Shown here in pieces: positions 1 to 42,527 of a stretch of DNA of 42,527 bases; the stretch's first letter is position 1; every line of letters begins with the position of its first letter. The DNA is taken from positions 1 to 42,527 of the forward strand of contig CACKCD010000005.1 in assembly GCA_902598595.1 (NCBI GenBank), written 5' to 3'. Below the pieces are notes generated by a model. The model had not been told where the DNA came from. It was given only the letters and a program-made list of their open reading frames with translations, and searched no databases. Source of the stretch: an uncultured Pelagibacteraceae bacterium. Its GTDB lineage: Bacteria > Pseudomonadota > Alphaproteobacteria > Pelagibacterales > Pelagibacteraceae. The position numbers and the translations under genes were made by a program.

Positions 1-505
1 CAATATATTTATTGAATTTTTTACCAGTAATCTTTTGAATTTCATTAAAGTTAATTGAAAACCATATATTGTTTTTAGGATCATTTTTAGGTGTAAACAT
101 ATTTTTTCTATTTTTTTCTCTCAATAAACCTATAATCATTGATGAGGATGAGTTAATTTTTAAACTCTTTTTAAATTCTTTCTTTATCCAACCTCTGTTT
201 ACTAAAACATTTTCTTCGTTCTTTGTTTCAAAAGGGGTTATAACATCAAAACCTGGCTGACCTTTTTCATTTAAACTATATAAATATATCTGATTTTTAA
301 AGTCATATTTACCCTCTAAAGAAACTCTTTGATAGTTAACATTTATATTTTGCGAGTACTGTTTAGGAGTAGATTTTAAACCCTCGCTAATTTGATTAAT
401 CAAATCTTGTTTCCATTGCAAGCGGTACAGTTGCCAAGTTCCAAGACTACAAAATAATGTAATAAATAAAAAAACAAATACCTTAAAGAAAAATAATTTT
501 TTCAA
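1..505 (-). CDS. SURF1 family cytochrome oxidase assembly protein (partial)
   Basis: This is the N-terminal part of a SURF1 protein, an inner-membrane factor that helps insert heme a during assembly of cytochrome c oxidase subunit I. The translated frame is open from 505 to the left edge, about 168 residues. It begins with a hydrophobic helix followed by LGTWQLYRLQWK, the typical SURF1 N-terminal motif. It continues with YDFKNQIYLY and then GFDVITPF and VLVNRGWI, the conserved core strands. The proposed start is TTG at 505, eight bases past the ctaE stop; no in-frame ATG lies nearby, so the start is uncertain. The C-terminal half, including the second membrane helix, lies outside the window. 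Its position as the last visible gene of the oxidase operon fits the role. Family assignment is firm; exact start is not. Confidence 0.85.
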   Translation of the reverse strand, partial: MKKLFFFKVFVFLFITLFCSLGTWQLYRLQWKQDLINQISEGLKSTPKQYSQNINVNYQRVSLEGKYDFKNQIYLYSLNEKGQPGFDVITPFETKNEENVLVNRGWIKKEFKKSLKINSSSSMIIGLLREKNRKNMFTPKNDPKNNIWFSINFNEIQKITGKKFNKYI

Positions 506-512
506 ATAATTC

Positions 513-1304
513 TTAGCTTCCCCAGATATAGATCGCTGCAAATAAAAATAACCAAACAACATCGACAAAGTGCCAGTACCATGCAGCTGCTTCAAAACCA
601 AAATGATGTTCTGAATTGGAATGCCCTTTCATTGATCTAAATAAACAAACTGCTAAAAAAATGGTTCCAATGATTACATGAAAGCCATGGAAGCCGGTTG
701 CCATATAAAATGTGGAACCATAGATATTTCCATCTATCGTAAAAGCAGCATGATGATATTCATAAGCTTGAAAACACGTAAAAATAAATCCTAAAAAAAC
801 TGTAAGTATCAAACCATTTACTAGAGCTTTTCTATCATTTTCTAACATGGCATGATGAGCCCAGGTAACAGTAGTGCCCGACAAAAGTAATATTAAAGTA
901 TTTATTAATGGAATATCCCAAGGGTCAAATGTTACAATATCAGGTGGAGGCCACGTAGAACCAACAGCCTCTGTAGGAAACAAACTTGCATTAAAATAAG
1001 CCCAAAACCAAGCTACAAAAAACATTACTTCGGAGGCAATAAAAAGTACCATTCCATATCTGTGTCCAATTTGAACTATTGGTGTATGGTGTCCTTGAAA
1101 TTCCGCTTCTTTAACAACATCTCTCCACCACATAAATGCACCATAAGTAACTAAAGCAAATCCTACGAGCAAAAGCCACAGCGCTTTTGAGTGAAAATAA
1201 TAGACTGCTCCAAACGCTAAGACTAAAGTAGCAAAAGAAACATAAATTGGCCATGGACTTGGATCCACTAAATGAAAATCATGTTTTTTTTCATTTGATG
1301 ACAT
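513..1304 (-). CDS. ctaE: Cytochrome c oxidase subunit III
   Basis: This is subunit III of the aa3-type heme-copper oxidase, a multi-helix inner-membrane protein that stabilises the core and the D-channel proton uptake of subunit I. The protein is 263 residues, the usual length. It opens with HDFHLVDPSPWPI, the classic subunit III start, and holds SEVMFFVAWFWAYF with the conserved membrane glutamate (E92). It ends with the AAAWYWHFVDVVWLFLF signature of the last helices. It follows ctaG by three bases and precedes SURF1 by about seven, so it is part of one minus-strand transcript with the other oxidase genes. Nothing looks damaged. Confidence 0.97.
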   Translation of the reverse strand: MSSNEKKHDFHLVDPSPWPIYVSFATLVLAFGAVYYFHSKALWLLLVGFALVTYGAFMWWRDVVKEAEFQGHHTPIVQIGHRYGMVLFIASEVMFFVAWFWAYFNASLFPTEAVGSTWPPPDIVTFDPWDIPLINTLILLLSGTTVTWAHHAMLENDRKALVNGLILTVFLGFIFTCFQAYEYHHAAFTIDGNIYGSTFYMATGFHGFHVIIGTIFLAVCLFRSMKGHSNSEHHFGFEAAAWYWHFVDVVWLFLFAAIYIWGS

Positions 1305-1307
1305 AAT

Positions 1308-1862
1308 TTATACCTCTTTATCCTTTTTATAATAATCTGATGAAAAAAACGTAAACGATAAAGTCACATCAGCTACATTTTTAGTTTTATTATCATCTAC
1401 AACTTTTGGATCCAAGAAAAATGTCAATATAAATTCTCTTTTTTCTCCAGGTTTTAAGGTTTGTTTTTCAAAACAAAAACACCCTATCTTATTTAGATAA
1501 ATACCAAAAGGTGCAGGGGATACATTAAAAGATGATGATCCCGATGAAATTTGATTATTAGGATTTTCAACAAAGAATTTAACTGTATGAACTTCTCCTG
1601 GCTTCAAATTTAAAGTCTTTATTTCTGGAGTAAACTTCCAATTTAACGTGCTATTTATATTAGTATCAAATCTCATTTTATAATCTTGATTTATAACAAT
1701 TTTTGGAATGTCTTTATTTAAAGCGTTTTGAGTTGTTCCGCCAAAACCAGTAACTCTACAAAATAAATCGTATAATGGAACAGCTGCAAAAGATAGCCCT
1801 AACATTAAAATAAAAATAGATATTAATATTATAGGAGTAATCTTTTTTTTATTAATATTCAT
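1308..1862 (-). CDS. ctaG: Cytochrome c oxidase assembly protein CtaG/Cox11
   Basis: Cox11-family copper chaperone that delivers copper to the CuB site of oxidase subunit I. The 184-residue protein has one N-terminal membrane helix (about residues 9-28) and a periplasmic beta domain. The copper-binding CFCF motif is intact (C128-F-C130-F), and the third conserved cysteine is C35, just after the helix in LYDLFCRVTGFGG. Its ATG overlaps the stop of the upstream 36-residue gene by one base (TAATG), which suggests translational coupling. The location between ctaB and ctaE is the common alphaproteobacterial arrangement. Confidence 0.95.
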   Translation of the reverse strand: MNINKKKITPIILISIFILMLGLSFAAVPLYDLFCRVTGFGGTTQNALNKDIPKIVINQDYKMRFDTNINSTLNWKFTPEIKTLNLKPGEVHTVKFFVENPNNQISSGSSSFNVSPAPFGIYLNKIGCFCFEKQTLKPGEKREFILTFFLDPKVVDDNKTKNVADVTLSFTFFSSDYYKKDKEV

Positions 1863-1972
1863 TATATTTCCCTATTGTAAATTCCAATATTGTAAAACGT
1901 AAGAACAAATAAAAAAGCCATAAATAAAATAAGAATAACTGCAGTTATAAAATTCTTTTTTTTTTTATCCAT
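1862..1972 (-). CDS. Small single-helix membrane protein of the oxidase operon (CoxF-like)
   Basis: A 36-residue reading frame: a basic start (MDKKKKNF), one hydrophobic stretch of about 21 residues (ITAVILILFMAFLFVLTFYNI), and a short polar tail (GIYNREI). It is embedded between ctaB and ctaG with one-base overlaps at both ends: its ATG shares a base with the ctaB TGA (TGATG), and its TAA shares a base with the ctaG ATG (TAATG). That packing is strong evidence that it is translated. Alphaproteobacteria commonly carry a tiny one-helix protein at this place, often named CoxF. The function is not known to me, and the name rests on position and topology, not on sequence identity. Confidence 0.75.
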   Translation of the reverse strand: MDKKKKNFITAVILILFMAFLFVLTFYNIGIYNREI

Positions 1973-2892
1973 CAAATAATCTGAATCAAGTTATCAATTA
2001 ATAATACTAAAAATATAACAAATAGATAAAATATTGAGTAAACAAATATTTTTCTTGCAATTAAATTTGCAGCTTTAGAATTATTTTCTTTAAATAGTTT
2101 ATAACATAAAAATACGTAATAAGTTGTCATCGAAAAAGATGTTGATAGGTAAATTAAGCTCGCAAAATTAAAAAAATATGGAGCTGTCGCAATTGGGATC
2201 ATTGCTAGAGCGTATAGTAGAATATTGAATTTTGTTTTTTGTGTACCAGCAATAATTGGTAGCATTGGAATTTTGGCTTTCTTATAATCACCAGCTTTAT
2301 ATAAACTTAAAGCCCAGAAATGTGATGGAGTCCAAAAAAAAATAATTAAGAACAGTATAATTGGTTCAATGGAAATTTGACCAGTAGCAATAGTCCATCC
2401 TATTACAGGAGGTAAAGCTCCTGCTGCTCCTCCGATCACAATGTTCTGTGGAGTTTTTCTTTTTAGCCAAATTGTATAAATAAAAAAATAAAACCCAATT
2501 GTAGAAACTAACAAGATAGATGATAATAAATTTGAAGAATAATAAAGAATTATGCTTGAAAAAAATGATAAAGCTATTCCAAAATATAATGCCTGATTTT
2601 TTTTTATTTTTCCTGTAGGAATGGGTCTAAGACATGTTCTGCTCATAAGAGCATCTAGATCTGATTCATACCACATATTTAAAGCTCCAGCGGCGCCTGA
2701 TCCTATTGCAACTGCCAATAAAGATACTGCTGCAGTTGGAAATGAAACAGATGAAGGGGAAATAAGCATTCCCACTGCACACGTAAATAAAACTAAGGAC
2801 ATTACCCTTGGTTTCATTAAATTAAAAAAAGATTGTAAATTTAAAACTAAACTTAATTTAGTGTTCCTTGATTTTGTTAATATTTGGCTCAA
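1972..2892 (-). CDS. ctaB: Protoheme IX farnesyltransferase (heme O synthase)
   Basis: UbiA-superfamily membrane prenyltransferase (Cox10/CyoE type) that transfers farnesyl to heme b to make heme O, the precursor of heme a for the aa3 oxidase. The 306-residue protein has several membrane helices. The first aspartate-rich motif is seen in NMWYESDLDALMSRT and the following RPIPTGKI. The second cytoplasmic loop reads YKAGDYKKAKIPMLP, and TPSHFWALSLY is typical of heme O synthases. The start at 2892 is TTG, one base after the ctaD stop. The next in-frame ATG (about 2817) would cut into the conserved MKPRVMSL helix, so TTG is preferred. Confidence 0.95.
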   Translation of the reverse strand: MSQILTKSRNTKLSLVLNLQSFFNLMKPRVMSLVLFTCAVGMLISPSSVSFPTAAVSLLAVAIGSGAAGALNMWYESDLDALMSRTCLRPIPTGKIKKNQALYFGIALSFFSSIILYYSSNLLSSILLVSTIGFYFFIYTIWLKRKTPQNIVIGGAAGALPPVIGWTIATGQISIEPIILFLIIFFWTPSHFWALSLYKAGDYKKAKIPMLPIIAGTQKTKFNILLYALAMIPIATAPYFFNFASLIYLSTSFSMTTYYVFLCYKLFKENNSKAANLIARKIFVYSIFYLFVIFLVLLIDNLIQII

Positions 2893-2893
2893 T

Positions 2894-5319
<2,426 letters not shown>

Positions 5320-5324
5320 AAGTT

Positions 5325-5352
5325 TTTATACAGTTTTTAGATTATTTAACAA
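5325..5352 (-). promoter_or_regulatory. Candidate promoter of the oxidase operon
   Basis: Reading the minus strand between rsmE and ctaC, TTGTTA (5352-5347) and TATAAA (5330-5325) are separated by 16 bases, a fair sigma-70-like pair. The -10 box ends only five bases before the ctaC ATG, so a start of transcription at the usual distance would fall at or next to the start codon and give a leaderless message. AT-rich DNA makes chance matches common, so this is a weak call. Confidence 0.35.
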
Positions 5353-5370
5353 TTTCAATTAATGCGACAA

Positions 5371-6084
5371 TTAATGAGAATTATTGATAAAATTAACCAA
5401 TGAAATAGCGCTAATAACGGCGGTATCTGATCTAAGGATATTTTTTGATAGGCAGAAAGGTATCACATTTGAATATCCAAGTATAAGTTCTCTTTCTGAG
5501 GGAGAAAAATCTCCTTCGGGTCCTATCAATATTGTGTGAAAATCTTTTGGTTTTAAATCTTGTTGTCTCAAATTATCTTTAGAATTTACATCAGCAAATA
5601 AAAGTTTAGTTTTGTCCTTTAAATTATTTATAAAATCATTAAGTCCGATTACCTCAGATATTAAAGGAGGGGTTAACTGATTTGATTGTTCGATTGACTC
5701 TATTACTATTTTATTTGCTCTTTCATAGTTTAATTCTTTTATTTCAGTTCGTTCAGATATAATTGGAATGATCTTTGAAACTCCTAATTCAGTTGCTTTT
5801 TGTAAAATCAATTCCATGGGATTTTTTTTTACTAAACAAATAGCTAATTCAATATTTGATGATTTTGAGGTTTCTTTTACTTTATTTAAAAACTTCACTT
5901 CTACTCTATCTTTTTCTAAGAAAATTATTTCGCTAACCCATTCACCGTCTTTATTAAAAAAATTAATGTTTGATCCACGTTTTAATCTCATCACATTTGC
6001 TACATAGTGAGTATGTTCTTTTGATAATAAATAAGTCGTATTTTCAGAAATGCGTCCTAAATGATATAATCTGATATTGCTCAT
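5371..6084 (-). CDS. rsmE: 16S rRNA (uracil1498-N3)-methyltransferase RsmE
   Basis: SPOUT-class methyltransferase that methylates U1498 of 16S rRNA in the decoding region, using S-adenosylmethionine. The 237-residue length is normal. The N-terminal PUA-like part carries THYVANVMRLKRG. The C-terminal trefoil-knot motifs are clear: ELAICLVKKNPMELILQKATELGV, LIGPEGDFSPSEREL and LSKNILRSDTAVISAIS, the SAM-binding loop. It ends 51 bases before the oxidase operon and is divergent from the CDGSH gene cluster. Confidence 0.95.
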   Translation of the reverse strand: MSNIRLYHLGRISENTTYLLSKEHTHYVANVMRLKRGSNINFFNKDGEWVSEIIFLEKDRVEVKFLNKVKETSKSSNIELAICLVKKNPMELILQKATELGVSKIIPIISERTEIKELNYERANKIVIESIEQSNQLTPPLISEVIGLNDFINNLKDKTKLLFADVNSKDNLRQQDLKPKDFHTILIGPEGDFSPSERELILGYSNVIPFCLSKNILRSDTAVISAISLVNFINNSH

Positions 6085-6136
6085 ATATTAAATATACAAT
6101 AAAAAGTGTTAAAATAATTATAAAAAAGGAGCGACA

Positions 6137-6376
6137 ATGGAAAAAGGAGAAAGAGCTGGCGACAGCCCTATTGGAATAAATGTAGTTGAAGGTAAATCTT
6201 ATTATTGGTGTACATGTGGAAAAAGCTCAAAGCAACCATTTTGTGATGGATCACATGATGGATCAAAATTTGGACCGATGACTTATAAAGCAGAACAAAC
6301 TAAAAAAGTTTTTTTTTGTACCTGCAAACAAACTGAAGATCCTCCGCTATGTGACGGTTCTCATAACAAGAAATGA
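6137..6376 (+). CDS. Tandem CDGSH iron-sulfur protein
   Basis: A small (79-residue) protein with two CDGSH-type zinc-finger-like modules, each binding a 2Fe-2S cluster through three cysteines and one histidine. Module 1 has C25, C27, C36 and H40 (CTCGK...FCDGSH). Module 2 has C61, C63, C72 and H76 (CTCKQ...LCDGSH). No membrane anchor or signal peptide is seen, so it is probably cytoplasmic. Two modules in one short chain is the mitoNEET-related type 3 layout. An AAGGAG ribosome-binding site sits at about 6127-6132. Its stop overlaps the ATG of the dehalogenase gene (ATGA), implying coupled translation. The role is likely in electron transfer or redox balance; the partner is unknown. Confidence 0.9.
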   Translation: MEKGERAGDSPIGINVVEGKSYYWCTCGKSSKQPFCDGSHDGSKFGPMTYKAEQTKKVFFCTCKQTEDPPLCDGSHNKK

Positions 6377-7032
6377 AAACTAACTCTATAATTTTTGATG
6401 CCTATGGAACGTTATTTGACGTCAACTCTGCTGCTGAAAAATGTAAAAATAAAATAGGAGATAAGTGGGAGGCTTTTGCAAATTTTTGGAGAACTACTCA
6501 ACTAGAATATACTTGGCTCAGAAGTTTAATGAAAAGACATAAGAACTTTTGGCAAATTACAGAAGAAAGTTTAGATAAATCTATGAAAGTTTTTGGAATA
6601 GATATGGTTATGAAAAATGATTTGTTAAATCTTTATAAGGTTTTATCTCCATATCCTGAAGTGAAAGAAGTCTTAAAAATTCTAAAAAATAAAAACTACA
6701 AACTTGCTATATTATCTAATGGAACACCTGATCTTCTAAATGAATTAGTTCAAAGTAATCAATTAAATGATTTATTCGATGACCTTTTTTCTGTTGAAGA
6801 TGTAAAAATATATAAACCTGACTCTAGAGTTTATGATCTTCCAATTAAAAAATATAAAATAAAACCAGAAGAAGTTACATTTTTAAGCGCTAATACTTGG
6901 GATGTTTCTGGAGGTGGTAACTATGGTTATAATGCAGTTTGGGTGAATAGAAATAATACTATTTTTGACAATTTAGATTTTAAACCTAAGAATGAAGTAA
7001 ACAATTTAACGCAGTTACTAGAATTAATTTAA
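6373..7032 (+). CDS. HAD-type haloacid dehalogenase, type II
   Basis: Member of the L-2-haloacid dehalogenase branch of the HAD superfamily, which hydrolyses a carbon-halogen bond through an aspartyl-ester intermediate. The 219-residue length matches the family. The residues known from characterised enzymes are all present with matching spacing: nucleophile D9 and T13 (IIFDAYGTLFD), halide-contacting R40, S115-N116-G117 (ILSNGT), K148 and Y154 (YKPDSRVYDL), and S172, N174 and D177 (LSANTWD). This makes a real 2-haloacid dehalogenase more likely than a phosphatase. It overlaps the CDGSH gene by four bases and is 18 bases before the pirin gene. Natural substrate (a haloacetate or similar) is inferred, not shown. 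Confidence 0.87.
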   Translation: MKTNSIIFDAYGTLFDVNSAAEKCKNKIGDKWEAFANFWRTTQLEYTWLRSLMKRHKNFWQITEESLDKSMKVFGIDMVMKNDLLNLYKVLSPYPEVKEVLKILKNKNYKLAILSNGTPDLLNELVQSNQLNDLFDDLFSVEDVKIYKPDSRVYDLPIKKYKIKPEEVTFLSANTWDVSGGGNYGYNAVWVNRNNTIFDNLDFKPKNEVNNLTQLLELI

Positions 7033-7050
7033 AAGTTATTATCTATAATA

Positions 7051-7890
7051 ATGAATATCGAAGTAAGAAAAATTATTAAAGCCCTTAATGCATCTGATGG
7101 TGCAGGGGTTAAATTAAAAAGAAGTATCGGAACACCGGAAGCTGATTATATCGATCCTTTTTTAATGCTAGATGAGTTTGGATCAGAAAATAAAGATGAC
7201 TATGTCGCTGGATTTCCTCCACATCCACATAGAGGTATAGAGACTGTAACTTATATGTTGCATGGTAAATTTGAGCACAAGGATAGTACTGGCTCAAAAG
7301 GAAAAATGGAGCCTGGCGATGTTCAATGGATGAAAACTGGAAGAGGTATAATTCATTCGGAAATGCCAGCAATGTCTGGAGGTAAATTATTAGGCTTTCA
7401 ACTATGGATTAATATGCCTGCTAAATTAAAAAAAAATAAACCAGAGTATATTTATATAAAAGGTAAAGAACTTGGAGTTCATAAAGATAGTGAAAAGACT
7501 GTAAAAGTAATCGCTGGTAAATTTGAAAAAGCTGAAGGTTCCCAGAAAAATCATAATGTAGATCCTACTTATTTTCACGTTATTGTTAACGAAGGAAAAG
7601 TATTCACTTGTAATATACCAAGAGGGCATAATTCATTTATTTATTTACTAAAAGGTGAATTAAAAATTGGCGAAAAAGAACATGATAGAATCAACGACTC
7701 TAATTTAATTTTATTAAAAAAAGGCACTAAGCTTAGTGTAAAGGCTAATAAAAAAACTGAATTTCTCTTTATTGCAGGTAAACCAATTGGTGAGCCAATC
7801 GCAAGAGGTGGTCCGTTTGTTATGAATACAAAAGCTGAGATACTAGAGGCTATACAAGATTACAATAACGGAACATTTGCTAAATATTAA
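7051..7890 (+). CDS. Pirin family protein
   Basis: Bicupin metal-binding protein of the pirin family, some members of which act as quercetin dioxygenases or redox sensors. The 279-residue protein has the pirin hallmark region with the full metal site: H58 and H60 in PPHPHRGIETV, then H102 and E104 in GRGIIHSEMP. The first cupin is well conserved; the C-terminal cupin carries GEPIARGGPFVMNT, a pirin signature. No signal peptide is seen. It sits 18 bases after the dehalogenase gene and 23 bases before the quinone oxidoreductase gene, so the four are probably cotranscribed. The biochemical activity cannot be told from the sequence. Confidence 0.92.
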   Translation: MNIEVRKIIKALNASDGAGVKLKRSIGTPEADYIDPFLMLDEFGSENKDDYVAGFPPHPHRGIETVTYMLHGKFEHKDSTGSKGKMEPGDVQWMKTGRGIIHSEMPAMSGGKLLGFQLWINMPAKLKKNKPEYIYIKGKELGVHKDSEKTVKVIAGKFEKAEGSQKNHNVDPTYFHVIVNEGKVFTCNIPRGHNSFIYLLKGELKIGEKEHDRINDSNLILLKKGTKLSVKANKKTEFLFIAGKPIGEPIARGGPFVMNTKAEILEAIQDYNNGTFAKY

Positions 7891-7913
7891 AAGTTCCAGT
7901 AACTTAAATTTAA

Positions 7914-8888
7914 ATGCCTAAATCTATAATTATAAAAAGAAATGGAGGACCAGAAGTATTAGAACTTACTGAAGTAAAAATTGGATCTCCAGGACCTGAT
8001 GAAATAAAAATCACAAATTATGCAATTGGTTTAAACTATATAGATACCTATCACAGATCCGGCTTATATCCTTTGCCTTTACCGAGTGGTGTCGGTTTAG
8101 AGGCAGCCGGAAAAATTGATGAAGTAGGTTCAAATGTTACAGAATTCACAAAAGGTGATAATGTTGCTTATGCAGGAATGCCAATTGGAGCATATTCTGA
8201 ACAAAGAATAATTCCTACTAAATCAGTTGTAAAAATACCAGAGGGAATTTCTCATAAAATCGCAGCTGCTTTAATGACTAAAGGCTTAACTACAAATTAT
8301 TTATTAACTCAAACTTATCCTATTAAAGCAGGAGAAACAGTTTTGTTTCATGCAGCAGCTGGAGGCGTGGGTCAAATATTTGCTCAATGGGCAAATAGTA
8401 TTGGCGCAAAAGTAATTGGTACAGTTGGATCGGATGAAAAAATTGAAGTTGCAAAACAAAATGGATATCAGCATGTAATAAATTATTCAAAAACTGATTT
8501 TGCTAAGGAAGTTTTGAAAATTACAAATAATAAAGGTGTTACAGCTGTATTTGATGGTGTTGGGAAAAAAACATTTAAAAGCTCTATAGCTTGCTTAAGA
8601 ACTAGAGGCATGATGGTTAGTTTTGGTAATGCATCTGGACCCTTAGATCCAATAAATGTTCAAAAAGATATTCAAGCAAAAAGTTTATTTTTTACCAGAC
8701 CTGCAGGAGGTCATTATTTTACTGAGAGAAAAGAATTACAGGCAGCTGCAAATGTTATGTTTGAGAAAGTAAAATATGGAAAGATTAAAATAAAAATATT
8801 TAGGGAATTTAAATTAGAAGAAGCTAAAAAAGCACATGAAGAATTAGAGTCTAGGAAACTCAATGGACCTTGTATTCTTATTCCTTAA
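7914..8888 (+). CDS. NADPH:quinone oxidoreductase (zinc-free MDR family)
   Basis: Medium-chain dehydrogenase/reductase of the quinone oxidoreductase type, which reduces quinones or reactive enones with NADPH. The 324-residue protein has the N-terminal GroES-like fold with GLNYIDTYHRSGLYP and GLEAAGKIDEVG, and a Rossmann domain with AAAGGVGQIFAQWANSIGAKVIGTVG. It resembles E. coli QorA; the zinc ligands of alcohol dehydrogenases are absent. The next gene starts on its stop codon (TAATG). With the CDGSH protein, pirin and dehalogenase it forms a plausible redox and detoxification operon, which is inference. Confidence 0.92.
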   Translation: MPKSIIIKRNGGPEVLELTEVKIGSPGPDEIKITNYAIGLNYIDTYHRSGLYPLPLPSGVGLEAAGKIDEVGSNVTEFTKGDNVAYAGMPIGAYSEQRIIPTKSVVKIPEGISHKIAAALMTKGLTTNYLLTQTYPIKAGETVLFHAAAGGVGQIFAQWANSIGAKVIGTVGSDEKIEVAKQNGYQHVINYSKTDFAKEVLKITNNKGVTAVFDGVGKKTFKSSIACLRTRGMMVSFGNASGPLDPINVQKDIQAKSLFFTRPAGGHYFTERKELQAAANVMFEKVKYGKIKIKIFREFKLEEAKKAHEELESRKLNGPCILIP

Positions 8889-9151
8889 TGAAAAAAGAAA
8901 TTGTATCTCCTTGCATTAGTATATGTAAAACAGATCCAGTTAGTGGTTATTGCTATGGGTGCGCTAGAACTAATGATGAAAAAAAGTTATGGAAAAATGA
9001 GAGTGTAAGTAATGAGTGGAAAGAACAAAATTTAAAAGAAATAACTCAGAGAATGTCAGGATGGCAACTGGATACTTTTAAAGAGTCTTATAAACATAAA
9101 TTAAATAAAGGTATATCTTTGTTTAAAAAAAGTCTTTTAGAAAGTAAGTAA
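8888..9151 (+). CDS. DUF1289 family protein
   Basis: An 87-residue protein of the DUF1289 family, marked by the cysteine pattern SPCISICKTDPVSGYCYGCAR (C9, C13, C22, C25) followed by RT and the conserved W of KKLWKNES. The four cysteines probably bind a metal or an iron-sulfur cluster; no function is established that I know of. The ATG at 8888 is chosen because it places SPCISIC at the family position and overlaps the previous stop by one base. An earlier in-frame ATG at 8870 would add six residues inside the preceding gene and is less likely. The gene ends one base from the stop of the convergent DUF2721 gene. Confidence 0.88.
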   Translation: MKKEIVSPCISICKTDPVSGYCYGCARTNDEKKLWKNESVSNEWKEQNLKEITQRMSGWQLDTFKESYKHKLNKGISLFKKSLLESK

Positions 9152-9152
9152 A

Positions 9153-9563
9153 TTATAAATCCTTTTTCATTGATTCCATATCACTCAAATGAAATTTTAA
9201 GGCCTGGTTAGAAAGTCTTATTTCTTGTAAAAATAAGAATATTGAAATTATCATACAAATACAGCAAGCAGCAAAATTTAATCGTGCAACTTGAATGGTG
9301 TTTATATAAAGCATTAATACTGTAGACATATTAAAAAGAAACCCAAAAGCAGCAAACCCCATTACATATTTAAGTATATTAGTTCTTTTGTTTAAAACAT
9401 GAAGTTGATTTTCCCACTCCGGAGGAACTTTTTTTTCAAAAGTATACTGATCATGTATTTGTCTTATAAGGGCGCTCAATGTATGAAATCTATTACTATA
9501 CATAGTCATCATTAAAGGAATAGCTGGAAACATTAATGCTGCTACTGTGTAATCTATATCCAT
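9153..9563 (-). CDS. DUF2721 family membrane protein
   Basis: A 136-residue membrane protein matching the DUF2721 pattern: AALMFPAIPLMMTMYSNRFHTLSALIRQIHDQ at the N terminus, a central cytoplasmic segment, and two C-terminal hydrophobic helices (about 66-88 and 94-115). Function is unknown to me. It is a single gene convergent with the DUF1289 gene (one-base gap) and divergent from ubiA with 54 bases between the two chosen starts. Confidence 0.8.
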   Translation of the reverse strand: MDIDYTVAALMFPAIPLMMTMYSNRFHTLSALIRQIHDQYTFEKKVPPEWENQLHVLNKRTNILKYVMGFAAFGFLFNMSTVLMLYINTIQVARLNFAACCICMIISIFLFLQEIRLSNQALKFHLSDMESMKKDL

Positions 9564-9617
9564 ATCGAATCAAATTGATTATGTAGATAGTGTTTGGTAT
9601 TTACAAGTCATATTTTC

Positions 9618-10478
9618 ATGGAACATTTAAAAATATTTATCGATTTAACTAGATTAAATAAACCAATTGGTTTTATGCTTTTATTCTGGCCATGCTCTTG
9701 GGGTTTAGCATATGCATACAACCTAGATCAAAGTTTAAATACTTTTTTATATTATTTTCTGCTTTTCTTTTTAGGTTCAGTTTTGATGAGAAGCGCTGGC
9801 TGCATAGTAAATGATATTGTAGACAAAGATCTAGATAAAAAAGTTCAAAGAACAAAACTAAGACCTATAACGGCTGGAAAAATATCTGTTAAAAAATCTT
9901 TTTTTTATATTATAAGCTTATGTTCTCTGGCATTTTTAATTTTAATTCAATTTAATTTATTAACAATCATTCTAGGGTTGGGATCAATGATTCTAGCTTT
10001 TTCTTATCCCTTTATGAAAAGAATAACTTACTGGCCTCAATTATTTTTAGGATTAACTTTTAATTGGGGAATTATAATGGCTTGGGCAGCAATAAATAAT
10101 AACATTTCTTATGAAATAATTGCTCTTTATATATCAGCCATATTTTGGACATTGGGCTATGACACCATTTATGGGGTTCAAGATATGAAAGATGATGAAA
10201 TTATTGGTATAAAATCAACTTCTATTAAATTTAAAGAAAATATAAAATTGTTTGTAGGTTCAAGCTATTTTTTAACTTTAATCATTTTAGGATATTTGTT
10301 TAAATATGAGTTGGGAATAAATATTTTAACAATTTTGTTTATATTATTTGCCACAAGTTTACTTTTTCAATTAATTCACTTTGAAAAAACTAAGCCAGAA
10401 AAATGTCTAATGGCTTTTAAAATGAATAACTTTTCAGGATTGATTTTATTTTTAGGAATACTATCAAGAAATTTATAA
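9618..10478 (+). CDS. ubiA: 4-hydroxybenzoate polyprenyltransferase
   Basis: Membrane prenyltransferase that joins a polyprenyl chain to 4-hydroxybenzoate in ubiquinone synthesis. The first aspartate-rich motif is NDIVDKDLDKKVQRTKLRPITAG and the second is YDTIYGVQDMKDDE, both typical of UbiA. RLNKPIGFMLLFWPCSWGL is the conserved first helix. The ATG at 9618 gives 286 residues. An in-frame TTG at 9594 would add eight residues with no family support, so the ATG is preferred. The next gene, msbA, starts one base after its stop, so quinone and lipid A export genes share a transcript. Confidence 0.94.
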   Translation: MEHLKIFIDLTRLNKPIGFMLLFWPCSWGLAYAYNLDQSLNTFLYYFLLFFLGSVLMRSAGCIVNDIVDKDLDKKVQRTKLRPITAGKISVKKSFFYIISLCSLAFLILIQFNLLTIILGLGSMILAFSYPFMKRITYWPQLFLGLTFNWGIIMAWAAINNNISYEIIALYISAIFWTLGYDTIYGVQDMKDDEIIGIKSTSIKFKENIKLFVGSSYFLTLIILGYLFKYELGINILTILFILFATSLLFQLIHFEKTKPEKCLMAFKMNNFSGLILFLGILSRNL

Positions 10479-10479
10479 A

Positions 10480-12222
10480 ATGGAATATAAAGAGTTAATA
10501 CTTATACTTAAAAGACTTTATAAAGAATATGTAAGAAAACATTTAAAAAGAATTGTATTAGCATTAATTTTATCTGTTTGCCTAGCACTAAGTACCTCGG
10601 GTATCGCATGGTTGTTAGACCCTGCGGTAAAAAAAATTTTTATAGAACAAAATAAAACTTTAGCATGGCTAATTCCTTTAGCAATCATGTTTGCATTTGC
10701 AACAAAAGGTATAACTTTATATTTTGCTAGAGTAATTATTATAAGAGTTGCTCAAGAAATTTGTGGAGAGCTTCAGAAAAAAATTTCTGAAAACATATTG
10801 TTTTCAGATGTTAAAACTCTTGATAGTAGACACTCTGGTAAATACATCTCAAATATTATGTATGACTCTCATCAAATTCAACAACTTGTTGGCGTCGGTG
10901 TTTTAAATTTAATGAAAGATAGCTTCACTGCAATCGCATTAGTTTTTGTAATGTTTTATCAAAATTGGAAGTTAGCGCTATTTGCAATTTTAATGATACC
11001 TTTAGCAGGAGGTTTAGCAAAAAGCTTGGGTAAAAGAGTTGGAAAGGTAGTTACTCAAGCAGGTGAACTGTCGGCAAATTTAACAACTCTTTTATCTGAA
11101 ATTTTTAAGGGTTCGAAAATGATTAGAATTTATCAAAAAGAGCAAATTGAGAATAAAAGAACCAATCAATTAATCGATGATTTAGTAGAAAAACATATAA
11201 AATATAACAGTGTTTTAATACGAGCACAGCCAATCATGGAAACTTTAACTGGAATTATGATTGCGGGTTTTATCTTTTTCTCAGGAAAATTAATTGCCTC
11301 TGGAGAATTAGAGATTAATAATTTTTTTTCATTTTTAACAGCAATGATGTTAGCTTACCAACCTATTAGGTCCTTAGCTACTATGAATATGGTCGCTTAC
11401 CAAGGAGGGGCAGCTTTCAAAAGAATTTCAAGAATTATTGATAAAGAAATAGAAATTAAAAACGAGCCAGGTCTTCCAAACCTTGTAATTGGCGATTGTG
11501 ACATTAGTTACAAAAACGTAAATTTTAAATACGATAACACAAATGATAAAGCCATAAAAAACCTCAATTTAGAGATAAAAGGAGGAACTATGACTGCATT
11601 AGTCGGGCATAGTGGAGCTGGAAAAAGTACAGTAATTAATTTGTTACCGAGATTCTATGATCCTCAAGGAGGAATTATTTCTATAGACGGTAAAAATACC
11701 CGTGAAGTAAACTTAAATTCCTTGAGAAAGAATATTTCTTTAGTCAGTCAAGATGTTATTTTATTTGATGATACAATAAAAAAAAATATTTCCTACGCTA
11801 ACCCCGAAGCGTCTAACGATGAACTAGAAGAAGCCTGTAGAAACTCTGCTGCTACAGAGTTTATTGAAAAATTACCTAAGAAGTTTAATACACTTGTGGG
11901 CGAAAACGGAGTGAGACTTTCAGGAGGTCAGAAACAAAGAATTTCTATAGCAAGAGCAATATTAAAAAAATCACCTATTATCTTGTTAGACGAAGCAACT
12001 TCTTCTCTTGATGCTGACTCAGAGGAAATAGTCCAACAAGCAATCAATAATTTAACAAAAAATAAAACCACTATAGTCATAGCTCATAGACTTTCTACAA
12101 TTCACAATGCTAAAGTTATATTTGTTTTAAAAAATGGAGCAGTGATTGATTCTGGTAATCATGATTTTCTTATGAATAGTTGTAAAGAATATAAATCACT
12201 TTATCAAAAACAATTAAAATAA
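10480..12222 (+). CDS. msbA: MsbA-like lipid A flippase, ABC exporter
   Basis: Half-size ABC exporter (580 residues) with six N-terminal membrane helices and a C-terminal ATPase domain. It is expected to flip lipid A-core across the inner membrane as a homodimer. ATPase motifs are complete: Walker A GHSGAGKST (about 376-384), Q-loop SLVSQDVILFDD, signature LSGGQKQR (about 480), Walker B IILLDEAT and H-loop IVIAHRLSTI. The assignment as MsbA and not another exporter rests on the context: waaA, lpxK and a lipid A acyltransferase follow directly, five bases downstream. Confidence 0.9.
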   Translation: MEYKELILILKRLYKEYVRKHLKRIVLALILSVCLALSTSGIAWLLDPAVKKIFIEQNKTLAWLIPLAIMFAFATKGITLYFARVIIIRVAQEICGELQKKISENILFSDVKTLDSRHSGKYISNIMYDSHQIQQLVGVGVLNLMKDSFTAIALVFVMFYQNWKLALFAILMIPLAGGLAKSLGKRVGKVVTQAGELSANLTTLLSEIFKGSKMIRIYQKEQIENKRTNQLIDDLVEKHIKYNSVLIRAQPIMETLTGIMIAGFIFFSGKLIASGELEINNFFSFLTAMMLAYQPIRSLATMNMVAYQGGAAFKRISRIIDKEIEIKNEPGLPNLVIGDCDISYKNVNFKYDNTNDKAIKNLNLEIKGGTMTALVGHSGAGKSTVINLLPRFYDPQGGIISIDGKNTREVNLNSLRKNISLVSQDVILFDDTIKKNISYANPEASNDELEEACRNSAATEFIEKLPKKFNTLVGENGVRLSGGQKQRISIARAILKKSPIILLDEATSSLDADSEEIVQQAINNLTKNKTTIVIAHRLSTIHNAKVIFVLKNGAVIDSGNHDFLMNSCKEYKSLYQKQLK

Positions 12223-12227
12223 GATTA

Positions 12228-13498
12228 ATGATTTATATTTATAGATTAATCACTATATTATTTTATCCAATTTTGATTATACTTATTTACCTGAGAAAAT
12301 TATCTAAAAAAGAAGATCATATTAGATATAAAGAGAAAATTTTTACATCCAAATTTTTTCCCAACAGAGATAAAAAAAAACAACTTATTTGGTTTCATGC
12401 TGCAAGTATAGGAGAAGTTCAAAGTATTTTTCCGTTGGTTAAAAAATTAAATAATGAAAAAAAAAATTTAGAATTTTTAATAACAACTGTCACGTTGAGT
12501 GGTGGAAAAATTGTACAAAAAAATTTATTGATTATAAAAATATTAATCATAGATATTTTCCACTGGATATAAATTTTCTAATAAAAAGTTTTTTAAATGA
12601 ATGGAAGCCAAATTTAGTAATATTTATAGACTCAGAAATATGGCCTAATTTAATTTTTGAAATTAAAAAAAGAAAAATTCCTATAGCTTTGGTAAACGGA
12701 AGAATAACAAAAAAAACATTTAATAAATGGATGTTAATTTCAAACTTTGCAAAAAAAATTTTTAACTCTTTTGATTTGTGTTTAGCATCAAGTAAAGAGT
12801 CGGAAAAAAATCTTAGAACACTTTCGGTCAAAAATTTAAAGTATATTGGAAATATAAAATTCTCAGGTGAAGTAGAAAAAAAAGATTTAGAAGATAAAAA
12901 TCTTGAAATATTAAAGAACAAAACTTTCTGGTGTGCAGCTAGTACACATAAAGGAGAGGAAAATATTTGTCTTAAAACTCATTTAAATTTAAAAAAAACT
13001 TATAATAATTTAGTTACAGTGATCATACCTAGACATATAAATAGATGTATTGAAATAAATGATTTGTGTAAAAAATATAAGCTTTCATCTCAAATACTAA
13101 GCGATAAAGAATTAATACAAGATGAAAGAGAAATAATAATTATAAATTATTTTGGAGCTTTATCTAAATTTTACAATTATTCAAAAAGCGTTTTTATAGG
13201 AAAGTCTATGATAAAAAAACTTGAAAAAGTTAGCGGTCAAAACCCTATTGAAGCAGCTAAACTAAAATGTAAGATATATCATGGTCCATATGTTTATAAT
13301 TTTAAAGAAATTTATGACCTTTTAAAATCATATGAAATTGCAGAGAAAGTTAATGATGAAAAAGAACTTTATGAAAAATTAACCAAAGACCTAAAAAAAT
13401 CAGAGGGTGATGAAGATAAAACAGCTAATATTATAAATGATATGGGGCAAAAAATATTAGATAAAACAACTGAAGAAATAAATAAATTTTTAACTTAA
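12228..13498 (+). CDS. waaA: Kdo transferase (WaaA), interrupted by a frameshift
   Basis: Transfers Kdo from CMP-Kdo to lipid IVA at the inner membrane. Frame 1 (12228-12572) encodes the anchor helix and WFHAASIGEVQS with the catalytic glutamate (E63), then runs into a stop. The rest continues in another frame: NHRYFPLD, SEIWPNLIFEI, NGRITKKTF, FDLCLASS and GQNPIEAAK. The switch falls at the A7 run at 12517-12523 (gtac-A7-ttt). One added A would give VQKKFIDYKN and a single chain of about 423 residues, the normal family length. No other damage is seen, and the stop overlaps the lpxK ATG (TAATG). Possible causes are a sequencing or assembly error, RNA-polymerase slippage, or a true mutation. 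Confidence 0.88.
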
Positions 13499-14427
13499 TG
13501 AAATTTTTAAAGCCTAAATTTTGGGATAATAAAAATAATATATTCGCAATTTTATTGAGGCCAACTTCTATTTTATTTTATTTTTTTATAAATTTAAAAA
13601 GATCTTTCACAAATGCAAAAAAATTTAAAATTCCTATTATTTGTGTGGGAAATATTTACGTTGGTGGAACTGGTAAAACACCGGTTTCAATGACAATTGC
13701 AAATGAATTAAAAATGAAAAAAAAAAATCCTGTAATAGTAAAAAAATATTATAAAGATCATAATGATGAGCATCAGATGATTAGAAAAATCGTCGACACT
13801 TTAATCTTAAATAAAAGTAGAGTACGAGCTCTTGAAGAAGCTGAGAAAAAAAATTTTGATGTAGCGATTTTAGATGATGGTTTTCAAGATTATAGAATAA
13901 AAAAAAACCTTAATATAGTTTGTTTCAATAGCAAACAACTCATAGGAAACGGTTTAGTTTTTCCAGCTGGTCCATTAAGAGAAAGTTTAAATTCTTTGAA
14001 AAGAGCACAAATTGTAATTATTAATGGAGAAAGAAATAAAGAATTTGAAAAAAAAATTTTAGAAATATCTAAAAATATAAAAATCTTCTATTCAGAGTAT
14101 TTGCCATCAAATATTGAACAGTTTAAAAATAAAAAACTCTGTGCTTTTGCTGGTATTGGAAATCCAAATAATTTTTTTGATTTGCTATCCAAACATAATC
14201 TAAATGTTCAAAAAAAGATTTCTTTCCCAGATCACTATAACTTCACTATAAATGAAATTGAAAAAATGAGTAAGATAGCGATTAAGAATGACTTTGAGCT
14301 TGTAACTACTGAAAAAGATTTTTATAGAATAAAAGATTACAATTTTAAAAATATTAAATACCTTAAAATAGAATTAATAATCAAAGAGATGAATAAGTTA
14401 ATTAGTGAGATAAAAAGTCATTTATGA
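13498..14427 (+). CDS. lpxK: Tetraacyldisaccharide 4'-kinase
   Basis: Membrane-associated P-loop kinase that phosphorylates the 4'-position of tetraacyldisaccharide 1-phosphate to make lipid IVA. The 309-residue protein has the N-terminal amphipathic helix, Walker A VGNIYVGGTGKTP (50-62), ILDDGFQD (124-131), GNGLVFPAGPLRE, and FPDHYNFT with the conserved histidine (H246). The usual SRGYG...GDEP segment is altered to KKYYKDHNDEHQM (82-94); the D-E pair is kept (D90, E91) but the glycines are lost. It starts on the waaA stop and overlaps the next gene by four bases (ATGA). Confidence 0.92.
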   Translation: MKFLKPKFWDNKNNIFAILLRPTSILFYFFINLKRSFTNAKKFKIPIICVGNIYVGGTGKTPVSMTIANELKMKKKNPVIVKKYYKDHNDEHQMIRKIVDTLILNKSRVRALEEAEKKNFDVAILDDGFQDYRIKKNLNIVCFNSKQLIGNGLVFPAGPLRESLNSLKRAQIVIINGERNKEFEKKILEISKNIKIFYSEYLPSNIEQFKNKKLCAFAGIGNPNNFFDLLSKHNLNVQKKISFPDHYNFTINEIEKMSKIAIKNDFELVTTEKDFYRIKDYNFKNIKYLKIELIIKEMNKLISEIKSHL

Positions 14428-15281
14428 TTAAGATTATTAAATATTTTTTTGAAGCTTTGATTATCTATTTATTTTTTATAATTATTAAAATAATTGGTCT
14501 TTCAAAAAGTCGAATTTTATTTTCATCTATTTTTAAAAAAATTGGGCCAATAATAAGATCTAGTAATATAACCAAAGAAAATCTTAATATATTTTCAAAT
14601 AATCTTTCAGAAAAAACTAAAAGCGAAATAGAACTAAACATGTGGTCAAACTACGGAAAAACTTTTGTCGAATATATGTTTTTAAAAAAATTTAGACAAG
14701 AAAATTCACACATTAAAATTGAAGGAAAAAAAATATTAGATGAAGTCTACTTAAAAAATAAACCAGTTATATTTGTTTCTGGTCATTTTGCTAATTTTGA
14801 ACTTATGTCTATGGAGATAACAAAAAATAAAATAAGTTTGGCAACTATTTATAGACCTTTAAACAATTTGTTTCTAAATCCATTGATGGAATACTTAAGA
14901 AAAAAATATATATGTAGCAATCAAATTAAAAAAGGACTCTTGGGTGTCAAAGAATGCATGACATATTTAAAAAAGGATTGCTGCATTGCTCTCATGATTG
15001 ACCAGAGAGTTAGTGAGGGAGATAAAATTAAATTTTTTGGTAAAGATGCTTACACAACTTCACTTCCTGCTCAATTATCTTTAAAATTTAATATAGATAT
15101 TATTCCAATTTTCTTAGAAAGAGAGAAGAATAATAATTTTATAATGTATGTAAATAAACCAATCAATTCATCAAGCTTTAAAGATAAATCAGAACTTACA
15201 AAAAAATTAAATAAAGTTTTAGAAGACATGATATTAAAAAATCCAAATCAGTGGATTTGGACACACAATAGATGGAAATAA
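14424..15281 (+). CDS. Lipid A acyltransferase (LpxL/HtrB family)
   Basis: Lysophospholipid acyltransferase-family protein that adds a secondary acyl chain to Kdo-lipid A or a precursor at the cytoplasmic face of the inner membrane. The 285-residue protein has an N-terminal hydrophobic anchor (about 8-26) and the catalytic HX4E motif in SGHFANFELMS (H121, E126). MIDQRVSEGDKIKFFG (the DQ...G..V.FFG block) and the C-terminal QWIWTHNRWK are family signatures. It closes the lipid A operon. I cannot tell LpxL from LpxM by sequence alone, so no symbol is given. Confidence 0.9.
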   Translation: MIKIIKYFFEALIIYLFFIIIKIIGLSKSRILFSSIFKKIGPIIRSSNITKENLNIFSNNLSEKTKSEIELNMWSNYGKTFVEYMFLKKFRQENSHIKIEGKKILDEVYLKNKPVIFVSGHFANFELMSMEITKNKISLATIYRPLNNLFLNPLMEYLRKKYICSNQIKKGLLGVKECMTYLKKDCCIALMIDQRVSEGDKIKFFGKDAYTTSLPAQLSLKFNIDIIPIFLEREKNNNFIMYVNKPINSSSFKDKSELTKKLNKVLEDMILKNPNQWIWTHNRWK

Positions 15282-15283
15282 TA

Positions 15284-15484
15284 TTATTTTTTATTATTTA
15301 ATGTTTTAAAGCGTTCATTAACCTCAATAGGTGAATAATATGCTTCTTGAAGTTCCACATTCCAATAAGTCAATTGATCCACAGGTATTTCCTTTCCTGA
15401 GACAGCGCATACAACAAAGTTTCCTTCTTCGATAATATCAAAGGAGTTATGTTTATAATTAAGTTTAGCTTTTTTTTTATTCAT
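15284..15484 (-). CDS. DUF2093 family protein
   Basis: A 66-residue alphaproteobacterial protein of the DUF2093 family. The pattern is AKLNYKHNSFDIIEEGNFVVCAVSGKEIPVDQLTYWNVELQEAYYS, with the conserved CAVSG and YWxVxxQEAY. Function is unknown. It is convergent with the acyltransferase gene (two-base gap) and divergent from purD with only 30 bases between start codons. Confidence 0.85.
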   Translation of the reverse strand: MNKKKAKLNYKHNSFDIIEEGNFVVCAVSGKEIPVDQLTYWNVELQEAYYSPIEVNERFKTLNNKK

Positions 15485-15496
15485 CTATAAATTGTA

Positions 15497-15502
15497 TATA
15501 AT
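15497..15502 (+). promoter_or_regulatory. Candidate -10 box for purD in a 30-base divergent gap
   Basis: TATAAT lies 12 bases before the purD ATG in the gap between DUF2093 and purD; the matching -35 would sit inside the start of the DUF2093 gene. A minus-strand TATACAAT-like box overlaps the same bases for DUF2093. There is no ribosome-binding site and room for only a very short leader. The call is weak because the gap is almost entirely A and T. Confidence 0.35.
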
Positions 15503-15514
15503 ATTTTTTTTTAT

Positions 15515-16774
15515 ATGAATATTGCTTTAATAGGAAGTGGTGGCAGAGAACATGCTTTATGTCAGAAAATATACGAATCAAAAATAACTAAAAACATAAT
15601 CTGTATTCCAGGTAACGCCGGAACTGCCAAAATTGCCAAAAATATTAATTTAGACTTTCTGAATTTTTCAAAATTATTAAAAGTGATTAAATATAACAAA
15701 ATTAATTTAGTAGTTGTTGGACCTGAAGAACCTTTAGTTAAAGGTTTAGTTGATTTTTTAACAAAACATAAAATTAAAGTATTTGGACCAAATAAATATG
15801 CAGCTAAATTAGAGGGCTCTAAAGCATTTATGAAATCTGTATGTGAAAAAAATAAAATTCCAACTGCACAATTTAAGATTTGTAAGACTAAAAAGGATGT
15901 AAATAATTTTTTAAAAAAAAGTAATTTTCCATTAGTGGTGAAAGCTGATGGTTTAGCTGCTGGTAAAGGTGTGACAATCTGTAAAAATAAAAAACAAGTT
16001 TTACGTGTTTCGAATGAAATATTTAAAGGAAAATTTAAAACCTCAAAAAAATTAGTTCTAGAAGAATTTTTGGAGGGTGAAGAAGCTAGTTATTTTTTAA
16101 TTGTAGATAAAAAAAATTTTAAATTTTTTGGCTCCGCTCAAGACCACAAACGTGTAGGAGAAAAAGATACTGGTCCTAATACTGGAGGTATGGGTGCATA
16201 CTCTCCAGCTCCAATAATTAATAAAGAATTAGAGAAAAAGATAATAAAAAAAATTGTTAACCCAACCTTATTGGCACTAAAAAAGAAAAAAAAACCATAT
16301 ACAGGATTTTTATATGTTGGTTTAATGATAAAGAATAATGAACCATATCTAATTGAGTATAATGTTAGAATGGGTGACCCGGAATGCCAAGTAATTATTC
16401 CAAGATTAAAGACTGACCTGGTAAAAATCTTTAGTAGTACAATAAGAAACAAGTTAGATAAAATTAATATTAAATGGAAAAAATTAAAATCAATGACGAT
16501 AGTTTTATGTTCTAAGGGTTATCCAGGAAAATATAAAAAAAATAAAAAAATTAAATATCAAAAAGACTTAGATAGTAATAAAAAAACTTTCATTTTTCAT
16601 GCAGGTACAAAGTTTGTTGACGGTGAATTAGTTTCAAATGGGGGAAGAGTCTTAAACGTAACCTCAACAGGAAAAGTTTTTAAAGATATAAGAAATAATA
16701 TAATTAAAAAAATAAAAAAAATAAATTGGAAAGAAGGTTTTTTTAGAAAAGATATTGGTTGGAGAATAATTTAA
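15515..16774 (+). CDS. purD: Phosphoribosylamine-glycine ligase (GAR synthetase)
   Basis: ATP-grasp enzyme that joins glycine to 5-phosphoribosylamine, the second step of purine synthesis. The 419-residue length is standard. Visible motifs include MNIALIGSGGREHALCQKI at the start, VVVGPEEPLVKGLVD, the ATP-grasp VVKADGLAAGKGVTIC, the substrate loop SAQDHKRVGEKDTGPNTGGMGAYSPAP, and EYNVRMGDPECQVI at the metal site. Only this purine gene is present in the window. rsmD follows after four bases. Confidence 0.97.
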   Translation: MNIALIGSGGREHALCQKIYESKITKNIICIPGNAGTAKIAKNINLDFLNFSKLLKVIKYNKINLVVVGPEEPLVKGLVDFLTKHKIKVFGPNKYAAKLEGSKAFMKSVCEKNKIPTAQFKICKTKKDVNNFLKKSNFPLVVKADGLAAGKGVTICKNKKQVLRVSNEIFKGKFKTSKKLVLEEFLEGEEASYFLIVDKKNFKFFGSAQDHKRVGEKDTGPNTGGMGAYSPAPIINKELEKKIIKKIVNPTLLALKKKKKPYTGFLYVGLMIKNNEPYLIEYNVRMGDPECQVIIPRLKTDLVKIFSSTIRNKLDKINIKWKKLKSMTIVLCSKGYPGKYKKNKKIKYQKDLDSNKKTFIFHAGTKFVDGELVSNGGRVLNVTSTGKVFKDIRNNIIKKIKKINWKEGFFRKDIGWRII

Positions 16775-16778
16775 AAAA

Positions 16779-17336
16779 ATGAGGATAATAAGTGGAAAAT
16801 TAAAGGGAAAGTCTATTTCTTTTATAAGATCTTCAATTACACGGCCTCTTAAAGACTCAGTAAAGGAAAATATTTTTAATATAATTGAACACTCTAACTT
16901 ACTAAATATAAATCTTAATAAATCAAATATATTAGATCTTTACTCTGGGGTTGGCTCTTTTGGCTTAGAATGTTTATCTAGAGGTGCTGATAAAGTCATT
17001 TTTATTGAAAAAGATAAAAATGCTGTAGCGACTTTAAATATAAATTTAAGAACTTTGTCTTTAAAAGAAAAAGCTAATGTTTTAAATGAAAAAACAATAG
17101 ATTTTTTAAATAGGAAACAAATTGAAAAATTTGACATCTTTTTTTTTGATCCACCATTTGCAGATATCAATTTTATTGAAGAGTTAAAATTAATAAAAAA
17201 AAAGAAAATTTATAAAAATAATCATGTCGTAATTCTTCATAGAGAAAAAAAATACCATGAAAATTTTGAAAATATTATTGATCCTATAATTATTAAAAAT
17301 TATGGACGGTCAAAAATAATTTTTGGAAAATTTTAA
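16779..17336 (+). CDS. rsmD: 16S rRNA (guanine966-N2)-methyltransferase
   Basis: SAM-dependent methyltransferase that modifies G966 of 16S rRNA. The 185-residue protein starts with MRIISGKLKGKSI, typical of RsmD. It has the SAM-binding motif LDLYSGVGSFGLECLSRGA and IEKDKNA, and the catalytic FFDPPFAD (DPPF/Y type). It is in an operon with purD and ends in a four-base TTAA overlap with the convergent pgi gene. Confidence 0.95.
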   Translation: MRIISGKLKGKSISFIRSSITRPLKDSVKENIFNIIEHSNLLNINLNKSNILDLYSGVGSFGLECLSRGADKVIFIEKDKNAVATLNINLRTLSLKEKANVLNEKTIDFLNRKQIEKFDIFFFDPPFADINFIEELKLIKKKKIYKNNHVVILHREKKYHENFENIIDPIIIKNYGRSKIIFGKF

Positions 17337-18550
17337 GCTAGAAATTTTTTTGTGTTAGCCTTTATCTGCTCTACAGCTGGCTGATTAAAAGGATTGATAT
17401 TGGAGAGTTTTCCCATAATAGCTATTTCTAACATAAAGTAAGAAAAAAATTCCCCTAAAGTCTTTTCACTTCTATTCATAATTTTAAATTCTCTAAAAGG
17501 AATATTATTTTTTTTTAAAATCCTTATAAAAGATTTTCTTTGAGCATCTTTAACTTGATTTAGACTTTTGTTAGATAAAAAATCTACTTTTCTAGACATT
17601 TTTTTTATTTTGATCTTCTTACTTGTGTCAACCTTTTCGCTAAAAATATAAAAAATCTTATCTTTTGGTCCATCTAAATAAAGTTGCGCAAGGCTGTGGT
17701 GATCTTTTGGAGCGGGAGAAATTAAAGGCAGAAAACCTTTGCCTTTTTTACCTAAACTTTCAGCGGTCAGCTGTTGATTCCAATAAAGAAATTTATCAAG
17801 TTTTGGAGCATAATTAAAAAATATTAAATTTTTTATTTTATTATTTTTAAGCAAACTAGCTAGCATAATTGAACTTTGTTTTAAAAATTTTTTATTATTA
17901 ATTTTAAAATGATTGAGTATATTGCTTCTAAATTTTTTAAGATTTATACCCATCAAATAAGCTGGAACCATACCAACTTCGGATAACACAGAATATCTTC
18001 CACTAATATAATTTCTATGTTCTATATGATATAATTTCATTTTTTGAGATAAAAGATACAAAGTATTATTAAATTTTTCCGAAATAATAATTATATTCTT
18101 TGAATTTTTTTTAATTATATTTAATACAAAAAGATTCGATAAGGTTTCTATCGTATCTCCAGATTTTGATATAACAATAAATAATATTTGTTTTAAATCT
18201 CTCTTAGATCTTAATCTCTCTAATTTATCTTCATCAATATTATTAAAAAATAAAAAATCTTTCTTAATTTTATCTTGCAAGAAGCCGTATAGAGCTTCTG
18301 ATCCTAGTATTGATCCTCCCATACCTATAATAACAACAGTCTTAAATTTTTTAAATTTATTAAGATCTTGTAGTTTAAAATTTAATTTAAAATTTTTACT
18401 AAATAAATAAAATGTATTTTTATTAGTTTTTAAATTACTAAATATATTTTTTAAAATGTCAGGATATTTTTTATTCAATGTTTTATTTATTCTGGAGTCT
18501 AAATATTTTTTTTGAATATTATTTTTATAAATTATTTTTTTATTTTTCAC
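17333..18550 (-). CDS. pgi: Glucose-6-phosphate isomerase (short form)
   Basis: Interconverts glucose 6-phosphate and fructose 6-phosphate. The protein is 405 residues, shorter than the roughly 450 to 550 of most bacterial forms. The SIS-type sugar-binding residues are in VIIGMGGSILGSEALYG and ISKSGDTIETLSN. The catalytic segments are QQLTAESLGKKGKGFLP (Glu), DHHSLAQLYLDGP (His) and QPAVEQIKANTKKFL (Lys at the C terminus). The start is GTG in a GTGA overlap with the upstream lipoprotein gene. Its place at the end of the ileS-lspA operon appears unusual; I know no functional link. Confidence 0.93.
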   Translation of the reverse strand: MKNKKIIYKNNIQKKYLDSRINKTLNKKYPDILKNIFSNLKTNKNTFYLFSKNFKLNFKLQDLNKFKKFKTVVIIGMGGSILGSEALYGFLQDKIKKDFLFFNNIDEDKLERLRSKRDLKQILFIVISKSGDTIETLSNLFVLNIIKKNSKNIIIISEKFNNTLYLLSQKMKLYHIEHRNYISGRYSVLSEVGMVPAYLMGINLKKFRSNILNHFKINNKKFLKQSSIMLASLLKNNKIKNLIFFNYAPKLDKFLYWNQQLTAESLGKKGKGFLPLISPAPKDHHSLAQLYLDGPKDKIFYIFSEKVDTSKKIKIKKMSRKVDFLSNKSLNQVKDAQRKSFIRILKKNNIPFREFKIMNRSEKTLGEFFSYFMLEIAIMGKLSNINPFNQPAVEQIKANTKKFLA

Positions 18551-18852
18551 TTACGAATTTGACTAATGATAGACTGCTCGACATTAGATGAACCTTTTTT
18601 ATTTACCTTATTTTTTGGCGCTTTTAAAATTTTATTAATCTTATCTCTCTCGTTCTCTTTATCTAAGATCTTAGATCCTGGTTCAGGCAAACTTTGATAA
18701 TCTGGCGGAAGAGTTAACGGTTGTCTTTTTTTCACCAAAAACTCATCTGTATTAGAAATTTTTTCGTTCCTCAATGTTTTTCCTACATCTCCGCATGAAT
18801 ATAAAAATAGGACAAGTACAAGATAAAATTTAGATAAATTAATTTTTTTCAT
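18547..18852 (-). CDS. DUF3035/BamF-like lipoprotein
   Basis: A 101-residue probable outer-membrane lipoprotein. The signal peptide ends in a lipobox-like FLYSCG (lipidated C20). The conserved DEFLVKKRQPLTLPPDYQSLPEPG block is the hallmark of the DUF3035 family, which in Caulobacter-type bacteria includes BamF, a subunit of the beta-barrel assembly complex. The C-terminal part is low-complexity and charged. It follows lspA, the peptidase that processes lipoproteins, with a 14-base overlap; this neighbourhood is common in alphaproteobacteria. Confidence 0.8.
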   Translation of the reverse strand: MKKINLSKFYLVLVLFLYSCGDVGKTLRNEKISNTDEFLVKKRQPLTLPPDYQSLPEPGSKILDKENERDKINKILKAPKNKVNKKGSSNVEQSIISQIRK

Positions 18853-19360
18853 TCTTAATAAATATTTCTTTAATTATTAACATAATAATTCCAGCAGTAA
18901 TAAATATATCTGCGATATTAAAAGTAAACCAGTGAAAACCTTTATAATGAATATCTATAAAGTCTGGAACAGCATGATATGTCAATCTATCATAGAAATT
19001 TCCTAAAGCGCCTCCAAGAACCAAGGATAAGAAAAATTTATCAATTAATGATGATTTTATAATCAAATAAATAATAAAAATTATAATGGCGCATATGATA
19101 GCTGTAATAAAATTATAAACTATACTTGAATTAGAGCTTAAGAATCCAAAACCTATCCCTGTATTCCACACTAAGTCAAAATTAATAAAATCATTTATAT
19201 AAATCTGATTATTTTTAGTTTGATGATCTATTATTTTGATTTTAGAAATTCTATCAAATGAAAAAATTAAAATAACTATTAAAAAACAAATTAAACTATT
19301 TTTTTCTAATAAAGAAGAAAGACTATTAAATTTTTTTACAACATTCATTTTAGATTGCAT
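18839..19360 (-). CDS. lspA: Lipoprotein signal peptidase (signal peptidase II)
   Basis: Inner-membrane aspartyl protease that removes signal peptides from lipoproteins after lipidation. The 173-residue protein has four membrane helices. The catalytic regions are GGALGNFYDRLTYHAVPDFIDIHYKG (first Asp) and WFTFNIADIFITAG (second Asp). The start at 19360 overlaps the ileS end by 11 bases; an in-frame ATG at 19348 is an equally plausible start. The ileS-lspA order is widely conserved. Confidence 0.95.
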   Translation of the reverse strand: MQSKMNVVKKFNSLSSLLEKNSLICFLIVILIFSFDRISKIKIIDHQTKNNQIYINDFINFDLVWNTGIGFGFLSSNSSIVYNFITAIICAIIIFIIYLIIKSSLIDKFFLSLVLGGALGNFYDRLTYHAVPDFIDIHYKGFHWFTFNIADIFITAGIIMLIIKEIFIKNEKN

Positions 19361-22088
19361 CTTTTAGAACTTTTTCACATCTTTCACATTCATTGTCTAA
19401 AATTTTCCAACATCTAGGGCATTTAGTTCCTTGAGATTTAGAAACTTCAATTTTTAATTCTTCTTTGTTTTTACTTTTAATTTTTTTTGCTTTTGAAGTA
19501 ATAAAATATTCTGCTAAATCTATTCCCTCTAGTAATTCAAAATTTTTATTATCTGTAGTAATTTTTAAATCTGCTTCTAAACTTGAACCAATTTCTTTAC
19601 TGGCTCTCTTCTCTTCAATTGCTACATTCGCCTCTTGTTTAATTTTAAAAAGTTGTTTCCATTTATCACACAAAATTTTATTTTCCCATTTTTTTGGAAT
19701 TTGAGGAAAGACAAGTTCATGGATATTTTTTTTATCTTTACTAACTAAGCTATAAATTTCATCTGTAGTAAAAACAAATATTGGGGCAAACCATTTCAAT
19801 AAACAATCTAAAATTATATTTAAAACTACGATACAATCTTTTCTTTTCTTTGAATTTACGTCGTCACAATATAGAACATCTTTCCTTATATCAAAATAGA
19901 ATGAAGAAAGATCTAAAGCACAAAAATTTAATAATTCTTTATATAGTTTATGGAAATTATAATTTTTTAAATTTTCTTTAATTAAAGAATCTAAGGTAAA
20001 AATTTTATGTAAAATATATTGTTCTAATTCATTTAAATTTTTTATTTCAACAGAACTAAATTTTTGTGACTCAAAATTATCTTTTATATTACCTAAAATA
20101 AATCTAAAAGTATTTCTAATTTTTCTATAGGACTCTGCATGTTGTACTAAAATGTTTTTATCTATTCTTAGATCTTCTGCATAATCTGATGCGGCCACCC
20201 AAGCTCTAAGAATATCTGCTCCATAATTTTTTAAAATATCCTCTGGAGAAATCACATTTCCAGATGATTTAGACATTTTTAATCCTTTTCCATCGACTAC
20301 AAAACCATGAGATAAAATACTATTAAAAGGAGCTCTTCCTCTTGTCCCGCAAGATTCTAGAAGAGAGGAATGAAACCAACCTCTATGCTGATCTGATCCC
20401 TCAAGATACATATCTGCTGGCCACTTAAGATCTTTTCTTTTCTCTAAAACGAAACTATGAGTAGATCCGCTATCAAACCATACTTCTACAATATCATTTA
20501 GTTTTTCATAATTTTTTGGATCATAGTCTTTTCCTAAAAATTTTTCTGGGTCATCTGTAAACCAACAGTCAGAGCCCTCTTTTTCATAAATTTCTGCTAT
20601 TCTATCAATTATTTTTTTATCTCTTAAAGGTTCCTTAGTCTTTTTATTTATAAAGATTGGTAAAGGAACACCCCAAACTCTTTGTCTTGAAACACACCAG
20701 TCTGGTCTCCCTTCTATCATAGAAAGCAATCGTTCTTTTCCTTTTTCTGGATAAAAAGAAGTATCATTTATTGCTTTGATAGCTTTATTTCTTAAAGAAT
20801 TTTTTTCCATAGAGATAAACCACTGAGGTGTAGCTCTATATATTAATGGTGCTTTTGATCTCCAAGAATGGGGGTAGCTATGATGTAATTTATCATCTTT
20901 TAATAATTTATTTTGCTCTTTGAGTTTTTCTATTACTAAAGCATCAGCTTTGAAAATATGTGTGCCATTGAAATATGGAATTTCTTTTGTATATAATCCA
21001 GCGCTATCAACTGTATAACTTGATGAAATTTTATTTTTTAAACACAAATTAAAATCATCTGGTCCATGGCTTGGGGCGCAATGCACTATTCCAGTTCCTT
21101 GCTCAAGATCAACAAAACTTGCTTCAAGCATAGGAATGTCATGAGTAAAATTCATTTTTAAAAATGGATGGTTGCAAATTGTGTCTTTAAATTCAGAGCC
21201 CTTAAAAGTTTTTAAAACTTTATGACTTTTTATTCCGCAAGACTTAACTATTGATTCTATTAAATTGTTTGCTACAACTATTTTTTTATCCTTAAAATAT
21301 TCTAAAGAGTCAATTTCTAGCAGGGAATATTTGATATTGTCATTATATGCTAATGCTTTATTTGCAGGAATAGTCCATGGGGTTGTTGTCCATATTATAA
21401 TACTAGCTTCTTTGAGAAAATCTTTTTTCGAATTTTTGACTTTAAATGGTACATAAATTGTGCTCGAAGTGTGGTCCATATATTCAACCTCGGCATCTGC
21501 TAAAGCCGTTTTTTCTACTGTGGACCATAAAACAGGTTTAAATCCTTGGTATAAACTGCCGTCTAAAAGAAATTTACCAAGTTCTCTTACAATTTGAGCT
21601 TCTGCCTCGAAGCTCATTGTGGAATAATAATTCTCAAAATCACCAACTACTCCTAATCTTTTAAATTCTTTTATATGAACTTGAATCCAATCTTTTGCAA
21701 AATCTCTACATTCTTGTCTAAAATCTTTGATAGGAACTTCATCTTTATTTTTCTTCTTTTTTTTATACTGTTCCTCAATTTTCCATTCTATGGGAAGTCC
21801 GTGACAATCCCAGCCTGGTACATAAACTGAGTCTTTTCCGTCCATTTGATGGAAGCGAGTTATCATGTCTTTTAAGATTTTATTAAGAGCTGTTCCCATG
21901 TGAATATGTCCATTTGCGTACGGAGGTCCATCATGTAAAATAAATTTTTCTTTTCCTTCAGAGTTTTTTCTTAATTTTTCAAAGATTTTATTTTTTTCCC
22001 ATTTTTCTAAAATTAACGGCTCTTTATTCGGTAAATTTGCTTTCATAGAAAAAGCAGTTTTTGGAAGATGTAAGTTGTCTTTAGACAT
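19350..22088 (-). CDS. ileS: Isoleucyl-tRNA synthetase
   Basis: Class I synthetase charging tRNA-Ile. The 912-residue protein has the HIGH motif as HIHMG in DGPPYANGHIHMG near the N terminus, an editing domain (TTPWTIPANKALAY), the KMSKS motif in GLKMSKSSGNV (about residues 601-611), and a C-terminal zinc finger CPRCWKILDNECERC. This is the bacterial type with the zinc module. It overlaps ribF by eight bases and lspA by 11, so the whole block is one transcript. Confidence 0.98.
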   Translation of the reverse strand: MSKDNLHLPKTAFSMKANLPNKEPLILEKWEKNKIFEKLRKNSEGKEKFILHDGPPYANGHIHMGTALNKILKDMITRFHQMDGKDSVYVPGWDCHGLPIEWKIEEQYKKKKKNKDEVPIKDFRQECRDFAKDWIQVHIKEFKRLGVVGDFENYYSTMSFEAEAQIVRELGKFLLDGSLYQGFKPVLWSTVEKTALADAEVEYMDHTSSTIYVPFKVKNSKKDFLKEASIIIWTTTPWTIPANKALAYNDNIKYSLLEIDSLEYFKDKKIVVANNLIESIVKSCGIKSHKVLKTFKGSEFKDTICNHPFLKMNFTHDIPMLEASFVDLEQGTGIVHCAPSHGPDDFNLCLKNKISSSYTVDSAGLYTKEIPYFNGTHIFKADALVIEKLKEQNKLLKDDKLHHSYPHSWRSKAPLIYRATPQWFISMEKNSLRNKAIKAINDTSFYPEKGKERLLSMIEGRPDWCVSRQRVWGVPLPIFINKKTKEPLRDKKIIDRIAEIYEKEGSDCWFTDDPEKFLGKDYDPKNYEKLNDIVEVWFDSGSTHSFVLEKRKDLKWPADMYLEGSDQHRGWFHSSLLESCGTRGRAPFNSILSHGFVVDGKGLKMSKSSGNVISPEDILKNYGADILRAWVAASDYAEDLRIDKNILVQHAESYRKIRNTFRFILGNIKDNFESQKFSSVEIKNLNELEQYILHKIFTLDSLIKENLKNYNFHKLYKELLNFCALDLSSFYFDIRKDVLYCDDVNSKKRKDCIVVLNIILDCLLKWFAPIFVFTTDEIYSLVSKDKKNIHELVFPQIPKKWENKILCDKWKQLFKIKQEANVAIEEKRASKEIGSSLEADLKITTDNKNFELLEGIDLAEYFITSKAKKIKSKNKEELKIEVSKSQGTKCPRCWKILDNECERCEKVLKDAI

Positions 22089-22995
22089 TTTTTTTTACTT
22101 GGATTATATCAATTTTAATTTGTTTCTTTAATTCCTCTAAATTTTTAAATTTTTTTTCTGGTCTTATAAATTTTATAAAATTCACATCTATCTCTTTATT
22201 ATATAAGTTTTGGTTAATTCCAAATATATTAACTTCTAATAGCAATTTTTTTCCTTTAAAAGTTGGTCTATAGCCTAAATTAGCAATCCCTTTTCTTTGA
22301 AATTTTCTAGTTTTTACATTGACGACATAAACACCAAGTCTAGGAATTGCATAATTTGAAATATTTATGTTGCATGTTGGAAAACCAATTTTTCTTCCTC
22401 TTTTGTTCCCCTTAATAACTTTTCCTTGAATACACCATTTTCTATTTAATAATTGATTGACTTCATAAATTTTTCCTTGAGAAATTTTTTTTCTTATTAT
22501 TGTAGAAGAAATTACTTTATATATTTTTCTAAAAGGACTAGTAACTATAGTTCTATAATTATATAAGCTTGAATACTTTTTAAGAGTTCTAATATTTCCT
22601 TGTCTTCTAAATCCAAACTTAAAATTGTTACTAACATATAAAAATTTACACCTTACTTTTTTAAAAATAATTTTTTCAATAAATTGTTCAGCAGATAACT
22701 TTGAAAAAATTTTATTAAAATTGATAATTATTAAAAAATCTAATTTTAATTTATTTAGTTGACTCTTTTTTTGAGATAAAGAATTTATTCGATGATTCTT
22801 AAGTTCTTTATTAAAAAACATAGTTGGCATTGGTTCAAAAGTAATAATTCCAAAAGGTAGTCTATTCTTTTTTGCTTTTTTTCTTGCTTGATTAATTACT
22901 TTTTGATGACCCAAATGTATTCCATCAAAATTTCCAATAGCTACAACGCTATTCTGGTGTTTTTTTTTTATAACTAAATTATTATAAATTTTCAT
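22081..22995 (-). CDS. ribF: Bifunctional riboflavin kinase/FAD synthetase
   Basis: Makes FMN from riboflavin and then FAD. The N-terminal nucleotidyltransferase domain has VAIGNFDGIHLGHQKVI. The C-terminal riboflavin kinase domain has GNKRGRKIGFPTCNI and the PRLGVYVVNV strand. The length of 304 residues is normal. It starts one base after the stop of the HAD-IIA gene (TAAAATG). No FMN riboswitch is seen upstream, as expected inside an operon. Confidence 0.95.
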   Translation of the reverse strand: MKIYNNLVIKKKHQNSVVAIGNFDGIHLGHQKVINQARKKAKKNRLPFGIITFEPMPTMFFNKELKNHRINSLSQKKSQLNKLKLDFLIIINFNKIFSKLSAEQFIEKIIFKKVRCKFLYVSNNFKFGFRRQGNIRTLKKYSSLYNYRTIVTSPFRKIYKVISSTIIRKKISQGKIYEVNQLLNRKWCIQGKVIKGNKRGRKIGFPTCNINISNYAIPRLGVYVVNVKTRKFQRKGIANLGYRPTFKGKKLLLEVNIFGINQNLYNKEIDVNFIKFIRPEKKFKNLEELKKQIKIDIIQVKKNV

Positions 22996-22996
22996 T

Positions 22997-23803
22997 TTAC
23001 CACTTGAGTTCTTTTTGAAAAAAATTAGTTTTTACATTATATTTTTTTAATAGAGTTGGTAGTTCCTCTTTGGTTGTAATTTCATTTCTGTGAATACCAT
23101 TATATATAAATAAACTATGAATATTAAGATTGTTCGCGCCTTTTATATCTGTTCTTAAATTATCACCTATAGCTAGGACTTGTTCATCTTTGTTAAAGCA
23201 CATTTCATAAATTTCTTTATAAGGTTTTCCATAGTATACGACCTCCCCACCTAAGAGTTCAAAAGTTTTTGCTATACTCCCAGCACAAAGTTCTTCAATG
23301 TTGCCTCTATGGACTATCAAATCTGGGTTTGTGCATATAAGTTTTTTAGACGCATGATCCTTAAGTAGTTCCTTATAATAGTTTAAATCATCCTCTTGGT
23401 CATCAAAAAGACCGGTGCAAACTATAAAATCACATTTATCTAAAGATGTTTTATTTTTTTTTACTTTTTCAAATAATGATTGATCTCGAGGAGGACCAAG
23501 ATGATAGAACTTATTTCCAAATTTATTTTCATTAATAGCATGCATTGCAGCTTCACCTGATGTTATGACTCGAGATAAAAGTTTATCACTCATTTTCAAT
23601 CTTTTTAAAAATTCAACTACCTTAAAGCTTGGTCTGGGTGCGTTAGATAGAAATACAATCTTTTTTGAATTTGCTTTTAAATTTTCAACGGCTTCTATCG
23701 CCTTGGAATTTAGAGCTATCCCATTATGCATCACTCCCCATAAATCTATTATGTAAGTTTCATAAGAGTGAAATATCTCAGATAAATGATTTAAATCTCT
23801 CAA
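22997..23803 (-). CDS. HAD class IIA hydrolase
   Basis: A 268-residue phosphatase-like HAD protein of the NagD/class IIA branch, resembling the alphaproteobacterial TIGR01459 group often found next to ribF-ileS. Motif I is IIDLWGVMHNG, motif II VFLSNAPRPS, the lysine region YYGKPYKEIYE, and motif IV AIGDNLRTDIKGAN. The substrate is unknown. The start is TTG at 23803 with no ribosome-binding site; no in-frame ATG lies ahead of motif I. It heads the ribF-ileS-lspA-bamF-like-pgi operon. Confidence 0.85.
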   Translation of the reverse strand: MRDLNHLSEIFHSYETYIIDLWGVMHNGIALNSKAIEAVENLKANSKKIVFLSNAPRPSFKVVEFLKRLKMSDKLLSRVITSGEAAMHAINENKFGNKFYHLGPPRDQSLFEKVKKNKTSLDKCDFIVCTGLFDDQEDDLNYYKELLKDHASKKLICTNPDLIVHRGNIEELCAGSIAKTFELLGGEVVYYGKPYKEIYEMCFNKDEQVLAIGDNLRTDIKGANNLNIHSLFIYNGIHRNEITTKEELPTLLKKYNVKTNFFQKELKW

Positions 23804-23829
23804 TTTTATAGTCTTTCTTATTTTTATCC

Positions 23830-23859
23830 CCCAAAATATAGCCTTTTGGGCTTTTTTTT
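23830..23859 (+). terminator. Hairpin followed by T-run, orphan
   Basis: CCCAAAA (23830-23836) pairs perfectly with TTTTGGG (23844-23850), with a TATAGCC loop, followed by C and eight T. On the plus strand it has the form of an intrinsic terminator, but no plus-strand gene precedes it. It lies between the minus-strand HAD-IIA gene and the groES promoter. It may insulate groES from antisense read-through or end an unseen short transcript. Confidence 0.55.
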
Positions 23860-23873
23860 AATGATTTTCACCT

Positions 23874-23901
23874 CTTGAAATCTTCACAAAACTCACCATA
23901 T
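23874..23901 (+). promoter_or_regulatory. Heat-shock (sigma-32/RpoH-type) promoter of groES-groL
   Basis: CTTGAAA (23874-23880) and CACCATAT (23894-23901) are 13 bases apart. This closely follows the RpoH consensus of CTTGAAA and CCCCATNT with a 13 to 15 base spacer. It lies 32 bases before the groES ATG. No CIRCE inverted repeat (TTAGCACTC-N9-GAGTGCTAA) is seen, so control by HrcA is not supported. Confidence 0.75.
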
Positions 23902-23933
23902 CAGCCCTACATAAAAATTACAGGAGAATATGT

Positions 23934-24230
23934 ATGAAATTTAGACCGTTACACGATCGTGTGCTTATTAAAGTCTTAGACAGCGAAGAAAAAACAGCAG
24001 GAGGAATAATTATCCCCGACACAGCAAAAGAAAAACCACAAGAAGGTGAGGTTGTGGCTGTTGGTCCAGGCGCTAAAAACGAAGATGGTAAACTAACTAA
24101 AATGGATGTTAAGGTCGGAGATATCGTTCTCTTTGGCAAATGGTCAGGCACAGAGGTGAAAATTGACGGTAAGGAATATAGTATTATGAAAGAGTCTGAC
24201 ATAATGGGAATTTCAAAAGGAAAAAAATAA
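23934..24230 (+). CDS. groES: Co-chaperonin GroES
   Basis: Ten-kilodalton lid of the GroEL chaperonin. The 98-residue protein starts [16 protein letters not shown] and has the mobile loop [19 protein letters not shown] and the GEVVAVGPG turn. An AGGAGAA ribosome-binding site is at about 23922-23928. groL follows after 19 bases with its own AAAGGAG site, the standard bicistronic arrangement. Confidence 0.98.
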
Positions 24231-24237
24231 TCTTTAA

Positions 24238-25908
<1,671 letters not shown>

Positions 25909-25956
25909 TCCCTTTTCACAAGCTAAAAAGTCAAAAATTTAATAAAGTAGAACAAG

Positions 25957-25990
25957 CCCCCTAGAAAGTAATTTCTGGGGGTTTTTTTTT
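25957..25990 (+). terminator. Rho-independent terminator after groL
   Basis: CCCCC (25957-25961) plus AGAAA (25963-25967) pair with TTTCT (25972-25976) and GGGGG (25977-25981) around a GTAA loop with one bulged T, followed by nine T. It is the clearest intrinsic terminator in the window. Confidence 0.92.
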
Positions 25991-26012
25991 ATTATTCTGT
26001 TAAGTTAAAATT

Positions 26013-26765
26013 GTGAAATTAAAAACAAAATTGCGATATCTATTATTTAAAATATTTCCTAAAATATTTATTAAACAATTTCTTAGAGCTTATGACCACA
26101 AACTTAATTATAACTTATTAAACTTGCTTAAGAGAGGTTTAAAAATAAATATTATTTTTGATATTGGGGCATTTCGTGGCGAATGGAGTAAACTATTAAG
26201 CGAAACTTCTTTAAAAAAAAAAGAATTTTACCTATTTGAAGCAAATGAAGAGAATCGACCCTTTTTAGAAAAACTAAATTTTAAATTTTTTTTAAAAGTG
26301 CTCTCTGATCAAAATAAAAATGTAAATTTTTACTCAAATTTATCAACCGGTGACTCATATCTAAAAGAACAAACATCATTTTATGGTAAAGATTTACAAC
26401 CATCTATTAGAAAGGCAATCACACTAGATGAACTTGTTAAAAAAGAGAAGATACCCTTACCAAATTTTTTAAAAATTGATACTCAGGGAAGCGAGCTAGA
26501 TATTCTCAAAGGTTCAAAAGAGTCATTATCCCAATGTTCTTTGATTTATTTAGAATGTCCAATTGTTGAATATAATTTAAACGCACCAAAATTAAATGAA
26601 TATATAGATTATCTTAATTCTATTAATTTTGTACCGTTTGATATTTGTGAAATACATAAAATGGATAATGTTTTAATACAAATGGATATTCTTTTTATAA
26701 GAAAAACTGTTTTAAATAAATTTTATCCAGAGAAGAAGACACTAAATATTTTAAATTATAATTAG
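26013..26765 (+). CDS. FkbM family methyltransferase
   Basis: SAM-dependent methyltransferase of the FkbM type, 250 residues. Visible are the SAM-binding IIFDIGAFRGEWSKLL, FYLFEANEENRPF, and the FkbM-specific LPNFLKIDTQGSELDILKG followed by LIYLECPIVEYN. These enzymes often O-methylate sugars of polysaccharides, but the substrate here is unknown. The start is GTG at 26013 with no clear ribosome-binding site, 22 bases after the groL terminator. It stands alone between groL and the convergent hisG (TTAG overlap), so recent insertion is possible. Confidence 0.85.
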   Translation: MKLKTKLRYLLFKIFPKIFIKQFLRAYDHKLNYNLLNLLKRGLKINIIFDIGAFRGEWSKLLSETSLKKKEFYLFEANEENRPFLEKLNFKFFLKVLSDQNKNVNFYSNLSTGDSYLKEQTSFYGKDLQPSIRKAITLDELVKKEKIPLPNFLKIDTQGSELDILKGSKESLSQCSLIYLECPIVEYNLNAPKLNEYIDYLNSINFVPFDICEIHKMDNVLIQMDILFIRKTVLNKFYPEKKTLNILNYN

Positions 26766-27439
26766 TTTAAAAAATTAAAAAAATTATTCAAAGTAACAGC
26801 TTTTTTTTTTGCAATTAATAAACATGCTGTTGATTTTAAAATCAAACCATCTTTTAAAACTCTTAAATTGTTGTCTACCAAAGTTTTTCCTGTAGATGAA
26901 ATATCAGTAATGATTTCTGAAGAACCTATGAAAGGATATGTTTCCGTGGCTCCAAGACTTGGTATAATCTTATATTGAGTAACTCCTTTTGAAATTAAAA
27001 AATCATTGGTTAAATTTGGATATTTAGTTGCTACTCTTAATCTGCTATTTCTTTTAGATCTTATATCGAATGATACTTCTTCTAGATCTGCAATAGTTTG
27101 TACATCTATCCAATCATCTGGAACTGCGACTACTAGATTAGCATTACCGAATTCAAGTTTACGTTTAACGTTTATTTTTTCTCGTAAATTTTTATCAGAC
27201 TCATTAAGTAAGTCCAAACCAGATATGCCTATATCTAATGTGCCGTCTCCCAATCTTTGAATAATTTCTTTAGCGTGAAGAAAAATAATCTTTATGCTAG
27301 GTTTATTTTCAATAGTTCCAAAGTAATTTCTCTCTTTTTCACTTTGTAAAATTTTTAAGCCATTATTTTCGAAAAACAAAATTGCTTTATCTTTTAATCG
27401 ACCTTTACTTGGCAGGCCTATAGTAATTAAATTTTTCAT
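26762..27439 (-). CDS. hisG: ATP phosphoribosyltransferase, short form
   Basis: First step of histidine synthesis, joining ATP and PRPP. At 225 residues it is the short form (HisG-S), which lacks the C-terminal regulatory domain and needs HisZ. Motifs are IGLPSKGRLKDKAILFFE, GDGTLDIGISGLDLL, RKLEFGNANLVVAVPDDW, and the PRPP loop GATETYPFIGSSEIITDISSTG. It overlaps hisZ by four bases (ATGA). Other his genes are not in the window. Confidence 0.95.
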   Translation of the reverse strand: MKNLITIGLPSKGRLKDKAILFFENNGLKILQSEKERNYFGTIENKPSIKIIFLHAKEIIQRLGDGTLDIGISGLDLLNESDKNLREKINVKRKLEFGNANLVVAVPDDWIDVQTIADLEEVSFDIRSKRNSRLRVATKYPNLTNDFLISKGVTQYKIIPSLGATETYPFIGSSEIITDISSTGKTLVDNNLRVLKDGLILKSTACLLIAKKKAVTLNNFFNFLN

Positions 27440-28473
27440 ATATTTTTTAAGTTAATTGCTGCACCGACTGCAGGAATATTTCTTTTAGCTCCTAAACTTT
27501 TAAGTAAATCATCATAACGACCACCTCTTGCAATTTCTTTCTTTCCAGCAAATACTTCAAAAACAATTCCTGTATAATACTCTACCTCTCTCCCAAAATT
27601 TGCAATAAATTTTACATCTTGTCTAAGTTTCTTTAAATTTTGAATAGATTTTAAATCTTTAAAAATATTTTTTTTAAGATTATTTTTTTTTATAAAGTCT
27701 AATAATTTTTCATCAAGCGCTGATAGATTGCAATTAATTTTTAAAAAGGATTTAATAATTTTTACTATTTTTTTTCCATCACTTAAAGATCTAGGATCCT
27801 TTATTTTTTTATCAAATCTTATTAAAATCTCTGATACTGTTCTTCCTGCAACTTCTTTTTCCTGATTCATTTTTTTCATTTCATAAAACCTTTTTTTATC
27901 AGTATCAAAAGTCACAGCATCAATATCCGAATTTTTTTCTAAACGTTTTAAAAGTTCTTCAAAATACTTTGGTCTCCAAAAATGTCTAATTAATCTTAAT
28001 TTCCACCTTTCAGGTATATCAAGTGCATTTATTAAGCTTTTAAATAAAGCAATATCTCCAACTTTAATTTGAATTTTTTTACTTTTTATTTTTTTTGCTG
28101 AACTTAAAATTGTACTAATTACTTTAAAATCATCTTGAATTTTATTTTTTGAACCTAAAATTTCAATACCTAACTGTTCATTGATTAAGCTAGATCTTTT
28201 ATTATTTGATCTTCTGTATGCTTGCCCGGAGTAATAAATTTTTGAGTGCGTTTTTTTTTGTAAAAAATTTATGCAGGAAGCAACTGTCAGATCTGGTCTC
28301 AAGCACATTGTTTTTCCATCTTCGTTTTCAAAAGAAAGCATCGAACTTCTGAATTTTTCTCCAGATCTCTCAATAATGTACTCTGAGTCTAGCAACACAT
28401 CAGGTTCTGACAACACAAAGCCATTGCTCTTAAAAGTTTTAATTATTGTTTTAGATGATTTTTTTGATCTCAT
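27436..28473 (-). CDS. hisZ: ATP phosphoribosyltransferase regulatory subunit
   Basis: HisRS-like protein that pairs with short HisG to form the active, histidine-regulated enzyme; it does not charge tRNA. The 345-residue protein has the class II fold with LRPDLTVASCINF and RRSNNKRSSLINEQLGIEILG where HisRS motif 2 would be. The end reads YYTGIVFEVFAGKKEIARGGRYDDLLKSLG. There is no C-terminal anticodon-binding domain. It overlaps hisS by 23 bases and hisG by four. Confidence 0.92.
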   Translation of the reverse strand: MRSKKSSKTIIKTFKSNGFVLSEPDVLLDSEYIIERSGEKFRSSMLSFENEDGKTMCLRPDLTVASCINFLQKKTHSKIYYSGQAYRRSNNKRSSLINEQLGIEILGSKNKIQDDFKVISTILSSAKKIKSKKIQIKVGDIALFKSLINALDIPERWKLRLIRHFWRPKYFEELLKRLEKNSDIDAVTFDTDKKRFYEMKKMNQEKEVAGRTVSEILIRFDKKIKDPRSLSDGKKIVKIIKSFLKINCNLSALDEKLLDFIKKNNLKKNIFKDLKSIQNLKKLRQDVKFIANFGREVEYYTGIVFEVFAGKKEIARGGRYDDLLKSLGAKRNIPAVGAAINLKNI

Positions 28474-29785
28474 TAACTAATTCTTTAATTTCAATTGTTT
28501 TTTCCTTACCAGAACTAAGATTTCTTAATGTTGGCTTACCTGACTTAATCTCATCTTCACCATATAGAATAACAGCTGGAGATTTAATCTTATTTGCATA
28601 TTCCATTTGTTTTTTTAATTTACTTTCTCCAGGATATATTTCAGCGCTAATATCAGCCTCCCGTAATATTGTTTGCAATTTTATGTAATCTTTCATTGAA
28701 TTCTTTTCAAAGACACAAATAACAATGGGTCTAATTTGTTTTACTTTAAATTCTTTTTTTTGTATTAAAGCATAAACTAATCGGTCTAAGCCTATTGAAA
28801 TACCTGTAGCAGGAGCATCATAATTGCCAAAATTATTAACTAAATTGTCATATCTGCCTCCTCCTCCTATAGATCCAAATTGAATAATTTGTCCTTTTTT
28901 GTTTTTAACATCAAATTTCAAATTAACTTCAAAGATAACTCCTGTATAATATTCTAATCCTCTGATAATTGATGGATCAAATTCAAAGTTACTAAAATTA
29001 TAATTATTAAAAATTTTAAAGATCTCCAATAAATCACTTGTTTTGGCTGATTTTTTTTTCAATTCTTTTTCTATAGTCGCTATGCACTCCGAACTTAAAT
29101 TTGCGCCTTTTGTGAAATCTCCAGATTGATCTTTTCTACCGCTACCCAATAGCTGTTTTACACCTTCCCAACCCAACCTTTCAATTTTATCTAAAGCTCT
29201 TAAAGCAGTAAGTTTTTGTTGATTATCTATTACGTTTATTTTTTTAAATAATTCTTCAGTTATTTTTCTTGATGAGATCTTAATTATGTATTCTGATTTT
29301 TCCAAACCACATTTTTGAAGAATTTCTGAAATCATCACACATAATTCTGCATCTGCTTGCAAACTTTTAGTTCCGACGTAATCAGCGTCGAATTGTAAAA
29401 ATTCTCTATACCTTCCTGGTCCTGGTTTTTCATTTCTCCAAACAGTACCTAATTGATATCTTTTAAATGGTTTTGAAATTTCTAAATAATTTTTTGCAAC
29501 ATATCTTGCTAGAGGTGCTGTAAGATCATACCTTAGAGATAACCACTTATTTTCATCCTTAAATGAAAAAACACCTTCATCCGGTCTATCTTTATCAGGT
29601 AAAAATTTTCCAATACTGTCTGAATACTCGAAACTTGGTGTTTCAAGATATTGAAAACCATAATTGATCATAACTTCTTTAATATTAGAAATTATAAAAT
29701 CACGTACGAGTAATTCTTTTTCTTGCCTGTCTATAAACCCTAACGGAAGCTCTTTAGAGGGTTTGTTAATTTTATCTTTTGTCAT
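28451..29785 (-). CDS. hisS: Histidyl-tRNA synthetase
   Basis: Class II synthetase charging tRNA-His. From the ATG at 29785 it is 444 residues. Motif 2 is FKRYQLGTVWRNEKPGPGRYREFLQFDADYVG, the histidine-A motif is RGLEYYTGVIFEV, and motif 3 includes GISIGLDRLVYAL. The anticodon-binding domain follows at the C terminus. A longer frame to 29851 exists, but its first 22 residues are translated tRNA-His and are not real. The start codon is only four bases from the tRNA 3' end, with no space for a ribosome-binding site outside the tRNA. Confidence 0.95.
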   Translation of the reverse strand: MTKDKINKPSKELPLGFIDRQEKELLVRDFIISNIKEVMINYGFQYLETPSFEYSDSIGKFLPDKDRPDEGVFSFKDENKWLSLRYDLTAPLARYVAKNYLEISKPFKRYQLGTVWRNEKPGPGRYREFLQFDADYVGTKSLQADAELCVMISEILQKCGLEKSEYIIKISSRKITEELFKKINVIDNQQKLTALRALDKIERLGWEGVKQLLGSGRKDQSGDFTKGANLSSECIATIEKELKKKSAKTSDLLEIFKIFNNYNFSNFEFDPSIIRGLEYYTGVIFEVNLKFDVKNKKGQIIQFGSIGGGGRYDNLVNNFGNYDAPATGISIGLDRLVYALIQKKEFKVKQIRPIVICVFEKNSMKDYIKLQTILREADISAEIYPGESKLKKQMEYANKIKSPAVILYGEDEIKSGKPTLRNLSSGKEKTIEIKELVNEIKKII

Positions 29786-29789
29786 TTTT

Positions 29790-29866
29790 TGGTACAGCAG
29801 GGTGGATTCGAACCACCGACCCCTAGTTCCACAAACTAGTGCTCTAACCAACTGAGCTACTGCTGC
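29790..29866 (-). tRNA. tRNA-His (anticodon GTG), CCA encoded
   Basis: A 77-base cloverleaf on the minus strand. The acceptor GCAGCAG pairs with CTGCTGT (G1-U72 wobble). The D-arm is GCTC/GAGC, the anticodon stem is CTAGT/ACTAG with loop TTGTGGA (GTG), and the T-arm is GGTGG-TTCGAAT-CCACC. The discriminator is A73, followed by encoded CCA. The base at -1 is T, so the G-1 required by most bacterial HisRS is not encoded. Several alphaproteobacteria are known to have this A73, G-1-less form. It is directly upstream of hisS. Confidence 0.96.
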
Positions 29867-29913
29867 ATCCTAGTTATATTTATCTTAATTTTAGTTAAAT
29901 TTATATATTTTTG

Positions 29914-29919
29914 ATTATA
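29914..29919 (-). promoter_or_regulatory. Candidate -10 box for tRNA-His-hisS-hisZ-hisG
   Basis: A consensus TATAAT on the minus strand 47 bases before the tRNA 5' end. No good TTGACA-like -35 is seen at the usual distance; a GCTAGG/GCTTAGC imperfect repeat lies there instead. It is the best promoter candidate for the unit. Confidence 0.4.
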
Positions 29920-30033
29920 AGCTAAGCAATAGCCTAGCGTGCATTCTGTGAGAATGTGATTTTGTGTTAGAAGTTATAACTTTTATAATCATTGATCTGT
30001 ATGTATTAAAAGATTGTGTCTTTTTCAAGGAAG

Positions 30034-30079
30034 AATTAACGGAACAAAAAACTAATTAAAGCTTGATGTCCCGTTAATT
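30034..30079 (-). repeat. Inverted repeat downstream of csp
   Basis: AATTAACGG (30034-30042) and CCGTTAATT (30071-30079) are perfect complements 28 bases apart, extended after one mismatch by AC/GT. It lies 20 bases after the csp stop and could form the 3' end of the csp message. No clear U-run follows on the minus strand, so a standard intrinsic terminator is not supported. Confidence 0.5.
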
Positions 30080-30098
30080 TATTATTTGGAAATAAGAT

Positions 30099-30311
30099 TT
30101 AAGATGTTTTCTGCAATTTTACTGCGGAAGGACCTTTTTCTCCATTCTCCACTTCAAACGTTAACTCATCACCTTCGTTTAAGTATTTTAAACCAGCTTC
30201 TCTAACTGCTGAAGAATGAACGAACACGTCTTTTTCTTTGTCTTCTCTTTCAATGAAACCATAGCCTTTGGTACCATTGAACCACTTAACTTTACCTTTT
30301 AGTGTACTCAT
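30099..30311 (-). CDS. Cold-shock domain protein
   Basis: A 70-residue CspA-family single-strand nucleic-acid-binding protein acting as an RNA chaperone. It has the fold start [21 protein letters not shown] with RNP1 (KGYGFIE, 15-21) and RNP2 (VFVHSS, 29-34). An AAGGAAAAG ribosome-binding site lies about 8 to 16 bases before the ATG. It is monocistronic, with a long leader that contains a perfect inverted repeat. Confidence 0.96.
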
Positions 30312-30344
30312 ATTGTTTACTTTTCCTTATTTGTTATTAACTTT

Positions 30345-30363
30345 AGTTAGTAATATACTAACT
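30345..30363 (-). promoter_or_regulatory. Perfect inverted repeat in the csp leader
   Basis: AGTTAGTA (30345-30352) and TACTAACT (30356-30363) are perfect complements around a three-base centre. It lies 34 to 52 bases before the csp ATG and just downstream of the likely promoter, so it would be in the mRNA leader or act as an operator. Its function is not known. Confidence 0.5.
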
Positions 30364-30370
30364 TCTGATC

Positions 30371-30399
30371 CTTAAATAGATTTGTCGTTGGAATGTCAA
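30371..30399 (-). promoter_or_regulatory. Promoter of the csp gene
   Basis: On the minus strand there is a perfect -35 TTGACA (30399-30394) with possible -10 boxes TATTTA (15-base spacer), ATTTAA (16) or TTTAAG (17). The -35 match in AT-rich DNA is notable. The leader would be about 50 bases. Confidence 0.55.
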
Positions 30400-30444
30400 T
30401 AGATGATTAAAATAATCTAAAAAATTGTTTTTTTGCAACAGTTA

Positions 30445-31551
30445 TTAATAAATAATTGACACTATACCTGCAATAAACACTAGTCCGACACCTATATAAA
30501 TTAGTTTATTTTTATCAATATGAGCTATAATTTTTTGAATGTTTGATCCTTTATAACTTAATCCTGCTTCATCTGAACTGAATGACTTGCTAAAACCACG
30601 CTCTCTCCCAATTTTTAAAAATTTCGCCTTTCTATGATCATATACTTCTTCTTTTGAAAAATTTTCAAAGCTACGTAAATTTTTTATAATTGAATGTCTA
30701 ATATCATCTGCTATTGCATCAGGATTTCTGTGAGCTCCTCCAAGAGGTTCAGGAATAATTTCATCGATAATTCCAAGATTTAATAAATCTTTGGCTGTCA
30801 TTTTCATAGCTTCAGCTGCTTGCAAAGATTTGCTTGGATCTCTCCAAAGTATAGAAGCACAACCTTCTGGAGATATTACTGAGTAAATGGAATTTTCTAA
30901 CATAATCACTTTATTTGATGAGGCCAAAGCAATTGCACCCCCTGATCCCCCTTCTCCAATAATAATTGAAATATTTGGAACAGTTAAGGCCATCGAAGAT
31001 TCTATTGAATTAGCTATTGCCGATGCTTGACCTCTTTGTTCAGCGCCAATACCTGGGTATGCTCCCGGTGTATCAACAAAGGTTACTACTGGAATTTGGA
31101 ATCGATCAGCTAATTTCATTAATCTAATACATTTTCTGTAACCTTCTGGACGCATCATTCCAAAATTTCTTTCTATTCTTGTATTTAAATCTTCACCTTT
31201 TTCTTGACCAATAACTAAAACTGATTTTTTATCTATTAAGCCAAAGCCAGCGATTACAGATTTATCATCACCGAAATATCTATCACCTGATAATAATGTG
31301 AATTCTTGAAATATCTTTTTAATATAAAAATTTGCTTTAGGCCTGTCTTCATGCCGGGCTACTAAAGTTTTTTGCCAACTATTTAAATTAGAATAAGTTT
31401 CTCTTAACTTCTCATTAATTTCCTCTTGGGTGGTTTTAATCTTTTGTGTGTCTACTTCAGATATACCTTCTGATCCAAAAGGACTTTTAAGATTATCTAC
31501 TTCTTCTTCTAGAGCTTTGATTTCTTTTTCAAATTCTAAATAATTTTTCAT
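30445..31551 (-). CDS. accA: Acetyl-CoA carboxylase carboxyltransferase subunit alpha, with C-terminal membrane helix
   Basis: Alpha half of the carboxyltransferase that makes malonyl-CoA for fatty-acid synthesis. The conserved core is complete: NFGMMRPEGYRKCIRLMKLA, FVDTPGAYPGIGAEQRGQ, IGEGGSGGAIALA and YSVISPEGCASILW. The protein is 368 residues, about 45 to 50 longer than the usual 315 to 320. The extra tail after RKAKFLKIGRERGF has a polar linker and then a hydrophobic segment KLIYIGVGLVFIAGIVSIIY (349-368) that looks like one membrane helix at the very end. It is preceded by its own intergenic space and divergent from malate synthase. Confidence 0.95.
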   Translation of the reverse strand: MKNYLEFEKEIKALEEEVDNLKSPFGSEGISEVDTQKIKTTQEEINEKLRETYSNLNSWQKTLVARHEDRPKANFYIKKIFQEFTLLSGDRYFGDDKSVIAGFGLIDKKSVLVIGQEKGEDLNTRIERNFGMMRPEGYRKCIRLMKLADRFQIPVVTFVDTPGAYPGIGAEQRGQASAIANSIESSMALTVPNISIIIGEGGSGGAIALASSNKVIMLENSIYSVISPEGCASILWRDPSKSLQAAEAMKMTAKDLLNLGIIDEIIPEPLGGAHRNPDAIADDIRHSIIKNLRSFENFSKEEVYDHRKAKFLKIGRERGFSKSFSSDEAGLSYKGSNIQKIIAHIDKNKLIYIGVGLVFIAGIVSIIY

Positions 31552-31682
31552 AATAATTAACTAATATAATTCTAGTATTGATAGAACTCAATTAAGTCAA
31601 CAAATTGTCTAAAAAAATGTCACAGTAATTAACATTTAACTTTAAATAACCAACATAGATAGGGTAAAAAGATTGGTGATTT

Positions 31683-33851
31683 ATGAATTATATTAATAAA
31701 AATGACCTTAAAATAAATTCTACATTATTTGAATTTATTAACAAAGAAGCTATTCCAGGCTTAGATATCAAATCAGAGGATTTTTGGAAAAATTTTGGAA
31801 AAGTCGTCCATGAACTTGCTCCTATAAATAAATCATTAATTAAAAAAAGAGAAACTATTCAAAAAAAAATTGATGATTGGCATAAAAAAGATGAGAACAA
31901 AGATTTTAATAAGGAGAAATATATAAATTTTTTAAAATCTATTTCATATATTGTTGATAAAAAAGAAGATTTCAAAATAAACACCTCTGATGTAGATAAA
32001 GAAATTTCTTCTATTGCAGGACCTCAGCTAGTGGTTCCAGTAGATAATGCTAGATACGCACTTAATGCAGCTAATGCTCGATGGGGAAGTTTATACGATG
32101 CTTTATACGGAACTGACGTAATTCCTGGAGAAAAAGGGAAAGGCCATAATAAAGAAAGAGCTAATAAAGTAATTTCTTACGTAAGAGAATTTTTAGATCA
32201 AGTCTTTCCTCTTAACAATGGTAGTTGGAAAGAAATTTCTAAAATTCAAATTGAAGGAAGTGACTTAGTATTGCTTATAGAAGAGAAAAAAAATTATATA
32301 AAAGATAAAAAACAATTTGTTGGTTTTAATGGAGAAAAAACTAAACCTCATTCAATATTACTTAAAAATAACAATCTACACATAGATATTATTATTGATC
32401 CAAAAAATATGATTGGAAAAGATGATAAAGCAAATATTTCTGATTTTATTATTGAGTCAGCTATATCTACTATTATAGATAATGAGGACTCTGTAGCTGC
32501 AGTAGATGGGGAAGATAAGGTTAAATGCTATAGAAATTGGCTTGGATTAATGAAGGGTGATTTAAAAACAAGTATGGAAAAAAATGGAAAAAAATTTGTT
32601 CGTAAACTAAACCCTGACAGAAATTATATTGGTAAAGATGGATCAAAAATCCAACTTCATGGAAGAGCTCTGCTATTAAATAGAAATGTTGGTCATTTAA
32701 TGACTAACCCTTCGATTATTTTAAAGGACGAATCTGAAATTCCTGAAGGTATTATGGATGCCTTTATTTCTACTCTATGCGCTATGCATGATTTTAAGAA
32801 TAAAAAAAATTCGAGAACAAAATCTTTTTATATTGTTAAGCCAAAAATGCATGGTCCAGAGGAAGTAGCCTTTACCAATATTTTATTTGAAAAAGTAGAA
32901 GATGCTTTGGGTATAAAAAGATTTTCTATTAAAGTTGGTATAATGGATGAAGAGAGAAGAACAACGATCAACTTAAAAGAATGTATAAGAGAAGTAAAAG
33001 ATAGGATTGTTTTTATCAACACAGGTTTCCTCGACAGAACTGGAGATGAAATGCATACTTCATTCGAGATAGGCCCAATGATTTTCAAGGGTGAAATGAA
33101 AAAATCTACTTGGTTAAATTCTTATGAAAACTGGAATGTTGATATAGGTTTAGATTGTGGTTTTTCAGGAAAAGCTCAAATTGGAAAAGGCATGTGGGCT
33201 ATGCCAGATAAAATGAAAGATATGATGGATCAAAAGATTGGGCATCCTAAATCAGGAGCTAACTGTGCTTGGGTTCCATCTCCAACAGCTGCAACACTAC
33301 ACTCCATGCACTATCACAAAGTAAGCGTATTTAACGAACAAGAAAAAATTAAATCAAGAAAAAAAGCAAAATTAAAAGATCTTTTAGAAATACCAAAAGC
33401 AGATAGACCAAACTGGTCAGTTGAAGAAATAAATCGAGAATTAGAAAATAATGCCCAAGGTATTTTAGGTTATGTTGTAAGATGGATCGATCAAGGAGTT
33501 GGTTGTTCGAAAGTTCCAGATATAAATAACGTAGGTTTAATGGAAGACCGAGCAACTTTAAGAATTTCCTCTCAACATATAGCTAACTGGTTACACCATG
33601 ATATTTGTACTAAGGAACAAGTAATGTCAGTTATGAAAAAAATGGCTAAGATTGTAGATCAACAAAATGAAAAAGATCCCGCTTATAATAGACATGGTAG
33701 ATCAAGTTACAAAAAAATGTCTGATGATTTTGAGAGCTCTATAGCCTTTTCTGCTGCTTGTGACTTAGTTTTTAAGGGAAGAATTCAGCCTTCGGGATAC
33801 ACGGAACCGCTTTTACATCAAAAAAGATTAGAGAGAAAAAAATCTGCTTAA
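31683..33851 (+). CDS. glcB: Malate synthase G
   Basis: Condenses glyoxylate with acetyl-CoA to malate. The 722-residue length matches the G isoform of E. coli. Motifs include [87 protein letters not shown] and [21 protein letters not shown]. No isocitrate lyase gene is in the window. The 131-base upstream gap has no glycine riboswitch that I can recognise. It ends in a TTAA overlap with the convergent recR. Confidence 0.97.
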
Positions 33852-34453
33852 GTACCGGTTACTGGAACCCTGTTCTTAAAAGCTGAAAATAATGTACCAT
33901 CATCTAATTGTTCTATTTCGCCTCCTACTGGTAGTCCTTGAGCTAATTTAGTAATTTTAATTTTGTCGTTTTTAATTGTGTCTTCAATATAATGAGCTGT
34001 AGTTTGTCCTTCTACAGTAGCGCTTGTTGCAATAATTACCTCTTTAAGGCTATTTTTTTTAATCCTTTTGACCAAAGAGTCTATTAATAAATTCTTCTGC
34101 TCATAGTTTTCACTTGAATTCAAGGTTCCGCCTAAAATATGATAATGTCCTTTAAAAATATTTGCAGAGTCGATCACCCACATATCTGCTAAGTTTTCAA
34201 CCACACAGATCTTATCATAAGCATTGTTGCTAGAACATATACAGACTTTATCCATTATTTTTAAATTTCCACAGTCCACACAACGTACTACATTTTTATA
34301 TACTTGAGCCAATGACTTAGCCAAAGGCTTTACCATGCTGTCTTTATTATTAATCAATTTTAAAATAATTCTTTTTGCAGACTTAGGTCCTAAGCCTGGA
34401 AGTTTAGAAAATTGTTTTATCAGCTCATTTATTTCAGGAATATTATTGTTCAT
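33848..34453 (-). CDS. recR: Recombination protein RecR
   Basis: Forms a DNA clamp with RecO and RecF in recombinational repair. The 201-residue protein has an N-terminal helix-hairpin-helix ([12 protein letters not shown]), a zinc finger with CVDC followed by CIC (one residue shorter in the second pair than the usual CxxC), and a Toprim domain ([16 protein letters not shown]). It starts on the stop codon of ybaB with a TAATG overlap. The dnaX-ybaB-recR order is widely conserved. Confidence 0.95.
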
Positions 34454-34773
34454 TAAAAAGGTAATTTGAAATCAGGAGGTAGATTCAATCCACCTGTAAC
34501 CTTTGAGAGTTCTTCAGCTGATTTCTTTTTTAAGTTATCTTTAGCGTTGTTATAAGCAGCCACAATTAAATCGTTAACTATTTCTTGATCTTCTTTTTTT
34601 GCCTCTTCACTAATGATGATTGATTTTAATTCATAATCTCCGGTTAAAATTACTTTCACTAAATTTCCACCTCCTAAACCTTCTACTTCGATTTTTTTAA
34701 TTTTTTCTTGAGCTTCTTTCATCTTATCTTGCATAGCTTTTGCTTTTGTAAGCATATCGGAAAAATTAGTCAT
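34453..34773 (-). CDS. YbaB/EbfC nucleoid-associated protein
   Basis: A 106-residue DNA-binding protein of the YbaB/EbfC family. It shows the MLTKAKAMQDKMKEAQEKIKKIEVEG helix, GGGNLVKVILTGDYELKSIIIS, and the C-terminal TGGLNLPPDFKLPF. It overlaps dnaX by eight bases and recR by one. Confidence 0.94.
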   Translation of the reverse strand: MTNFSDMLTKAKAMQDKMKEAQEKIKKIEVEGLGGGNLVKVILTGDYELKSIIISEEAKKEDQEIVNDLIVAAYNNAKDNLKKKSAEELSKVTGGLNLPPDFKLPF

Positions 34774-36439
34774 TGGTGTCCTCCTGGATATCTATAAGTT
34801 CTGCGTCAGGAAATGTTTCTTTGATTTGTTTAGCTAAATCGCTTTTTTCAAACTCTTTATATTTAAATGACTTTTTCTCCATATTTTGTTCATATATACT
34901 TTTAGCGTTACTATTTTTACTTAATGATATAATCCATCTTTCACCAGTCCAAAGTAATAATTTTTCAGTCAGGTTTTTAATAAAACTTTGATTTAATTTC
35001 TCATTGAAACTAATATCGATTTTACCTTTGTTGAAACTCACTAACTTTACATTTCGCTCTAAATCAAATTTAAGCTCTACTTCTTTTTCTTTATTTGCTA
35101 AATCAATTAAATCTTGAAAATTTTTAATCTCAACTTTAGCTTTGGGAGAAATGTCATTTGTTGGGTTTTTTTTAATTTGGTCTGTATTCTTTAATTGATT
35201 TTTAATTTGAGTAGATAAATTATTTTCCAAATTTTCTTCTATTTTATTTTCACTAACTAAATTATTTTCTCTAGAAGATTTGCCTTCTTGAACAGTATTT
35301 TCATAAATTTCGGTTTTATTTTCAATATTTTTAAGATGAACTAATTGCATAATATACATTTCGAGTGTCAAATTTTCGTTACCTACAATTCTAAGATCAT
35401 CAATTGTTTTAATTGTAAGTTGCCAAAATAATCCTATGTCCTGCATGTCAATGTTCTTAGAATAATCGTGAACCATTTGGACCTCAGCCTCAGATGTTGT
35501 CATATCTTTCTCAATGGAACCTAAATTTATTCTTCTGCTAAAGAGATAAAGAACTTCTAAAATATCATTTAAAAAGTTTTTAGCATCTATCCCATCATTG
35601 ATTAATTCTCGTAAATATTGCAAAGCTTCTTTCTCTTTTCCACTTAAAACTTCTTTAAATAAAGATATAATTTTACTTCTATCTGCAAGGCCTAACATTT
35701 CTCGGACATTTGTTTCTCCTATTAAATTATCTTTGCTAATAGATTGAGAGATTAAAGCTCGGTCCAAAAGTGATATTGCATCTCTTACAGAACCTTCTGA
35801 TGTTCTAGCGATTAATTTAATTGCATCTTCTGAAATTTTTCCAGCCTCTTTATCTGAAATATTTTTTAAATGACTACAAAGTTTATCAATACTCACTCTC
35901 TTGAGATCAAATCTTTGACATCTAGATAAAATAGTTACAGGAATTTTTCTTACTTCCGTAGTAGCTAAAATAAATTTTAAACTAGGAGGTGGCTCTTCTA
36001 AAGTTTTAAGCAAACCATTAAAAGCTTGCTTTGAAAGCATGTGAACCTCATCAATAATAAAAATTTTATACTTTGCGCTTGTTGGGCTGTACTTTGAATT
36101 TTCGATTAGTTCTCTTATATCGTCTATTCCTGTTTTAGAAGCAGCATCCATTTCTAAAATATCCATGTGGTTAGAATTAATAATTTCAGAACAATGACAA
36201 TATTCACCTGACTTACATTTTTCTCCTTTAGAAAAATCCTTGCTACAGTTTAAAGCTTTAGCAATTAATCTAGCTGTTGTTGTTTTTCCTACTCCTCTAA
36301 TTCCTGTAAGAAGATAAGCATTTGGGGTTTTACCTAGCTTAATGGCATTAGTAATAGTTTGAGCCATCACTTCTTGACCTATCAAATCTTTAAATTCTTG
36401 AGGTCTATATTTAAGAGCTAGAATTTTATTTTTTGTCAT
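34766..36439 (-). CDS. dnaX: DNA polymerase III subunit gamma/tau
   Basis: Clamp-loader ATPase. The 557-residue protein has Walker A TGIRGVGKTTT (45-55), a zinc module with C65, C75, C81 and C83, Walker B FIIDEVHMLSKQAFNGLLKTLEEPP, and the sensor SRCQRFDLKR. The middle carries a variable, Asn/Lys-rich linker (about 370-430), and the C-terminal part is tau-like. I did not identify a convincing slippery site for a shorter gamma form. It starts six bases after the SRP RNA gene. Confidence 0.96.
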   Translation of the reverse strand: MTKNKILALKYRPQEFKDLIGQEVMAQTITNAIKLGKTPNAYLLTGIRGVGKTTTARLIAKALNCSKDFSKGEKCKSGEYCHCSEIINSNHMDILEMDAASKTGIDDIRELIENSKYSPTSAKYKIFIIDEVHMLSKQAFNGLLKTLEEPPPSLKFILATTEVRKIPVTILSRCQRFDLKRVSIDKLCSHLKNISDKEAGKISEDAIKLIARTSEGSVRDAISLLDRALISQSISKDNLIGETNVREMLGLADRSKIISLFKEVLSGKEKEALQYLRELINDGIDAKNFLNDILEVLYLFSRRINLGSIEKDMTTSEAEVQMVHDYSKNIDMQDIGLFWQLTIKTIDDLRIVGNENLTLEMYIMQLVHLKNIENKTEIYENTVQEGKSSRENNLVSENKIEENLENNLSTQIKNQLKNTDQIKKNPTNDISPKAKVEIKNFQDLIDLANKEKEVELKFDLERNVKLVSFNKGKIDISFNEKLNQSFIKNLTEKLLLWTGERWIISLSKNSNAKSIYEQNMEKKSFKYKEFEKSDLAKQIKETFPDAELIDIQEDTND

Positions 36440-36444
36440 TTAAA

Positions 36445-36534
36445 GAGGCAGGCAACAACCTGAACAATTTTCACTACGGCTGCTTCTTTTCAGACCTGAC
36501 CGGGTTTATGAAACATCCACCTGATGCCAACCTC
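36445..36534 (-). ncRNA. ffs: Signal recognition particle RNA (4.5S)
   Basis: About 90 bases forming one long hairpin. The universally conserved apex GGTCAGGTC-TGAAAA-GAAGCAGCC is present (36505 down to 36482): the symmetric and asymmetric loops match, with a GAAA tetraloop closed by a U-A pair in place of the usual C-GGAA-G. The ends pair (GAGG at 36534 with CCTC at 36445, and GGCA with TGCC). No Alu domain is present, as in most Gram-negative bacteria. Exact ends are approximate. It is directly upstream of dnaX. Confidence 0.92.
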
Positions 36535-36540
36535 AATATG

Positions 36541-36570
36541 AGTATATCAAGATCAATTTAAATACTACAA
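36541..36570 (-). promoter_or_regulatory. Promoter of the SRP RNA gene
   Basis: On the minus strand TTGTAG (36570-36565) and TATACT (36546-36541) are 18 bases apart. The -10 ends six bases before the inferred RNA 5' end, the expected position for the transcription start. Confidence 0.6.
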
Positions 36571-36592
36571 GGCTAGATTTGAAATTTGTGGA

Positions 36593-37435
36593 CTATTTTT
36601 GCCTAAATGCTGAGGCTTCATACACGCCTAATATATGCAAAGTTTCAGTGTGAAAACCAAGTTCCTCCATTGCTTTTCTTACACCAGTTTCCTCAAGATG
36701 GCCCTCTAAATCCAAATAGAAGTTGGCCTGGTCAAAAGTATTTTTAACTGAAAAACTCTCTAATTTTGTTAGGTTAACTTGATTAGTTGCAAATCCCCCT
36801 AGACATTTGTAAAGAGCTGATGGTTCGCTTTTAACTCTAAAAATACAACTAGTTATAAATTTTTTTTCTTTTTTAAATTCTGGTTGTTCTATGTTCTTTC
36901 CCATAATAAGAAAACGAGTTACATTGCCTTTTTCATCTTCTATATTTTTCTCTAAAATTTTTAATTTATAAGTTTTGGCAGAAAGTTCAGATGCAATTGC
37001 TGCAATAGTCTTATCCTTACCCTCAGCCAAATCTTTAGCAGATCCTGCCGTATCAGCTGAAATAATAGGTTGAAATTTATTTTTATTTATTATCTTCTGA
37101 CACTGGCCAATAGCTTGAGCATGACTTCTAACAAATTTAATATCTTTGATCGTTGCTTCAGGTTTGCAAAGTAAATTATGCTCAACATTTAAAAAATATT
37201 CTCCATGAATTTGGAGTTTATACTTTGGTAATAAATAATGTATATCAGCAACTCTGCCTGCTAAAGAATTTTCTATAGGGATGATAATCTTAAAATTATC
37301 ATCTTCATAGGCTTGTTTAAATGTTTCTTCAAAGGACGCACACGTTTTAATCTCAGCATCTTTAAATAAACTGTTAGCTGCAATATGAGAATAAGCACCA
37401 AGTTCACCTTGTATAGCGATTTTAATTTTGTTCAT
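36593..37435 (-). CDS. pheA: Prephenate dehydratase
   Basis: Converts prephenate to phenylpyruvate for phenylalanine synthesis. The 280-residue protein has the catalytic domain (IAIQGELGAYSHIAA, IPIENSLAGRV, VRSHAQAIGQC, ADTAGSAKDLA, and GNVTRFLIMG with the conserved Thr-Arg-Phe). A C-terminal ACT domain follows (ALYKCLGGFATNQVNLTKLES). The ESRP effector motif of many enzymes reads ESFS here, as in other alphaproteobacterial forms, so feedback control may differ. No chorismate mutase domain is fused. It overlaps kdsB by 14 bases. Confidence 0.95.
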   Translation of the reverse strand: MNKIKIAIQGELGAYSHIAANSLFKDAEIKTCASFEETFKQAYEDDNFKIIIPIENSLAGRVADIHYLLPKYKLQIHGEYFLNVEHNLLCKPEATIKDIKFVRSHAQAIGQCQKIINKNKFQPIISADTAGSAKDLAEGKDKTIAAIASELSAKTYKLKILEKNIEDEKGNVTRFLIMGKNIEQPEFKKEKKFITSCIFRVKSEPSALYKCLGGFATNQVNLTKLESFSVKNTFDQANFYLDLEGHLEETGVRKAMEELGFHTETLHILGVYEASAFRQK

Positions 37436-38165
37436 TTTTTTCCATCAAATTTTTAACTTCAGTCAGATCTTCTTCGGTGTCAACACTTAATGGAGAAGAT
37501 TTTATATATCCAACATGTATCGACATATTATTTTCTAGGGCTCTAAGCTGTTCAAGTTTTCTCTCTAATTCTAATTTAGATCTTTTCAAACCTACATACC
37601 TTATCAAAGCTTCATTAGTAAAGGCATAAATACCGATATGATGATATAAATTATATGATGAATTAGCGTTAACTCTAAAAAAATCCAATGCGTTTAAAAA
37701 AGTATTTTTTGAAAGTTTTTCCTTAACAGCTACTTTAACTACATTTGGATTATCCATTTCATGATTAGAATTAAAATCGCTTGCTAAAGTTCCAATATCA
37801 CATTTGCCTTTATTCATATAAGAAACTAAATCAGAAATTGCCTGGGGTTCGATGTTGGGCATATCTCCTTGTAAATTAATAATAATTTTAGGTTCTTCTT
37901 TTAATGTTTTTTTGAACACCTCAAATATTCTATCTGTTCCTGTTTCATGGTCTGAAGATGTTTTTATTGCGTTGCCCCCTGAGTTTTTAACTATATCAAT
38001 TATTTTATCATCCGGTGTTGCAACATAAACTTCCCCTGTATTTGACTTAATAGCTGCATCATAAACATGTAAAATCATCTCTTTACTGTTTATAAGTTTT
38101 AAAGGTTTATTAGGAAATCTTTGAGCATCAAGTCTGGAAGGTATTATTATTGCAATTTTGTTCAT
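37422..38165 (-). CDS. kdsB: 3-deoxy-manno-octulosonate cytidylyltransferase
   Basis: Makes CMP-Kdo, the donor used by WaaA, from CTP and Kdo. From the ATG at 38165 the protein is 247 residues. Motifs are IIIPSRLDAQRFPNKPL, GNAIKTSSDHETGTDRIFEV, INLQGDMPNIEP, YHHIGIYAFTNEAL, LERKLEQLRALENN and VDTEEDL. An earlier in-frame ATG at 38180 would add five residues inside a perfect hairpin and is less likely. kdsB-pheA next to a membrane cytochrome c is a known alphaproteobacterial order. Confidence 0.95.
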   Translation of the reverse strand: MNKIAIIIPSRLDAQRFPNKPLKLINSKEMILHVYDAAIKSNTGEVYVATPDDKIIDIVKNSGGNAIKTSSDHETGTDRIFEVFKKTLKEEPKIIINLQGDMPNIEPQAISDLVSYMNKGKCDIGTLASDFNSNHEMDNPNVVKVAVKEKLSKNTFLNALDFFRVNANSSYNLYHHIGIYAFTNEALIRYVGLKRSKLELERKLEQLRALENNMSIHVGYIKSSPLSVDTEEDLTEVKNLMEKNEQN

Positions 38166-38170
38166 AATTG

Positions 38171-38187
38171 TGCGTCTCAAAGACGCA
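38171..38187 (-). promoter_or_regulatory. Perfect hairpin just before kdsB
   Basis: TGCGTCT and AGACGCA (7 bp, three-base loop) end five bases before the kdsB ATG on the minus strand. It is GC-richer than its surroundings. In the mRNA it would sit where a ribosome-binding site is expected, and none is seen there. No T-run follows, so it is not a terminator. Confidence 0.55.
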
Positions 38188-38258
38188 AATAATATATAGT
38201 AATATTAAGTTTTTTTTATGTAGTCGTGTTATATGTCAAATAAGTATTTATCAAAATT

Positions 38259-38804
38259 ATGGACAGTTTTGAAATAAATAAAATCATTGCAGCAATTCTT
38301 CTGACTGCGCTTATTATTATAGGTATTGGTAAATTTGCAGACGTTCTTTTTCATGTAGAGAAGCCAAAAGAATCTGCCTATAAAATTGAAGGTTTAGAAA
38401 TAGCTCCAACTCAAACTTCCGCTAGTTCAGAAATGAAAGCAGAGGAGAAGATTAATATTGCTGAGCTTTTGGCTCTTGGAGATATTGCTCATGGAGAAAA
38501 AGTTTTCAAAAAATGTAGCGCCTGTCACATGATAGCAAGTGATGGAAAAAATATGATAGGACCGAACTTATGGGAAGTAATCGGAAGAACCGCAGGGTCA
38601 GTTTCTGATTATAAATATTCTAAAGCAATGGTTGCATATGGTAAGGCTTGGAATTTTGAAGAAATGAATGCTTATTTAATTAAACCTCAGGCTTACATAA
38701 AAGGAACTAAAATGGCATTTGCAGGTTTGAGAAAAGAAAAAGATAGAGCTTCAGTTATACTTTATATGAACTCAAAAAGTAGTAGTCCAAAACCTCTTCC
38801 TTAA
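38259..38804 (+). CDS. Membrane-anchored class I cytochrome c (CycM-like)
   Basis: A 181-residue c-type cytochrome with an uncleaved N-terminal membrane anchor (about 9-30), a flexible periplasmic linker, and a heme domain with CSACH (C86, C89, H90) and the axial Met in GTKMAF (M152). Such proteins carry electrons from the bc1 complex to the aa3 oxidase in alphaproteobacteria, a good match to the ctaC-type oxidase in this window. It is divergent from kdsB and ends in a TTAA overlap with the convergent argF. Confidence 0.92.
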   Translation: MDSFEINKIIAAILLTALIIIGIGKFADVLFHVEKPKESAYKIEGLEIAPTQTSASSEMKAEEKINIAELLALGDIAHGEKVFKKCSACHMIASDGKNMIGPNLWEVIGRTAGSVSDYKYSKAMVAYGKAWNFEEMNAYLIKPQAYIKGTKMAFAGLRKEKDRASVILYMNSKSSSPKPLP

Positions 38805-39727
38805 TTCAAGCACCAATTAATAATACTTTTTTGTGCATGTACTCTGTTAAGAGCCTGTCTCCAAACTACAGATTGCTTTCCATCAATCACTTCGTCAGTT
38901 ACTTCTTCGCCTCTTCCCACAGGTAAACAATGCATAAAAATCGCATCAGATTTTGCTAATTGCATTAATTTTTTATTAACCTGATAGCCTTTTAAAGTTT
39001 TCTTTTTTAATTTTTTATTTACCTTGTCATTCATAGAAACCCATTTATCAGTCATTACACAATCAGAATCTTTAACTGCCTCCTTAGGGTCTTTTGTAAC
39101 TAAAAGATCTACTTTGTTTTTTTTAGCCCAGTTTAATATTTTTTTATTTGGAGTATATTTTTTAGGACATCCAATCTTCAATTGAAAACCAAATTTACCT
39201 GCTGCCTCTATTAAAGAATTTGACATGTTGTTATTTCCATCTCCCAACCAAGAAATAGTTTTATTTTGAATTGATCCTTTAGACTCCTCAAAAGTGAGAA
39301 TATCCGACATAATTTGACAAGGATGCCCTTCGTCAGAAAGTCCGTTTATTATTGGTATTTTTAAATGTTTACCAAACTCTTCAAGATTTTTATGCAATGA
39401 TGTTCTAAGCATAACTATATCTACGTATTCTGTTAAAACTTTTGCAGTATCTTTTAAAGTTTCGTCACCTTTTCCATAATGAATTCCATCTGGATTTAAA
39501 GTTATAGAAGATCCTCCAAGTTGTTTAGCAGCAATATCAAAAGACATTCTTGTTCTTGTAGACGGCTTTTCAAAAATCATTGCCATTGATCTTCCGTCAA
39601 AAGGTTTATCTTCATCGGGTGCAGATTTGTTTAAATTTTTTCTATTCAATTTTCTAGATTTTGCCTCTTCTATAATTGATCTCAATTCTTTAGAGGATAT
39701 ATCAGAAATATTTATAAAGTTTCTCAT
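38801..39727 (-). CDS. argF: Ornithine carbamoyltransferase
   Basis: Makes citrulline from ornithine and carbamoyl phosphate in arginine synthesis. The 308-residue protein has the carbamoyl-phosphate motif FEKPSTRTRMSFD, DEGHPCQIMSD, the NNMSNSLIEAA region and the ornithine-binding HCLPVGRGEEV. It is cotranscribed with argD through a four-base ATGA overlap. Confidence 0.96.
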   Translation of the reverse strand: MRNFINISDISSKELRSIIEEAKSRKLNRKNLNKSAPDEDKPFDGRSMAMIFEKPSTRTRMSFDIAAKQLGGSSITLNPDGIHYGKGDETLKDTAKVLTEYVDIVMLRTSLHKNLEEFGKHLKIPIINGLSDEGHPCQIMSDILTFEESKGSIQNKTISWLGDGNNNMSNSLIEAAGKFGFQLKIGCPKKYTPNKKILNWAKKNKVDLLVTKDPKEAVKDSDCVMTDKWVSMNDKVNKKLKKKTLKGYQVNKKLMQLAKSDAIFMHCLPVGRGEEVTDEVIDGKQSVVWRQALNRVHAQKSIINWCLN

Positions 39728-40890
39728 TTGTAGTTCTCACATACGTTATTTAAGATTTTTAAAGCTAAATTAATTTCTTTTTTTGTAACGTTTAAAGGAG
39801 GCAAAAGTCTGACAACATTCTCCGACGCTCTGACAGTGAGCAATCTTTTTTGTAATAATTTCTTTATAAAGTCTGTTTGATCTTTGTGTAATACAAGTCC
39901 AAGTAATAATCCTTGACCTCTAACCTCTTTAATAACTTTGGGATATTTATTTTTGATTTTATTCAATTCCCCATGAAAATATTTCCCATTTTTTTTAACA
40001 TTACTTAAAAATCCTTTTCTAAATAAAACATCGATAACTGCATTACCTACGCTCATTGCTAAAGGATTTCCTCCAAAAGTCGATCCGTGTGTTCCCGGTT
40101 TCATTCCAGAGGCAACTTTTTTATTTACTAATACTGCTCCCACTGGAAAACCTCCCCCAATTCCTTTAGCTATAGGAACAATATCAGGTTTTATTTTAGC
40201 ATGCTCAAAAGCTAGAAATTTTCCAGTTCTCCCTATTCCGCATTGAACTTCATCGAGTATTAATAGTATCTTTTTTTTATTACATAATTTTCTTAATCCT
40301 TTTAAACAATAATCAGGAATTACCTTTATTCCTCCTTCACCCATTATAGTCTCAACCATAATAGCTGCTGTTCTACTAGTGATAGCTCTTTCTAATCCTT
40401 TGTGATCACCAAAATTAAAATGATCAAATCCATCAACTTTAGGATAAAAACCTTCAGTGGCTTTCTTGCTATTGCTTGCAAATATAGTTGCTAAAGTTCT
40501 TCCATGAAAACTATTGTTGATGCATATAATTCTATTTTTTTTTGGTTTACCTTTTGAATAAAAATATCTTCTAGCAAATTTTATCGCAGCTTCGGTTGCT
40601 TCTGCTCCTGAATTTTGAAAAGCAACATAATCTGCAAAAGTTTTTTGCTTTAGTCTTTTCGCTAATTTTTCTTGCTCTGGAATAGTAAATACATTGGATA
40701 CGTGCCATATTTTTTTAGATTGGGCTTGAATAGCTCTATTGAGGTAATCATTAGAGTGACCTAAGCAATTCACTGCTATACCTTGTACAAAATCTAAGTA
40801 TTTTTTTCCATTTGTTGAATATAGAAAAGTTCCTTTTCCTTTTTTAAAAGAAATTTTTTTTCTATTATAGGTTTTTAATATTGCGCTCAT
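39724..40890 (-). CDS. argD: Acetylornithine aminotransferase
   Basis: PLP-dependent transaminase of arginine synthesis, also likely to serve lysine synthesis as the succinyldiaminopimelate aminotransferase. The 388-residue protein has QNSGAEATEAAIKFARRY, NSFHGRTLATI, ILDEVQCGIGRTGKF and the PLP lysine in PIAKGIGGGFPVGA. It starts two bases after the ABC permease stop and overlaps argF. Confidence 0.95.
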   Translation of the reverse strand: MSAILKTYNRKKISFKKGKGTFLYSTNGKKYLDFVQGIAVNCLGHSNDYLNRAIQAQSKKIWHVSNVFTIPEQEKLAKRLKQKTFADYVAFQNSGAEATEAAIKFARRYFYSKGKPKKNRIICINNSFHGRTLATIFASNSKKATEGFYPKVDGFDHFNFGDHKGLERAITSRTAAIMVETIMGEGGIKVIPDYCLKGLRKLCNKKKILLILDEVQCGIGRTGKFLAFEHAKIKPDIVPIAKGIGGGFPVGAVLVNKKVASGMKPGTHGSTFGGNPLAMSVGNAVIDVLFRKGFLSNVKKNGKYFHGELNKIKNKYPKVIKEVRGQGLLLGLVLHKDQTDFIKKLLQKRLLTVRASENVVRLLPPLNVTKKEINLALKILNNVCENYK

Positions 40891-40892
40891 AG

Positions 40893-41705
40893 TTATGATT
40901 TAATCTTATAACCTTTTTTAAATAAAATATAAGTTATTAACCAACTTAAAAAGCTTAAAATTGTAAGGTAAATTATTCCTATCTGTATTGATCCATCTGC
41001 ATTACCTATAAAACTATACCTAATTCCATCAATCATATAAAAAAAAGGATTTGCTTTACTAATAGTTTGTAAAAATTCTGGTAATCTTTCTATTGAATAA
41101 AATGTGCCTGATAAAAATGATAATGGTACGATTACAAAATTTGTGGCAGAGGCCATATGATCAAATTTTTCTGCCCATAAACCTGCAATAATACCTATGT
41201 TACCTAATATAAAAGCAGATAAAAAAGTGAATAAAACTAAATTAAAAAAGTGCTTAATCTCAATATCAATAATCAAATAGAAGGTTAAAATCGATACTAC
41301 TGCTATGATAAAACTTCTAGTAACTGCAGCTAAAGAGATAGAGATTGTAACTTCAGTAGCGGATAAAGGGGCATAAAGAAGATCCACTATATTTCCTTGT
41401 ATTTTACTTATCATAAAAGAAGATGATGAATGAGAAAAAGACTGTTGAATTACCTGCATAGCAATTAAACCAGGAGCTAAAAATAATATAAACGAAACGC
41501 CTAAAACGTCACCTCTATCATTGCCAATTGCTAATGATAAAACTAATAAGAACAAAAGAGATGAAATTAAAGGTGAAAAAATTGTTTGCAACCAGACATT
41601 TAAAAATCTTAGTGTTTCTTTTTGATATAAAGTCCAAGCTCCAACCCAGTTAATTAAACCAAATCTTCTTTTTCCAATTTTGTATTTTTTTATCATTTCA
41701 ACCAT
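40893..41705 (-). CDS. ABC-2 type transporter permease
   Basis: A 270-residue integral membrane protein with about six helices, of the ABC-2 (NodJ/DrrB-like) permease family. Hallmarks are WLQTIFSPLISSLLFLLVLSLAIG, the FILFLAPGLIAMQVIQQSF block, and LSFLSGTFYSIERLPEFLQ with NPFFYMIDGIRYSFIG near the end. The N terminus is basic and cytoplasmic; M4 is an alternative start. No ATPase partner lies next to it in the window. It heads an apparent operon with argD and argF. Substrate unknown. Confidence 0.88.
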   Translation of the reverse strand: MVEMIKKYKIGKRRFGLINWVGAWTLYQKETLRFLNVWLQTIFSPLISSLLFLLVLSLAIGNDRGDVLGVSFILFLAPGLIAMQVIQQSFSHSSSSFMISKIQGNIVDLLYAPLSATEVTISISLAAVTRSFIIAVVSILTFYLIIDIEIKHFFNLVLFTFLSAFILGNIGIIAGLWAEKFDHMASATNFVIVPLSFLSGTFYSIERLPEFLQTISKANPFFYMIDGIRYSFIGNADGSIQIGIIYLTILSFLSWLITYILFKKGYKIKS

Positions 41706-41842
41706 TGATAGTCTTATAACTCCTTATTAAAAAAAACTGTGCAAAACTAATCCTATTAACAGCTTAAGATCGTTTTAATGTTTTAAACTACAACATTATG
41801 TTTTACTTATTATAAAAAAACTAAATATAGGAAAACTATACA

Positions 41843-42337
41843 ATGAGTTGGACTAGCGAGAAAGTTGAAAAATTAAAGGCTCTTTGGTCAAAAGGGCATA
41901 CGGCTAGTCAAATAGCTGAAATGTTAGGAGATACTACCCGTAACGCGGTTATAGGAAAGGCTCATAGATTAAACTTAGAAGCACGAGCTCCATCAAAGCA
42001 ATCAAGCTTACCTAAATCTAGAGAAAATAGACAAATAATTAAACGTAGTCCTGCTCCAATGTCCAGAAAGGCTAAATTTCAATCAATTTTACTAGATAAA
42101 AATTTTGAGGCTGAAAATCCTAAATCACTAGAGGAGCTAACCGAGACAACTTGCAAATGGCCTATAGGTCACCCCAATGAAGAGAAGTTTTATTTCTGTG
42201 GGAGAAAACCAGAAGGTGATTTTCCTTACTGTAAATTACATGTTTTGTATGCTTTTCAACCTAAGAACCAAAAAGAAGATGATCTGGGAGATGAAATTCC
42301 AGAATTTATCGAGAAAAAAGTTAAGTCAGCAGGTTAA
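41843..42337 (+). CDS. gcrA: GcrA cell-cycle regulator
   Basis: Alphaproteobacterial transcription regulator that works with sigma-70 at promoters carrying CcrM-methylated GANTC sites. The 164-residue protein has the N-terminal DNA-binding part SWTSEKVEKLKALWSKGHTASQIAEMLG and TRNAVIGKAHRL. The C-terminal GcrA domain has a cysteine/histidine cluster (TTCKWPIGHP...YFCGRKPEG...PYCKLH). The middle is a basic, variable linker. It is divergent from the permease-argD-argF unit across 137 bases. Confidence 0.95.
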   Translation: MSWTSEKVEKLKALWSKGHTASQIAEMLGDTTRNAVIGKAHRLNLEARAPSKQSSLPKSRENRQIIKRSPAPMSRKAKFQSILLDKNFEAENPKSLEELTETTCKWPIGHPNEEKFYFCGRKPEGDFPYCKLHVLYAFQPKNQKEDDLGDEIPEFIEKKVKSAG

Positions 42338-42349
42338 CAATCTTGTTTC

Positions 42350-42527
42350 ATGAATTTCGTTAAAAAATACCTTAAATGGTTAAGTACTTTTTTAGTATTA
42401 ACAGGCATTTTATTAACTAACTTAAATATGTACCCAATAAATATAATGTTTCATGGTGCTGGAGTTGTCGGTTGGACGATAGCTGGTTTTTTATCAAAGG
42501 ATAAAGCTATTCTTACAAACTTTGGAT
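42350..42527 (+). CDS. Small membrane protein (partial), possibly DUF6552-like
   Basis: A reading frame from the ATG at 42350 that runs off the right edge (59 codons visible). It starts MNFVKKYLKWLSTFLVLTGI, with TNLNMYPINIMFHGAGVVGWTIAGFL, then SKDKAILTNFG. Two hydrophobic helices and the NxYP turn resemble a small alphaproteobacterial membrane family that I recall as DUF6552; this is a tentative match. It begins 12 bases after the gcrA stop, so it is probably cotranscribed. Confidence 0.6.
   Translation, partial: MNFVKKYLKWLSTFLVLTGILLTNLNMYPINIMFHGAGVVGWTIAGFLSKDKAILTNFG

Follow-up and report, generated by a model that had tools for sequence, protein, structure and literature searches.

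In the assembled genome of an uncultured member of the Pelagibacteraceae, waaA lacks a single uninterrupted reading frame. WaaA is the Kdo transferase, which attaches Kdo to the lipid A precursor. The question raised by this locus is whether the cell has lost the enzyme, produces it by some form of recoding, or carried an ordinary gene that was altered on its way into the assembly. Comparison of the DNA with that of related genomes favors the last answer: the break in waaA is very probably a technical one-nucleotide indel rather than a mutation carried by the cell.

Results

The window, meaning the whole stretch of 42,527 nucleotides analyzed here, is contig C5 of an AT-rich draft genome (29% GC) that comprises 39 contigs, totals 725,424 bases, and is 65.6% complete. 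The nearest named relatives of this genome are the Pelagibacteraceae AG-325-E13 (G108), AG-439-L10 (G005), and AG-390-C22 (G106). We take relatives with AG- names to be single amplified genomes and infer that the window genome (G000) is one as well, like these named nearest relatives. The gene row around waaA consists of ubiA, an msbA-like gene, waaA, lpxK, and a lauroyl-acyltransferase-like gene, with kdsB elsewhere in the window. The features that bear on the break are the following.

10480–12222, plus strand: msbA-like ABC transporter gene, open (TIGR02203, 489 bits, below the cut-off of 602)
12228–12572, plus strand: first piece of waaA, from ATG to an out-of-frame stop (PF04413 profile positions 10–65)
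12517–12523, plus strand: A7 run, the point of frame loss; relatives have one nucleotide more in the homologous stretch
12524–13498, plus strand: second piece of waaA, in the −1 frame (PF04413 profile positions 68–177), with a stop that overlaps the ATG of lpxK
13498–14427, plus strand: lpxK, open (TIGR00682, 193 bits, cut-off 92)
14424–15281, plus strand: lauroyl-acyltransferase-like gene, open (best match NF005120, 139 bits, below the cut-off of 273)
37422–38180, minus strand: kdsB, open (TIGR00466, 168 bits, cut-off 155)

The original prediction described a waaA gene split by a −1 frameshift among intact lpxK, msbA, acyltransferase, and kdsB genes. These four ORFs are indeed open; the matches of ubiA, lpxK, and kdsB exceed the NCBIfam cut-offs, whereas those of the msbA-like and acyltransferase-like genes fall below theirs. 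The coordinates of the split are also right, with the ATG at 12228, the stop at 12572, and seven A at 12517–12523. A comparison of the waaA region with phage records gave no match at megablast sensitivity. Elsewhere in the window, within 28451–29866 on the minus strand, a tRNA gene at 29793–29866 overlaps the upstream part of a hisS-like ORF, so the true start of this ORF is probably further downstream than the listed TTG at 29851. A small bacterial SRP RNA (36441–36535, minus strand; RF00169, 55.2 bits) lies directly upstream of an ORF at 34766–36439 that is dnaX-like by eye.

The first piece of waaA follows the family sequence as far as the A run and then continues for 16 unrelated codons, and the −1 frame has no stop from 12458 until the one that ends at 13498. 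Searches with PF04413 (179 positions; cut-off 23.9) give 56.9 bits for the first piece (E = 2.5e-15) and 117.3 bits for the second (E = 7.2e-34), and the genome, 65.6% complete, contains no other match. Together they keep all 66 of the 66 columns that are invariant in an alignment of WaaA from 15 SAR11 relatives; the conserved residues retained include the N-terminal Gly-Glu and later conserved motifs. The expectation that the rest of WaaA runs with its family motifs up to the stop overlapping lpxK is thus borne out, and a chance arrangement of ORFs can be rejected, since the two pieces belong to one family by profile match and between them retain every invariant residue. A two-subunit enzyme made by reinitiation was judged unlikely. 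The second frame contains no ATG, GTG, or TTG between 12458 and 12688, and its first possible start codon is at 12689; separate translation of the full second part is therefore unlikely. The split is far beyond chance ORF structure, yet such one-nucleotide breaks are not rare in these assemblies.

A comparison of the A run with related genomes, as the original prediction had suggested, shows that the window copy is one nucleotide short. The gene is 78–83% identical at the DNA level to those of its nearest relatives, and at the site of the break two of the four nearest carry A9, a third has A8 and then G, and in the fourth the run is interrupted. A profile search of 169 genomes of the genus found WaaA in 128; contig ends truncate the gene in six (G118, G121, G167, G177, G180, and G190), leaving 122 assessable. 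In 119 of these 122, waaA occupies one open frame. It is broken in three, each at a different site and with a different lesion: a 1-nt deletion in the window genome; in G058, one nucleotide inserted into an A run around residue 165; and in G041 (L132, C8:16800-18600), a deletion of 83 nt from the C-terminal half, which puts the remainder out of frame as well and is either an assembly error or a real loss. None of the 122 assessable genomes other than that of the window is broken at the window's site, and because the sites and lesions of the three breaks differ, there is no conserved candidate recoding site. A PF04413 search of 101 relatives, with 79 matches, gives the same picture. The waaA loci of relatives from earlier searches are likewise all in one frame, with one (L049) cut by a contig end, and comprise 61 distinct whole proteins. 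One short PF04413 match was seen in G089, a genome of another family.

The main rival of a technical indel is a real one-nucleotide deletion in the chromosome, that is, a recent and unrescued loss of waaA in one cell or a small lineage that would likely be purged. We consider such a deletion unlikely. It would be at home in this sequence context, as A runs are naturally prone to deletion, and A8 to A9 is found at this position in the nearest relatives. A recent loss also predicts, as an artefact does, that the remainder of waaA should be undecayed. Compared with four relatives, the downstream part has a dN/dS of 0.17–0.19, similar to the 0.13–0.20 found among the relatives themselves, and that of the upstream piece is 0.11–0.20. 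These values uphold the earlier view that the gene is not decaying and, together with the single lesion, lead us to reject an old pseudogene. Private amino-acid changes in the window lineage exceed those in the sister, by our tally, in five of six comparisons downstream of the break (window versus sister, 21-32, 28-17, 22-20, 21-13, 28-12, and 27-15) and in four of six upstream (8-13, 9-6, 8-7, 8-4, 8-2, and 4-5). These counts mildly suggest that the protein has changed faster in the window lineage, both upstream and downstream of the break, and the slightly raised rate is a point in favor of a real deletion. A further relative-rate count with G106 as the outgroup (38 versus 11 downstream and 16 versus 3 upstream) was dropped because G106 is closer to G005 than the window is. 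Overall, the selection data fit a recent mutation and an artefact alike and do not fit an old pseudogene. Against a real deletion stand the open lpxK and kdsB and the finding that the site is broken in no other genome of the genus.

The balance between a technical indel and a private real mutation rests on control genes. The primase gene dnaG is universally essential, and a dividing cell cannot do without it. Its profile (TIGR01391, 414 positions) is similar in length to WaaA (425), and it was searched for in the same 169 genomes. There were 130 matches: 116 unbroken over the model, three broken, and 11 set aside, of which five were confirmed to lie at contig ends (G047, G113, G157, G177, and G198) and six were judged by coordinates only (G000, G050, G052, G154, G171, and G206). 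Thus, 119 genomes are assessable, and three of them (G015, G196, and G121) have a dnaG interrupted within a contig, which is as often as for waaA (3 of 122). The copy in G121 (L146, C6:25200-27600) has four separate non-triplet insertions relative to that of G106, three of them in A or T runs and the fourth an extra G beside an A9 run, and this genome looks like an error-rich assembly. The breaks in G015 (L147) and G196 (L142) are about 15 codons apart or less, in different A/T tracts near the end of the TIGR01391 region; the exact extra base in G015 is ambiguous and adjoins an A5-T5 tract. This stretch of dnaG is probably an error hot spot. Since a gene needed by every dividing cell is hit at a similar rate, most of these breaks are probably technical and not real mutations.

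The second control, ahcY (TIGR00936, 416 positions), has an interrupted copy within a contig of G106; among the matches listed, at least 126 are over the cut-off and at least 124 are full length. The gene ends or begins at contig ends in G124 and G026 (the latter from coordinates only), and G020 was left unclassified. In G111 (L148, C23:94200-95465), the last 130 nt or so of the contig fail to align with ahcY and resemble a chimeric contig end.

A survey of five assemblies found seven 1-nt frameshifts in 687,777 nt compared, or about 1 per 100 kb. They affect waaA (G000), ahcY (G106), a ChvG-like sensor kinase gene and mnmG (G005), an FAD-monooxygenase-like gene (G108), and dnaG and uvrC (G015), and in every case a homopolymeric A or T run of at least five lies at the break or next to it. 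The matches of the kinase, the monooxygenase, and the partial uvrC are below the NCBIfam cut-offs. The breaks in mnmG, uvrC, and dnaG were each called against one intact reference, with that in dnaG also backed by the 169-genome profile search. Both the count of seven and the resulting rate are minima, as nine cases were examined from 45 candidate rows; the other rows comprised N-terminal extensions (for example, hisS), antisense ORFs, short ORFs, and small N-terminal pieces. Two candidates were left uncounted: G015_L116, a 2-nt difference directly upstream of an ATG, and G015_L117a, a short ORF that is probably non-genic. Of 262.5 kb of the window genome, 79.5 kb could be compared.

The surveyed rate can be set beside published values, here taken from excerpts of the papers cited. 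A benchmark of the same kind of single-cell workflow found, averaged over three cultures, 3.0 indels per 100 kb (PMC8443664). The small, repeat-poor Prochlorococcus single-cell assemblies had the fewest indels (PMC5519541), and the average may for this reason overestimate the rate in SAR11. With an indel rate between 1 and 3 per 100 kb, coding sequence like that of the window, about 39.8 kb in length, would carry one or more indels with a probability of 33–70%. A literature search joining single amplified genomes, SAR11, and frameshift found no paper.

Discussion

The original prediction offered two readings of the split, a sequencing error or reliance on slippage by RNA polymerase. The first gains support from the 119 of 122 genomes with an intact waaA, from the breaks of the same kind in dnaG and ahcY, and from a break rate that fits the indel rate in the available part of the published workflow benchmark. 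Breaks are spread over genes regardless of essentiality, occurring in dnaG (3/119), in ahcY (one genome), and in the seven survey genes. In the most probable course of events, one nucleotide would have been lost at the A run during amplification, sequencing, or assembly of the single cell's DNA, and the cell itself probably carried an intact, ordinary WaaA.

Slippage would turn a real deletion into a tolerable one, with RNA polymerase adding bases at the A run as in some insect endosymbionts. We regard this as highly improbable, even though the genome is AT-rich, the break is at an A run, and a review, as excerpted, reports correction of 12–50% of transcripts at long poly(A) runs in two endosymbionts (PMC5009743). 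The run at the break is only A7, shorter than the in-frame A9 (12372–12380) and A10 (12457–12466) located upstream in the same gene, which holds eleven A runs of seven or more. Insertion errors increase exponentially with run length, according to the accessible portion of PMC5574713, so slippage that was useful at A7 would do more harm at A9 and A10. Such runs are also common in the window, where 121 of them are spread over 36 of the 41 open genes listed. The same portion of PMC5574713 reports that frame-restoring transcription errors were not found in Buchnera or E. coli. With the site unbroken in relatives as well, the slippage reading is left unsupported.

A −1 shift by the ribosome at A_AAA_AAT (12518–12524) would resume exactly in the WaaA frame, and as the means of rescuing a real deletion it is no more credible than slippage. 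The heptamer fits the X_XXY_YYZ pattern and is correctly phased, and the family sequence does continue in the −1 frame. Against this, folding of 12517–12620, carried out without pseudoknots, detected no unusual downstream structure (z = +0.64, with 147 of 200 shuffles folding at least as well). The heptamer occurs in frame 54 times in the 41 open window genes, and the split is not conserved, with 119 of 122 genomes having one frame and the other two breaks being elsewhere in the gene. In the text available to us, PMC4066793 describes A_AAA_AAC as inefficient in E. coli, a statement on the AAC form, whereas the site here ends in AAT. Frequent shifting at either A7 or A_AAA_AAT would be expected to harm many window genes. 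It is similarly far-fetched that this SAR11 genus tolerates single-nucleotide breaks in essential genes (waaA and dnaG, for example) through unusually loose transcription or decoding of A runs, in which case many genes broken on paper would still give enough protein.

The reading of the waaA break as a technical indel carries a caution. In these AT-rich assemblies, one-nucleotide breaks at A or T runs, at about 1 per 100 kb compared, can make an essential gene look lost or recoded. An argument from one assembly that a SAR11 gene has been lost or recoded needs the reads or independent genomes behind it.

The locus can be compared with four known systems. It resembles the Kdo transferase WaaA/KdtA (PF04413) in the family matches of both pieces, in the complete set of invariant residues, and in its position between an msbA-like gene and lpxK; it differs in that the assembled gene lies in two frames. 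As in the poly(A) slippage of Buchnera and Blochmannia, to the extent covered by the part of the review at hand (PMC5009743), a frameshift at an A run interrupts an otherwise preserved gene in an AT-rich genome. In contrast to those cases, the run is not long, longer runs in the same gene remain in frame, and sister assemblies show random breaks. Programmed −1 frameshifting at X_XXY_YYZ sites, as outlined in the accessible sections of PMC4066793, shares with this locus the in-phase A_AAA_AAT at the break; here, however, the downstream structure and the conserved break are lacking, and the heptamer is common in intact genes. The locus also resembles the assemblies of single amplified genomes (WGA-X). 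The benchmark cultures in the consulted parts of PMC8443664 and PMC5519541 are organisms other than SAR11, with no differing feature seen otherwise, and in both settings small indels are scattered over any gene at a comparable rate.
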